64,000 nt of DNA from Symbiodinium natans (lineage: Eukaryota; Sar; Dinophyceae; Suessiales; Symbiodiniaceae): assembly GCA_905221605.1 (NCBI GenBank), contig CAJNDS010000079.1, positions 165,001 to 229,000 of the forward strand. Direction: 5' to 3'. The first letter of the stretch is position 1. Each line of letters begins with the position of its first letter. Shown one piece after another: positions 1 to 64,000 of this stretch. The notes under the pieces were generated by a model. It worked only from the letters and a program-made list of their open reading frames with translations, was not told where the DNA came from and ran no database searches. Both the position numbers and the translations under genes were made by a program.

Positions 1-559
1 GCTGTGCCGGGAAAGGCTTGTGCCTTCCCATTGCTTTCGAGAGTGCGTGCTTTCGAAGGCGCTGCACACTCCATGGTGACATGCAGACGGCTCACAGTTC
101 CGTGCACAGCAACGTCGCGACAAAGGAATGGTGATTAAAGGTGTAGTCCGCGGCCATCAAGCTGAGGGAAGCTGCTTTTGTCCATAAGCATTTGGTTTAG
201 CATTGAGGGTGTAAGGCATAGGGTTTCCCATATTTGGCATTGCACTTAGATACTCCAACAAGCACAGTCGAGCAGCAATGGGAAGCGCCGCGTCAACCCG
301 CAATCGCCAGCGCAAGCAGGGTTGCGAACGGCTGGGCATCACAATTCTGCAGCTTGAAGAGGTGCTTCAACCATTTTCAACCCCCCAAAACCTTAGAGCC
401 CAACCATGAAGTCCTTGTCAAAATCTGGGGCTCGAAACAGGTGGATGCTGTTGTGCAAGACCGCTGTCAGAAGGAATGCTGGCCACAGGCCTGGTTGCAT
501 GACACGCAACTGTTGTTTCCGGCCTTTGGGAATAGAGTCGGTAAGTTTGCGCATGACAG
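1..559. other. 5' flank, no gene resolved
   Basis: I see no confident exon here. A frame open from 234 to 563 could hold 5' exons of the gene that starts at 560, but no recognisable motif supports it. Positions 548-559 end in GACAG, a plausible 3' splice site directly before the reading frame at 560. Confidence 0.3.
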
Positions 560-1453
560 GTGACCAAGTCCAAGCCCTCCGTGCAGCAGGTCGTGAGAAA
601 CTTTGTAAAACCAGAGATCAAAGGCAAGAAGCGCAGCTATGTCGAAATCAAATTCGAGGACAGGGTGAGCCCTCCTAGCTGGTTTTCGTGTCATCCTTGG
701 TCCATCAGCCACGCTTCTTTGGTGTTGGGTCTGCGGCACTTGCTTGACAGACATGGTGAGACCGATGCGACTTCTGTTTGGGTCGCAGCTTACTGCTTGT
801 ATCAGCATGATGAAGTATCTCATGCCCCTGACGTGGTTCTCCCGGCCGTTTTTGGGTCGAGGCACCTATGCGACATTGCAGTGCACATCGATTCACAGCG
901 TGAAATCTGGAGACGGATGTGGTGCCTTTCCGAGATCCTCGCCTCCGCAACTCACGGGGGTGAAGCGATGCATGTGAGCTTCGTTGCAGTGGAGGAGTCC
1001 AAGAGCGGCGAGACGACCGCGTGCTCTTTGTCTGACCATCCCGTGGCGGTCACTGAGTCGGAGAGCGAGCGAAGATCACGTGATGCCAGGTTTCCACTGA
1101 GCGCCTTTGCGCTGAACCGGCCGATTGCCATCGACACAAGTTGCGCGACCCTCCAAGAGGACGAAGAGGCGATCTTGCGCCAGATCATCAAGGAGAGCGG
1201 AGAAGGCAACAGTGGCTCGCACGCCTCTCGAAGCCCAAGCTCTCCAAAGCAACACCCGGCCTACCTCAAGGCGAATACACTGCTGCGGGTCAAGATCGAA
1301 GCCGCAGCCATGCGAGTCGCTGTACTCGCCCAGGACGAGAAGATGCAGGGCGCCCTCTTGCGAGGCGCCCAAAACAACGAGACACTTCGGGGCGAGCTGA
1401 AGCAAGCCATTGAGCTACTCGACGTCACGATTGTTGGGAAGGCCTTATACTAA
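560..1453 (+). CDS. TIR-like domain protein (first paralogue), 3' exon
   Basis: An uninterrupted frame of 297 codons follows a GACAG splice acceptor at 555-559; its first codon is GTG, so this is probably an internal exon rather than the start of the gene. Visible motifs in order are an early SWFSCHPWS block, then VWVAAYCLYQHDE, then RRMWCLSE at about residues 117-124. The same order (S-H-x-W, then C-x-x-N/Y-Q, then W-C-x-x-E) recurs in the genes at 1961-4492 and 44968-47040. I recall proteins of this kind as abundant in dinoflagellate genomes. The S-H-x-W start and the W-C-x-x-E helix resemble TIR domains, where that glutamate is catalytic in NAD-cleaving members; this is inference from motifs only. 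The stop codon lies inside an inverted-repeat element (1432-1498), so the true 3' end may be downstream. Confidence 0.55.
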   Translation: MTKSKPSVQQVVRNFVKPEIKGKKRSYVEIKFEDRVSPPSWFSCHPWSISHASLVLGLRHLLDRHGETDATSVWVAAYCLYQHDEVSHAPDVVLPAVFGSRHLCDIAVHIDSQREIWRRMWCLSEILASATHGGEAMHVSFVAVEESKSGETTACSLSDHPVAVTESESERRSRDARFPLSAFALNRPIAIDTSCATLQEDEEAILRQIIKESGEGNSGSHASRSPSSPKQHPAYLKANTLLRVKIEAAAMRVAVLAQDEKMQGALLRGAQNNETLRGELKQAIELLDVTIVGKALY

Positions 1454-1498
1454 CAGTCCTTAAAAGGATTTATGTACCCTCCAGGGGAAAATCCCAAG
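1432..1498. mobile_element. Inverted-repeat element, family D
   Basis: The left end reads TTGGGAAGG then TATACTAACAGTCCTTAA; the right end is AAATCCCAAG, which is the inverse of the left end. Three other copies lie at 26808-26903, 31611-31691 and 48720-48822. This copy supplies the TAA that ends the frame opened at 560. Confidence 0.6.
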
Positions 1499-1739
1499 AT
1501 GTCGTGGACACCCCCACCCCCCCTCCCTCTCCCTCTCCCCCTGCCATCACAACGAAGCCCAACATCCTGGAGCCAAGTGAATTTGATAGGAGGATGTGGG
1601 GCCCCTACTCCAATCCCTAAGCCCCCCCCAATCCCCAAAGGCAAATAAAGCCCAAAATCCCCCAAACCGTCCGCAAGCAGATCTAGACGCCCCATACTTG
1701 AACCCGAAACCCACAAACTGCCCTGAACCCCTCGAACCC

Positions 1740-2155
1740 TCCAATCCCCTAAGCCCCAAACCCTTTACCCTGAACCCCATATCCTAAACACCAAACCCTG
1801 AACCCCAAACCCTCCAAAACGAAATGCACACTAGACCACAAACCTAAACCGCCGCCACCCCCCAAACGGCCTGAACCTAAGAAAACCCAAACCCTCCTAA
1901 ACAAAAGGCACTCCCACAACCCAAACCCCAAACCCCCAAACACGAACACCTCCAAGAAACGAAAGGCAAGCCCAGAGCCTCCTCGCTGACCCCTCGCCGC
2001 CCAAACGCGCGCCGGCGCCAGCGCCGACGGTGGAGGAGCTGCAGATCTTGGGGCAAGGCTGGGGTTTAGGGTTTAGGGTTTAAGGTTTAGGGCTTAGGGT
2101 TTAGGGCTTCTTGTGGAGTTGGCGGGTTTAGGGGTTTAGGGTTTAGGGGGTATTA
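1740..2155. repeat. Interspersed telomere-like heptamers
   Basis: Many degenerate CCCTAAA units (1740-1960) are followed by TTTAGGG units (2064-2145). The second block lies inside the first resolved intron of the next gene. Similar clusters occur near 4110, 7745, 8265, 27405, 29050, 33245, 33665, 40065, 45275 and elsewhere. They are short, impure and in both orientations, so this is interstitial sequence and not a chromosome end. Confidence 0.85.
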
Positions 2156-4492
2156 CTTGACTTGACTTGTCTCGTATTATTTGCTATGCCCTCTTATGGT
2201 GAAAACTTAATTCAAGCTCCTCAACCAGAGCCCAGAAATTGGTTGAGGGCGAGGATTTGGGATTCCAGCTTTAACGTCTAGGGTTTGGCTTTTCTGGCTT
2301 AGGGTTTTAAAGGTGTGTAGGGGTTACAAGCATTTTAAGTTTGCAGTTCCTGGTTTAGGCTATTAAGTGGGGTTTCACGTGCAGGTCCGGCGGCGGAGGA
2401 CCTTGAGCGCTCAACGAGTTCCAAGCTCCTGGGGGCACGCCTGGGATACTTGTTGGAAGGCTTTCCTCTGCAAGCTCAGCGAAGCACAGGTCAAGAAGAT
2501 CCGACGTTTCATGAGATGAGCAAGACGCTAGCCTTGAACAAAACTGGCCTGGGGTATAACAAGCTGTGCCCTCGTGATGGGAGACTTCATTGCAGCGTTG
2601 TAGATGCACTGGCCGCCGGTGACGCGCGGAGAGCTTCACACTTCTTATCCTGGTGCTGGGATTATCGCTTGCAGATGTACCTTGGGGACGAAATGGTTTA
2701 TGGTTCATTATGGTTCATATTCCTCAATAGGAATTATTGTAGTACAGGGTATATGACCCCTCAGTTTTGAGGTTCATTTGGTCCCCAAGGTATCTACAAA
2801 CCTGGACGCAGTGGCGTTCACAGCATCATGCGGAGGCCTTCATTTGGCAGTGCTTCTTCTGCAACAACCAGTACCTTGGGGACCAAAGGAACCCCAAGAT
2901 TGGGGGTCATATTCCCTATACTACCATAATTCCTATTACAAGGTATGTAACCATAAGCCCTTTTAGGGCCTATGGTTCCTAGTAAAGAAGCATAAACCCT
3001 TTCAGGGTTCCTGTCGTCCCCAAGGTATCGCCTCCAAGAAGGCCAGCAAGTGACGGATGAAAGCCTCGGCGACATCTTTCAAACCCGCCTGCTTGACATC
3101 CAGCAGATGCTTGGTAGCCCCGTAGTACCCTTTACCCTTTTTTTGGCTTCTGTGTGCCCTTCTAAATGAACCAACCAAAAAAGGGTTCCCTTTTGTTATA
3201 AGATGGTTACTGGGCTACCAAGGATGGTGGTGATGCTTGATAAGTTCATGCAGCCCAAGTACCTCGAACGTGTGTGGTGTGTCTACGCCACTCAGCAGTC
3301 CTTGGCAGGGCTTTTTTTGGCTGTCATAGGACACCGGGAGCTGTTCCTTGAGGACCAAATGAACCCCAAAATTGGGGTCATACACCCTACCTATACTACT
3401 ATATTTCCTACTCAGGTATATGACCATAAACGCTTTAAGACTGCATTTGGTCCCCAAGGTTGAGAAAGGGTTTGATTTTTTGCCCCCCGGAGTTGGCATG
3501 TGGGGCCTAAGGAGATGTACACGGCAGCCGCGAATTCCGACAGAGTTACCGTGGACATCATGTTGCCGCCCGACCAGGCTGCGGACATCCGGACGAAGAT
3601 CGCCTCTGGTGTCTGGGATGACATTCGCAAGAAGTTCCAGGAAGTCAATGTGGAGCATGCCAAGGCCCGGGTGCAGCGGGACGAAGACATGGTCAAAGAG
3701 CACATCAAGAAAGGTGCCGGGTTCGATGCGGTGAATGCGAAAGTGCGCGAGAAGATGATGGCATGGGTTCTCAAGCAAGTGGAGATGTTCTTGCTGGAGG
3801 ATGGCAAAGTCCGAAGTGGGGCAGACTTTTTGCGCACTGCTGGGCTTGCTGACTACATCGACAAGCTGGAGGAGCAGGGAATCTGCACTTTTGAAGATCT
3901 TGAGGACCCAGATGCTCCACTATCGCTCGATTTTTAGCGTTGCTTTTCCTAGGGGGGTTCCTTACATGTCCCAACTATAATAACTATAAGTGCAAGAATA
4001 TGCTGGTTCTGGGCCTTACTTGACACCAAACCCGAAGCCCCTAAACCCGAAAAGCCCAATACCCTGTACCTCGAAGACCCCACCCTTCTTGAGTCAACTT
4101 CGGAGTCACCCTAAACCCTACACCCTAAACCCTAAACCCTAAACCCTACGAGGACTTAGAGGATGCAGACTTGGCCGCCATCGGCTTCGATCCGGCCGCG
4201 CGCGAGCGTCTCCTGCAAGTGGTGAAGATGGGGCCGTCTGCGAGGGAGGAGACCGACTTCAAGGACACTGGGTTTAGGGTTTAGGTTTTACGGGTTAGGG
4301 TTTAGGTTGAATTTTCCAATACCTTACAACCTTTAGAGACGTCAGTTCGTTTAACTGATAGCTTAACAGGCTCCTCGGTCGATTTCTTCGAGCTGGTGAC
4401 CAAGTAAGGACAAGCTGCGGATGTTGGGCTTAACAGCAGATGTCTTCGAGGGTCTTTCTGAGGACGAGGCCCTCAAGAGCATGAGAGCATGA
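1961..4492 (+). CDS. TIR-like plus SAM-like domain protein
   Basis: Exons resolved by frame closure: about 1961-2057, 2385-2676, 2790-2870, 3025-3105, 3223-3286, 3512-3904, 4162-4263 and 4409-4492 (TGA). The intervening introns are GC-AG, GT-AG, GT-AG, GA-AG, GC-AG, GA-AG and GA-AG. From 2385 on, the spliced frame is 365 codons plus two bases with no stop until the end. Key motifs are LCPRDGR and ASHFLSWCWDY (exon 2), QCFFCNNQY (exons 3-4), MVVMLDKF and LERVWCVYEMYT (exons 5-6), then a long charged helical stretch. From about 3830 a SAM-like block follows (GLADYIDKLEEQGI, then AAIGF), split by the intron 3905-4161. The first half matches the domain at 560-1453. An enzyme or signalling role is inference; no start codon was identified. 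Confidence 0.7.
2677..2789 (+). mobile_element. Family A introner, complete GT-AG intron
   Basis: The insert begins GTACCTTGGGGACGAAATGG and ends TTTGGTCCCCAAG. The terminal inverted repeat is about 15 bp. The target GTA is repeated after the element. Removal joins CAG-AT to G-TAT and keeps the frame (Q-M-Y-L-Q-T-W). The 5' GT comes from the target duplication and the 3' AG is the last two bases of the element. Confidence 0.85.
2871..3024 (+). mobile_element. Family A introner, complete GT-AG intron
   Basis: Starts GTACCTTGGGGACCAAAGG, ends CGTCCCCAAG, and is followed by a repeated GTA. Removal joins AAC-AAC-CA to G-TAT-CGC, restoring C-N-N-Q-Y-R-L. It is 154 nt long, larger than the previous copy because of an extra internal block near 2945-3000. 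Confidence 0.85.
3106..3222 (+). mobile_element. Family B introner, complete GA-AG intron
   Basis: Ends are GATG|CTTGGTAGCCC and GGGCTACCAAG, an 11-bp perfect inverted repeat with a partial extension. The target GATG is repeated at 3223-3226. Removal joins CAG-CA to G-ATG-GTG and restores D-I-Q-Q-M-V-V-M-L-D. The body is unrelated to family A, but both share the CTTGG...CCAAG tips. Confidence 0.8.
3343..3458 (+). mobile_element. Family A element nested in an intron
   Basis: Ends GTT|CCTTGAGGACCAAATG and TTTGGTCCCCAAG, with GTT repeated on the right. It lies inside the GC-AG intron 3287-3511, so here it did not create a new intron but lengthened an existing one. Confidence 0.75.
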
Positions 4493-5370
4493 ACTGAAAG
4501 CAGGGCGTTGGTACCCTAGCGCTCTTGCGTTGTTCATTCATGCGAGCCTTCGAACACTGAAGATTGTTGAGGCCGTGAAAGGATTGTTCTAACCCATGTT
4601 ATTCTCTGTCAGCGCATGTCACCTGAACCCCACGCTTAGTAACCTGAACTGGTGTCTTTCCGTCCTGTGCAATCGCCCCACACTGCCACAAAGAGCATCA
4701 GGAACCGCACCGAAGCACCGATCAGACAAGCAGAAATCAATTCACGCAGACCACCTATTGAAGTGCATTCCGATGCGCAATGTCTGCATGACGGTGCGCA
4801 AGGTTGGGTCGTGAATCGTCAAGTTGGCCAGTCAGATTGGTGCACCTCATGCTTTTTGTTGCATGCCGAAACGAGACGGGATGTCACGGGCTCTGCATTT
4901 TCGGTTCGTCTGCGTTTGTGCGACTTGAGACGTGCTTTTCTCTTAGTTTACGAGGTTGTCCTCATGCTTGAAGGATGATGCCACGGTTGCATTCACTACC
5001 CTTTCGGTCGCGTGGGCCGCAGGTGTGCTCTAGTTTGCTTCTGTTTCCAGGTTCCAGCTGCTGTTTTGCATCTTGCGTGCCCGGATCGACAAGAGAATCA
5101 TGTGCACGCGTTCTCTCAAAGAGTCCACGACAGCACCACGCAGGCGTTGCTGTCTCCAGGCCCTGCACATTCTGAGCCGTGTTCGGGCGGTTGCTGAGCT
5201 TTCTGCCCTTTCCTTTGAGTCCTTTCTCTTTGGATCGACCGAAAAGGCAAGCAGACACGGAGGGAGCCCTGCACTGCTCGCCCTGATGCCTGGGCGAGCA
5301 TTGCGCTGTTTGTATGTTTCTTGTAATTATGTTTTTCCTTGGCTTGCTAACATGTTGCGTCTTGCCGCAG
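4493..5370. other. Spacer between genes
   Basis: No exon with convincing sense was found. The last 30 bases (5341-5370) end in a pyrimidine-rich tract and CGCAG, the splice acceptor of the next gene, so its 5' exons probably lie in this interval unrecognised. Confidence 0.4.
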
Positions 5371-8300
5371 GTCATGCGAAACAGGAACATGGAGGAGAGG
5401 CTGCCAACCTTGGGAGACAAGAAGAAGTTCCGCAAGTGGCGTCAGTCCTGCTTGACGGGCGAGGCCGTTGTGGAGGAGCTGGTGGCTTTGGACATGCTTG
5501 TTGAGCGAGGCCCGGACTGGTGTTACGACGGTGACAGCGACGATGACATGACTCCCGAAGATGGGGGGCCTCAAGGTGTTGCTCGCTAGGCCCTTGGGAC
5601 ATTTTGTCTATTTTTTCGCTTATTATTGGGTTGAAGAGGACTCAGGAATATTTATGTCAGATGGGTTCATGGGGCCCATCCGAGGTTGGCAAAGTGGTGG
5701 CCTGGTGTTCTGCTTCGGGGGAGGCCTTCGGACCTGTTGCTCCAAGGCCTGGATGGGTCAAGGTGCACTGGCAAGTCACGGGACGCAAGCGGAGCTATCG
5801 AATGGGGACGCCGGAGCGTTCAGCAGAGCTCGTTTTCGCCGCAGCCATCGCCGATGCCCAAGCTGCACGAGCCCTCTCAGAGGTTCCAAAGGGTGAGATT
5901 CAGCTGCACCACCTGCGTTGTGGCTTTGGCTATCGCTGCGGCACGAGGTTCTCCCACTATGCCCTGTTTGACAATCGCATGGAGGCATGTGAGAAGGTGG
6001 CTGCATTCAAGCCAGGCGATGTCGTGGAAGACAAAGATGGGGACAGAGCCACGTGCGTTGGCTTGAAGTATCGCGCAGATGCCAAAAAAGTGGACATGTG
6101 GTTCCACTGCAATGGCAGAGACGGCGCAGGCCTGTTTACGCACGCAAGTCATGACCGTTGTCTTCGCAAAGTTGCGCACAAGCGCCTGCAAGAGGTGAGC
6201 CGAGATGATGCCGAAGGTGCTTCAGATGGTGAGATAGATCATGATGAGCGTGAATGGGTCGGTCAGAACCTGAAACCTACGCTGAAATACCTATCGAAAT
6301 CCGGGCAAGTGCTCCACTTCGACGTTCGTGACGAGATGGTTCGATGCTTCCGTATGCCTTTCAGGTCTGGTGACATATTGGTCGACAAGGCGGACGGCGA
6401 GCGGATGACTTGCATCGGCGTCGCGAGCGATCCCATGCGGCAGCTGGCCGCGCGCCAAAGAGGCTTGGGGGACCAAAAGGGCCCCTAAAATTGGGGTCCC
6501 TATTGAGGTACATGAACCTCAAACGCTTCTTGTCATATAGACCCTATGCTACCATAATCCCTATTGAGGTACACGATCCAGAAACCTTGTTTAGGGCTCT
6601 TTTGGTCCCCAAGAGGAGGTCGGAGGGTCCCCGGCAGTGTGGCCGAAGTGTGGTTCCACGTGGAGTCCTCGGAGGGCGCGGGGCTGAATCCCAAAATGCA
6701 CAAGATCCTTGGGGACCAAAAGAGCCCGAAAAGGGCTTAGGGATGTTAGGGTTTAGAGTTCAGGGTCCATGATGCCTTAATAGGAAGCACAGTAGTCTGC
6801 GGTATGACCCCGATTTTATGGTTGATGTTGGTCCAATGTTGGTCCTCAAGGATGCTGAGTCGATTCAAAGTGGTCGACAACCGGCCTGTCTTGGAACATG
6901 TGGCGCTTGGGAGCTCAGATGCGTGGGACATGGAAACTGCTTTGGGCTTGCTGGCCAGCCTGGATGGTGGATTGCAGTGTGACTTCAGCTTTCCCAGAGG
7001 TGCCGGGGAGAATGCCACACCCGACTTCTTTGATGTGCGACCCGAGCTTGTTTACAACGTGGTCGGCTTCCGGCCCGGAGATGTCTTGACCATTCGCGGA
7101 GGCAGGGGGGGGGGGGTTAATTTGCTTCACTTACTCCATTCACTCCCCAAGCAGTGCGTGTCAACAGCGAGGGCTTCTAACGTAAAGAGCTAGCGGGGGC
7201 GGGGGGGGGGGGGGGGGGCAGGATAGGTACATGATGCCCGGAGGGCGCTCCAGGCCGGGACCACCGTGCGTTTGTCTCGAAGCCTGCACGCTTGTTGGAC
7301 GAAAATCGCGCTCTCGCCCGGGCGCCCGCGGTGTGGCCATTGCTTTTATATATGTTCACCTTTCTTTCTTCTGTGTTGGCGAAAAGCGAAACTGCCGTCG
7401 CTTTTGGGTGTCCACGTTCGCAAAATGCGAAGCTGTCCGCGCTTCTGTGCTTGTGTGCTCGCGAATGAAACTGTCGTCGTTTTTGAACAGCCGCGTTCGT
7501 CAAATGCGAAACTGTCGTCACTTCGTGGTTTCTGGGTTCGCGAAATGCGAAGATGTCGTCGCTTTTGGGCGTCTGGGTTCGCTGGGGTCGTTTGCACGCG
7601 CTCTTGAACCATTGGAGTGCTTTGTCGTGTCCCCATCCATGATCTCTCACTGTTTGGGGCTTCGTGATATTTCGGGTTTGCCCGCTATCGGCATTTTGGC
7701 TTAATGTAGACTCCAGACTTCAATCGGATCTCTAATTTTAGGAGCCCTAAACCCTAAACCCCTACCTAAACTCTACATTTACGACACCTAGTTTTTGAGC
7801 GGCATTGCCAGGCCCGCCCGGCACTCGCTTGACCCTGATTGGTCTCCGTCCAGACCCCGACACTGGTGAGATCTCGGTTTGGTGGCATCATGAAGCCGCT
7901 TTGCCTGAACAGCTCAATGTCAAGCTGTGGGGTTTCGGGGTTTCGGGTGTAGGGTTTAAGGCATGATGAGATATGGGAGTTTCCCTAACCCTAGATTGAA
8001 GAAGGACCTCTAAACCATAGCTGTAACCACCAGATATGGTGATGAGATGCCATAGACCTGGGGGAGCTGCTTATTGCCGATCATTCAAGCACCCTCGCTT
8101 CCTGCATTTCGGCTGCTTAGGGTGTCAGCGTTTGGGGTTTAGGTAGGGGTTGCAAGCTAGCATCCAAGGACTTTCAGTGCGTCCATGCCGGAGCTGGCAA
8201 GATTCCTGGTTGGGAGCACATGCGGCAGATGATGCGAGACACAGGCCGGGAATTCCGTCTGGGTTTAGGGTGTATAGGGTTTAGGTTTAGGGTTTAGGGT

Positions 8301-8592
8301 ATAAGTTGAACATAAATCATAAAGCATCACGGTTGCTTCGGGTTTAGGGTCTGAGGGTTCAGAGGGTTTCGGGGTTTAGGGCCTTAAACCCTGGCCCGAA
8401 CCTCTATAGCTTCCTTCCATACTGTGGCTTCGCAGGTGAGAAAGTGAACCTTGAGGAGTTGAAAGAGCGGATACGCAGCCGAAGGGGGCGAGGTGAACAG
8501 GGCCATGGTGATCTCCCGGAAATGCTTTCGCAGCTGTCAGCACAGCTTTCGCCAGCCGACCTTCAACAGCTCATGGGGGCGTTGATGCGCTA
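5371..8592 (+). CDS. MIB/HERC2-like protein with a thrice-repeated domain
   Basis: Exons: 5371-5577, 5685-6462, 6616-6703, 6851 to about 7098, about 7814-7930, about 8162-8262, about 8436-8592 (TAA). Introns 5578-5684 (GT-AG), 6463-6615 (GC-AG) and 6704-6850 (GA-AG) close the frame exactly. The N-terminal part has a DEP-like look (CLTGEAVVEELV). It is followed by RGPDW, then VKVHW and SYRMG, the pattern of MIB/HERC2 domains. A domain with G-D-hydrophobic-V/L, T-C-hydrophobic-G and V-W-F-H then occurs three times: FKPGDVVEDKDG, FRSGDILVDK and FRPGDVLTI (the last split, continuing near 7830 with TLIGL and VWWHH). The final exon is helical and ends SPADLQQLMGALMR. The repeated domain is not one I can name. 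5' exons are missing. Confidence 0.65.
6463..6615 (+). mobile_element. Family A introner, complete GC-AG intron
   Basis: Starts GCTTGGGGGACCAAAAGG and ends TTGGTCCCCAAGAG. Splicing AGA-G to GA-GGT-CGG keeps the second copy of the repeated domain open through to V-A-E-V-W-F-H. The donor is GC because the target had AGAG before the element tip. Confidence 0.8.
6704..6850 (+). mobile_element. Family A introner, complete GA-AG intron
   Basis: Starts GATCCTTGGGGACC, ends TTGGTCCTCAAG, and is followed by a repeated GAT. Splicing CAC-AA to G-ATG-CTG restores H-K-M-L-S-R-F. The internal part contains a TTAGGG-like tract. Confidence 0.85.
7099..7813. repeat. Intron with G tracts and a ~42-bp degenerate tandem repeat
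   Basis: This probable intron of the preceding gene has G runs at about 7107-7116 and 7200-7219. At 7380-7585 about five degenerate copies of a unit of roughly 41-43 bp follow, each with GCGAAACTGTCGTCG or a variant and a GTTCGCGAAAT-like link. No coding sense was found. Confidence 0.6.
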
Positions 8593-9688
8593 AGCGCATC
8601 GTCTCCGCAGTCTTGTGTTTCACCGGCAACCTCGTGAGGTCCTGTGTTCAGCTCGGGCGTGCTAGCCTGGGCCAGGGGCTTCAAGCCACTGTGCTTTGGT
8701 TCCGCAGTTCTGCTTAGCACGCTGTGATGATTGATCTGGCAGTGAAAGCGACCAGAGCTTGCAGCATTTGGGTGGTGTCGGGTTTAGGGTTGTACAGGTA
8801 AGCTCACACTCCGCTCCAGCCAGCTGTGCCCACAGAAGCCCCCTTGAGAGCGATGCGGTAGATTCAAAAAATGAGGCCGGTGAAGACCCCAAACACTAAG
8901 TTTGTACAAAGGCGGCGTAAAACAATGACGTAACCGAAGGCAGCACGTGAGAGAATCAAAAAGCCCATGAACCAACCCAGCCCCGGACTTCAACACAATA
9001 AGAAACCGCTGACAAATGCATTCTTGGCATGACAACTGAATGACACCGGGATGCATGTCCGATCCTGTCTGGTCGCAAAGCCGTCTATTTCTGGTTTTGT
9101 TCCGGTGCTTTCAGCACAGATAGCCCAAAGACATGGAAGGCAGGGCCCATTTGCTGCTTGAAAGCTTTTATTGACGTTTCTGAAGGGAGATCGCCCGCCA
9201 CCTGGAACCCATCCAGCCCTGTGTCATGGAGGGAAACCGGGAGGGGCCATAGATCCGAGCCGCATGACACTCATCCGGGCCAGCCAGCGCATTCATGAAG
9301 GGAGTTGCCTGGGAACTCACCCGCCGGTGTGCGGGTTTAGGTTTAGGGTTTTCTTCTCATGAGGGAGACCACGGGCCTCGATAAAACCCTCCACCCTGAA
9401 TCTTGAACCCCAAAGCCTACAAACCCTGTAAGCCCCATAGGCTTAGGGTTGTGCGTTTTGTTTTCAGGCTCAAGAATCTCATCTAGGGAAAGAAAGTTGT
9501 GCCTGGGTATGAACGGTGAGGGTGGACACTCGTGTGAGCACATCTGATATGTAGTAGGAGAACCAATGGTAGAGGCGCAAGAAGCGGCTTCGAGCCGTGA
9601 TGAAAAGAGCGGTACCTTGGGTACCTTGAACTCTTAGACTAACCTTAACCCCAGAAGCCTTCTCCCACAAAAGATGTGCGTACAGTAT
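8593..9688. other. Spacer without recognised gene
   Basis: It holds scattered TTTAGGG units (for example 8773 and 9335) and short accidental frames only. Confidence 0.4.
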
Positions 9689-9767
9689 TTCCCAAAATAG
9701 GGGTACTCCTTTGATACCTATAAACGGACCCCCGAAAAGGGCACCCCTAGTTTCGAAAACCCCCATG
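9689..9767. mobile_element. Family C inverted-repeat element
   Basis: Left end TTTCCCAAAATAGGGGTACTC; right end CCCTAGTTTCGAAAACCCCC. It resembles the copies at 15808-15910, 16627-16715, 28686-28800, 55001-55090 and 60957-61036, which share GGTACC, GGATTCCC and a GGTTTACGA-like end in one or other orientation. Confidence 0.5.
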
Positions 9768-10741
9768 TCGGTGCGGATCGAGATCTCGCTGCTCAGTGGA
9801 GCATCTCCATCGATGCCGAGCCTGAGTCGTCTTGTGGACTCGCTGCGTCGCAATGCTCAGGTAGCCACTGGGCTGCTTTCAAGAAGGTTAGTATAGGGGC
9901 CTTGGTAATAAGAATAGGTTTTTTTGGGTTATTATATTTATAGAGACCCCTATGTTAAACGGTTAAACTTACGGGGCTTAGGGCTCAGGGTTTCGGATGC
10001 AGGGTTTCGGGCTTAGATTCGGAGGGAAAAGATTTGGGATAGTAGGCAAGTCAAGGGTTTTCCTCATGTTTGTCGTTTGGCTGATTTTTCCTTAGCAGCT
10101 TCCCAGGCGTTGGACGCCAGCCGCAGCCGGTTGCTGAGCCCGGCGAAGAACTCAGGGGAGCTCTCTTCATGGTGAGAGCAGCGAAGTCCCGGAGCTCAGA
10201 AGCATGTGAAGGAGGTCGCAGCTTCTTGGAGGGCCTTTGCTGCCCTTCTGACGGGTTGTGACCTCCTCCCTTTTGAAGGCGACTGCAGCGATGCAGAGGG
10301 GCAGCTGAATGCGAAGCAGCTTCGTGGGACGTGGCAAGCTTTTGCTGCCATACTCGGCGATGGATCCGTTGTGGGAGTGCAACTGACCAGGGAGGTGACA
10401 GCAGCGCCGCCCAGGGCCAGCTGAGACATGTAGGGCAAATCCAGGCTTTCGACGGTGCTTTCGCAGCGCTTCTTTCCGACGGATCGGTCGTGACTTGGGG
10501 TGATGCCACTTCCTGGTGGAGATAGCAGTGCTGTTCATGAGCAGCTGGAATGTAGAGCAAAGCCACGCTTCTCGAGGTGGTTTGTGTGGGCCACCCTCAG
10601 CGATGGATCTCCTGTGACCTGGGGCACCAAAGACTGCGGCAGTGATAGCAGAGCTCTCGTGGAGCACATGTTGCCTGGACGGACGACTGAGCTGCGCCCT
10701 CTGGAGCTGTTGAGGTGCGAAGCTCGCCCTAAACCCATCTA
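9764..10741 (+). pseudogene. RCC1-repeat (HERC-like) protein, broken copy
   Basis: A possible N-terminal piece at 9764-9893 reads SVRIEISLLSG and looks like the ubiquitin-like start that often precedes such repeats in dinoflagellates. From about 10200 the RCC1-type signature appears repeatedly: AFAAILGDGSVV (10348), AFAALLSDGSVVTWGD (10458), and TLSDGSPVTWGTKDCG (10590). The copies lie in different frames: one shift near 10385 and another near 10510. RCC1 repeats form a seven-bladed propeller used as exchange factor or E3-ligase scaffold; here about three blades survive. The frameshifts and lack of clear introns between blades suggest a decayed copy. Confidence 0.6.
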
Positions 10742-11685
10742 GTCCCTGTACAGCTTTGGGAGGAAGAAGGGAGGGAGGAGGTTTCGGGCATTTCGAGCTT
10801 GGCTACTTTTGGGACTCCAAGGTTTGTTGGGTTTGGCACCGGACTGTCTTGTCAGCGTCCAAAATGCAGGGACGAAGTTCTCTTTTCGTGTGAGTGCAGA
10901 GCCATAGGCGGGCAAGCCGCGCAGGGAGGTTCTTGCGTGGGGAAACTAGCGCAGAGACACTAGCGAGAAGGGAGTTGCACAGAGTCATTGTTGCATTGCC
11001 TCGTGCATTCGGGCCACTCGCCGTCTAGTTTGTTCTGTTCGGGAGAGCCATCGAAGGAGGACCGGGGGTGCGATTCACGGATTGTGCACATGCCAGACAT
11101 GCGTCTTTTTGAAATCATGCAGTCACTGTGGGCAAGATGTGGATGGTTGTTTCTGCTCCGAACTGCCTCGCAGACGTACAACCTAGCCCTCTCATGAAAG
11201 GCTCCTGGCGAGGCTACCTTTTGCAAACTGTTCAATCTGGAAAAGATATAAGATTTGTCAGCACATAAGACCGGCAGAAAGAAGAAAGATACGCAAAAAG
11301 GCCGAGTCGCTAATGGCAACCCGCTTTGGCCAGAAGCCCAGCGATTCTCTTCGCGAGTTGCGGCGTGAACTCATCACCTGTGTAGCTTGCGGGGCAATGC
11401 CTAGTCTCTGATGTCACCGGTGGGCAGCCCTGTGCGTGAACTCAGCGTTTTCCTTGCGCCAAGGTCTGGAACATGTTGCAACTGACTTGGGCACCGGACG
11501 AGGCAAGCGCTGTGGTCAAAGTGAAGCTTGCCAGGGCATCGGGTCATCTGCAGATGACGACTGAACTGACTGAACCATGCAGCCAAAGCCTGTGCACATC
11601 TTTGGCGTGATGATAGCTTGGTTTTTGTTTCGGTTCGGAGTTTTATGAGCTCGAGGCTCCTCGCCCGTCCCCATTTTGTCCCAAA
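10742..11685. other. Spacer without recognised gene
   Basis: No inverted-repeat element, TTTAGGG cluster or coherent exon was seen. Confidence 0.4.
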
Positions 11686-11689
11686 GCTC

Positions 11690-14112
11690 TCTTCCCTTGC
11701 GGATGGCCGAGTGCTCCAACTTCTTTGGCTTTGGGCCCTAGCTGTGGCCCAGGAACTGTCGGAGCCCACGGCCGGGCCTGGATGGCCGAGTCTAGGCAGA
11801 AGCACGGGAGGTGGGTGATTTTGTGCAGGCGTACGGCTCGGCAGCCTTCGACAACTTAGCCAAGACGTCCGCAGACGCCTTCAACTGGGACTCCTTTGCA
11901 GACGGGGTTGCCTAGACCAAGAATTATGCCAACCCGGGCAAGAGCTGGGACGTCGCCTTCGGTCTGGGTGCCGGGGCGATCAAGCTCATCTCTGACCTGG
12001 ACTCAGACAAGCCTTGGACAAAGGTCGTCCTGGATGTGGGCAACGCTGTTCTGCCAGCTATGGCCCTGGTGCTGGATGGCATTAACCCCTTTGTTGGGGC
12101 GGCCTTTAGCTTTGGACTGTCGGTGCTCCAAGCATTCACGGCTGCCAAGAGTCAGCTCAACTTGGCTCAGGTCTTGAGTGATCTCCGCAAGCAGATCCTG
12201 GAAGAGGTGGAGGGCTACGTGTCCCAAGAGTTTGCGCAGCGGGATCGGAATGACGCCAAAGCTGCGGCGGTGCAGGCAACCAACTTCTTCCTGAAGGATT
12301 GGAGATGGACATGCTCAGAATCTTCCGGCAATGCCTCGCAAATCTGGTCCTGCAAGCAGCAGAAGGCGGCCTTCACAGATGCAATGAAGTCAGAAGTGCT
12401 GAATCCTGAAATACTGCGGACGGTCTTTGGAGAAAGCTGCGTGGACCCAGACGGGCGGCCCGTTGAAGATCCGAACAAGATTTGCGCGGAGTTTCAGTCC
12501 GAGACGCTGCTTTGGAACCAGTCGGCCTTTGTGGAGATGTACCTTCAGAATTCACAACTTGATTGAGTTCTATCGCCTGCACCCAGAGGCTTACCACGAA
12601 ATGAAGCGGCGTCGCACATCTTGACGGTCGCCAAGCAGTGCCAAAGCCTCTTGACGGCCTCCGCCTTGGGATTCGTGCTGCAGCGTGACAACAAGTTGCT
12701 GAACCGGCCGTGGCCATTGACAGCGTTCTACTCCTATGAACATGGGCATCCATTTGGTCCCTGGGATCCCTGGAGTGAAAATTGCGTGGACGATCCCTGG
12801 AGATTCCTGTGCAACTATGGAGTCGGTGATCAACAATGTGCCGACTGCCAAATCTTGGAGCCAGACGACGACCAGGCACTCAGAGACCACTTCACTGCCC
12901 CAGCTGCTGGATGGTATTTGCTGGAGAGAGCTGAATGCATGCCCATGGTGCGAGATGCCTGCGATCCCTTGTGCCAAAGCGAGTTTGCTCAGTGCAGGGG
13001 TCATGGAGACGTTGAAGGGGGTCTTCAACGAAGTCCCACGCTGCAGCTCTGCTGTGATGCAACCTTCTTGAATCTTCGGGGAGAGATGAGCTGGGTGGCG
13101 GATGGCTCGCAGCTTGCGATTGCGTACCCCAGCGGTTCCAGGGTTTCAAGCCCGGTCTACTGGCAGGAGACCTGGTTTGGTGGGCCGAAGCATGTATTGG
13201 AGCAGGCCTTCTGGGACGAGCAGGCAGTTGAAGGCGTGATTGCCATGTCTGCTGCCCCAAACATGACATGGAGGGCTTCCCTTGTGCAGACCTCAGGGCA
13301 CACCTTCCTGGAAGTGCGAGACATGAGTGGCAAGAGCATGCAAGTTGGAGGTCGCCTCTGGTGGCCAGCTCATCGCAGTGAACTTTCTTCTTGATGACCC
13401 GCCCGAGAGTGACAGCGGGATTCGCTTCTACAGGTCCTCGGACCTGAGGTGAAAGGCTTCCATGCTCATGTGACGGATCTCGTCCATGACGTGACTGGCC
13501 TCAGCTTCAGCAAGGATGGTCGGGTCTTCGCTGCCAGCCACACAACAACCAGCCACACAACAACCAGCCACACAACAACCAGCAGCGGCACTGATCCGGA
13601 AATTTTCGACGGATCAGCAGAGACGGCGACTGCGACTGGCCCCCCGCCGGGCAGTTTAGATTGAACTGCAGCCTGACCCGATTGCAGGGGTACGTCCCTG
13701 GTTTGCTTCCTTTGACTGGGGCCCGGATGAGTTGGGCAACGAAGATGGGCTGTTGGTGGCGTCCACTGTCAATAACTACGTTGAGTTCTGGCGCATCGAA
13801 GCAATGAGTGACAAACGCGACAGCAGCGACTACTCGTCCGTAAACGTCACCCTGCTTCGACGGCTACAGTTTTCGAAATCCTGGAAGATCAAGCAGGTGC
13901 TGCTGAGCCCCGGAGGATCTGGAGCCGTGGCTCTCGTCTACTTCCCCGGCGGTGGACCACCTTCCACTATCATGGCAGTGACCCTCACGCACTCTGATGG
14001 AGTTCCTGCGCAGGGCATGCAGGGCGTGCAGGGCACAGGGGGCACGGAAGGCACGGAGGGCGTGCAGGGTGCACAGAGCACAGGCGCCAAGTTCCTGAGC
14101 AGAGCCCCATGA
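11690..14112 (+). pseudogene. Secreted/membrane helical and propeller-like protein, intronless broken copy
   Basis: A signal-peptide-like stretch (LLWLWALAVAQ, near 11718) is followed, in shifted frame, by a helical region from about 11805. This reads well except for an in-frame TAG at about 11911. The frame shifts again near 12540 and 12612, and further breaks occur near 13390, 13460 and 13660. The second half has recurring strand patterns (MSWVADGSQLAIAYPSG, LSFSKDGRVFAAS, LLVASTVNNYVEFWRIEA), as in WD40-like propellers. Over 2.4 kb no TTTAGGG-bearing intron interrupts it, unlike its neighbours, which suggests a retrocopy. The helical first part faintly recalls pore-forming helical bundles, but I cannot support a toxin assignment. 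A 15-bp unit with AACAACCAGCCAC occurs three times at 13541-13585. Confidence 0.5.
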
Positions 14113-15548
14113 CCTCGTGGTCAGTGGTGATTTTCGATGACTGGTGAGGTCACATCCTTTCTGACTTGCAGTGAAGTGCTTGGGACCAGCAAAAGTCTTA
14201 GGGCAAGCCGTTATGATGGGCAGAGAGTGCAGCGTTAGCACTTTGCGCCTTTCCATTAATTCGCACCCTGAGTTTAATCGTGTTTAAGAAGTTTTGGTCA
14301 ATGGTGAGGTGTGTGCGAGGCCACATCCTTTACAGGCACAGGCTGCACTATTGACACCCTGCGCCTTTTCACGTAGATTTCGTGACGAAGTGCGCTTCTC
14401 CAAGTTTGAACTGCCTTGGCTGAGTCTCTCCGGCCTGGTTCTCTGCGGCCATGAGATCCTGACATGCGGTTGCGGTTAGGTTTAGGGTTTATAGGGCTTA
14501 TTATAGGATTTGTAGGATCTATAGAGTTTAGGGTTTAGAGTGTCATGCGGTGTCCACTTGCCTGCAGTTCGCCTTAACATGTCTTGGACTGCTCACCCAA
14601 GTCCCCAAGTCGGCCCACGCCTAACTTCAACTACTATTCTGAGCGACCCACAAAAACACGAAAGATCTTCTTCCTTATGAGAGGCAGATAGTGATTATTG
14701 TCTTCTTTCTTTTTGTTTGGGGGGGGTTCTTAAGCAAACAGTACTCAAGATACCGGCACTCGAGGCACAGGTAGCCGTAGATACCCGTTTCCTGCTTTCC
14801 TGCTCGGAGCTTCCAGGTCTGGCCGGCGGCAAGCCCGGGCCCTCAGAGTCTGGCCTTCGAAAGGTTCAGTTGAGGGTTGAGGGTTCCCATAATGGCAACT
14901 GCAGCTCAGCCTGCGAGCCTCCCACATGCAAGTTGCATTTTGGAAAAAGAAACCTCGTTGCACACCGACTGAAGCCGGGCTGGTTAGCCGAATCTGTTGG
15001 TGGCTCTTCACAAATGTGGCTTCTACATATTTCCATTGAGTCAATGCTCTACCGCGTTGTCCTGGGTTTGTCGCTTGCGAGTTGAGAGGCAGGGCGCGTT
15101 CTCGCACCGTCCCTTCCATTTTACCTCTTGATCACAAGCTCCCCTGAAGCTCAGCTGGAGCTATCGGTTTACATCTGAGCACACTGGATCGACATCACCA
15201 GGTCTGCTGGTTTATAGGCTAGCAGGGTTGAACTCGGAGGCAGGCGGGCAGGCAGCCCAGGCAGGCAGGCCAGGCAGGGAGGCGCTCACGAAAGGCAACA
15301 ATTGAACAACTTGGAAACCGCCACCCCGAAAAAGGGTCACTCCGAGGATGAGATCATGAGAAGCGGATCGTGATCTGAGCTGGGCCAAGGAGTGCTCGAA
15401 GTCTCCGAGTAGTTGTGGTTCAGGGTGGGCTTGGGTGGTCTGTCAGAGCGCTTAGAGAAGTTGGGTCAGAGGTCTAAGAATACTAAGAGTATGCTTTCAG
15501 CTGCCTTGACGGTCTGCCGTGCGCATGACCTGGCTAGCTTTGATTATC
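14113..15548. other. Spacer with a degenerate direct duplication
   Basis: Two similar stretches lie about 150 bp apart. Near 14135-14245 there is GACTGGTGAGGTCACATCC and then TTTGCGCCTTTCC; near 14300-14375 there is GGCCACATCCTTTACAGG and then CCTGCGCCTTTTC. A GCAGGCAGG-rich stretch lies at 15238-15282. No gene recognised. Confidence 0.4.
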
Positions 15549-15783
15549 CTTGGCTTGCCGCTGAGTGATGGTCTAGGCTTTCTGCCTGGAGGGTCTCCAT
15601 GCCTTGCAAGTCGAACGCGTTCTCGAGCCAGAAGTGCAGCGACACATATGAGGATCGCTCATCTGACAGGCGCTCGCCCCAAAAAACTGCGTTGTTCAGC
15701 CTTTTTCTACATTTTGTGTCAAGTGAATGCGCGGCCAATGCACCGGGTCCAAGCAAGCCCAGGCAAGGCAGTATGCGTTGGAG
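15549..15783. repeat. Dispersed repeat, copy 1
   Basis: Closely similar to 26974-27263. Shared landmarks in order are GAGTGATGGTCTA, GGAGGGTCTCCATGCCTTG, CAAGTCGAACGCG, GTGTCAAGTGAATGCG, CCAATGCACCGGGTCCAAG and GCAGTATGCGTTGGA. No protein sense is evident on either strand. Confidence 0.7.
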
Positions 15784-15807
15784 AGACGACAGGGCATTGA
15801 GGTTTAC

Positions 15808-15910
15808 GAAAATAGGGGATCCCTAGTACAGATCCTGAAACAATCCAAATAGTATGATTCCCTCATAATAAGGACCCTAATAAGGTACCCCCAAAATCGC
15901 AAACCCCCCA
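15808..15910. mobile_element. Family C inverted-repeat element
   Basis: Ends GGTTTACGAAAATAGGGG and (inverse) CCCAAAATCGCAAACCCCCC. It contains GGGATCCCTAGTACAGATCC and AATAAGGTACCCCC. Confidence 0.6.
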
Positions 15911-16418
15911 CATGAGCTCTTGAGAGTTTTTGTGAGGGCTTTTGAGCCGCGCAGAGAGAGAGGGAGGTCAAGCGATCCGTGAACTCTCCGCAGCCACGAT
16001 GCAGCAGAATCACGCGGAGCAGTGTAGTTAAGTAGTTGCTGCTAGGCATCTGCGATTGGCAGCGCTCAAGCCGTTAATCTGCTCTTAAGGTCGATTGTGG
16101 CATAGCTTCCCTGATGTTGCGGAGGTGACAGCATGTGTACGATGAGTTTTTTAAGTCGGCCATCGAGGTTCTGCCCACCGCTGCTCACATCCACAGTGCA
16201 AGTACTTGCTGTGCCATGAGCAGTTGCTTTGGATTTTTCAGCTGGGGCATCTCACAACCAGGCACGGGACACTGGCAAGCGATGTCTTATGCGAAGCCTC
16301 GTCGATAACGCAGTGCTGTATTTCGATGCTTTTCTCGGAGGTCCATGTGACGTGCGGCCCCAAAGACGTGGTCATGCGTGTGCCTCAAGGATATCTCTGG
16401 TACCGACTGCTGGTCTTT

Positions 16419-16527
16419 CTTGGGGACCAAGAGAACCCAAAAATTGGGGGTAATATGCCTATACTACTCTAATCCCTATCAAGGTAGATGAACCATAAAC
16501 CCTTTTAGGGCTCATCAGCCCCCCAAG
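16419..16527. mobile_element. Family A element
   Basis: Ends CTTGGGGACCAAGAGAACCC and GCCCCCCAAG. GTC follows the right end, and GTCTT precedes the left. Confidence 0.65.
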
Positions 16528-16626
16528 GTCCCAGCTTTTTTCCACTGCTTCAGGTGGCTGAAGACCTGGACTCTGTCGGAGTTTGCGCGGGTGTGTGGGC
16601 CCTGTCCTGGGCGTGGCTTCTATGTA

Positions 16627-16715
16627 GGCTTTCGGGACCCCAAATTTTGATCCTCAAATAGTAGAATCCTCTTTGTATTAAGCCAGTAAGGTACCCTAAT
16701 GTCGGAACCCCCCTA
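16627..16715. mobile_element. Family C element
   Basis: Runs from CGGGACCCCAAATTTTGATCC through AATAGTAGAATCC and AAGGTACCC to GTCGGAACCCCCC, with the same order of blocks as the other C copies. Confidence 0.5.
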
Positions 16716-17044
16716 TCTATTCTATTAACTTGTAGTTCGATGATTCGATTGTCGAGTTTGCAGCGGTCTGCGACGTTGATCCCTTTCAACTGCGCCGAGA
16801 CCATGAGCATGTGGCAGCCAAGCTTGCTGAAGACACGGTCAGATGAAGGTCGCGGCCCGAGCTGTGCAGTCGCGTGAGAAGCGAGGATGTGAGGACTCAT
16901 GAGCCATGCTGGGTTGCGCCCTTGCGGGTTGTACGCTGTCGTTCCGGGGGCGCGCGTGACGAAGATCTGGCAGCGACAGAGACCCTTCGTGTTCGGCTCT
17001 GCTCAGCTTGTGTGACCCGCAGGGGTCCCCAAACAAAAACCAGC

Positions 17045-17154
17045 ATTGGGGGACGAAATGAGCCCCACAAGGGTTTTTGGCTCATATACCTGAATAGGAA
17101 TTCTAGTAGTAAAGGGCATATGACCCCAATTTTAGGGTTCATTTGGTCTCCAGG
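17045..17154. mobile_element. Family A element, worn ends
   Basis: Ends ATTGGGGGACGAAATGAGCC and GGGTTCATTTGGTCTCCAGG. The internal TATACCTGAATAGGAATTC block is typical of the family. Confidence 0.6.
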
Positions 17155-19212
17155 GAAGGAGGAAGCAAAGTCGGGGTTGCACCCCTCCATTCGGCCTCCG
17201 GCCTATAATCAACCTTTGCCCCTCACCTCTACCGCCCAAGTGCCTCCAGTCCACACACTTCACATGGGCGTGGCAGGGCGGTCCAGAGGGTTTGCAGGGT
17301 TGGTGTATGTTGGTATGTTGGTGCGCACTAGCCCGACTTCGCGCGGGCTTCTGGAACCCTCTAACGCCCCAGAGCTGTTTTCAGGATTTTCAACCTACAG
17401 TGCGCAGCTCCTGCGGCGCATTTGGTGACAACTTGCCCCCCCCACATCCTATACACCTGCAGCAACATATCGTACATGTTCCCACGCCCCGCCCCCCCCC
17501 CACATCCAAAACAACACCGGCCGCAAGCCTGTTGCTTCCCAACCCCAACCCCCCCCCCCTTCGTATATTACCCCCCACGCTGAACGCCTTCAGTTCGTCC
17601 CACCTGTGTCCAAACCCAGCAGTGGAGGGCCCTAATTGTGAATTGAGACTACGAACTCTTGCACAGTGCTTGACTTCCTGAGGACTTTGCGAACCACCGA
17701 GCGGGTCAGTAGCTGAGTTTTCCTTGTCGGCTTCCCCACAGCAGCGCCATGCTGCAGGCAGCACTGCCTGATGTTTTCTGGCTGGCTTGAGGCGCCATCG
17801 CAATGCATCCCAACAAGGATGCACAGCTCACAAGGCTGTCGGGAAGCGTTAGCAGCGTTACCGTGTCGTATGTCAGTTCAGATACGTTCTCTGGCAGGCA
17901 TGTTTCTGTATTCCTGAAGACGTGGAGTTCGGCGACTGGGTGAAGGCTCGGTGAAAGTGTCGCCGTGATCACAGACTCTCACAGAATGGCTGAAATGGAA
18001 CCCAGGCAGAGATTGGCTGCAACCTAGAGAAGGAAAAGGAGACACGGACTGTGCTGGACTCTGGAAGCTGGGCTGTGTCCCGAAGGCGCAATGATTCTGA
18101 AAATTTGCGCAGCGCACTTTTGGGGAGTTCACGGGGGATTTCGGGGGGCTCTGGCAACAATACTAGGGGGGGTACCTCTTATTGGGGGTCTTGGATTATA
18201 TAAGGGGGGTCCTACTATTGAGGGTCTAGTTTCGGGGGTCCCCCTACTTTCGGAAACTCCCCATTCTGGGATCTCTTCCAGCCGCAGGTTGCCCAAAGAT
18301 CTCGACGAAAATTTGGAGCGAATGGATGACGACTCTAGCCGATACATGCCACTGGCGTCTGCCTGCAGTGCTCGCCTTAGTTCAGCAAAGGTTCTTTAGG
18401 ATCCCCGGCACGGCTGCGCCAGTCCTTCGGACTCTGCAAGAACCGTGCCGGCACGAATCTTGCTGGGCTTCAATGAACGCAGTCCGCCAAGTAGGACCGG
18501 TCCACCTCTACCACACCATCAATCCCCCAAATAGCAATGAACCTTACACCACTTCCCCCACAAGTCACACCAGGCGTAACCCATGATCATCAGTTGCTGC
18601 AGCGCCAAGTTCTCATGAGCGTTCCATGGTTGTGGTCAAGAGAATAGTATTCCTGATATCATAAATCTGACCATCGTGATTCCTGATCGTAGTCTCATCA
18701 CTCGAACGATCCTCCAACTAGTCGACAAGTCTGGGCTGGATGTCCAGGGGCACAGGCCAAACCAATCCCTTCATGCCAAGCGTCACCTATCCTAGGCATA
18801 CTTGGTACCCCGGCAGTATACAGCTTCCCCAGAGGGTCATTATCCGCGCACCTACCCCCACAAAGGATGCCGCGCCCCATCCTCAACCCATCCTCAACCT
18901 GGCCCTCGCTGATGCGTGACTTCGTGATTTCTTAAGTGCACTGTGCGCGCCGCGAGCAAGTCGCGCATGCTGCGCGTTGCTCCGGCAACACTGAGGTTCG
19001 CGCGCCCCTTTGAGTCGGCGCTCTGCACGCTGCCCTCGTTTTGCTGCAGACGGGCTGCCAGTGAATCTTGCCGAGGCCAGTGATGACCCGCGTTCTAGAC
19101 CTAGATGTTGCCGAGCAAAAAAGGCGAACACGATGCAGATTCCCATAAGAGGTCGCCATGCTTTGTGCGCATCTGCATGCGACTCAAAAGCGCCCAGAAG
19201 ACATCTTCTCGC
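17155..19212. other. Gene-poor stretch
   Basis: It contains C-rich tracts near 17430-17570, one probable family C relative (18117-18266, ends GGGGAGTT...AACTCCCC) and no recognisable gene. A short piece near 18280-18395 (LPKDLDENLERMDDDSSRY) has plausible protein sense. Confidence 0.35.
18117..18266. mobile_element. Family C-like element
   Basis: Ends TTTTGGGGAGTTCACGGG and TTTCGGAAACTCCCC. Internal blocks are GGGGGTACC, GGTCCTACTATT and TTTCGGGGGTCC. Confidence 0.45.
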
Positions 19213-19325
19213 GAACCTTGGGAACAAAATGAGCCCTGAACGGGTTTATGGTTCATATTCCTCCACAGAAGTTATAGTACTACTGTGTATGTGACCCCAA
19301 ATTTAAGGTTCATTTGGTCCCCAAG
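19213..19325 (+). mobile_element. Family A introner candidate with GA donor
   Basis: Starts GAACCTTGGGAACAAAATG, ends TTTGGTCCCCAAG, and is followed by a repeated GAA. Removal joins CTC-GC to G-AAT-GGC, giving L-L-A-N-G-I-T-L-R-F across the junction. The host gene (roughly 19140-19470) is unknown, so this is weaker than the copies in recognised genes. Confidence 0.6.
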
Positions 19326-19493
19326 GAATGGCATCACCCTTCGTTTTCACGTGATCGACGTTTCGGATCTTTCGTCTGCCGGCGAGGGTTTCGCCATTGC
19401 GGGGGACGTGGGGGGGGGGGAAGACGTCACATGTTCGGTGGACGTGGCCTACGTGATGTATTCGCAGTAGTTGCAACAAGTCTAACGCCTGGC

Positions 19494-19550
19494 AGTACCT
19501 TGGCGACCAAAGAGCCCTAAAAGGGTTTTTGGTTCATATACCTGAATAGG
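19494..19550. mobile_element. Family A element, 5' half only
   Basis: GTACCTTGGCGACCAAAGAG, then the family's GGTTTTTGGTTCATATACC and CTGAATAGG blocks, then unrelated sequence; the right end is lost. Confidence 0.6.
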
Positions 19551-21273
19551 TGATAGATGTCCAAGCAATTCTCCCGCAAGGCGGATGCAGAATGCAGCGG
19601 GGCTTGCCCTCGACAGGGATTGCTGGACCTGACATTTTGCAAGTCACCTGTCGTGCAGCAAGTTCATGATTGTGATGTTGAAGCGTTCAGACGTCACCTC
19701 TGCGTTTCGAAGTCGCACGAATTTAAGAAGAACATCGGTTACTAACGAACTGCGATTCTCGCTGCACATGTCTGTGGTCTAGTCCAGACCCCGCCCAGTC
19801 GACCACAGGAAGGGAACACTGTAGCTCTTCCTCGAGACAGCTGGATAACGCATGAGCCGTGAGACCACGACGAAGAAAGCCGTTGGTTGCTGGCCAATGG
19901 CTGCTTTGGACATGATTTACATGTAAGACATATTCTGGCTTTCGGTGTTTTCTGCATTGCCACTGTAATTTAACAGCAAAACTCGCAGTCTTCGAATGTC
20001 TTTTTTTGTTTTGCCTGGGTGGAAAAGACATCGAGCGCTATTTGGACCAACTGCAAACCACTAGTGTGGTCCAACAATATAGTCCAGGCATCCATTTCCC
20101 CAGAGTGCCTGTACTATGCTTTTCTACTTCATGACAAACTTAGGCACGCTAAGCCAGTCTATACAAGATCTGACTTGTTGTGAAAATAGCGCGCTGTGCT
20201 ATGCCACATGTGCTATACTCGACCACATGACACTCCACATGTGGCAACGCAGAATCATTACGTGCAACTGCTACGTTGAGGCCTGCTACGTTAAGGCCTG
20301 TCTTCCACGATTCAAAGAGTAGCCTTTCTCACAGAAACAAAAGTGTCCGTATTGTTGCTCGTTGTCATGGTGCAAACCCATGGTTTCAAAACCGACATGC
20401 TCAACTGTGGCATTCACACACGCGCAAGCCACAGGTACGAACACAACGTGAGGTCCGTCAGCTTCACCACTTCTATTGGTGTACAAACATGATACACATG
20501 CTATTTAGCAGCTGCGTGTGGCATTGCTGTCACCAGTGTGTGTCATCTGAGTTGCCTCGGCAGCTCTGTTTGTTCACTTGGTGGTCTGAGGTTTCCAAAT
20601 GCGGTCGCGGAGCACCTGTCGGTAACCGGCCACAATTCTTATTTGCTAGTTTCTCAAAGTTGGGGGTCCATAGATATATATATATATATATCTCACCCAA
20701 TACAGCAATATCCCTATCAGATTAGAAGAATGGGGACCCCAATTTTGGAACCCCCAATCTTGCTGCTGGTCGATTCAAGCTCGCCGAAGCGCTTGGAGCA
20801 CTTCAACGCAGCTAAGGTACGTGATTACACTCAATTTCGGACTTCTTGCCGTGGAGTGTACCAAGAATTGCACGCAAAGGCTGGGCCCTAAGGTCGCTTG
20901 CAGCTTATCACGATGATCTGCAGTGCACAAGTCGCTGGGTCTTTGTGCGAAGCGTGTTCTGGATTCCAGGCTTTTCTGCAGCACCTCATTCACCTGATGA
21001 ACGCAAGGCACATTGCATCAACGGTTCTCGTATCCCCTCACCTCAAAACCCTAGCTGTTAGCTTGAAATGCAGGAGGCGTTAGCATGCAGTGCACAGTGC
21101 ACGTCTTGAGGCCGGGCATTTCTGTGGTGGCTGGTGAGTCTCGCAAGATCTCAGAGGCAGACAGAGAGTCCTTCTGGCGAAGCAAGGGCGAAGACTCCCA
21201 CATCTTGCAAGAAGGTGTCACAGGCGTGGGACTTGCGGCTTGATACGTTTTGATGCTTTGGATCTGTTAAGCC
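19551..21273. other. Gene-poor stretch
   Basis: No gene recognised. A probable family C copy with an internal TA repeat lies at 20656-20758. Confidence 0.35.
20656..20758. mobile_element. Family C-like element with (TA)n core
   Basis: Left end TTCTCAAAGTTGGGGGTCC; right end CCCAATTTTGGAACCCCC. A TA microsatellite occupies 20671-20690. Confidence 0.4.
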
Positions 21274-21861
21274 TTGAACCTCGAAGCCCCTTTTGGGCCC
21301 CTGACCTCATGCGACGCAGGACTGTGGACCGTCCTCCGAAGTGCCAATACATGGCGAAAAACCTGGCCGGAGCTCTTCGTTTCTTTTCCTGCATGGTTGC
21401 GACAGTACTGCTACGGCACGGATTACGATACAGTTGGCAAGCACGCCCAGCATACGCTGGTGGCTTGTGCGAGATACTTTTTTGCGAATGGCACAACAAA
21501 GGATGTGAGGCACCTCTTCGTCAAGGATGCTATCCATTTGCTGCGGAACGGACGGGATGAGATTCGCATTGAAATCTGTGGTGCCTTGTCGTACTGCAGA
21601 GCAGACTTGCTCGGTAGATTCAACTACGCATGCGCAGCGGCCTCGCTGGAAGCATGTGAGCGCCGACGCCGCGGACTCTGTCGCCAAATTGCCTTCCTGG
21701 CATTAGTAAGGTTCGCAAGATATGATTTCAGTCTGCACAAGCTTATGCGGGAGAAGCTCTGGGAGCTATTCAAGTCTGCACCGGAGCTGATGTTCGACAC
21801 TGTGGGCATCCTGCTGCTGGAGCTGACAGTTGTCGATGCCGTCGTTGCCCTGACATGCTGA
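21274..21861 (+). CDS. Hypothetical protein, about 195 codons
   Basis: One open frame runs to a TGA at 21859-21861. It has no ATG at its left edge, so it is probably an exon. The translation has a normal composition: a W-rich start, SCDAGLWTVLR, then several amphipathic helices, including RRRRGLCRQIAFLAL and a hydrophobic tail near VGILLLELTVVDAVVAL. I do not recognise the family. Sequence just downstream (about 21880-22040, VAATSTVKKIQSEI) also reads sensibly and may be a further exon. Length and composition, not homology, support it. Confidence 0.4.
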   Translation: MNLEAPFGPLTSCDAGLWTVLRSANTWRKTWPELFVSFPAWLRQYCYGTDYDTVGKHAQHTLVACARYFFANGTTKDVRHLFVKDAIHLLRNGRDEIRIEICGALSYCRADLLGRFNYACAAASLEACERRRRGLCRQIAFLALVRFARYDFSLHKLMREKLWELFKSAPELMFDTVGILLLELTVVDAVVALTC

Positions 21862-22361
21862 GCCGACAAGGCATACGATTCTGGCAGACATCAACGTTTC
21901 GTACATGCACAAGCCCGTCCGCTGTGGGATGTAAATCGGCGACGTGGCTGCCACGTCGACCGTCAAGAAGATCCAGTCCGAGATCACCAGCGCGCTCTGC
22001 AATCATACAACAGTGAGTGCCAGCAGCAAGTGCGAGAAGTGAAGCGACCCGCCCAAAGCCGCCGACAAAGCTAGGGGCTTGCAAAAGCTGCTGAGTGAAC
22101 GTGTGCTGTTCCAATGGTCTTTGGTCTTCGTGTTTCAATTCTTTTAAACCCCAAAGCCCAAACCTAAACTGTTGACCTGAGATCATTTGCAACAAGTTGA
22201 GCCGAGCCGGTGTGCCATGCCCACCACCTGAGACGACTCCAAAAGACCCAGCAGATCAGATGCTAATGCAAGGTGAGCAGCCAACCTGCCGGAACCCAAA
22301 ACCCTCAGCCCTAATCTGGCACTAACCAGTTTGCTCCAAGTTCCAGTTGCCCGCAACACCA

Positions 22362-22950
22362 GGATCGTTATGGACACCATGCCGTATAATTACATAATTG
22401 ATACCAAGACCTCCCCTCACATAATCTTGGATGGAATTTATCGCGATTTGGCAGTTGGAGGGATTCGGCCCAAATTTAATTTGGAATCACTTCGGTTAAT
22501 GCCGGATGCGCCAAACGAGCATCCTGCTGACGTTCTTATTGTTCGCGCAGGCAATCGTCGTGTGGCCTTCTCTCCAATCTCTCCAAGGTGGCTCTAGATT
22601 TTGCGGTGGTCAACGCTTGTTTGGGTCAGCATGACGGATATCTCCTGACTGCAAGATCTCATGCTGAATTGAAGCCACAAAATCGTGCCACGGCCGGTCG
22701 CTGTCATGAATAGGAAATTGGTTCGAACCCATGATTTTCGAACATGCGGGACGACCGGATCCAGAGGGAGATCATGTCTTGACTTCATTATGTCAAGCCG
22801 TCGGTAAACAAAACCCCGAGCAACGATCCATTGGACAAGCATATTGGCGTGTCAAACAACGGATTTCGTGCATTCCTCAAAGATATGTTTATGCCAGTCT
22901 GCATCGGGCTCGCGCCATTGGGGTGCGTTTACGGACTTGACACAGTCCAG
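22362..22950 (+). pseudogene. 3' part of a non-LTR reverse-transcriptase element, decayed
   Basis: The pieces GIRPKFNLESLRLMPDAP, HPADVLIVRAGNRRVA and, one frame over, VALDFAVVNACLG match the order seen after the polymerase domain in dinoflagellate retroelements as I recall it (G-L-x-P-E ... R-P-A-D-V ... A-L-D-F-A-V). A last piece at 22731-22937 (FEHAGRPDPEG ... RISCIPQRYVYASLHRARA) fits the C-terminal helix of the same protein. At least two frame changes and a stop separate the pieces, and the polymerase domain itself is absent. The base composition is also more AT-rich than the surroundings. Confidence 0.5.
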
Positions 22951-23584
22951 TTCAAGCAGCCCTCAGTCGACACTGAGCATGTGGCTCTTGTGGGGAGGTT
23001 TGTGTGCTAGGAAGTGCACAAAAAATGTCAGAGTCCATGTCTACAGGACGCAAGTCATGCGTGGCAGGCGAACTCCCAAACTCCCAGACCTCTCGAAGAC
23101 ACTCCCGCAACCTGCTTGGCTCAACAGCTTGCAAGGGAAAGTTCCGCACCCTCTATAGCTGAAGCCACCCTGTCATGGGCACTTCGAGGCTTGATGGGTT
23201 TAGAGCTTAGGGTTTTTTAGGGTTTCGGGTTTTTTAAGGGCTGCCTCTGGGCAAAAGCGCAAAAGCATCCCGCGCACAGCAGGCTGTCGTCGATGTACTA
23301 TGACTTCGACTGGGAGGAAGCTCCTTTGTCATCCTTCGTTGCCCCGTGCACGGCCAGCTCCAGCCTTTGCAATACAAGCTGACAGTTGCCAAGTTTTGTG
23401 GGTACCTCCAACGTCCAAAATCATCCATATCTAGACCAAGTTTTTTCAAGGCATGCAAGTGCATCGACATGCAAGTACGTCCATACCTGGACATTTGAGC
23501 GAGGTTGCTGCTACCTGCTGATGATTTTCGTGATGCGCCATGTTGCCTTGCACTCGGTTTCTTGATGCCTGTTGCAAGTTGCTC
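22951..23584. other. Spacer
   Basis: TTTAGGG-like units near 23196-23235; no gene recognised. Confidence 0.4.
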
Positions 23585-24364
23585 TTAATCTTGAAGGGTC
23601 AATGCCGGACTGTACGTAGCAGATCCAGCTGAGGTCCCAGAGGGTGGATTCGAGCTGCAGACCACCCTGGCCATCCACAACTTTTCCTTAAGTTGATCCC
23701 TTAGTCCAGGTTTTTCTTGTTTTGCGCTTCCACAACTTCCAGCTTCTTTTGAGTGGCGGTTGTGTAGACGATCTGAGACGTTGTGTCCTTCATCTTGTTC
23801 GCTGGTCTTCTCTATGAGGCCACCAAGCGGTCTTTTGAGGAGCAGATGGCTGTCACTCGGTCCGCAACCGAAGTTCTGTGAACGCTTCCCAGGTTGTGAG
23901 CTAGAGGGGCTTTTCGGCATGCTGTTAAGGCATGCTGCTTTTTGAACATGAACGCTGCTATAGTTGAACTGCCGCTTTAGCTGTAGCATACCGCAGCGTG
24001 TGGCTCTAAATCGGCGCCTGTCTCTCGCCAGGTTCTGTGAACATCCTACGACACGATCCCGAGGTTGGAGCTCTTGCTCTGTCCCCCCCTGGATGTGACG
24101 CTCGTGTGTCGGGTGACGGGGTGCGCGCAGGCCCCCGTGTTCTTCTGGATGTATTGCTGCTACGCCGGGGACTTGGTGTGAACACCAATTGGCCTGTTGC
24201 TCGTGTCCGCAGATGATACAGCTTCGATTTTCACGCGGTGGCATCTTCACCGGGTTCAGCAAAACGTGGGGTCGCGCTCCCATAGGCAGCCAGATGGCAC
24301 CTTTCCAGTAAAATCCCTCTGCGTCACAAGGAGAAGGTGCTGTTGATGTTATTGCAGTGACCAT
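23585..24364 (-). CDS. Hypothetical protein, 259 codons, minus strand
   Basis: A long open frame begins at an ATG (complement of 24362-24364) and ends at 23585. The translation is rich in R, H, Q, P and S and contains CIICGHEQQANWC, a possible metal-binding cluster. I recognise no family. It is the only long minus-strand frame outside the 42-bp array, in a window whose genes are otherwise on the + strand, so it may be accidental. Confidence 0.25.
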   Translation of the reverse strand: MVTAITSTAPSPCDAEGFYWKGAIWLPMGARPHVLLNPVKMPPRENRSCIICGHEQQANWCSHQVPGVAAIHPEEHGGLRAPRHPTHERHIQGGTEQELQPRDRVVGCSQNLARDRRRFRATRCGMLQLKRQFNYSSVHVQKAACLNSMPKSPSSSQPGKRSQNFGCGPSDSHLLLKRPLGGLIEKTSEQDEGHNVSDRLHNRHSKEAGSCGSAKQEKPGLRDQLKEKLWMARVVCSSNPPSGTSAGSATYSPALTLQD

Positions 24365-26807
24365 GTTTGCTCAGTTAAGCAAGTACGTGGAGTTCCTGGA
24401 TTCGTTTTGGATCCTGCTTCGTCGAAGGGAGCTCAGGCCTCAGCTGAGCTTCAAGCACCCGAGGAAGGGGCTTTAGGGTTTAAGACGTGCTGTCCCAAAC
24501 AACTCCTCCACTTCAATTATTGCAAATACAGAGCAAAAGGAACAGGTAGGTGACTAGAACACGGTCCGGAATTCCAGAACCAGGCCATCTACAGCGTAAC
24601 AAGCCATTCCGCGTGTCTCAAGATGCAAGGCCTCCAAACTTTGGGCTTCAAGTCTACCACCACTTTCTGGTTCCCGCGCTGCACTTAGCCATCTTTACTG
24701 CTGGCATGCTTGATTACGGCTCTTCCTAGGTTAGCTGTGGCAAAAACGTCGTAGGACCCATGAAGTTCAGACCCTGGGTGCAAAAGTATGAAGTCTTGTG
24801 TGTGTGGCTGATAGCCCAGGGAATGGTGTGGATATGCCTGCAATCCACTGCAAGCCAGCAACAGCTAGGCAGGCCGCAATCTGGGGCCAGCGTGTTTTGT
24901 ATACCCTCAGCCCACATGAAGGACTGGCCATCAACTGCCTGGTGCATATTGGCATGTATGCCTACTATGCCCTGAAGGTGCCGGCTTATTCGTGAAAAAC
25001 ACAAGCGCGAGAAAAGACTCGCGAGATGTTTGCACAGTGCTGGCATATGTGTGGTGAAATATGGAAAGGCATTTGGCGTTCCAACGTCTGGCACTCAAAA
25101 GCTTCGCATGTTCCGAGACGCAAAGTTGCTGAAGCATTTCTGGCGCATGAGGTCTTGGAAGCCTTGAGTCACCAGATGTCAAGTGGCCCAGTTTGTGACG
25201 GGCATGCTATGTTTGGTGCCGTTCTTCTTTTTGAAGCAGGCACGTCAGCTGACGAGCGTCGTGTTGCCGTTGAAAGTTGTCCAGCTAACTGGTAGCGCAG
25301 GTGAGGGGCGCGTGTGCTGGCGAATCAGCTCTTCTTGCAAGATTCTCAAATCCAGGTGAGGTGATAGAGAGTCAGCACTGAGGCGTGTGGAGCAGCGATT
25401 GTGTGAATGATTTCCAGTTGTGGGTCATCGGTTTCGGACAGTCGGTGATGATGTGAGATGTCAGAAGCCGAAGCATCAAGGGCTGGCCAGGCATGGAGAG
25501 GGTAGCGGCAAGAAGGGCGGGAGAGTAACGGATAGCCATCGGCGTGCAAACCCCCTCCCATCTTCTGAAAGTAGGTGTGATGTGTGATTCCAAGGCCTGT
25601 TCCATTGTCAACTTGACTTTCGTGAAGCAGTTCCTGGGCATCCTCTTGGGCATGAGCAAGGCTGATGAGGAGGCTCCCTAGCATGCGCAAACCTGCCTAG
25701 GAAACACTTGATGCTTCTGTGTGTGAAACGGCACGGCTAAACGTTGCAGCTGGGCCAACCATGGCCAAGCGGCCAACCTAGCGTGCCAAAGGATACCGCG
25801 AACCAGCACCTGCAGACGCCAGCTGAGGCAGGGTTGCTGTGCGATGGAGAACCTGGCAGTCGTGATGTCTCTGCTTCTGGACATGTGCGCAGCAGGCTTA
25901 ATTATTGTCGTATGCAGGAACCCAAATCACGAAAGCTGGTGGGGCTAGGCTTGAGCGGCGTCATACTGTAGCAGTTTTGTGGGGCTGTAAAGCAGCGAGC
26001 TGTTGATTCTATGAACCGGGGGCGGGGGCATCCAGTAATCTTCGTCCTGGTCGTCCTCATCCATCCCATCCTCGGTCTCATGCTCATGCTCGTCATCCTC
26101 CTCCCCATCACAGTCCTTATCCTCATCAATGTGGTCCTCACCCTCAAGTTGTCAAGCTCATCCTCATGATCAATAGCATCACCACCTCCTCATCACTGTC
26201 ATGCCCGTGATCTCTCCTTCATCAATGCTCAGCACCTGATCACAATAGAAGCGCGTTGACATCATTGGCATCATCCTCGGGGTCTTGCTGTCAACCGACA
26301 GCAGGAAAACAGCTTTCTTTTGATTCTGCCGCAGGTTGACGGGGTGGGGGGGGGGGGGGTTCGAAGAACCGCAAGAAAAGGTGAACTTGGGTGACCGGGT
26401 CGAATCGGCTATATCAATGTGTGAGGGCATCTTATTTTGCTCATGGCTCACGGCCGCACTTGCGCGGTCATCGTGCGAAAGACATCATGCATGATGGTTG
26501 CATTGAGCTCTTTGTGTACTGCTTTCGGGCTTACTGCGCTTGAATGGTCACTGTAGTTTGTTGTTTTCATGTGGCTTTGTAGGTTTCTTAGCGCATGTTT
26601 TGCGGGATCATTTCATTCACTACACTCATGAAGTATTGCCAACAAGAAACCGTAATGAATGATGTCAATGAAGAGCTTTACCGGGCCAATGAAAAGCCGA
26701 ATTCATGAGTGAAAAAAGCTAGCAATAGAACTCTTTGGCCGTATTGTAGCGGGTCTCCCATTAGTTCTCTTTACCATTGAGCCCTATATATATAGAAGAA
26801 AAGAAAT

Positions 26808-26903
26808 TGTTTGGGATGTTCCCTATACTAACAGTCCTGAACAGGACCCCCTTTTTTTCTTCCCTATTCAGGACTGTTAGAAGAAGGGGAACATCCCAAA
26901 GTA
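26808..26903. mobile_element. Family D inverted-repeat element
   Basis: Ends TTTGGGATGTTCCC and GGGGAACATCCCAAA form a near-perfect inverted repeat. ACTAACAGTCCTGAACAGG and CCTATTCAGGACTGTTAG extend it to about 35 bp each side, so the element can fold into a long hairpin. Confidence 0.7.
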
Positions 26904-26973
26904 ATGTGATGGTCATGATACAAATGACATCCAGGTGCGGTGTTCTGGGTAGCCTTCAGTGCCCTCGGCATCT

Positions 26974-27263
26974 CTCGGCTTGCCCCTGATTGATGGTCTA
27001 TGGTCCATAGTCCATAGTCCTACATAGTCTATGGTCTATGGTCCATCATCTACAATCGATAGTCTGTCGTCTATAGTCTTTTGACGTTCTGCATGGAGGG
27101 TCTCCACGCCTTGCAAGTCGAACGCGTCCTCGAGCGAGACACCCAGCGAGATGCAGAGTAAGGACGTTCATCCTTTGCTTTCACACATTGTGTCTCAGGT
27201 GAATGCGTGCACGGCCAATGCACCGGGTCCAAGCAAGCCCAGCCAAAGCAGTATGCGTTGGAT
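26974..27263. repeat. Dispersed repeat, copy 2, with internal expansion
   Basis: Matches 15549-15783. Between the GATTGATGGTCTATGG start and GCATGGAGGGTCTCC it carries an extra stretch (about 26997-27078) made of variants of GTCTATGGTCCATAGT. Confidence 0.7.
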
Positions 27264-27629
27264 GCAAAACAAAAACCAGCTTCCAGGGCATGAAATTCTT
27301 GAGAGTATTTTGACCCAACTACCCGAAATCTCCTCACCCAAGACCCTCTGGTTTTAGACGTGTTGTCTGAAGCTGCGACTGTTGTATCAAGTCAACAGCT
27401 AGACTCCAAACCCTAAACCCTAAACCCCAAACCCCTGAACCGCGTTCCTCGCAAGCTGAAAGCTCCGCTTCACTCTCAGCGCTCCAGCTCAAGTCAGCCT
27501 TGGCAGTTCGTCACCCCAACCATTTGCCTTTTTTAAGGCTGCATGAAGCAAGTCTAGCTTTAAGAAAGGTCAATTCCGACACAAAATTCTTTTTCTGCCT
27601 CTGGTACATAGCGTGGTTCAGGCGTTGTG

Positions 27630-28565
27630 ATGGGCATCTGCATGTCGCTTCAAGCGAAGGAGCCGAGCCCTCCCCCTGACGGCAATATCGAAGCTTCTCC
27701 CCCCGACGGCATCGAGACTCGGAGAGACGCTCAGCCGGAGAGCTCGTTTCCACCAGGGGCGACTGCTTCTGGTCCGCTTCAGGAGACTCCGGCTCTGCAG
27801 CTACGTCTTAGAGTGGTATGCGTCTTTTCTCATATGTTCCTTGCCTTTCATGAAATGCGGTGCTCGATAATGTAGTGCAGCAACTACCGTCCCGCAAAAA
27901 AGCATATGTCACTTGGCTCACTCCAAGCCCAAGGAAGAAAGGTAAGACCATCTACAGAGCTGGGCGAGGGGGCTTCAAGCCACAGCCCACGCCAGAGGAT
28001 ATTCGCTCCATGGGCGGAAAAGAGGGTATTGTCAGACTCTGCGGCATCCACTACTTCCGAATGTTCCAAGATCCTCGGATGTCTGTACCTCGGTAGGTTT
28101 CTTGGGACATGTTCTAGATTGTCCTTTACTGGGTTTAAGAGGATCATATTCTGAATATGATATTCAGGAATAGTTTTCAGAGGGTTCTGAGGGCCATCCT
28201 AGGTACTTTTCGACACATCTCACAAGGATTCCAACGTCAGCGCCGCCGTTCACGGAGAGCGGTTGGCTCTCGCCTTGCTGGGAAGATGGACGGGGGACCG
28301 GGACTATGCCAGGACGAGAGGGGGCCGTGGGGACCTCTTCGCCAACTTGGATGCGGCGCACCAGCGTGCGAAGCGATGTCCCTTGCGCTCCGCAGAGGTG
28401 CGCGGTCAAGGTTTCACGGAAGATCAACGTGACAGTTGGCTTGGAAATCTTTGGCTGGCGGCAGAAGAAGCCGGCAACACCACGGAGCTGTGCGACAAGC
28501 TGGCAATCCACTTGGCCAGTGTCGTCGATCTCTACGCACCTTTCGTTGCCTCAACAGAAGCCTGA
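27630..28565 (+). CDS. Truncated-globin-like protein
   Basis: Exons: ATG 27630 to about 27815, about 27903-28084, 28227-28565 (TGA). The last intron, 28085-28226, is GT-AG and closes the frame (R-M-S|D-S-N). Exon 2 carries MGGKEGIVRLCGIHYFRMF then QDPRM, the typical helix B-to-E region of truncated haemoglobins (GG-x-E-G ... F/Y-x-x-M-x-x-D-P). Exon 3 carries VHGERLALAL, HQRAKRCPLR, FTEDQRDSWLGN and a C-terminal LAIHLASVVDLYAPFV. These proteins bind haem and handle O2 or NO. The conserved H of HQRAK is a candidate proximal haem ligand, but that is inference. Exon 1 is P/E/D-rich and probably disordered. The exon 1-2 junction is ambiguous. Confidence 0.6.
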
Positions 28566-28685
28566 GCGCGAAGCTTTTGACGACCGCCGCTGAAAGCGGT
28601 TTGCTAGTTGTTTTTCTGGCACTGTTGAGGTTCAGAACGGGGCTCTACTCTACACCCCGCAGGCCTCGAGCACCTTTGTTTTAAG

Positions 28686-28800
28686 ACATGGGGGTTTACG
28701 ATATTCATGGTACCGTATTGGAGTCCTTAGTAAAAGGGAATCCTACTATTTGTGGTTTTATCTTAGGGTCCCTTATTCTCGTAAAACCCCACATGGCTGC
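28686..28800. mobile_element. Family C inverted-repeat element
   Basis: Ends ACATGGGGGTTTACGA and TCGTAAAACCCCACATG are inverse to each other. Internal blocks GGTACCGTATTGGAGTCC and GGGAATCCTACTATTTG are shared with the copy at 55001-55090. Confidence 0.65.
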
Positions 28801-30095
28801 GCATCTTCTCGGAATGATATGGCAGAGCTCCGGAATCAAGAAAAAGCAAAACGTCTTTCAGCTTTTGCGCTGGCTGGTATTATTGCGCCTTTTTGCGCCT
28901 GTTCGTGCTTTTTTTGTTGCTACTGTCATCTATTATCATCTATTGGTGTGAGTCTTTTGTGGGTAGATAGCCTTGCGACTTGGACTGGAAGATTCTTAAG
29001 CTGAGGAACTTGGCTTCTGTATATGGAGGATCCAAGCAACTTCGGGGCCTAAGCCCTAAACCCTAAACCCTAAGAACCCTAAATCCTACACACCAAAAGC
29101 AGCCTTGCTGTGTGGTCACCCCAAATAATTGTGCAATGAAGAGGCTGACATAGGCTGTGGGCGCCTCGGGGGTGCTTTCGGATGAACTTAAACCGCAATG
29201 CCTAAACTCGAAACCCTAAACCCTAGACCCCTAAAACCCGTGTAGAATGCCGTGGTGCAGAATGCGTCCCTGAATCTGCAAGAGGCTTCGGGGGCTTCCA
29301 TCTCTCGGGGTCGCTCCCAAGATGGCCGCCTAGAGCGTATATCCTTCTGAGCAACAAACGACAGATCTGCCGGGGACCAAGCGAAACCTAAAATTTGGGG
29401 TCATGTACCCTATACTACGATATTATGAACCATAAGCCAAGCCCATGCAGGGTTCATTTGGTCGCCAAGGTACAGAGTAGAGACCACTGCTTTTGCTGTG
29501 CCCACTTGGGTTCTGCAACTTCCTACATGGACCACTAGGCTTCGCAATCCAGCTCCAACATGAATTGCCAATGCTTGCGAGAGAGCGATGACATGGTGCG
29601 GAGCACACAGCAAAGGAAACTCGAGCCGGCTTCAAGTCGCGAGCAAAGGCAAATTCCGACCGGTTTCAATATCTGCCTCTCTCTGCCAGGCGTACTGATG
29701 TTGTCTATCGTGTCTGAGGCAAAAACTAGTAACAGGTCTGGGTGAGAGCCCGCCCCTATCGCTTCATACGGTTTTGCAACGCAACCATGATGTGCACCTA
29801 TACTTTGTCTCTATATGATATGGTCATATGCGACGGAAGCGTCCGCCTCTCAAATCTGTGTAGTAAGAAGCGCAGCTTGGGGTACCTGGCAGCTTCTTTG
29901 GGGGGAGAGTGGGGCTTCAGGCTCGAGGGGTCAAAGTAACTTGCTTTCATTTGACTGTGAAATCTGAACACTTACTTTTAGATCATGCATATATATATAT
30001 ATACATATATGCTCGCCCTCCCCCGCCCTCTAAAGTGAGCAAGCTGTTCCAAAGCCAGGGACTGCAAGCGACCGCAGCCATCTGGATCTGCTTAC
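28801..30095. other. Spacer
   Basis: CCCTAAA runs at 29050-29090 and 29200-29240, a worn family A element at 29370-29469 and an AT microsatellite at 29980-30010. No gene recognised. Confidence 0.4.
29370..29469. mobile_element. Family A element, worn left end
   Basis: Left CCGGGGACCAAGCGAAACC, right GGGTTCATTTGGTCGCCAAG followed by GTAC. The internal TACCCTATACTACGATATT block is typical. Confidence 0.6.
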
Positions 30096-30099
30096 CGTA

Positions 30100-30559
30100 C
30101 AGTCCCTTTCCACACCTTATCCCTCGGCCATGCAGAAGCCGCGCCTCCTACTGCGCTCCCAGGATGTCTTCCACGCGTTTCTTATGCATGCTGAAGAGCA
30201 GGAGCCCATGGCCAGAGTTATAAGCACGTCCCTCCCACTCTCCCAACCCTAAGAACGCTAAGGTTGGAAGCTTCACATAACCCTTCTCCCAGCATCAGGC
30301 CCAGCTTCTTCAGGCTCGCCACCGACCCGTCCGTGAACAGGTCTCACGTTCCCTTGTCCTGGCCGGCTGGGCGGGGCGGTGCGTCACCGTGGTTCTCTTC
30401 GTCATCCTGCTCCTGGCACCCTGTTTCTACCAGGACGGGGCAAGAACATGCAGGAACCCAAGCCGTAAACACTGTCAACACCTGCAAGTTGTAGACACCG
30501 GCGTAGAACCCCCTTTAAATGAAACATTAGGCTTCAAAAACTGTACAGATCCCATGTAA
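30100..30559 (+). CDS. C-terminal exons of an unknown membrane protein
   Basis: Exon a, about 30100 to 30200, reads PRLLLRSQDVFHAFLMHAEE. Exon b, 30293-30559 (TAA), follows a CCCAG acceptor. It reads QAQLLQARHRPVREQV and then one strong membrane span, CVTVVLFVILLLAPCFY, followed by a short tail with four cysteines ending NCTDPM. A donor GC at about 30212 would join them in frame (E-P-M|H-Q-A-Q), but other choices exist. The arrangement suggests a single-span or multi-span protein whose N-terminal part lies upstream. I do not recognise the family. Confidence 0.4.
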
Positions 30560-30574
30560 AAACCCGATGTGCCT

Positions 30575-31233
30575 TATAAAGGGCAAAAGATCGGAGGCGC
30601 CGAAGGCGAGGAGGGCGCCCACCGTGGAGGAGAGCCCGAAGGGCCGGCTCGTGATTTTTCTGGCGGCAACGTGTCTCGGCGATGGATCTCCTCGTCAGGG
30701 TTTGGGGGTTGAGGGTTTAGGGTTTGTAGGGATTAGGCGACACCTTCGGATTCGGAAGAAATCTTGCAGCTCCTGCGTTTGCTGAGGGCCGGTCTCATCT
30801 ACGTGAGCACAGCTGCGATCTCAGTCTCATCCCCTAAACCCGAAACTTTCCTAAACCTCTAAACCCTAAATCCGGATTCAGATTGCATGCTATACTGACA
30901 GCCTCGCACCACATGTCCTGCAGCGGCCTTCAACATGCCATCAGGCCCTCAAACCATGTATACCATCCTAAACCTTTTCCTCCCCCATAGCCGACAGCTT
31001 CAAGTCTGCAAAGCATGAAGAACAAAGACAGCCCTTGCATTCACAGGGTTTAGGGTTTAGAGCGGTTTAAGAGTTGTAAGGCCGAGAGGCAGCAGGCAAC
31101 GCAGGTTCTGAACACAGATGACAAGAAGAAAACAGCAGCAGAGGACCAGTTTGCGCTGAACCTACCGCAGATGGAGCTGGATTTGGAGGGGACTCAGACG
31201 ATGCTCAGTGGCTGCTTGTCTGTGGCCGAATAA
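30575..31233 (+). CDS. C-terminal exons of an unknown protein
   Basis: Three pieces read sensibly and are separated by TTTAGGG-bearing sequence: about 30575-30703 (PTVEESPKGRLVIFLAATC), about 30754-30806 (EEILQLLRLLRAGLIYV) and about 31075-31233 (AERQQATQVL ... LDLEGTQTMLSGCLSVAE, TAA). The last exon is a charged helix. No domain is recognised; exon borders are approximate. Confidence 0.4.
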
Positions 31234-32214
31234 TTTCGGTGAACGCACGTACATACATATGTGCGTATTTATATACGTGCGCATGACCTGTTGTTGTTGT
31301 CTCTTGTGTTGTTCTTGGTCCCGAGACTGCGGTTTTATCGTGTAAATTTCACGTTTGCTTTCTCTGAAGAACCGCAGCTGCTATGCTGTTTGATGCAACC
31401 GGAGTCAAGAAATGACCCAGCCTGGCAGACGTCTCACTTTAACCATCCATATATTCTACGCTGCTAGTTCCACTAGTCTACCCTTTCGCCCCCATTAGTC
31501 GTGCAACAAATCTACATGGTATAGGTAGGGGCCACTTCGAAACAAACGAAGTTACAGCAAACTCGTCCCTCGTCATGGGAAGGTTTCATCAGGGGTTAGC
31601 GTCATTAGTTGGGATGTTCCCCCGTATACTAACAGTCAAAATAGGGAGTATAATCCCCATCAAGGGCTGCTAGCATAAGGGGCACATCCCAAGCCATCAG
31701 TAAGCAATTATTTCCTTTTTGGCAGATCGGAGGCACCAGGGCTTGTGATTTGTCATCATGGAAGATAACATATCCTCCAAGACTGTAGGACCAGCGGCAC
31801 GCCCTAACTTCCCTTTAATAAAGGGGGCTTATATACCCTATTATTTTGGTAAAGGGTGCGTAGTTAGTGCTGGCATGTCGTGTGATTTTGGAAGGCAACT
31901 TCTCCCAGAAAAACTTGGGCTGACGACTTGCCATGTTGGCAAGGTAAAGCCCATCCGACAATCCTCAGGCATGAATGTTGCATCCCTGCCACGTTGGTTG
32001 CGACACCCCTAAACCCTAAACCTATACCCTACTGTATAAAGCCTAAACCCTAACCCGTGAGCGCGACTTCGCACTGGCCACGAGGCCCACAAATCGTGTT
32101 TGGGGTTTGGGCTTTAGGGTTTAGGGAGAGCATGGCGTCCGACGTCCACAGAGCACACGCTCGTGACGCAGGATGCGCACTGCGCCTAGGCGAGAGCATG
32201 TCGGGCAAGCTCTA
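31234..32214. other. Spacer with family D element
   Basis: Outside the family D copy there are CCCTAAA units near 32010-32060 and a GTTTGGGG/TTTAGGG block near 32100. No gene recognised with confidence. Confidence 0.35.
31611..31691. mobile_element. Family D inverted-repeat element
   Basis: Ends GTTGGGATGTTCCCCCG and GGGGCACATCCCAAG. TATACTAACAGTC and GGCTGCTAGCATAAGG are the inner parts of the inverted repeat. Confidence 0.65.
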
Positions 32215-32324
32215 CCTTGGGGACGAAGTGAGCCCTAAAACGGTTTATGATTCATATACCTTGATATGAATTATCGTAGTTTAGGGTGTGTGAGCCCAAT
32301 TTAAGGTTCATTTGGGCCCCAAGG
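32215..32324. mobile_element. Family A element
   Basis: Ends CCTTGGGGACGAAGTGAGCC and GGGCCCCAAGG, flanked on both sides by TA. The surrounding sequence may be an early intron of the transporter gene. Confidence 0.65.
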
Positions 32325-32647
32325 TAAGCCGAGGCGTTTGAGGCCCAAGGTCTATGCAAGCGTGCAGTCTGTCATCCGTGTACAATACCCCGCAAAACAG
32401 CCGTTGTGTTTTGTGTGTCTCCATGCCAATAGCTTCAAGAACATGTCCGGTTGTACAACTGCAGTTTACTGAAGCGTTTCCCCACGGTACAACCATCTCG
32501 TTTGACTTAAACCCATCTTTTTACTTGCTTCGAGCATTGCCTATGCAGATGAATCTGCATCCGGTTAATATATTTCTTAACATATACCTCTCCCTCTCGG
32601 TTCCAGAGCCTGTACTCTGATGTCTACCTATAGGCCACCCCGACTTT

Positions 32648-35600
32648 GCTTCTCCAAGGCTCCGTGCAGCTGAACGTGTTCCTGAAGCCAGGGGCCTCAG
32701 AGGGGCCACAGTAAGTACATAGGGGCCCTCCGAGCTTTCAATCATCCCCAAGCCCCTGGTCTAAAGCTTCTCCGAAAGCGCTTGAACCATGTACGCCCTA
32801 AATGGGCTTTCAATGCCGAAGGTATCCTGTTCCTAGGTGACCTTCTAGCAGGACGGCTTGGGGCGGAGGGTCCAGGGTTGAGGGATGGATAGGGTTAACC
32901 CGCAACTCCGAAATTTAGTTTAAAGCCCTAGGCTTGAACCTTAAACCGAAAAGCCCTAAAACCCTAAGCCCTAAACCCTAAACTCTAAAGGCCCTAGACC
33001 CTAAAGCCCTAAACCCTGAACCCCAAAGTCCTGAATCACAGCCTCGGGAGGTCGCTCTTCGGCTTCGTGATGGCGCCGCTCTCCGACCGCATTGGGCGAC
33101 GGCCCGTGCTGACGACCTGCCTGGTGCCGAAGCAAGAGCTGTTTAGGGTTTAGGGGTGAGCCATGGTGATCAAATTTCTGGGCCAGTTGCTTTCCACCTT
33201 CATCTTGATCTCTTCCTGTTTCTTCCTTTCCCTCTCGCACTCCTTCACCCTAAACCCTAGACCCTAAACCCTAAACCCTAAACCCTAAGCTGGTAATTTC
33301 CAGAGGCCTCCGCCCTTGCTCCCCAAGGTGCTTCTGGTCTTCAGCTCTCTTTGTTGCGGGGTGGCGTCCAACATCTGGTTTGTGGCTGCACGCGTGCTCC
33401 AAGCAGTGGGGGAGGGAGCCGAGCCGATACTCTTTGCGATCGCGCGAAGCCTGGCGGGGCTAATACACCCTGGCGACCAAAAGAGCCCGAAAAGAGTTAA
33501 GGTTCATATATACCGTAATAGGGGATTATCGTAGGCTTTTAGGGTATGTGACCCACATTTTGGGGTTCTTTTGCCTTTTGGTTTTCAAGACACCCTAAGC
33601 TAATTCTGCGGCTCTGGACCCTCAACCCCGAATTCGGCCCGTAACCCCTCTGCCAGCAGATTGTTCCATCCAAAACCCTAAACCCTAAACCCTAAAAACC
33701 CCTACACCCTAAAAACCCTAAACACCCTAAACCCTAACCCAGGAGATTCTTTTCCAGAGGAGGAGAGGGTTGCTGCGCTCGCCTGGCTCTCGATGATGAC
33801 TGCCCTGAGCTCTGCGTTCGGACCCAGCCTTGGAGGAGATCCACCGGGTGTGTCGCAGTTCCCCTAACTCCTAAACCCTAACTCCTAAAACCCCCCTAAG
33901 TCCTAAACCCTTAAAACCCCTAAAACTTGTAGGGGCTTCGCCACTTGTGCGCGGGCGCAGCTTTTTGAAGAATGTTTTTGAGCTGTCGTCCGCTGCCTGG
34001 TGCCTGGGCTCAAGTAAAGGAACATGGACGCCTTTTGAGCTTCAGCCTTGGAGGACGGCCCAGGGGTGTGTCGCAGTGCCTTTCTTGGGCCCAACTTGAA
34101 ACCTGGATTCGGCCAAGACACCCCTCTTGGGCCCAACTTGAAACCTGGATTCGGCCAAGACACCCCTCTTGGGCCCAACTTGAAACCTGGATTCGGCCAA
34201 GACACCCCAACTTGAAACCTGGATTCGGCCAGGACACCCCTCTTGGGCCCAACTTGAAACCTGGATTCGGCCAAGACACCCCTCTTGGGCCCAACTTGAA
34301 ACCTGGATTCGGCCAAGACACCCCTCTTGGGCCCAACTTGAAACCTGGATTCGGCCAAGACACCCCTCTTGGGCCCAACTTGAAACCTGGATTCGGCCAA
34401 GACACCCCTCTTGGGCCCAACTTGAAACCTGGATTCGGCCAAGACACCCCTCTTGGGCCCAACTTGAAACCTGGATTCGGCCAAGACACCCCTCTTGGGC
34501 CCAACTTGAAACCTGGATTCGGCCAAGACACCCCTCTTGGGCCCAACTTGAAACCTGGATTCGGCCAAGACACCCCTTGAAACCCAACTTGAAACCTGGA
34601 TTCGGCCAAGACACCCCTCTTGGGCCCAACTTGAAACCTGGATTCGGCCAAGACACCCCTCTTGGGCCCAACTTGAAACCTGGATTCGGCCAAGACACCC
34701 CTCTTGGGCCCAACTTGAAACCTGGATTCGGCCAAGACACCCCTCTTGGGCCCAACTTGAAACCTGGATTCGGCCAAGACACCCCTCTTGGGCCCAACTT
34801 GAAACCTGGATTCGGCCAAGACACCCCTCTTGGGCCCAACTTGAAACCTGGATTCGGCCAAGACACCCCTCTTGGGCCCAACTTGAAACCTGGATTCGGC
34901 CAAGACACCCCTCTTGGGCCCAACTTGAAACCTGGATTCGGCCAAGACACCCCTCTTGGGCCCAACTTGAAACCTGGATTCGGCCAAGACACCCCTCTTG
35001 GGCCCAACTTGAAACCTGGATTCGGCCAAGACACCCCTCTTGGGCCCAACTTGAAACCTGGATTCGGCCAAGACACCCCTCTTGGGCCCAACTTGAAACC
35101 TGGATTCGGCCAAGACACCCCTCTTGGGCCCAACTTGAAACCTGGATTCGGCCAAGACACCCCTCTTGGGCCCAACTTGAAACCTGGATTCGGCCAAGAC
35201 ACCCCTCTTGGGCCCAACTTGAAACCTGGATTCGGCCAAGACACCCCTCTTGGGCCCAACTTGAAACCTGGATTCGCCACACTTGAAACCTGGATTTCGG
35301 CCCATGACACCCCTCTTGGGGTGGGCCCAACTTGAACCCTGGATTCGGCCAAGACACCCCTCTTGCCCCCTTGAAACTGGATTCGGCCAAGACACCCCCT
35401 CTTGGGCCCAACTTGAAACCTGTATTCGGCCAAGACACCCTCTTGGCCCACTTGAAACCTGGAATAGACCCCCTCTTGGGGCCCACCTTGAAACCTGGAT
35501 TGCGGCCAAGACAACCCCCTCTTGGGCCCAACTTGAAACCTGGATTCGGCCAAGACGCCCCTCTTGGGCCCAACTTGAAACCTGGATTCGGCCAAGACAC

Positions 35601-38600
35601 CCCTCTTGGGCCCAACTTGAAACCTGGATTCGGCCAAGACACCCCTCTTGGGCCCAACTTGAAACCTGGATTCGGCCAAGACACCCCTCTTGGGCCCAAC
35701 TTGAAACCTGGATTCGGCCAAGACACCCCTCTTGGGCCCAACTTGAAACCTGGATTCGGCCAAGACACCCCTCTTGGGCCCAACTTGAAACCTGGATTCG
35801 GCCAAGACACCCCTCTTGGGCCCAACTTGAAACCTGGATTCGGCCAAGACACCCCTCTTGGGCCCAACTTGAAACCTGGATTCGGCCAAGACACCCCTCT
35901 TGGGCCCAACTTGAAACCTGGATTCGGCCAAGACACCCCTCTTGGGCCCAACTTGAAACCTGGATTCGGACAAGACACCCCTCTTGGGCACAACTTGAAA
36001 CCTGGATTCGGCCAAGACACCCCTCTTGGGCCCAACTTGAAACCTGGATTCGGCCAAGACACCCCTCTTGGGCCCAACTTGAAACCTGGATTCGGCCAAG
36101 ACACCCCTCTTGGGCCCAACTTGAAACCTGGATTCGGCCAAGACACCCCTCTTGGGCCCAACTTGAAACGGGCCCAACTTGAAACCTGGATTCGGCCAAG
36201 ACACCCCTCTTGGGCCCAACTTGAAACCTGGGTTCGGCCAAGACACCCCTCTTGGGCCCAACTTGAAACCTGGATTCGACCCCTCTTGGGCCCAAATTGA
36301 AACCTGGATTCGGCCAAGACACCCCTCTTGGGCCCAACTTGAAACCTGGATTCGGCCCAACTTGAAACCTGGATTCGGCCAAGACACCCCTCTTGGGCCC
36401 AACTTGAAACCTGGATTCGGCCAAGACACCCCTCTTGCCCCCAACTTGAAACCTGGATTCGGACACCCCTCTTGGGCCCAACTTGAACCTGGATTCGGCC
36501 AAGACACCCCTCTTTCGCCCAACTTGAAACCTGGATTCGGCCAAGGCACCCCTCTTGGGCCCAACTTGAAACCTGGATTCGGCCAAGTCTTGGGCCCAAC
36601 TTGAAACCTGGATTCGGCCAAGACACCCCTCTTGGGCCCAACTTGAAACCTGGATTCGGCCAAGACACCCCTCTCGGGACCTGGATTCGGCCAAGACACC
36701 CCTCTTGGGCCCAACTTGAAACCTGGATTCGGCCAAGACACCCCTCTTGGGCCCAACTTGAAACCTGGATTCGGCCAAGACACCCCTCTTGGGCCCAACT
36801 TGAAACCTGGATTCGGCCAAGACACCCCTCTTAGGCCCAACTTGAAACCTGGGTTCGGCCAAGACACCCCTCTTGGGCCCAACTTGAAACCTGGATTCGG
36901 CCAATTGGGCCCAACTTGAAACCTGGATTCGGCCAAGACACCCCTCTTGGGCCCAACTTGAAACCTGGATTCGGCCCAACTTGAAACCTGGATTCGGCCA
37001 AGACACCCCTCTTGGGCCCAACTTGAAACCTGGATTCGGGCAAGACACCCCTCTTGGAAACCTGCCACCCCTCTTGGGCCCAACTTGAAACCTGGGTTCG
37101 GCCAAGACACCCCTCTTGGGCCCAACTTGAAACCTGGATTCGGCCAAGACTTGAAACCTGGATTCGGCCAAGACACCCCTCTTGGGCCCAACTTGAAACC
37201 TGGATTCGGCCAAGACACCCCTCTTGGGCCCAACTTGAAACCTGGATTCGGCCAAGACACCCCTGGGCCCAACTTGAAACCTGGATTCGGCCAAGACACC
37301 CCTCTTGGGCCCAACTTGAAACCTGGATTCGGCCAAGACACCCCTCTTGGGCCCAACTTGAAACCTGGATTCGGCCAAGACACCCCTCTTGGGCCCAACT
37401 TGAAACCTGGATTCGGCCAAGACACCCCTCTTGGGCCCAACTTGAAACCTGGATTCGGCCAAGACACCCCTCTTGGGCCCAACTTGAAACCTGGATTCGG
37501 CCAAGACACCCCTCTTGGGCCCAACTTGAAACCTGGATTCGGCCAAGACACCCCTCTTGGGCCCAACTTGAAACCTGGATTCGGCCAAGACACCCCTCTT
37601 GGGCCCAACTTGAAACCTGGATTCGGCCAAGACACCCCTCTTGGGCCCAACTTGAAACCTGGATTCGGCCAAGACACCCCTCTTGGGCCCAACTTGAAAC
37701 CTGGATTCGGCCAAGACACCCCTCTTGGGCCCAACTTGAAACCTGGATTCGGCCAAGACACCCCTCTTGGGCCCAACTTGAAACCTGGATTCGGCCAAGA
37801 CACCCCTCTTGGGCCCAACTTGAAACCTGGATTCGGCCAAGACACCCCTCTTGGGCCCAACTTGAAACCTGGATTCGGCCAAGACACCCCTCTTGGGCCC
37901 AACTTGAAACCTGGATTCGGCCAAGACACCCCTGGGCCCAACTTGAAACCTGGATTCGGCCAAGACACCCCTCTTGGGCCCAACTTGAAACCTGGATTCG
38001 GCCAAGACACCCCTCTTGGGCCCAACTTGAAACCTGGATTCGGCCAAGACACCCCTCTTGGGCCCAACTTGAAACCTGGATTCGGCCAAGACACCCCTCT
38101 TGGGCCCAACTTGAAACCTGGATTCGGCCAAGACACCCCTCTTGGGCCCAACTTGAAACCTGGATTCGGCCAAGACACCCCTCTTGGGCCCAACTTGAAA
38201 CCTGGATTCGGCCAAGACACCCCTCTTGGGCCCAACTTGAAACCTGGATTCGGCCAAGACATGTAGGCTTCGCCCTAGAGCCCCGAGTCGAGCGCCCACA
38301 AACTTGCAAAGAAAGAGCTTGCAATTCCGCACACGGAGACTTGTGATCCTTGCGTCTGTCGAACCGACCTCATACCCTGGGGTGCGACGGCGGTTGTGCC
38401 TGACTTCCACAGTAGCCCCTGATGGCAAATCCTTCAGGGAACTGAAAACTGAAGAACGTGATGTTGGGGATTCTCATTTGTGCGAGCAACCTTTTGCTTT
38501 GTGACGTGACATACAAGCTCGAAACGCGCACATTGAAGTTTAGTTTTCTTAACATGAAAAGAGTTGAGAATCCTTCCGACAGCAAATAGCCAGCTGGAGG

Positions 38601-39372
38601 ACTTCTTGCTACGTGGTGGGGTTGGCGTGTGACCTTCATAGTAGTGGCAGCGTGCTGGATGGCATTGGCTTGTTATTGCTACTTTAACTTGGTGGAAAGT
38701 GCTCCAATGTCAGACGAAGGCCAGAATTACCTTCAGGACCTCCGCACGATTTGCACAAGTCCCTACCTCTTGGGCTTATTGCTGGCAGAAGGATGCGTCG
38801 TTTCAACGTACTACATATTCATGAGCAATGGCGGCTACGCCATGGAGGTGAACATGGATTTGTCCACCACAACCTGTTGCTTTGTCATGTTTGTCTTCGG
38901 TACATGAGGGGCAATTGGAGCTGTGGCGGTCGAGAGGCTGAGCTTACCCTTGCTGACACTTGCGAAGATCGGAGTCCCCTTCTACGGCTTGGGCAGCGTC
39001 GTATTGCTGCTGCTCAGCTGTTTCTGGCCTTTCTGGGGATATGTCGTGGGATCTTGTGCTCAGACTTTGCCATCTTTCATGGCAATTATTCCCTTAAATG
39101 TCTTGTACTTCCAACCTCTTCCACACTGCGCTGGCATGGCGGCCGCATTCGATTCATTTGCGCAGGGCTCATTTGCAGCCATTGTTGCAGCAGGATCCAC
39201 ACAGGTGTTCATCAAGTGTGGCCTGGCAGGCTTGGGAATCTTACAGGGAGCTGTCGGCATCGCTTCTGCCGTGATCTTCGGCTTCACTTACTTCGGCTCT
39301 GCTCCTCCAGACACCGCGAAGATTTTGGAGACAGCTCCAACCCTTCATGGCAACGAGAAGCTTGCTAGTTAA
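32648..39372 (+). CDS. MFS transporter, Bcr/CflA-like, with 4.8-kb intron
   Basis: Exons: about 32648-32683 (SVQLNVFL), 33042-33123, 33328-33472, 33758-33835, 38600-39372. Introns are GA-AG, GT-AG, GC-AG and GA-AG, and all four close the frame. The spliced product shows membrane span 2 with the loop motif PLSDRIGRRPVL (MFS motif A), span 3, NIWFVAARVLQAVGEGAEP (span 4), HPEEERVAALAWLSMM (span 5), LATWWGWRVTFIVVAACW (span 6) and six further hydrophobic spans. This is the layout of 12-span proton-linked drug or metabolite exporters. The N-terminal span 1 was not found with confidence (a candidate lies near 32490-32560). An in-frame TGA at 38905-38907 splits the last exon although coding sense is intact on both sides. 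The intron 33836-38599 carries the 42-bp array. Confidence 0.75.
33472..33589 (+). mobile_element. Family A element forming the 5' part of a GC-AG intron
   Basis: Flanked by the direct repeat ACACCCT (33465-33471 and 33590-33596). The left tip is GGCGACCAAAAGAGCCC and the right tip TTTTGGTTTTCAAG. The intron donor GC (33473) lies in the left tip; the acceptor used lies further on at 33757, after a CCCTAAA stretch. Confidence 0.7.
34043..34076 (+). repeat. Partial copy of an upstream exon end
   Basis: These 34 bases match 33825-33858 at 28 positions: CAGCCTTGGAGGA, eight diverged bases, then GGGTGTGTCGCAG. The original spans the end of transporter exon 4 and the start of its intron. The copy lies just before the 42-bp array. 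Confidence 0.75.
34084..38260. repeat. Tandem array of a 42-bp unit, about 100 copies
   Basis: The unit starts CTTGGGCCCAACTTGAAACC and continues TGGATTCGGCCAAG then ACACCCCT. Units at about 34580-35270, 35520-36160 and 37180-38260 are almost identical. The middle (35270-35520 and 36160-37160) has truncated and mutated units. Because 42 is a multiple of three and the unit has no stop in most frames, very long spurious reading frames (up to about 1470 codons, minus strand) cross the array. It lies wholly inside the intron 33836-38599 of the transporter gene. Confidence 0.95.
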
Positions 39373-40620
39373 TGCTAGTTAATGTGGGCAGCTTGGGCGC
39401 TGATCCCGCGGCCTAGACAACTGCGAAGCAAACTTCGAGGAGTAGTGCGCAGCCCTGAATCGCCTTGAGCCCTAAATTTCTTCGATGAGATGGTGCAGCC
39501 CTGCGCGCATCCAACCTGGAACGTTTTATGACGGCCAAGCGCGTGCACGAGGTGGGGGCTTGCAATGAGGGTTCGTAGACCTTAAACCCGAAGCTCTCAC
39601 ATTCTGTCGATGATACCTTGCTGTCCTAAACCCTCAAAGTCCTTGCTCCCCTCGTCTTCCGGCCCCCACCTGCGAAACAGCAAGAACAGCAGATCAATGA
39701 TAGCCTTAAGAAGCAGAAAGCTCACCCCAAACCCCCAGACCCCTGCTAAACCCTAACGCGGCAACCCTGTTGAGATTTCGGCCGGCGCCAAAGCCAACGT
39801 TGCACCCAGGCCGCCGGGCGTTCGGGCCTTCTTGGGGTTTCGAGTCGCTTCAGGAGGGCTTAGGGTTCATAAGTATTTATGTAATGTCATAGGCTCATAG
39901 GCTCATAAACCCTAACTTTCAACCCGCAACCCTAAACACCAAACCCTGTTTAGCTGTGAAGCTTTGCGACACTTGCGAGCGGAGGTGCGACATTTCGTGC
40001 TCTCCTCGTGACCATGGCCGGTGCCATTGGGACGAGAAGCAAAGATGCCTAAAAGCCCCCTGTTTTAGGGTTTAGGGTTTGGGCTTAGGGTTTAGGGTTT
40101 CGGGTTTCAGGTTTAGGGTTTAGGGTTTAGAGCCTAATCCCTGAACCACGACACCCAAAGTTTTTGGCTCATTGAAGCCTCTTTGAATTTTTAGCCCTGA
40201 ACCCAGCCTAATATAAACGATCGGAATGTTTGCGGATCATATTCCCTTACGGTCCCTTTATAGTATAATGACCCCCAGAACTCTATTTAAACGTTCAGGC
40301 CCCTATATTACATCAGCAGGCCGCATGGGCGTTCTCGACCTCAGGCATTCCATACTTGTGAAGTGAGTGAAGATGAAAGAGGCAGAAGCCTTCCTGAAAA
40401 GTAGGCTTGCCATGTCACCTCTAAGAGGACGATGTTCTCCAGACTGGGTCCCTGCTTTCAAAATGATAACTGAGGGGATTCCGGCGCAAAGTGTTGGGAC
40501 TGGGCTCTAGCTTCAAGTCCAGACTTCTCCGAAAACTCCGAGGCAGAATGCAAGAAGTTCGGTCAGCGCATGGACTTTGACAAGCCTTGACAATGCCATT
40601 CAGGTGCTCAAACCCCCTCA
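39373..40620. other. Spacer rich in TTTAGGG/CCCTAAA
   Basis: Dense heptamers at 40060-40130 and scattered ones elsewhere; no exon recognised. Confidence 0.45.
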
Positions 40621-40623
40621 ACC

Positions 40624-41375
40624 CTGAGCCTTGGCAGTGAAGAACTGATTGTGGAGAAACATCTCGAGCGGAACCAGCCAGGGTTGCAGGTCAAATTGTG
40701 ATGTTTTTTCTCTGTTTTCGAATCCCAAAAAGCCGCGCAAGCCTTGCTTTGAAGGTGCACGTTTCCTGCCGCGTGCGTCGCCATGTTGGTGTCTCTCGAC
40801 GCCATGGGCCGGCTGTTCGTCGCTCCGCATAGTGAATCTGGGCAACATGCCTTGATTTACGTGAGCATCGGCTCAGCTGAACGCCAGCTCTTCGCCAGCT
40901 ACGACGAGCGACTGGCCAGCGCATGCAGCCGGGAGGAATATGATGAGCTCATGCTTGTCCATGCTTGTACTGGTACTACAAGGAATCTACCATCACGAAG
41001 AGCTTACAGGAGATCACGGCATCCAAGACCAAGCAGTGGCGGGCCCCTGTAAAATTGGTGGATGACAACGACAGGATTGGATCGGAGGATTGCGGGATCG
41101 ACCAGTTGGGGGTGGCCTACAAAGTAGAGACGAAGCGCGGGACCGTGTATAAGTGGCCTCCATTGGGGCTGAATCTGATCATCACCATTCCCGGGGAGAA
41201 GGAGCAATTTCGGCGGCTTTGGACGCAGGGCGACACAGCGCAAGCCCCGCAGCAGATTCTGATGGCCGAGGCCGTTCCTGCCTCCGTGGTTGAAAGCGAC
41301 CAGCCGGGGGTGGTAGTAGTGCCTTGCAACGTGGTCAACGAGGTGAACGAGGCGGACGAGGTCCCCGAAGCCTGA
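40624..41375 (+). CDS. Unknown protein, at least two frames
   Basis: A first piece (about 40624-40700) reads EELIVEKHLERNQPGLQV. A second at about 40783-40965 reads FASYDERLASACSREEYDEL. A third, 40971-41375, reads YWYYKESTITKSLQ, WRAPVKLVDDNDRIG and a long C-terminal tail rich in V, N and E that ends VPEA at a TGA. The second and third pieces are in different frames and meet near 40960, where CATGCTTGT is duplicated. This may be a short intron or a frameshift. I recognise no domain. The tail is partly duplicated downstream (see the repeat at 41327-41461). Confidence 0.4.
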
Positions 41376-41461
41376 GACCTTGAAACGCCTCCACTCTTGC
41401 AACATGGTCGACGAGGTGAACGAGGTCCCCAAAGCCTGAGACCTTGAAACGCCTCCACTCT
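41327..41461 (+). repeat. Tandem duplication of a gene's 3' end
   Basis: 41327-41398 and 41399-41461 are two copies of a segment with GTCAACGAGGTGAACGAGG (second copy GTCGACGAGGTGAACGAGG), GAAGCCTGAGACCTTG and AAACGCCTCCACTC. The first copy holds the stop codon of the preceding frame; the second lacks nine bases. Confidence 0.8.
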
Positions 41462-42687
41462 GCCTCGTGCAGAAAAAATGGGCAGCGGGATATGCCTGAT
41501 GCGTGGAAGTTCGATCGCCTTCTATAAGCCCAATATCACACCCATTTAAACCCAACATTAACTTCCTAAAATCCGAGACAAACTACGCTGGTTCATGTAC
41601 GTGCTTTTAATTCAAATGATGTGCATACATGCACACACAAGCCTACGCATATACACACATACACACATGAACGCATGCGTTCTAAACACATGTTCTAGGC
41701 AGTGGCCCATGAGCTGCAGCACTGCGGCATCCTGCATCTGTGAAGGCTCAAGAAGCTCGTGTAAGTTGGGGTGCCCCTTAGCTGCCCCGACGCAGGCACC
41801 TCGGAGCTTCTGATACGTATCAAGTCGTGGGCTTCAGCCCCCCACCGCCGCACAAGCTGCGGCAAGCTGTGGCGCGTTCTGATGGGTGGTACTCTACGTA
41901 AGTCCGAGGGCTTTGAGATCTGCTCCTTGTGCGAGGCCTCCGTCGCGCAATGGCTCATGCGAAGCACGAGCTGGCGCAGGCGAGGATAGGCTGAAGAGCC
42001 CGTGCCCCGCAGCATGCAGCTCTTGAAAGCCGAGCATGTAGGGATTTCTTAACGTTAAAAAGAAGACCCTAAATATCACCTTAAACAGCCCTAAACGCTA
42101 AAGAGTTCTTGTGAACGTCAAGAAACCCTGCTTCCACAGAGGCGGAGCTGCCGGACTTGCCGGGCATTCCGGACAGCCTTGCGGCGAAGCCGACGGCGCC
42201 GGAGGTCTCCCGGGGGCGTGTTTCCAGTGTTCCGAGGTTTCAAAGCGGGGAAGATCAGGCTGTACAATACTCGTGGATGCAATCGGTATGATTCATGCCA
42301 GGGCAGATCAGCCCGTGATCCCGATGATGGACGGCGGCGCGACCCTCAGCGATCTCTAGCGTTTATCAGCTTCCCTTCCACAGGAGATCAGTGCCTCAGC
42401 GCCCCGTTGTGAGTTCAAGGCCTGATCCGGAGCCGGCACTCACGACGAGCCCGGCCGCAAGCTCACGCGGCATGCTAGGCCTCCGCTGCCGGTTTGTGGC
42501 GACTCTGACTGGGTTGTTGGGGGCCAGGCAAGCAGAATATAGGGCTGGGAATAATACTAAAAGTATGCCCTCATGGCCCCTTTATGAAGATACTACAATA
42601 ACCCCCCAAAACCCTATTCTAACTCTTGAGGCCCCCAAACATGAGATGTGGACTCCCGGCACTGCCCTCCCGAGCCCTGCAGGAAGC
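41462..42687. other. Stretch with one likely exon
   Basis: An exon-like piece at 42131-42292 follows a TTCCACAG acceptor and reads AELPDLPGIPDSLAAKP ending at a TGA. A CA-rich microsatellite lies at 41625-41685. A possible inverted-repeat element lies near 42540-42630. No gene is named. Confidence 0.3.
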
Positions 42688-43800
42688 ATGGCGGAGGCAT
42701 GCCGGCGGCAGCTCGGGCTCAGCACCAAGGCTCTCAGCGTCTGCGGATGGGCTGTAGGGTTTGGGGTTTAGGCGCTTAGGGTTTAGGAGTTTAGGGTAGG
42801 GTTTATGGGGTTTATAAGGTTTAGGGTTTAGCATTTATAGGGTTTGGGGCTTCTGCATCTGCAGGTCCAGGAGCTGCCGCGGGCCGCAGAGGCTTTTGGG
42901 GTTCGCAGCGGACTCCCCGTGGCTTCAGCTTTTTCTTACTGTTGGTTGGCAGGGAATGGGGGGGAATGAGGTACCCTATATATTCCCTCAAAGGGTAGAT
43001 ATTAGGGATATGGGGTACCTCATTCCCTCATTCCCTACAAGCCAACAGTAAGCTTTTTTGGGGCACTGAGACAGGCCGAGGAGCAGCTGGCAGCCGCGTC
43101 CTCGGAGGCTCAAAGTCTTGAATTAGGGGTTTTGTCCGCAGACAATGCTATACAATAATATACAATGATATACCACATCACAAAAAATATACACAATAGT
43201 ATGCAAAACATATTCAAGAGAATATACAATAGCAATAATCTCAATAACCTACCATTTTTGTGCATATCAGAACCTGGAGTCGACTGCCTCCTCCTGCCGA
43301 AACCTTGTTTCAGAATGGTGGTAGAGATGTGCATGTGTAAACTGTGCATGTGGAGCCATGGCGAGGCACCGAAAGCTCGCTTCGAGAAGGAAGCGGAGGC
43401 AGATTTGCGAACACTCTGCACTGTGCCGATGGAAGTTGGGCGAGCTTCCCTTTTGCTCCTGCGGGTGCAGGACATGAAGGCGGCACAGCCGCGCGAGATG
43501 GAGGCTCCAAAAAAAGGGAGGGAACGACACCCACTCCCGAGCCTTGAGGATGCATCTGTTTCTATCGTAGGAGCAGCAGAGCGAGCAGGCGGCACCCACG
43601 GATACAGCAGGAGCTGCAGCCTCAGTTTTGAGGGGAGCCCACACCCAGCAAGTTGTGTAAAGTCCTGTGCGCAGCACTCGGAAGCCGGATGCAGGTGCCA
43701 CAAGGCATCCGCTTACAGTTCTTCCTGGACTTCATCGAGGATTGGAACCATCTCTCATTGTAGCCGACGCTCAGGGTTGGGCTGAGCATAAATATAACAA
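42688..43800 (+). other. Possible exons of an unknown gene
   Basis: Pieces with protein sense: 42688-42755 (MAEACRRQLGLSTKALSV), 42866-42935 (VQELPRAAEAFGVRSG), 43066-43110 (ALRQAEEQLAAASSEAQS, helical) and a frame to 43785. An AT-rich insert occupies 43140-43260. The joins could not be proved. Confidence 0.3.
42939..43056. mobile_element. Family E inverted-repeat element
   Basis: Ends CTTACTGTTGGTTGGCAGGG and CCCTACAAGCCAACAGTAAG form a long inverted repeat. The flanking CTTTTT is duplicated. Inner GAATGAGGTACCC and GGGTACCTCATTC make a second inverted pair. Confidence 0.75.
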
Positions 43801-43811
43801 TCTGTTTTGCA

Positions 43812-44945
43812 TCTAGACATCTCATTCGTGGTGAAGGAGAAGCGAGAGTGGCTCGAGCAGCCGGCAAGCTTCGGCAAAGGGAGGAAGAACATGTACGACA
43901 TCTGCCCAGAGGTGATCATCGCCTTGTCCTCGGCAAGGTTTTTCCATGTTTTTCCTCCAGTGCTGAGATGCCTCGCATCGCCGAGTTCTAAGGAGAGGAC
44001 GACATGCGGCTTGGCTCAAAGAACGCGTCAATTTAAGGCACTGTGTGCACCCATGCGCTGACGAGCTCCTTGCACTAGTGCAATGGGTCCTGCAGCCTGT
44101 GGCCCCCGTCTGACACGGTTGCCTTGGGCTTTTGCCTGGGCTTGTGGCTTCAGGTGACGAGCAGGTCCTCACTCTGTCGGAGGAAGATGCAGGCAGAATC
44201 GCAAGCTCCCTCGAAGAGCACTGCGACACCGAGCAGAGCATCTTCCTGCCGGGCTCCTTGCAGTGTCGCGCCGGCGTACATCTCGGCGGCATCAATGTGG
44301 AAGCTTGGGTGCACTCAGCTCCAGGCTGCGGCAGAAACGAGCCGAGCAAGAGGAATGCGACTCAGAAGTCTTGTGAGAACCATGTGCTTCTTACATATAA
44401 GGAAGGCCTGGCCATTGAGGGCATCTTGTGCTGGGTGCCTGGCTCTTGCCTGCAATGTGCGTGGTATGCTGCTGCTGTGGTGTTCTTTGCTGAGCTGAGC
44501 TTCTGAGGTGATGGCGGCGACCAGCGCAGGGAGTACTGGGCCGCAAGCGCCGTGCCTCGCCTGTCGCACCGCCAAGCGGCGCCACATCCGTGCCACGGAT
44601 GGTTGAACAGACAGCTTCGGAATGCGAGGATCGGCAGAAGTGTTGGAAGACGACTGCGAAACACGGCCGAGTTGCCAAGGCCTGGGATCGCGAGTCTTGT
44701 GTGATAGTCCATTGTTTTTTGTCCGCGGCATGTGGAGTCGCCTGGATCCGTGGCAGGGGCCTGCAGAGATCCCGGCCCACCTCCAAACCTGCGAGAAGCT
44801 CGGCGAGAAGTCCGCGCGGAGGCAAAAGAAACTGCTGAAAGAGCAGGGGACGGTCGTCGTCCTTCGCAAGGGAGTGCCTCGCACGGCAATGTGCTGCTTT
44901 CGGCCTTCCGGGAAAACAAATCTCCGCCGCTCTTTTTCCCAGTGC
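43812..44945 (+). CDS. Unknown multi-exon protein
   Basis: Exon pieces: 43815-43939 (DISFVVKEKREWLEQPASFG, NMYDICPEVIIALSSA), about 44155-44500 (DEQVLTLSEEDAGRIASSLE, FLPGSLQCRAGVHLGGINV) and about 44725-44925 (RGMWSRLDPWQGPAEIPAHL, then a K/R-rich helix and TVVVLRKGVPRTAMCCF). The order and spacing resemble one gene, but the joins are not proved and the family is unknown. The next recognised exon (44968) belongs to the TIR-like gene; whether these pieces form its N-terminus is open. Confidence 0.35.
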
Positions 44946-44967
44946 TCTCCCTAAACCCTAAACCCCA

Positions 44968-45948
44968 AAGGTGGCGTATGCTCATCTGGACGAGCCGGGG
45001 GAGTTCGGGCCCCTGAGCTGCTTCGCTTCTCATTTTTGGGGAGAGGACGCCGGGATCAAATTCGTGTGAGCGGGTTCTCCTTGGGCTTTTTGGGGTTTAG
45101 GGTTTAGTGTTGAGGATGTTCCTGCAGGGCGAACTGAAGTCATGCCATGTCATGTCTTGTGTCGTGTACATGGAAGGAGACGCTCGAGTTCGCCCGCACG
45201 CTGCACCTCCATGCCAAGACCGTGCACCCCTCGAACCCAGGCCTGTCGACTTTCGAAGCTCTGGTCTTTGATGCTTGGGGGTTTAGGGTTTAGGGTTCAG
45301 GGTTTAGGGTTGTTTAGGGTTTAGGGTATTTAGGGTTTTTAGGGTTTAGGCATGGTTTTCCTTGCACAATTTTCACCCTGGCCAGCGAGTTCGCTGTGCA
45401 GGCGCACTGGTGTACTACATCTGCACGTCGCCTGCCTTGAGTCGGTGGGGTAAGGCATGCACAGATGCCTCGGGGGGGATGCTTTCTTGAAGTTTCAAGG
45501 CCAAGTCTGTGCATGTCCCCCTGTCGATTACAAGGTTTTGCAACAGCCAGCACAGCGTGGCCTTCGCCTTAAACCTTGGCTGAGTCTCAGGCGTGGGATG
45601 CACGCGAGATTTTTTAAGCCCAGGACCTTGGAGACGACTGGCGCCAGTCGCCCTTCAACCGCGCGCTGGAGTACGTGGCGGCCCGTCCCTAGCCCAGGGT
45701 AAGTCCGGGTGGCAGACCATCCGAACCGTTCCCGGTCCGGGTTGCGTGATAGGAGCCTTCATGAGGCTATCACGCGAGGAGCGGGCCGATGTACAGAGCC
45801 GTCATGCTGTGCGAACCCCAGCTGTGCTTGTGCAACTGGTAGCAGCTCTTACATTGTGCTCATTGCCTGCGCTTGGCAGAGTAGGGAATGAGGGCATTAG
45901 GGCCCTTTATCTATATTATATCTATATCTATAATATCTATACACATAC

Positions 45949-45984
<36 letters not shown>

Positions 45985-46179
45985 GCCCTTTACGGGATTA
46001 TATAGGGTACCTCATTCCCTCAGTCCCTACTAGGAAACAGCCAGAATTTTCATCTCTGAGGTTCGACAAGTCTTGCACGACCTTGAAGCGGCTTGGCCTG
46101 CAGAGGGCTCCTCCAAGCTTCTGTGTCGGAGGGCCCCCTAAATCCCTAAACCCTATAAACCCTATGAACCCCAAACCTG

Positions 46180-46211
<32 letters not shown>

Positions 46212-47040
46212 CTAAACCCAATAACCCCCATAAACCCTACAAACCCCTAGACACCTTTAGACAGAGCTTTGAATCGATGTTTCACGGAGGCGCAAGTGGT
46301 GCATTTTCGAGACCTTCCGCTGCCAAGCCCTCGGCCTGGAGTTGGACTTGCCCCGCGGCATGCAAAAGGAAAGGGCAGAGGGAGGGTTTAGTTTTTGGGG
46401 CTTCGGCTTCAGGGCTTAAGGGTTAAGGGTTCAGGGCTCATTGGGATGCAGGTATTGCACCGATGGGGCGCTGACTCGGACGAGCGAGTCGGAGCACGCG
46501 AAGGAGATCCAGGAGCAGGTGATTAAGGGTTGCTAAATGAGGGACCCCCGTAACTGGTTGGCTCTTTGTAGGAGAATCCCTTAAAGGGTATATATAGGGC
46601 CTTAATTCCCTCATTATATAATCCCTTAAAGGGGGGCCAAATTCCCTGATTCCCTACTGAGGACCAGGGGGGTTATTAGGGGCTACTTAGGTACATAGGG
46701 ACTCTAGAAGGTGTAGGGGGTATATATGGGTTATAAAGGGGATAAGATTATTGGTCCCTACAGGCTGGTTCTTAGTCGGGAATGATGTTCCCTTCTGAGA
46801 ACCAGGGGGATAGGGACCTTAATAAAGAGTTATTTAAGTCAATTGAGGTACATAGGATGTCTCTAGAGAGTTTTTGTAGGGGTTTTTTCAACATGTTGTT
46901 TAGGGGAGTAAGACTAAGGGTCCCTTCTTGTACGCCTTCAGGTGATGAACGTCGACATGATGACGGCAGCTTGCAGCGAGAAGGAGGTGCCATGGCCCCC
47001 ACGAAAAACAGCTTTTGCCCGCAGCATATCGCAGGATCTG
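44968..47040 (+). CDS. TIR-like domain protein (third paralogue)
   Basis: Exons: about 44968-45058 (FASHFWGEDAGIKF), about 45170-45265 (LEFARTLHLHAKTVHP), 45403-45426 joined to 45535 onward (YYICT|FCNSQHSVAFALNLG; intron 45427-45534 is GT-AG and closes the frame), about 45627-45690 (DDWRQSPFNRALEYVAARP), about 46270-46380 (KWCIFETFRCQALGLELDL), about 46455-46518 (SESEHAKEIQEQV) and 46942 to about 47030 (MNVDMMTAACSEKEV). The last join, across a GT-AG intron of 423 nt, is exact. Motif order S-H-F-W-G-E, C-x-x-N-S-Q-H, K-W-C-x-x-E is that of the genes at 560 and 1961. The function is inferred only from the TIR-like look. No start or stop was identified; the frame may continue into later exons. 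Confidence 0.6.
45882..46050. mobile_element. Family E element with microsatellite core
   Basis: Left GAGTAGGGAATGAGGGC and right GGTACCTCATTCCCTCAGTCC are inverse. The core is a TATC/TACA/TA microsatellite (45910-45984). Confidence 0.6.
46176..46207. repeat. Poly(A) tract between CCCTAAA-like repeats
   Basis: About 27 A residues interrupt a series of CCCTATAAACC/CCTAAACCC units. It could be a trace of retroposition or simple slippage. Confidence 0.7.
46519..46941 (+). mobile_element. Composite family E insert, complete GT-AG intron
   Basis: Begins GTGATTAAGGG and ends CGCCTTCAG, with GTGAT repeated at 46942. Within it, blocks such as CTTAATTCCCTCATTATATAATCCC and CCAAATTCCCTGATTCCC recur, so it looks like two or more nested family E copies. 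Removal restores E-Q-V-M-N-V-D. Confidence 0.65.
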
Positions 47041-47109
47041 TTGGGCGTTTCCCAAGATAGGGGATTCTATTCTATTTTGGGGGTATAAAGGGTTCCCCTA
47101 TTTTGGCAT

Positions 47110-47949
47110 CACAGCCCGGAAGCACGGGTTCCATAAGGCAAGAAGCCCTGTGGCTCTGTTGCCCCTCCCCTGCCTCCCACCCTGGCTACCCTGCTCTCTA
47201 AACCCTAAACCCTAGCTCCCCCCTCCCTCAACGATAGTGCGCGCCACTGCGGCCTGCGGGAACATAAGCCAGCCCCCCTCCCCCCCCCCCTCCAATGGCC
47301 CCCCCCCCCCCTCTGTTCAAGGGGGGGGGGGCCCCCCCCCCCCCCTTGGTCAATAACAGTGTTCTTAATAGGGTTTCACTTGATTTTAATTAACGTTTTA
47401 ATAGGACTTCTTTTGATTCTAATCGGGTTTTTGTTACTTTTGAAAGATTTCTAATAATATGAATGAGATTTTTATCCCTTCTAATAAGATTTGTATTAGG
47501 TTTAACGGGATTCGTATTGAAATAATAGAAATCCTTGTCGAATTAAGTTCAACTCCTATTACAATTGATTGAACTGCTATTAAAATTAGTAGAAGTCCGA
47601 TTAGAAATGCTACGAAAAAAGAAGGCAAATAGAAATCTTGTTACATTAATAGAAATCCTCTTGAAATTAGAAGGATTCCGAATAAAAGCAATAGGAATCC
47701 TACCAAACATGGCAGAGGAAATGTGGAATTGAGCATGGGGGGGGGGGGGCCCCCCCCCCCCCTTTCTGTAGGGAGGGGGGGGGGGGGGGGGGGGGAGAGG
47801 GGGAGGGGGTTGGTTGGGTGAGGGGGGGGGGGGGGGGGGAAGGGGTGGGGGGGAGGGGGGGGGAGGGGGGGGGGGAGGGGGGGGGGTTACCTTGAATATC
47901 CGCAGGCCTCTTTTTTACGCACTCTCAGAGCTCAACCCTAAGCCCTAAC
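47110..47949. repeat. AT-rich island bracketed by G/C homopolymer palindromes
   Basis: 47272-47350 is a run of C and G ending in a GGGG...CCCC hairpin; 47351-47735 is strongly AT-rich and consists of variants of TTCTAATAGGATT (left half) and AGAAATCCTATTAGAA-like words (right half); 47738-47886 is again a GGGG...CCCC hairpin followed by about 120 bases of nearly pure G. No coding sense. Confidence 0.8.
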
Positions 47950-49044
47950 CGCGGTTTGTTGAGGATGAGCTCAAGATCGATGGGGCCATCTCAGAGCATC
48001 ATGCTGGCTGGACTGGTGTGGTGTCCAAGGTGAAGATGCAGGCCCCTTTTTGCAGAGCCATGCTAGCGGAGGCGGTTTAGGGTTTAGGGCTTAGGGCTCA
48101 GGGTCCAGGGTTTACAAGGCTTGTAAAGGCTCCCTTGAAAACGCTGTGTGAGGTGATGGACCACCTGTCCTTCGTGGCCCACCTTGCAGTGACTCGAGAT
48201 GCCTTCACAGGCCATGGGTTTAGGGTCGCCAGATTGGCTCCCCTCACCTCTAGATTTGCTGAGTTTTCCGTACTCCCAACGACAGGAGAGGTGCTTTTTC
48301 GGACCACTGATGTGAAACTCGGCGAAGTAAAATAGAAACAGTTGGGATGCTGCAAATCTTCGTTTCCCGGTCCCAGCGACACGCCTGTACAAGATCCATG
48401 GCTATGAGCCAAGCGAACGAAGTGCATTCCAGCAGGCCCCTGCATTGGCCCTGCATTCGATCGATGCCGGCACCAAGTCACCACCGACTTGCCCCACATG
48501 GAACCCAACCGGACCCAACCCGTCGATGTCGATCACCAGCCCGCATCAAGGCTCTCGGAACCCGACATTGCTGAAGATTGCACTGAAGCTGTCGTTCAGC
48601 ACGCGTCCCACGGACCACGGAAGCAGGCCAGCAGGTGGAGCCGGAGCAGGGCATCGAGCTGGAGGGCTCCGCGGGCAAGGCCCGGCACTGCCCACGCGCG
48701 CCGACGTCGGAAAGACCAGGTTCGGATGTGTCCCCCCTTATACTAACAGTCCTTAATAGAGGATTGTAGGTCCCCCATGATCATTCCTATGAAGGACTGC
48801 TAGCATGAGGGGGAGCATCCCAAGGTTTAGGGCTTACAGGGCTTCTGCTCTCCTACAGGTGAGCATGTCGGAGATCATCGACGGCTGCATGCAGGCGCAG
48901 CATGGTGCAGCTGTTGTTTTTCCAAGGGGTGCTAAGACCGCTCTCTCTTGCCTTGACCTGCGGAGAGGCGTGTCTCTCCGCATGTACGCAGCCCTGAGCT
49001 CGGAGATTCGGATCCTGGCTCGGAGAGTTCGGGCTGAGACTTGA
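47950..49044 (+). CDS. Unknown protein with exact join across a family D intron
   Basis: Exons: about 47955-48058 (RFVEDELKIDGAISEHHAGW, VVSKVKMQAPF), about 48120-48230 (VKAPLKTLCEVMDHLSFVA), a frame open from 48489 to 48719 ending RRRRKDQ, and 48859-49044 (VSMSEIIDGCMQ, then LRMYAALSSEIRILARRV, TGA). The intron 48720-48858 is GT-AG with GTT at the donor and the splice is in phase. The final exon forms a charged helix. I recognise no family. It lies between the third TIR-like gene and the NACHT gene on the same strand, and could be a linker region of one longer gene if the TGA at 49042 is spliced out. Confidence 0.4.
48720..48822 (+). mobile_element. Family D element inside a GT-AG intron
   Basis: Ends GTTCGGATGTGTCCCCCC and GGGGGAGCATCCCAAG, followed by a repeated GTT. 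Inner TATACTAACAGTCCTTAATAG and AAGGACTGCTAGCATG are inverse. The acceptor used is CTACAG at 48858, a little beyond the element. Confidence 0.7.
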
Positions 49045-49423
49045 GCAGCTTCTTCGCACCTCTCCACGGTCCGTGTCTTCTGTGAGCTCGCAGGATGCCT
49101 TGTAGGTTTTAGGGTTTGGCTAGGGTTTGTAGGGCGGGGGAGAGGGGGGGGGGGGGGGGGGGGGCACTTTTGAGGTCCTCCGCTTCTGTTGATCCGCGGG
49201 ATGCCGCTGACCAGGACGAAGCCAAGCGAGCGTGGGGTTTTTCCTGGTTCACCCACCCTAAGCAGTGCCGTCACTCTTGGAAACGCATATCGTTCCTTGT
49301 TTTGTTTTGGAAGTCACAGTATCTGCAGGCAGGGGCTAGGTCTTGTCAAGAAGGATCATCTCCTGCACGTACTATAGTGTCCTGGTGTCTGAACCTGGAC
49401 TATAGCGCTGCTAGGCCCGACAA

Positions 49424-52400
49424 GTGGACGTGAAGCCAAGCGACGAAGCTTTGGCAGGCTCAGATGAAGCGGGTGCTCATCACGGGCCGAGGAGGCCCGG
49501 TGATGGTGCCTTGAAGCCGGAGATAGCTTTGACCTTTGAGAGCAGGCACGGGAAAGACGGTGATCACCCGGGAGATCATTCGGGCAGCGGCACCTCGTCG
49601 GAATTCATGGAGATGAGTCAGAAATGGTGTCACTTCAACGAAGCAAGTCCCGGAGCGCATAGGTCAAGCTGGCGCGCTCGGCTCTTACATCTCCTTTATG
49701 CGTACCGCAACCGCTTGGGAGCACATCTTAAGAGTTTGGTGAGCCCACAACACATGGAGCTGAGGTGAGAAGGCTCTGAGGCTGACCCCGTTGCGAGTTC
49801 CCCTCGCCGAGCTCGCTCGGTATGCAAAGGCAGCATCAAGGGTTATATAAGGAGTATCGCTCAGACTGTGGGACACTCCACTCCACATGCATTTCCGATG
49901 ATAAGACGCAATGTCCGCTCACGTTTCGTCCGCCCGCGCCTTGCAGGGACAAGGCGACATGTCTCCTAGCTGCAGATACTTGATGTGAAGTTTGCGGGTT
50001 CCAGGGAGCATGAGGGAGTGGTCCAAGGGCTTCGACATCTTGAGTCGGACAGGTAAGTTTGTTCAGTGGCAGACAGCATCAGGGACGGAGCTCTTGCATC
50101 AGGTTGCAAGCTTGGGCCGGGCAGGCGTTCGGCAAGGACGGCCAAGAGCTTTTCCAAGGCGCAGCAGAGTTCTCGTTTTGCAGTTTCCTCCCCCTGCAAC
50201 ACTGCATATCACTGGTCAGACTCGGCGAGATCGTCGCAGCTGCTCCTGCTGCTGGACGGCCTTGACGAAGCTGGGACGGACCGGCGCCGCATCATCAGCT
50301 GGCTCGAGGGCTGGCTCCGGCTCCTCAACAGCACTCGGACCCTGACGGCCGTTTCTGCGTTGGCGGCCCAAGAATCTCCCAGGCAGAACAGCCATCGCTG
50401 CGCCTGCGTCATCGTGACCAGCAGGCCAGGCGGCACCGACCAGCTCGGCCCCCGGAGCCTGCAGTCGACGTGCAGCAGAGCGGTTTAAGGGGAAAGGGTT
50501 CAGGGTTCAGGGTCCTAAACCCTAAACCCAAAAGGGCATTTTCCCTTAAGCCCGTAGCTGCGGCTTCGGTGCTCCGAGGGTGGTCGACGAGGAGGGCAAG
50601 GAGAGGGAGCCCTCGAAGTCCTCCGTTTTGCACGCTTCCGAGAAGTACCTGATCACACAGGACTTTTAAGACGAGCTTGATGGCAGTTGTGCTTGCACAG
50701 AACTCTCAATCAGGTTTGAGCAGTGTCGCTCTGAAAGGCCCGCTATGGCCCGCTATAGGAGATAGCCCAGGGGGAATGGTATCGACATCGTCAGGAGCAG
50801 TCGAGGCGCTAGGCATGTGGCATCCTTCTGCAACACTCGGATATCGTCAGGACAGCTTCCCACAAGGGTCTCAAATCCTATTCGCCGACGAGCGTGACAT
50901 CGTGACCGGCACTAGCAAAGTGGCCGCCTGCGAGCAGGCGCATGACAGTGGCAAAATATCTAGATGCAGTACATGTGGAATTTAGCTAGTTGAATCAATC
51001 AGTCCATTCTTGGACACCCTTCTTCTCAAGCCCAAAGCCGTCCAGAGCCTTGTGAACATGTACATGCAACGCGTACATGCATGCGGATCATCTCCCTTTA
51101 CACACTCCCTCTTCGTCACGACGACTCTTGAGACCAAACCTCATCACATCGGGACGGGATCCTTCGCGATTCTCCGTGGTACTCTTAACATCTCTGAACC
51201 AGCTGGGAACTTGGCAAGATATTTTTACATACCAGGCCGACCCCTCTCCCTTTCAGCTCAGCCAATGCTCAGGGCTTCGTCTTCCCGGCCGACTGCGGCT
51301 TGCAGGCACCAGGATGTCGTGTACGGGTGACGCGCAAGGACTCACCGGGAAGTGCCCCCCATGCAGCCCCTTCCCCTTCTCCCCACTTCTTCGCCCCTTT
51401 TTGTATTTCTTGGCGGCTGTTTTCCAGGACCCTGACATGCTTTTCTCCCCTGCGATCACCCTGCACTACTCTGACAAGAACCGTGCCGAAATGCTGCTGG
51501 AGCGGGCTTGGCAGCATGCCTGCGGTGCCGGGGCCGACGGAGTGAGGGGCGAGAAGAGCGTTTTCGTTGCCCGGGCGGACGGCGAGCGCTGGCAGGACAG
51601 CGTGCATTCACATCTGCACCTTTCATTCATCCCCGTTTTTGCCTGAAGTCAGCTGTACACCTTAGACGTGCACGAGCTTGGCCGTCAGAACTCGATGCGC
51701 ATCAACTGGTACGAGCTCCTGGACTGGCCGGCGGCGGCCTTTCCCTGCCGTGCCTGCCTGGCGGTGAAGGCGGTGAAGAGCGAGGATGCGATGGTGGATG
51801 AGCGGTGGGCCCGGGGAGAGAACGGGCAGGACTCTTGCACTGCAAGTCTGCCCGCTCCGTGGAGACGTACTTCCTGAATGCAGTGAAGGCATGAACAACC
51901 CTCAACCCTAAACCCTGAACCCTAAACCCTAACTCTTTGAAAGAAACCGTCAGGATGCGAAGGAGGACTTGGAGCTGCACTGCCCTCAGCTCTCCCAAGG
52001 GGGTTGCTTTAGGAGCTCCTTTCTTCCCCGTCCGAGATGCGCTGGGTTTAGGGTTTGGGCTTAGCTCAGGGTTTAGGGTCTCTGAGGCCAGTGGAGGCTT
52101 GCGGCGACAGCGTCTTCGTTAGCGCAGCAGGTTTGGCGCCAGGCTCGCGGCTGAAAAGTGTTGCTGGCAAAAGCCTCGGTCAGTCGAGCGGCCTCGCGAA
52201 AGCAAAATGCAAGATAGCATAATCAACAAGTCTGCTTGTTGTGCTAGGGAGGCACAGTAGCTAGAGACTCATGTTCGCAGTGCAGCGCAGGCGACAAGCT
52301 CCTGCCGGAAGACACTTCTGCCGATGTGGATCCTGAACTACTCGCAATGCTCGGAGGCGTCCGAGAAGCCACTTCCGTCATCGAGCTCCTGCCCACGCAA

Positions 52401-55400
52401 GGCCTGCTAGCTGCTACATGACTGTATAGCTGCGCAGTCTCTCCACTGAGTACAATAGAGCAACACTTCGCACCGCTCAGAGTTTGAGTCCGAGAGGCGC
52501 TTTCAAGACCTTCCTGGAGGGCCCCGCCATCAGCGGCCCCGCTCCCGCCGCACCCGCTGCTCTGTCCGAGCTGACCCTGCGAGCCGAGCTCTCCGAGCAG
52601 CCCGGGGGCCCAAAAACTCACATACCCTGGACTACTACAATTCCTCTTGAGTTGTAATCTGAGACCCTGTTTGGGGCTCATTTCGTCCCCAAGGAGTCTC
52701 ACGACTTTTTCTGTGCGCTCTTTGCAAAGCCAGGCTGCACTTCCGGCCCCTGCAGCTGCTGCCGCTGAGCCCGCAGATCGCAGCCAGGCGCATTCGGATG
52801 CCAGTACCTTCAAAAGGAGATGAACATGGATAAACCCTGAAAAGGGTTTATGGTTCATACTACCTTGAAATAGGAATTGTACTAGAACATGGCATGTGAA
52901 CCCCAATTTTATGGTTCATGTGGTCCCCAAGGTAGTGAGTGGCAGAAGTTTGCGGAAGAAGAAGCTCCGTTCACAGGATTTCAAAGGTCCCCGAAGAGCT
53001 TCTGCAAACGCTGCCGGACGCGGCGCCTCGGCTGCGGTGAGCCCGTCGCTGTCTGCAAGATACAACAGCCTAAAGCCTCCAAAAAGATAATATTCCCCAG
53101 ATGACTCGTATAAGGAGGAATCTTTGTTATTTGTTGTTTGTTCTTCAGCAAATAGTAGCAGCTCATGTGTTTGATGGAATTGACTTCTGCGACTCTGAAC
53201 TGTTGAGACTTCTGCACGTTAGGGCAGGGATGGTGAGGGTCACACATGCAAGGGAGCTGCTTGTGCACCTGACCACCGATAGGGGGAAATTCTGGCTCGT
53301 TTCGCTGCTGCGGGCCTCGGGCCACCGAAAAAGAATCTTTCCTGTGACCCCAGCACTTTCTTGATATCAAACCCTTGAGATCACGCTCCCCTTCGACATT
53401 ACAGGCCCCCCCCCCCCCAAGGGCCCCCCCCCCCCCCTAGAAGAGAGGGATGCCTGCGAAGTCTTCTCCCAGGTTTGGGGCACGCCGTTGATGGCCAGCA
53501 TCCTCGGCCGCCTCCTCGAAGTGAGCAAGCGTCGCTTCTGATTGCAAATCCTTCGCCGCGCGGTCCGTGTGAAGCATCAGGAAGATACCGGCAGCAGCAG
53601 GACGAATTTACGGCGCAACACCCCGTGCACCTGCGATCATCCGATCTCCCGGCCCGAAAGGAAGACATGCACACAGTGGCTGCGGAGTTGGACCTGATGA
53701 AATATGCGGTTGAAGTGCTCATCACGCAGGCGCGCAAGAAGCTTGATGGCCTGATGATATAGTGTTCCATCCAGCCGCTGTCTGTGCGTTCGCAAGAAAC
53801 TCCTCCTTCGCTTGTCCACGAAAATGCTCAAGTGACTTGAAGAGCAGTTGCATTGAATGATGATCCCAGGATGGGCTATTATAGCCTACAACCCCCTTGA
53901 AAACGGCACCTTTCTAGGGCTGATCAACCCTAAAACCCTATAAACCCTATAAACCCTAAACCCTATAGACCCCTCAGCCATAAACCATCCTGGTCGTCTC
54001 AGAGTGCACGCGAAAGGCTGAGGAACGCACGGGCCGCCAGCTGAAGGCCTTGGGACCCCGGTGCCTGGAGAAGCTGCAGGCACCCACCTCGTCTGCACTT
54101 TAAGGTACGGGGGACCGTGGGAGGGTTTAGGGTTTGGGGTTTATGGAAATTGTATAGTTACAGAAATTGTATAAGGTTTGGGTCCCAAAAAATGTGACTG
54201 AAAGTTTTGACCGAAGTTTTAAGTTTTGAATGTACCCAAGAGCCACTTGAAGCACAACCGTCCCAGCAGATGGGGTCGTTTGTCGCGTGCAGAGCTTGAG
54301 CGGGCCTTCACGAGATCGCCCAGATCCTCCGTGAGGAGAGGAGCTTCCAATACATGCTGTACTCGCCGCTACTGTAACGAGGTCACGTTGTGGTCGTGCG
54401 GGGAGCAAAGTTGTCTCGAAACCTTGCGCATCGAGACCGTCGAGATCGAGCCGGAAGCAAATTTAAAGATACCACGAAGCTTCGTGTGTGCCAACGTAGA
54501 GGCAAACAAAATAGTCACGAAACCTCGCGCGTCGAGACCGTCGAAACATCGAGCCGCGCCCCAACAGAGTGTGGAACAAATTTGTCTCGCACCCTCGTCG
54601 AGACCGTCGAGACACCGAGCCGCGCCCAAACGTAGAGGGGAGCAAAATTGTCACGAACTCGGCTTGTCAGCTGTTGAGACAAATACCTTGGGAAGTTCGG
54701 AATGATGACATGAGTCTTTGTCACCCAGTTACTTATAAATTTTGTGTATTTTGTCTTGGGGTTAGGGTTTGGGGTATGGGGTTTAGGCTTAGGGTTTAGG
54801 GTTTCGGGAGGTCGCGGCTGTCAGGCCGGACACCGCCTACTCCTCAAGGCCGACTTCGAAGATCAGGCCATGGCTTGGGGGACCAAACCTTGGGGACGAA
54901 GTGAAGCCTAAAAGGGTTTACGGTAATATGCCTGAATAGGAACTAAAGTAGTCCAGGGTAGACGACCCCAATTTTAGGGTTCATTTGGTCCCCGGGGTAG
55001 GGGTACCGTATTGGGGTCCTGTTTATAAGGGGGTCCTACTATTTGGGGGTCCATGTTAGGGGTCCTTTGTTTTCGTAAATTCCCGAATGACGCCTAGCCC
55101 TAAACCCTAAACCCTAAAAAATGGGGTCATAATACCATGTCATTCTTATTAAGGTAAATGAACCATGAGCCCCTTTTTAGGGTTCACCTGGTCCCCAAGG
55201 AACGCGAAAGCCAGCACAAACTCTGCGTTTGCTGCTCCACTCTGAAAACCGTTTTCCGGTCTTTCCACTCTCCTACCACAAGCGACCCGCTTCATTGATG
55301 AACTGCACTGGCGTCACACGAGGCTCGCCTCTGAACCCTCAACCCTAAACCCTAAGCCTCTGAACCCGAAGCCCTAAATTCCAGGTTTGCTCCACCGTAG

Positions 55401-58400
55401 AAGACTTGCAGGTGGTCTTCCAGGAGGCCCAGCGGGGGCACCTTCGCCTCCTTGAGCCGGTGGCCGGGGAGAGCGCCGCGCCGCCGGCGCGGTTCTTTTT
55501 GAGAAGAACAGGGTTTAGGGTTTATGGGTTTGTAGGGTTTAGTGTTTTGGGTAGCGGATTCCACAGCCAGGTGCAGGTGTACCACCTGAAGATGCACGAG
55601 TTCCTGGCCGCCGAGGCCCAGAGAACAACCCGCAGAGACGTTCTTACAAAGGGCTGCATCTCGCCAAGTTTCTTGGGGACCAAATGCACCCTGAAAGGGC
55701 ATTATAGTAGTACAGGGTGTATGACCCGAATTTTAGGGTTCATTTGGTCCCCAAAGTCGAGTTGAAACTTCACTGACTGTTAGGCTTGGAAAGCGGCCAG
55801 AGCCTTGGCATGCGAAGCAGTGCCCCAACAGCCGTGATGCCGCGAGAAAGTGCGACAACCTGCGAGTGGCCCAGAACTCACGCCTTTTGGTACATCTGCG
55901 ATAGGAACGAATTGGGTATATGTGCACCACTACCTTCAGAAAACTGGACTAATTTCATGTTGGACGAACATGTGCCATTAAGCGCGCTCGTGGTTTTGCC
56001 TCTTCCTGTTGGGAACTACTGAAGAGCACGATGTAGTGTCAATGCTACTCCCGGCTTTCCCATGGGAAGGGTGGCTTAGGCCCTGCCCTGTTCAACACCA
56101 CCCAATATGCTCGAAGCGGGGGGCAAGAAAACAGAAGGCACGCAGGAAGCCTTGCTTGCAAAAAGGGTGCCGAATCGACCGAATTTGTTGCTTTTCCAAA
56201 TCTTCCAACATGCCAAAAGCAATTTAACCAAATGAAACCTACATCTTAAAACGGTACCTTTCCAAATCTTCCAACATGCCAAAACCAGCAAAAGCTCAAA
56301 ACCTACATCCCAAAATGTTACCCAAAAAGGCAAAATCTCAAAACCTACATCCCAAAACGGTGCATGCCCAAATTTTCCAATATGCCCAAAGCAGCAAAAG
56401 CTCAAAACCTACTTTTTTTTGCATGTTGGAAGACTTGGAAAGGCAACGTTTTGGGATGTAGGTTTTGAGCTTTTGCTGCTTTTGGCATGTTGGAAAATTT
56501 GGGCATGCACCGTTTTGGGATGTAGGTTTTGAGACCAAAAACGGTGCCTTTCCAAATCTTCCGACATGCCCGAAACAGCAGAAGCTCAGAACCTACATCC
56601 CGAAAACATTACCTTCCCGTATCTTCCAACATGCCAAAAACAGCTACAGCTCAAAACCTTCATCTCAAAACGGTGCCTTTTCAAATCTTCCAATATGCCA
56701 AAAGCAGCAACAGCTCAAAACCTGTGTCCCAAAACGTTGCCTTTCCAAATCTTCCAACATGCAAAAAACATGCAGGAGCTCAGAACCTACATCTCAAAAC
56801 ATTGCCTTTCCAAATCTTCCAACATGCGAAAGACAGCGAAACCTCAAAACCTACATCCCAAAAAGTTGCCTGTCCACCAGTGTTTTCTCGATTTCTCCAA
56901 AGTTCAAAAAAAAAAACATTTTTTGCAGTTCTTGCTAACATTGAAAAATCAATACAATGACCTCTCATCATGGCCAGAACGACTTAAGAGTCGCCCAGCC
57001 TCGATTTCCATTCCATTCGAATTTTTTTGGCAAAGCTTCGATTGCGTTCTCTTGTCTTTGATTTTCCAAAATGGCCAAACAGAAATTCAACAGGCACACT
57101 GAAATTTGACAGAAGATTGAGCAGAAGAAACTCTGCTTTCTTTCAGGCTGGGTGCCCTCAATCTTTATCTTTCGTTTTTGGTTGCGTGTTGCAATTCTTC
57201 CCTAAATTCAGCACCATTCAACGAATTTTCAAAATTTCTAAAGTCTCCGAAAATGTTGAAAAAAATCCTCAAAATCAACACTTGATCAGTTAAATTTGTT
57301 GAATTTACTCTGGTGTTTCGCTCGTCCTCGAACATGCCAAAAACAGCAAAAGCTCAAAACTACATCCCAAAAACGTTACTTTTCCAAAATCTTCATTTAT
57401 TCGGAAAGTGCCAAAAACAGCAAAAAAAAAAAAAAGCTCGAGTGGCTTCAAGAGCCCACAAAAACCATGAAAAATGTCAACCCCAAGTTGCTTGGTTTTA
57501 GGGCTTATCATTGCCAGCAACATATGCCACATGATGGCAGTGTCACGAGAAAAGAACAAACGGGCCAACATCCGCATGTCAGGTTCGGTGCCAAATGTCG
57601 CCAACTCGAGAAGGTCCCAAAGTTTTGAAGACGTCACGCCCAATCCAAAATGAAAACCGGCGGCTTGGAGGGCCCGATGGCCCGTTTTTGGGGCGACGAA
57701 ACCCCTCTCGGGCCCTCTGTGCGCTCTGTGTTCGGATTGAGGCCAACCTGGAGCTCAAGGAGGCCTTCAACCTGGCCCGAGATGAGCCCATGCTGCGAGG
57801 CCAAAGTGGGGTCATGCACCCTACACTGCTATAACTCCTATTCAGGTATTAGGAGCCCTAAACCCTATACTACTATCATTCCCAGTAAGGCATGATGCGC
57901 CATAAACCCTTTTAGGACGCATTTGGGTTCCTAAGCTTCTCCTGCAGTCCCCGAGTTACCCTCGGAGGCGCGGCGCGGTACCTGGTGATGTTGGAGACCG
58001 CCGGGAAAGAGGAGGCGCTTGGGGACCAAATGAACCCTAAGATTGGGGGTCATACACGCTATACTACAATAATTCCGATGAGGGTATTATGAACCGGGTT
58101 CATGATACCTTAGTAGGGAATTCTAGTAGTGCAGGGTGGATGGGTTGCCCTAAACCCGTATACTACTATAATTCCGACTAAGGTATGATGAACCCTAAAT
58201 CCTTGTAGGGTTCATTGGGTGCACAAGGCGGTGGTCGACCTCTGTGGCTGCAACCTGGGAGCTGCCGACGTCGAAGCCCTCCGAGGACTCCCGAATCGTG
58301 TGAAGGGTAGAGAAGAGAAGATTAGAGAGCAGAGAAGAGTAGAAGAGTAGAAGAGAGAAGAGTAGAGGGAGAGCGGAAGAGAGAGCACAGATGCGCAGCT

Positions 58401-61400
58401 GTTGAGGAGCACTGCTCTGCAGGGGCCGCCTCAGGATCCTCCTGGCCAACAACACGATCGGCCACTGGCTCAGTGGGAGCTGCCTTGGGGACGACATGAA
58501 CGCTAAAAGGGTTTCCGGTTCATAATACCTCAATAGGAATTATAGTACAGGGCAGATGACCCCATTTTAGGGTTCATCTGGTCCCCCAAGCTGTGAAGGC
58601 CGTAGGCTACCGCATGCTATACCACGATCTCGCGCACGAATATCGCGTCCCGCGAAGGCCCCGATGGCTTCGACTCCCTGGCCGCCGCTTTGGCCGCCTG
58701 CGGCTCCGGGCTCACGGCGCTCGAGGTGAACTTGTACCTTGGAGACAAAATGATCCCCAAAATGGGGGGTCAAATACATTCATATACCCTATACTACTAC
58801 AATTCCTGTTAAGATTAATATGAACCCTAAACCCTTTTAACATTCATTTCGTCCCCAAGGTACGACTCCCAGATCAGCCCGGGCCACAGCTGGGCAACAG
58901 ATGAGGTGTTAAACTGTTAAACCTCGTCCAGGTTTCTACTTCGACTTCGGAGGCACCTGAAGAAATATATCTCGAGTGTGTCTAAGCCCTCAACCCCAAC
59001 CCCAAACCATCCAACCCTAAACCCTAAACCCTGTAAACCCTGTAAACCCTTCACAGATTTCTACTTTATCCAATTTCTTTCTGCTTCAGAGGGTCGTCTT
59101 CAGCTGATGCCTTGAAGTTTTTCGAAATTGAAATGTCATGAAAAATATATACATACATACATACATACATACTTATCAACAATACATATATACATATGTA
59201 TAGCTACATAGGTTCTTGGGTGGAAACTGTCTGCATGTTTCGTGCTCCGACCAAGACGACGCGGAAGTGGCCTCGCTCGCGGAGGCCCTGGGCGGCCTCC
59301 TCGGGCTCCGGGAGCTGCGGGTGAACCTGGGCCTCTTCGGTCAGATCTACGACAGAGGCCTCAGCTCGGGCCTGAGGGGTTTGGGGTTTGGGGTTTAGGG
59401 CCTGAGACGACGCGGCGGGGAGCGAGGAGTTTCGGTGGGGAAGATTTCCAAGACGGTTTTCTTTGCTCGCTGAGGTGAGGCGGGAGCCCGGAGTCTGGCC
59501 GGCGCCTTGCGGAAGCTGCCGAGCTTGGAGAAGCTGACTCTGGAGCTGTGCGAGAACAAGCTCGGCGCGGGGCCTCGGAATTTCAGGGGGTGAGGGGGGG
59601 AGTGCAATGTGCACATGACGCGTGAAGGCTTGCGACATCCTTTTGGTGCACTCACTGGGCAAGCAACTAACTTTGTCAAGGCACAGGAGAAAATCGAGGG
59701 CGAATCTAGATTCAATCTAGTTTATCCAACTGGGATGCCGACTTGCCTGAAGAAGCTCATCGTCCCATGGCACGCTTAAACCAACGTCCGACATGATCAA
59801 AACACGGAAAAGTTCGCCTCCCAAACATGCCCGAGCCTTGTACACAACCCCGGAGCTGTGCTTCCCATTGTCCATCCGGGACATGCAAGCTGCCGAAGCT
59901 TCGAGAGCTCCTCGCGACAATCAAGCTGCCTCTGGCTGCCAATAGGGTGGAGCTTGACAGAAGGTTGCAGCTCCATCTCCATGTGAACGAAGCCCTCAAC
60001 CCTAAACCCTAAGCCCGAAGCCCTAAACCCAACACCCACCCTACACCCCAAACCCAAGCCCCCCCTTTGCTCTCGACCAAGGCGACGATGGAGCGGCCTT
60101 CCTGGCAGATGCGCTGGGCGCCCTCACCCGGCTCCGGCGGCTGGAGGTGGGGGGTTTACCATATGAGAGGGGTACCTTGGGTACCTGATGAACGTCCTAC
60201 TATTTGGGGGTTTCGGGTTTAGGGCTTCGGGCTTAGGGCTTAGGGTTGGGGATCCTGCTATTTGGGGGTGTATATTAGGGCTATTCGGCCAGGTGAATCT
60301 CTGCAAAGGCGGCCTCAGCTTGGGCCTGAGACGCTCAGGACCTTTGGGACCAAAATGAACGCCCTAGAATCTGTGGGCCGATGCTACTATATAATTCCTA
60401 GGGTATTCTGAACCATAAACCCTTCTGATCAGTTCTTTTCCCCCCCCCCCCCAACAAAAAAGGGAGGAGGCATGACTTCAGACGCCCGACCCCGGCGCCA
60501 GCGCCTCCGAGGCGAGGCAGGCGGTCGGAGCTTGGCCGACGCCTTGAGGAAACTGCCGAACCTCGAGGAGCCCAGAACAGAATCGCAAGAGACGCAATCG
60601 TGCTCAGAATGGCAAGAATGCCCCTAAAGCCTGAACCCTAAACCCTTTTTCTCCCTCGGAGGAGCTCTTCGTCTTGTTGGATCAAAACCGGCTCGGCTCG
60701 GGGCCTCGGATGAAGTGCTGCTTTTGGAGGCAAGCACAGAGGAACAGGAGATATGTTTTGTAGGGTTTTGGGTTTAGCATTTAGGGTTTGGGGTTTGTGT
60801 TTCGTAGGGTTTAGGGTTTCGAGGGTTTACAGGGTTTTGGGTTTAGGGCTTTGCGCTGTTGGGAAAGGATGTGGGGGCAGAGGTGTCTGATCACTGGGTT
60901 CACGTTGCCTGTTGCTTGTCACAACGGCTTGTTTCCAGCTCGAACATGTGGGACTATACGCAAAAAACGGGATCCCTAATACAGACCCGTAGGATTCCCT
61001 GAAAATAAGGACCTCAATAAGGTATACCCCCCATATGCCTTGTATCGAAAATCCCTTCCATGTGGCCCGAGGCGCCGCCGCAGCCTCGTTCGGGGACGCC
61101 CTGGGCGGCCTCGCGAAACTTCGGGAGCTGACCGTGAACTTGGAAAGGAACGGGGCCGGCTCGGGGCTCAGAAGCAGGGAAAGCGCTCCGCAGCTATTCC
61201 GAAGCTTCAGACTGAAGCCGGCTTCATGTTCAGGTGAGGAGGGCGCCCGGAGTTTGGGCGACGCCTTGAAGAAGCTGCCGAGCTTGGAGAAGCTGAAGGT
61301 GTACTTGCTCGACAACAAGCTTGGCTCGGGGCCTACTCGGATTTCAGGCGGAAGGCCAATGTGCAACGTATAGAAGGCTTGGTAGGTGGAAAGGCTTAGA

Positions 61401-62056
61401 AGTTTCGGTGCTCGAAGTGATGAAGCCTGAATTCGCCGAAGCCTGCTTGCCAGGATGGGCTATTAGGCCTTGCAAGCCCTTTTGGGGGGGGGGATTATAG
61501 GGTACAATGGCCCATCCTGGTGGTCATTGAGGTGAAGCGGGTGCTCGATGTGTCATCGACGCCGTGAGGAAGCTCCCGAAGTTGGAGCAGCTAACCCTGG
61601 ACTTCCGCTTGAACGATTTCGGCGCAGGTCCCCGGCGCTGGCTTTGGGCAGGAAGCTTTGCCCTCCCCACCCAACTTTACCTCCAACTCCACAGCCTTCC
61701 ACCTTCAAACTCTCACCTCCCGCCTCCCACCACCTCCCGCTCCATGTACGTATTGTTGAAAGAGCCCTGGTCTTGGCCTCATGCCGCGTGTGCTGCAGTC
61801 CGTTGCCTCTCACAATGCCCTTTGCTCAGAATGTTTATGATTAAACCGTTAGACCTTTACTTGCTGTCCGTCAAGACTTTGGTAGGACTACGTAACTATA
61901 TACAGCTCTAGACAGCCCCACTTGTCAGCAGCAAAAAGCAACGCCCCGAAAAGATCTAGAAAAGATCGCTCTCAGAATGCAGGTGGGGAGGCGTACGCGG
62001 AGTTCAGCGCGGCCCTGGATGCACTCCCTGTGGCCGACAAGAGCGTCCTCATCTGA
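49424..62056 (+). CDS. NACHT-type NTPase with leucine-rich repeats (NLR-like)
   Basis: A long gene of many short exons. Walker A is split: 49460-49491 joined to 49543 gives RVLITGRAGTGKTVITRE. About 50228-50488 carries Walker B, LLLLLDGLDEAG, and the sensor-like VIVTSRPGG. Later pieces include 51427-51599 (SPAITLHYSDKNRAEMLL), 51651-51830, about 52510-52603, 52728-52803 joined to 52932, 53466-53545 (VWGTPLMASILGRLLEV), 55388-55490 and 55575-55640 with VYHLKMHEFLAAEA, the motif that ends NACHT winged-helix regions. LRR exons follow at 57960-58014/58228-58290, 58640-58733/58860, 59230-59385, 59470-59590, 60070-60150, 60510-60567/60662-60716, 61065-61190, 61229-61345, 61535-61635 and a last exon ending VADKSVLI-TGA at 62056. 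NACHT-LRR proteins are signalling or immune NTPases. A single transcript and some exon frames remain unproved; a TAG at 53759 lies in an alternative frame. Confidence 0.65.
52604..52693. mobile_element. Family A element, left end lost
   Basis: Has CTACTACAATTCCTCTTGAG and the right end TTTGGGGCTCATTTCGTCCCCAAG. It lies in an intron of the NACHT gene. Confidence 0.55.
52804..52931 (+). mobile_element. Family A introner, GT-AG intron
   Basis: Starts GTACCTTCAAAAGG and ends TGTGGTCCCCAAG, followed by GTA. Splicing ATG-CCA to GTA-GTG keeps the frame (R-M-P-V-V-S-G). The left tip is worn after CTT. Confidence 0.65.
53400..53440. repeat. Paired poly(C) tracts
   Basis: Two runs of 14 or more C residues are separated by AAGGG. 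They lie just before the exon with CEVFSQVWGTPL. Confidence 0.8.
53868..53992. mobile_element. Family F inverted-repeat element
   Basis: Left CCCAGGATGGGCTATTATAGC; right AAACCATCCTGG. The right part contains a CCCTATAAACC run. A second copy lies at 61453-61530. Confidence 0.55.
54395..54660. repeat. Degenerate tandem repeat with GAGACCGTCGAGA
   Basis: GAGACCGTCGA or variants at about 54438, 54531 and 54600, each followed by GAGCCGCGCCC or GAGCCGGAAGC and by GAGCAAAATTGTC-like words. Units differ in length (about 65-95 bp). Probable intron of the NACHT gene. Confidence 0.6.
54874..54996. mobile_element. Family A element with doubled left tip
   Basis: CTTGGGGGACCAAACCTTGGGGACGAAG shows two left tips in tandem (each under 15 bases). 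The right end is GGTTCATTTGGTCCCCGGGG. Confidence 0.6.
55001..55090. mobile_element. Family C inverted-repeat element
   Basis: Blocks GGGGTACCGTATTGGGGTCC, GGGGGTCCTACTATTTGGG and TTTTCGTAAATTCCCG match the copy at 28686-28800 in order and orientation. Confidence 0.6.
55118..55199. mobile_element. Family A element, left part lost
   Basis: ATGGGGTCATAATACCATG, then AAGGTAAATGAACCATGAGC and the right end GGTTCACCTGGTCCCCAAG. Confidence 0.55.
55672..55754. mobile_element. Short family A element
   Basis: Ends CTTGGGGACCAAATGCACCC and GGTTCATTTGGTCCCCAA, with AGT on both outer sides. At 83 bp it is among the shortest copies: essentially two terminal repeats around GGGCATTATAGTAGTACAGGG. Confidence 0.65.
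56185..57430. repeat. Tandem and inverted array of a ~65-75-bp unit
   Basis: The unit contains CCAAATCTTCCAACATGCC, AAAAGCAGCAAAAGCTCAAA and ACCTACATCCCAAAACG. It occurs about eight times at 56185-56880, with inverted copies (GGATGTAGGTTTTGAGC, GCATGTTGGAAGA) at 56405-56530, and again at 57330-57415. Between 56880 and 57300 the sequence is AT-rich without the unit. Probably an intron of the NACHT gene. Confidence 0.75.
58015..58227 (+). mobile_element. Compound family A introner, GC-AG intron
   Basis: Starts GCGCTTGGGGACCAAATG, ends GTTCATTGGGTGCACAAG and is followed by a repeated GCG. Inside, the family's GGTTCAT...CCTATACTAC core occurs twice, so one copy inserted in, or recombined with, another. 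Splicing GAG-GAG to GCG-GTG restores E-E-A-V-V-D-L-C-G-C-N-L, an LRR strand. Confidence 0.8.
58290..58395. repeat. GA-rich microsatellite
   Basis: Variants of AGAGAAGAGTAGAAG fill the stretch between two LRR exons. Confidence 0.8.
58483..58590 (+). mobile_element. Family A element with CTG target
   Basis: Ends CTTGGGGACGACATGAACG and GGTTCATCTGGTCCCCCAAG; CTG precedes and follows. The target lacks G-T/C/A at its start, so a clean intron would need another donor. Confidence 0.65.
58734..58859 (+). mobile_element. Family A introner, GT-AG intron
   Basis: Starts GTACCTTGGAGACAAAATG, ends TTTCGTCCCCAAG, followed by a repeated GTAC. Splicing AAC-TT to G-TAC-GAC restores A-L-E-V-N-L-Y-D-S in an LRR. 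Confidence 0.8.
59142..59200. repeat. CATA microsatellite
   Basis: About seven CATA units, then TATACATATGTATA-like sequence, in an intron between LRR exons. Confidence 0.85.
60342..60440. mobile_element. Worn family A element
   Basis: Left CTTTGGGACCAAAATGAACG; the middle GATGCTACTATATAATTCC and AACCATAAACCCTTCTG are typical; the right tip has decayed into a C run. Confidence 0.45.
60957..61036. mobile_element. Family C element
   Basis: GGGATCCCTAATACAGACCC, AGGATTCCCTGAAAATAAGG and CTCAATAAGGTATACCCCCC match 15808-15910 block by block. Confidence 0.65.
61453..61530. mobile_element. Family F inverted-repeat element
   Basis: Ends CCAGGATGGGCTATTAGG and GGCCCATCCTGG; the core has a G run. 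It lies in an intron between two LRR exons. Confidence 0.6.
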
Positions 62057-64000
62057 GACACGGGGAGGCCCCGAAAGACACGGGTGGAACGGTTTGAGGG
62101 TTCCAACACAGTGCAACACCTCCCATGTCCGTCAGATCGATACGTAGCGATGAGTCGGAGTACAGTCAACATTTGGGAACCTGAACGAAAAACAAACCTA
62201 AGGAACAGGAATCACAAAGACAACACGGGCCCAATGCTGTTGCAGGACCCTAGCAGACCGCAACGCATTGATTGTAGACCCTAAGCCCCACCGTTCTGTC
62301 CTTTACAGGTGAAAATAGCTGGCCAGGTGATCAAGACCTCACTGAGAGCAGAAAATGCAAGGCATCTTGCACAAGTTTCACCGCTGCCATCTGCAAGTTC
62401 ACATGATTGAAAGGCTTCCGCGCTGGATGCAATCCCCCCTCGCCCCCGCCCCCACCCCCCCAACATCGCAGGGCACGCGGGCAAAAGTGAGAGCTGGCTG
62501 CAACAACTTTGCAGCGAGCATGCGTCAAGACTCCCTTTCAGAGAGATTGGAGTAACGAAGATACCTATAGAGACCATGTCTCAGTCTCAAGAACCTTGAA
62601 CCCTAAGCCCTCCAAAACAGTATTAAGCGCGTGAGCATTCTACCAGGGCGCGTCTTCGCGGCTGCGAGTTGTTTCGGCGGATCTTAGAAGGCTACTTCCA
62701 AGAAAGAAATTAGGGTTCAGGGTTTAGGGTATTATTCCTAGCCTTGTCTCGTGTAAAATTTCACAAGATGCAGAGCCCAATGCCCGTAACAAATAGTACC
62801 TCGTGTCTCGTTAGGCAGAAATCGGGTCACAAGTGGCGCAATAGGCGCTGGACCGTAGCCACGTGGCTGGGGTTTGTTTAAGTGCTTCATGTTCTTGTCG
62901 TTTGGGAAGGATGGCACTTTGTCGGGGAGAAACCACCCTTTTGCATGAGGTGAAACGGCTTGAAAGAACTCCTCATACAGGACTTCATTTGGCCGGGTTT
63001 CAGTATGGAAAGAAACGTGTAGCTACACCCACCTGGCCACAATTCAATAAAAATCATGGTACTTGTAGCGACAACGCTTGTCAACACTCATACACCTAAC
63101 GCATGTTAGGTCATTTTCTCGTGTAGTTTTTGGTTGCTTGAAGGATATCACTGGCATCCCTCAGTTTAGGAGGATCTTCAACCGCCAAAAACCACCAGAC
63201 CTCTGCCTCCACGAACGTGTCGCTAGTGCCGGCAAATGCCACTGAGCGGCCCTCACGCTCTTCGCCCGCCCCACAGATGCCAGACGTCACTGCAGCGTTA
63301 CCACTCAGCCGGATTAAGGTCAGACTAGATTTGCCACAATGTTTGTTTGTGTGAAGCCAAAGCAAAATGTGGCTTTCGGGATTTGGTAGTCTCGGGTTTC
63401 GGTGATGGCCTCAGTAGTCCAGGACTTCGTTGCAAGAAAACAGTGCGCTTTGAGCCGCCAACACGAAGTTATACGAAGTCCATGCTGAAACCTAGGCCCG
63501 ATCTTCCCCTCTGCTGCAAGGTCCCAGCCCGAATCTCTAAACCCCCAAGCCAGCTGCCAAGAAAGACGACCCACAATTCGGCCGTCCAGGTAGGGTTTGG
63601 AGTGTTCTGGGTTCTGGGCCATAAGTCCGAAGTGCTTTGTGTTGACTTTAGCTCATGTCCTGGGCGTTTCCGAAAATAGGGTACCATTTTTTGGGGCTTC
63701 CTTGAAATTACGGGATTGTAGTATCTTAGTATCTTAGGCTGACCCTTTCCAGCTTGGCATCGCAGGGTTTTTGACATTTTACCAATCTACGGCCGCTTGG
63801 AACCGGGAGACACCCAAGTTGCCACCTTTACGTGCGAGCACTTGCGGAGGGCGGTGGATACAAACCCTGGAAAAAGCGGTGGCGTCAAAACCGGTGCCCA
63901 TTTCACCCGCAATGATTTCACCCATGTGCACGCGCAACAAAGGCAGAACATAGTGGATATTTTTGGCGTGATGGGGTGGACACGTTGAAACACGGGCGGT
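62057..64000. other. 3' flank, no gene resolved
   Basis: Short frames on both strands (for example 62863-63099 + and 63797-63988 +, the latter with TFTCEHLRRAVDTNPGKSG) have no recognised family. A worn family C-like piece (CCGAAAATAGGGTACC) lies at 63670. Confidence 0.35.

Follow-up and report, generated by a model that had tools for sequence, protein, structure and literature searches.

The window, as the whole 64-kb stretch of DNA analyzed here is called, contains a plus-strand gene (gene 1; 2450–3940) that is read in at least five exons (2450–2676, 2790–2870, 3025–3105, 3223–3286, and 3512–3940); these form a single open frame once 2677–2789, 2871–3024, 3106–3222, and 3287–3511 are removed. 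The gene 1 product has no Pfam match above cut-off. A 292-residue query, extended upstream within the same exon, identifies 14 homologues, of which the one that carries an organism name is from Symbiodinium pilosum; the homologue P0001, 95% identical over 47% of the query, spans none of the four junctions.

The first two of the removed stretches are complete copies of one transposon, A1 (2677–2789) and A2 (2871–3024), each read on the plus strand as a GT-AG intron of gene 1. The coordinates that an earlier note on this DNA had assigned to them proved exact, as did the CCCCAAG that closes A1 at 2789 and A2 at 3024. Both copies start with GTAC, run through CTTGGGGAC to an end at GTCCCCAAG, and are then followed by GTA, so that GTA stands at 2677–2679 and 2790–2792 (A1) and at 2871–2873 and 3025–3027 (A2). 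The A1 element proper, CCTTGGGGAC..GTCCCCAAGG, occupies 2680–2790 with TA duplicated, and is inverted relative to the A2 element at 2874–3025. Joining 2676 to 2790 yields ...LQMYLQTW... and joining 2870 to 3025 yields ...CNNQYRLQ..., in a single open frame; if retained, the stretches of 113 nt (A1) and 154 nt (A2), neither a multiple of 3, would introduce stops in all three frames. The A1 junction aligns without a gap in 10 of the 11 homologues that cover it, the remaining one having a single extra residue, and the A2 junction does so in 13 of 13, through FCNNQYR. The proposal in the earlier note that removal of A1 and A2 closes the frame on a sensible protein is borne out, with homologues backing both junctions, and the view that each copy fills a whole intron, removable as GT-AG, is supported by a restored frame that aligns with homologues and from which splicing is deduced.

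The third candidate intron (3106–3222, plus strand, GA-AG) corresponds to an element with a different inverted repeat (CTTGGTAGCCC) and GATG flanks, of which this is the single copy within the window; its junction is ungapped in 13 of 13 covering homologues. A putative GC-AG intron lies at 3287–3511 (plus strand), where the junction (WCVY^EMY) is ungapped in 12 of 13 covering homologues and the other one has 29 extra residues. Copy A3 (3346–3459) sits within this intron, therefore some copies are not whole introns, and the earlier generalization that the inverted-repeat elements are themselves whole introns stands for A1 and A2 but not for every copy. The A3 region (3343–3460) has the appearance of an insertion into an older intron, which it would lengthen without making a new one.

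Copies Elsewhere in the Window

Gene 2 is a long frame at 5547–7130 interrupted by two further copies, A4 and A5, both on the plus strand. A5 (6704–6850) reads as a GA-AG intron, whose junction has no gap in any of six homologues or in either of two gene 2 paralogues from the same assembly. A4 (6463–6615) reads as a GC-AG intron with AGG flanking the core on both sides; its removal closes the frame, and its borders are less certain because the product there falls 2–3 residues short of the nearest homologues (P0015, P0016, and P0018) and exceeds the remaining three in length. The paralogues, at 48–50% identity in one comparison and 44–45% in another, continue through the A4 and A5 sites without intron or stop, one being 3 residues longer and the other 14 shorter at the A4 site. 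They could be old retrocopies and therefore back splicing more than they date the gain of the introns.

A9 (58015–58227; GC-AG) and A11 (58734–58859; GT-AG), also on the plus strand, are each a candidate intron of a putative gene, and the frame closes on removal of each. Three more complete cores are A6 at 19217–19325, with GAA on both sides; A7 at 32216–32323, with TA duplicated between CTA on the left and GTA on the right, which fits 2 bp and not 3 bp; and A10 at 58484–58590, whose removal gives no convincing frame. The joined peptides of A6, A9, and A11 have no Pfam match above cut-off, and a leucine-rich-repeat reading of the A9 and A11 peptides was discarded as unsupported. With at most one mismatch, CTTGGGGACC occurs 37 times in the window vs. 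8.02 expected, a count that 0 of 100 shuffles reach. At 54874–55200, ends of this family (family A) apparently lie one within another (CTTGGGGGACCAAACCTTGGGGACG), separated by telomere-like tracts.

The Family across the Assembly

A search of the assembly (759,417,921 bases in 2543 contigs) found CCTTGGGGACC 1171 + 1150 times, vs. 219 + 229 for the pattern read backwards, and 421 complete pairs, defined as cores with 75–105 bases between them, vs. 6 for the reversed control pattern. Fifty of the 421 complete copies were examined, taken from the start of the contig order rather than drawn at random. C precedes the CTTGGGG core in 47 of the 50 and G follows CCCCAAG in 46, therefore the repeat is taken as CCTTGGGGAC...GTCCCCAAGG. 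Cores measure 96–123 bp, a range set by the search pattern, and elements are mostly about 100–150 bp in size.

The target duplication is 2 bp; the G that leads it belongs to the host, and the G that trails the acceptor is the last base of the element. A 2-bp duplication lies just outside the repeat in 34 of 50 copies (right-flank shuffles: mean 5.5, maximum 14 in 5000), and in 16 copies either a clean 2-bp duplication or a terminal base is missing. The duplicated pairs are A/T-rich, mainly AA (9), TT (6), AT (5), and TA (5). The GTA that the earlier note had taken as a repeated target at A1 and A2 consists of host G plus TA on the left and element G plus TA on the right; its letters do recur on both sides, but the wider set of copies speaks against a 3-bp duplication. 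A 3-bp (GNN) duplication, with the element one base shorter on one side, would explain the identical 3-base flanks of nine of the ten complete window copies (not counting one extra 5′ C), the better fit of A4, A9, and A10 to a 3-bp repeat (AGG, GCG, and CTG) than to the 2-bp form with intact ends, and the repetition of all three bases in A10, L031, and L040, which lack the terminal G. Among the 50 copies, however, the GNN form fits 21 and its mirror image 12, nine copies fit 2 bp only and 14 fit none of the forms, and the 3′ G is present in 46 irrespective of the base before the duplication; the 3-bp form is thus unlikely, and the 2-bp duplication is used below.

Being short, with inverted repeats and a target duplication and no transposase inside, the element has the features of a miniature inverted-repeat transposon. 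Tc1/mariner transposons are known for duplicating TA, a pair found here in 5 of the 34 copies with a 2-bp duplication, and PIF/Harbinger transposons generate a 3-bp TWA duplication, which this family does not. Pfam detected no transposase among 10 of the 84 listed window ORFs, and four stretches around widely spaced repeats, read as ORFs only, hold frames of up to 264 codons. No relatives of the family were found in prokaryote and viral contigs, and Rfam and tRNA scans gave no matches.

Codon-Phase and Domain Tests of Element Borders

Element borders were tested genome-wide by codon phase, in 49 copies (the A1 locus was left out because its gene belongs to the training set). A first version of the test that counted both strands was uninformative, strands lacking a donor G being raised too (22/37 and 31/61 coherent), and was replaced by one comparison per copy. 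Exact removal, of the element and 2 bp, ranked best for codon phase in 27, 24, 28, 31, 32, and 28 of 49 copies for six window sizes (p 0.017 to 4.7e-6); with the six bases next to the junction omitted, the counts are 34 and 31 of 49. The genome-wide excess at intron borders that the earlier note had anticipated is seen by codon phase, at 24–34 of 49 vs. 16.3 expected, in eight settings that share data and with a codon model drawn from four genes.

Twenty-three copies are coding-like by this analysis and 26 of 49 show no clear coding signal; many of the 23 joined reads contain stops, therefore some of these copies represent noise or the wrong strand. Ten joined peptides from the coding-like copies, picked by eye for stop-free frames with the donors in view, were compared with Pfam: seven match a family at E 0.05 or better, and four matches reach the curated cut-off while spanning the junction. 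These are Ank_4 (ankyrin) in L048, with residues 1–50 on profile positions 1–50; Ank_4 in L041; DUF4116 at the first copy of L037 (at 1501); and PK_Tyr_Ser-Thr at the second copy of L037 (at 2238), which is just above its cut-off, the Pkinase match there (E 2.2e-6) being below its own. Orientations among the 10 readable exonic copies are 6 and 4.

Similar elements lie as apparent introns at unrelated positions, in genes 1 and 2 and in the unrelated domains of L037, L041, and L048, and the intron borders coincide with element ends such that removal restores coding sequence, more weakly so for A4. If the copies were instead ordinary inverted-repeat transposons lying within pre-existing introns or pseudogenes, they would set no intron borders, a picture that suits A3 inside its longer intron and the copies that show no clear coding signal. 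It is nonetheless very improbable for the family as a whole, in that homology places the borders of A1, A2, and A5 at the element ends to the base and exact removal outperforms shifted removal genome-wide; the preferred reading is that the elements themselves supply the borders.

Proposed Mechanism of Intron Formation

On the sense strand, a G stands before the duplication in 17 of the 23 coding-like copies (antisense, 6/23) and in 7 of the 26 others (antisense, 11/26). When junction bases are omitted, G precedes the duplication in 14 of 20 coding-like copies vs. 12 of 29 others (Fisher p 0.045) and, at a second setting, in 14 of 19 vs. 13 of 30 (Fisher p 0.036). The direction of this enrichment is that expected if insertions after G survive best in exons, although the contrast is modest and the sorting of copies rough. 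Starts among the 20 coding-like copies are GA (8), GT (3), GC (2), and GG (1), with six lacking the G; in L053, one of the readable copies, the donor would have to be GG. A GT donor is not required, because copies starting with GC and GA behave alike, and the earlier idea that the target gives the 5′ GT and the element end the AG is retained in its core but not in its insistence on GT.

The elements very probably constitute a family of non-autonomous DNA transposons with a 2-bp, A/T-rich target duplication that acts as a spliceosomal intron when inserted after an exonic G. Insertion into an exon just after a G, presumably mobilized by a transposase, would duplicate a 2-bp A/T-rich target, and the transcript would then read G-NN-CCTTGGGG...CCCCAAG|G-NN. 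The host G and the first duplicated base would form the donor (GT, GC, or GA), and the acceptor would be the AG close to the inverted-repeat end. On splicing at the RNA level, the host G would leave with the intron and the terminal G of the element would take its place, and mRNA length and sequence would therefore be kept; either orientation would work because each repeat gives CCCCAAG on one of the two strands. Selection may then keep exonic insertions that are preceded by G. This agrees with the introner mechanism suggested in the earlier note, in which the insertion site is the donor start and the inverted repeat provides the AG; homology and the codon-phase excess both point the same way. 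Spread as RNA, through reverse splicing of excised introns, has been proposed for fungal introners without inverted repeats or duplications (PMC9860276), but the present family has inverted repeats, a target duplication, and copies in both orientations, and for it such a route is exceedingly improbable next to transposition as DNA.

A more tentative extension, which we consider possible but doubtful, is a strict one-for-one exchange of G in which the host G becomes the donor and the terminal G its replacement in the mRNA. Any exonic GNN whose first N is other than G would then offer a potentially neutral target in a host where GT, GC, and GA all serve as donors; over repeated rounds, such insertions might account for loose donors and a near-fixed AG|G. 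If this is true, the loose donors and AG|G acceptor of dinoflagellates would be footprints of insertion geometry.

Predicted RNA folding is stronger than in shuffles for A1 (z −3.28), A2 (z −4.98), and the element at 3106–3222 (z −3.69), and less markedly so for A11 (z −2.27) and A5 (z −1.51). In the predicted fold, the repeats pair the intron ends and leave the first four bases free; the excess is a consequence of the inverted repeat and does not prove that folding matters for splicing.

Relation to Known Introners

Introners of Micromonas and Aureococcus, the subject of work by Huff and colleagues in 2016, are reportedly DNA transposons that derive splice sites from their repeats and the duplicated target, as here, in different hosts. 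Some of them are described as miniature inverted-repeat elements with duplications and others as lacking duplications (PMC9860276). Judged by the features examined in its sequence, the present family is an introner family, a further one of a known kind for which a published dinoflagellate example exists (PMC9860276). In that example, the introners of Symbiodinium microadriaticum bring their own 3′ site, and their 5′ site comes from a 4-bp duplication (Fig. 2B legend of PMC9860276); its family 1 has inverted repeats like those of the present family, whereas, by description only, its 4-bp duplication differs from the 2 bp plus host G and element G seen here (PMC9860276). The methods of the same paper (Gozashti et al., 2022) also seek matches in opposite orientation. 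Introners that likewise create introns, in many families, were reported from five dinoflagellate genomes (Roy et al., 2023, Curr Biol, as summarized in PMC11453091), and the present family may already be among them.

Inverted-repeat introns have been described in Amoebophrya and Prorocentrum (PMC7789003, PMC10666404), and repeated intron borders in dinoflagellates are cited from Mendez et al., 2015 (in PMC7789003). The Amoebophrya introner elements resemble the present ones in their 8–20 nt inverted repeats, 3–5 nt direct repeats at intron borders, and predicted hairpin; as described, however, their splice sites vary widely with no family-specific repeat, (PMC7789003), whereas in the present family a single repeat, with AG|G, is found hundreds of times. 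Donors tabulated for Symbiodiniaceae are GT, GC, and GA, and AGG accounts for 79.7–97.1% of acceptors across six species and, in the parasite Amoebophrya, for 56.5% (PMC10666404, table); the putative introns of the window likewise start with GT, GC, or GA and end in AG|G. Together with the S. pilosum homologue of gene 1 and the frequent TTTAGGG tracts, these borders make a dinoflagellate source for the DNA very probable.

The making of introns from transposons is already known, and what is new appears to be how the present family does so; since the phenomenon has been published, the added value lies in the detail of the mechanism and in a clean test family. A literature search of partial coverage found no 2-bp duplication with G exchange, which may already be in print. 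With hundreds of copies in a single genome, the family would exemplify at base level how transposons serve as introns while the protein is unchanged, and its insertion geometry yields a prediction that can be tested on the unusual splice sites of dinoflagellates, namely their mixed GT/GC/GA donors and common AG|G.

Other Repeats in the Window

Several other repeats were observed. A tandem array with a 42-bp unit occupies 34083–38261, its minus strand open in all three frames over about 1000–1500 codons; matches there to Lysostaphin_N and Galaxin-repeat probably reflect the repetition. An inverted-repeat element at 42935–43052 (CTTACTGTTGG...CCAACAGTAAG), with CTTTTT on both sides, perhaps represents another element family, and two elements at 26810–26900 and 31609–31692 have in common the inverted repeat TTGGGATGTTCCC and an inner CTAACAGTC motif. 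Interstitial TTTAGGG/CCCTAAA tracts are numerous (4108–4306, 33141–33283, 44949–45350, and others), often as facing inverted pairs, and at 56201–56876 a 64-bp tandem repeat with copies in both orientations creates long near-perfect palindromes.
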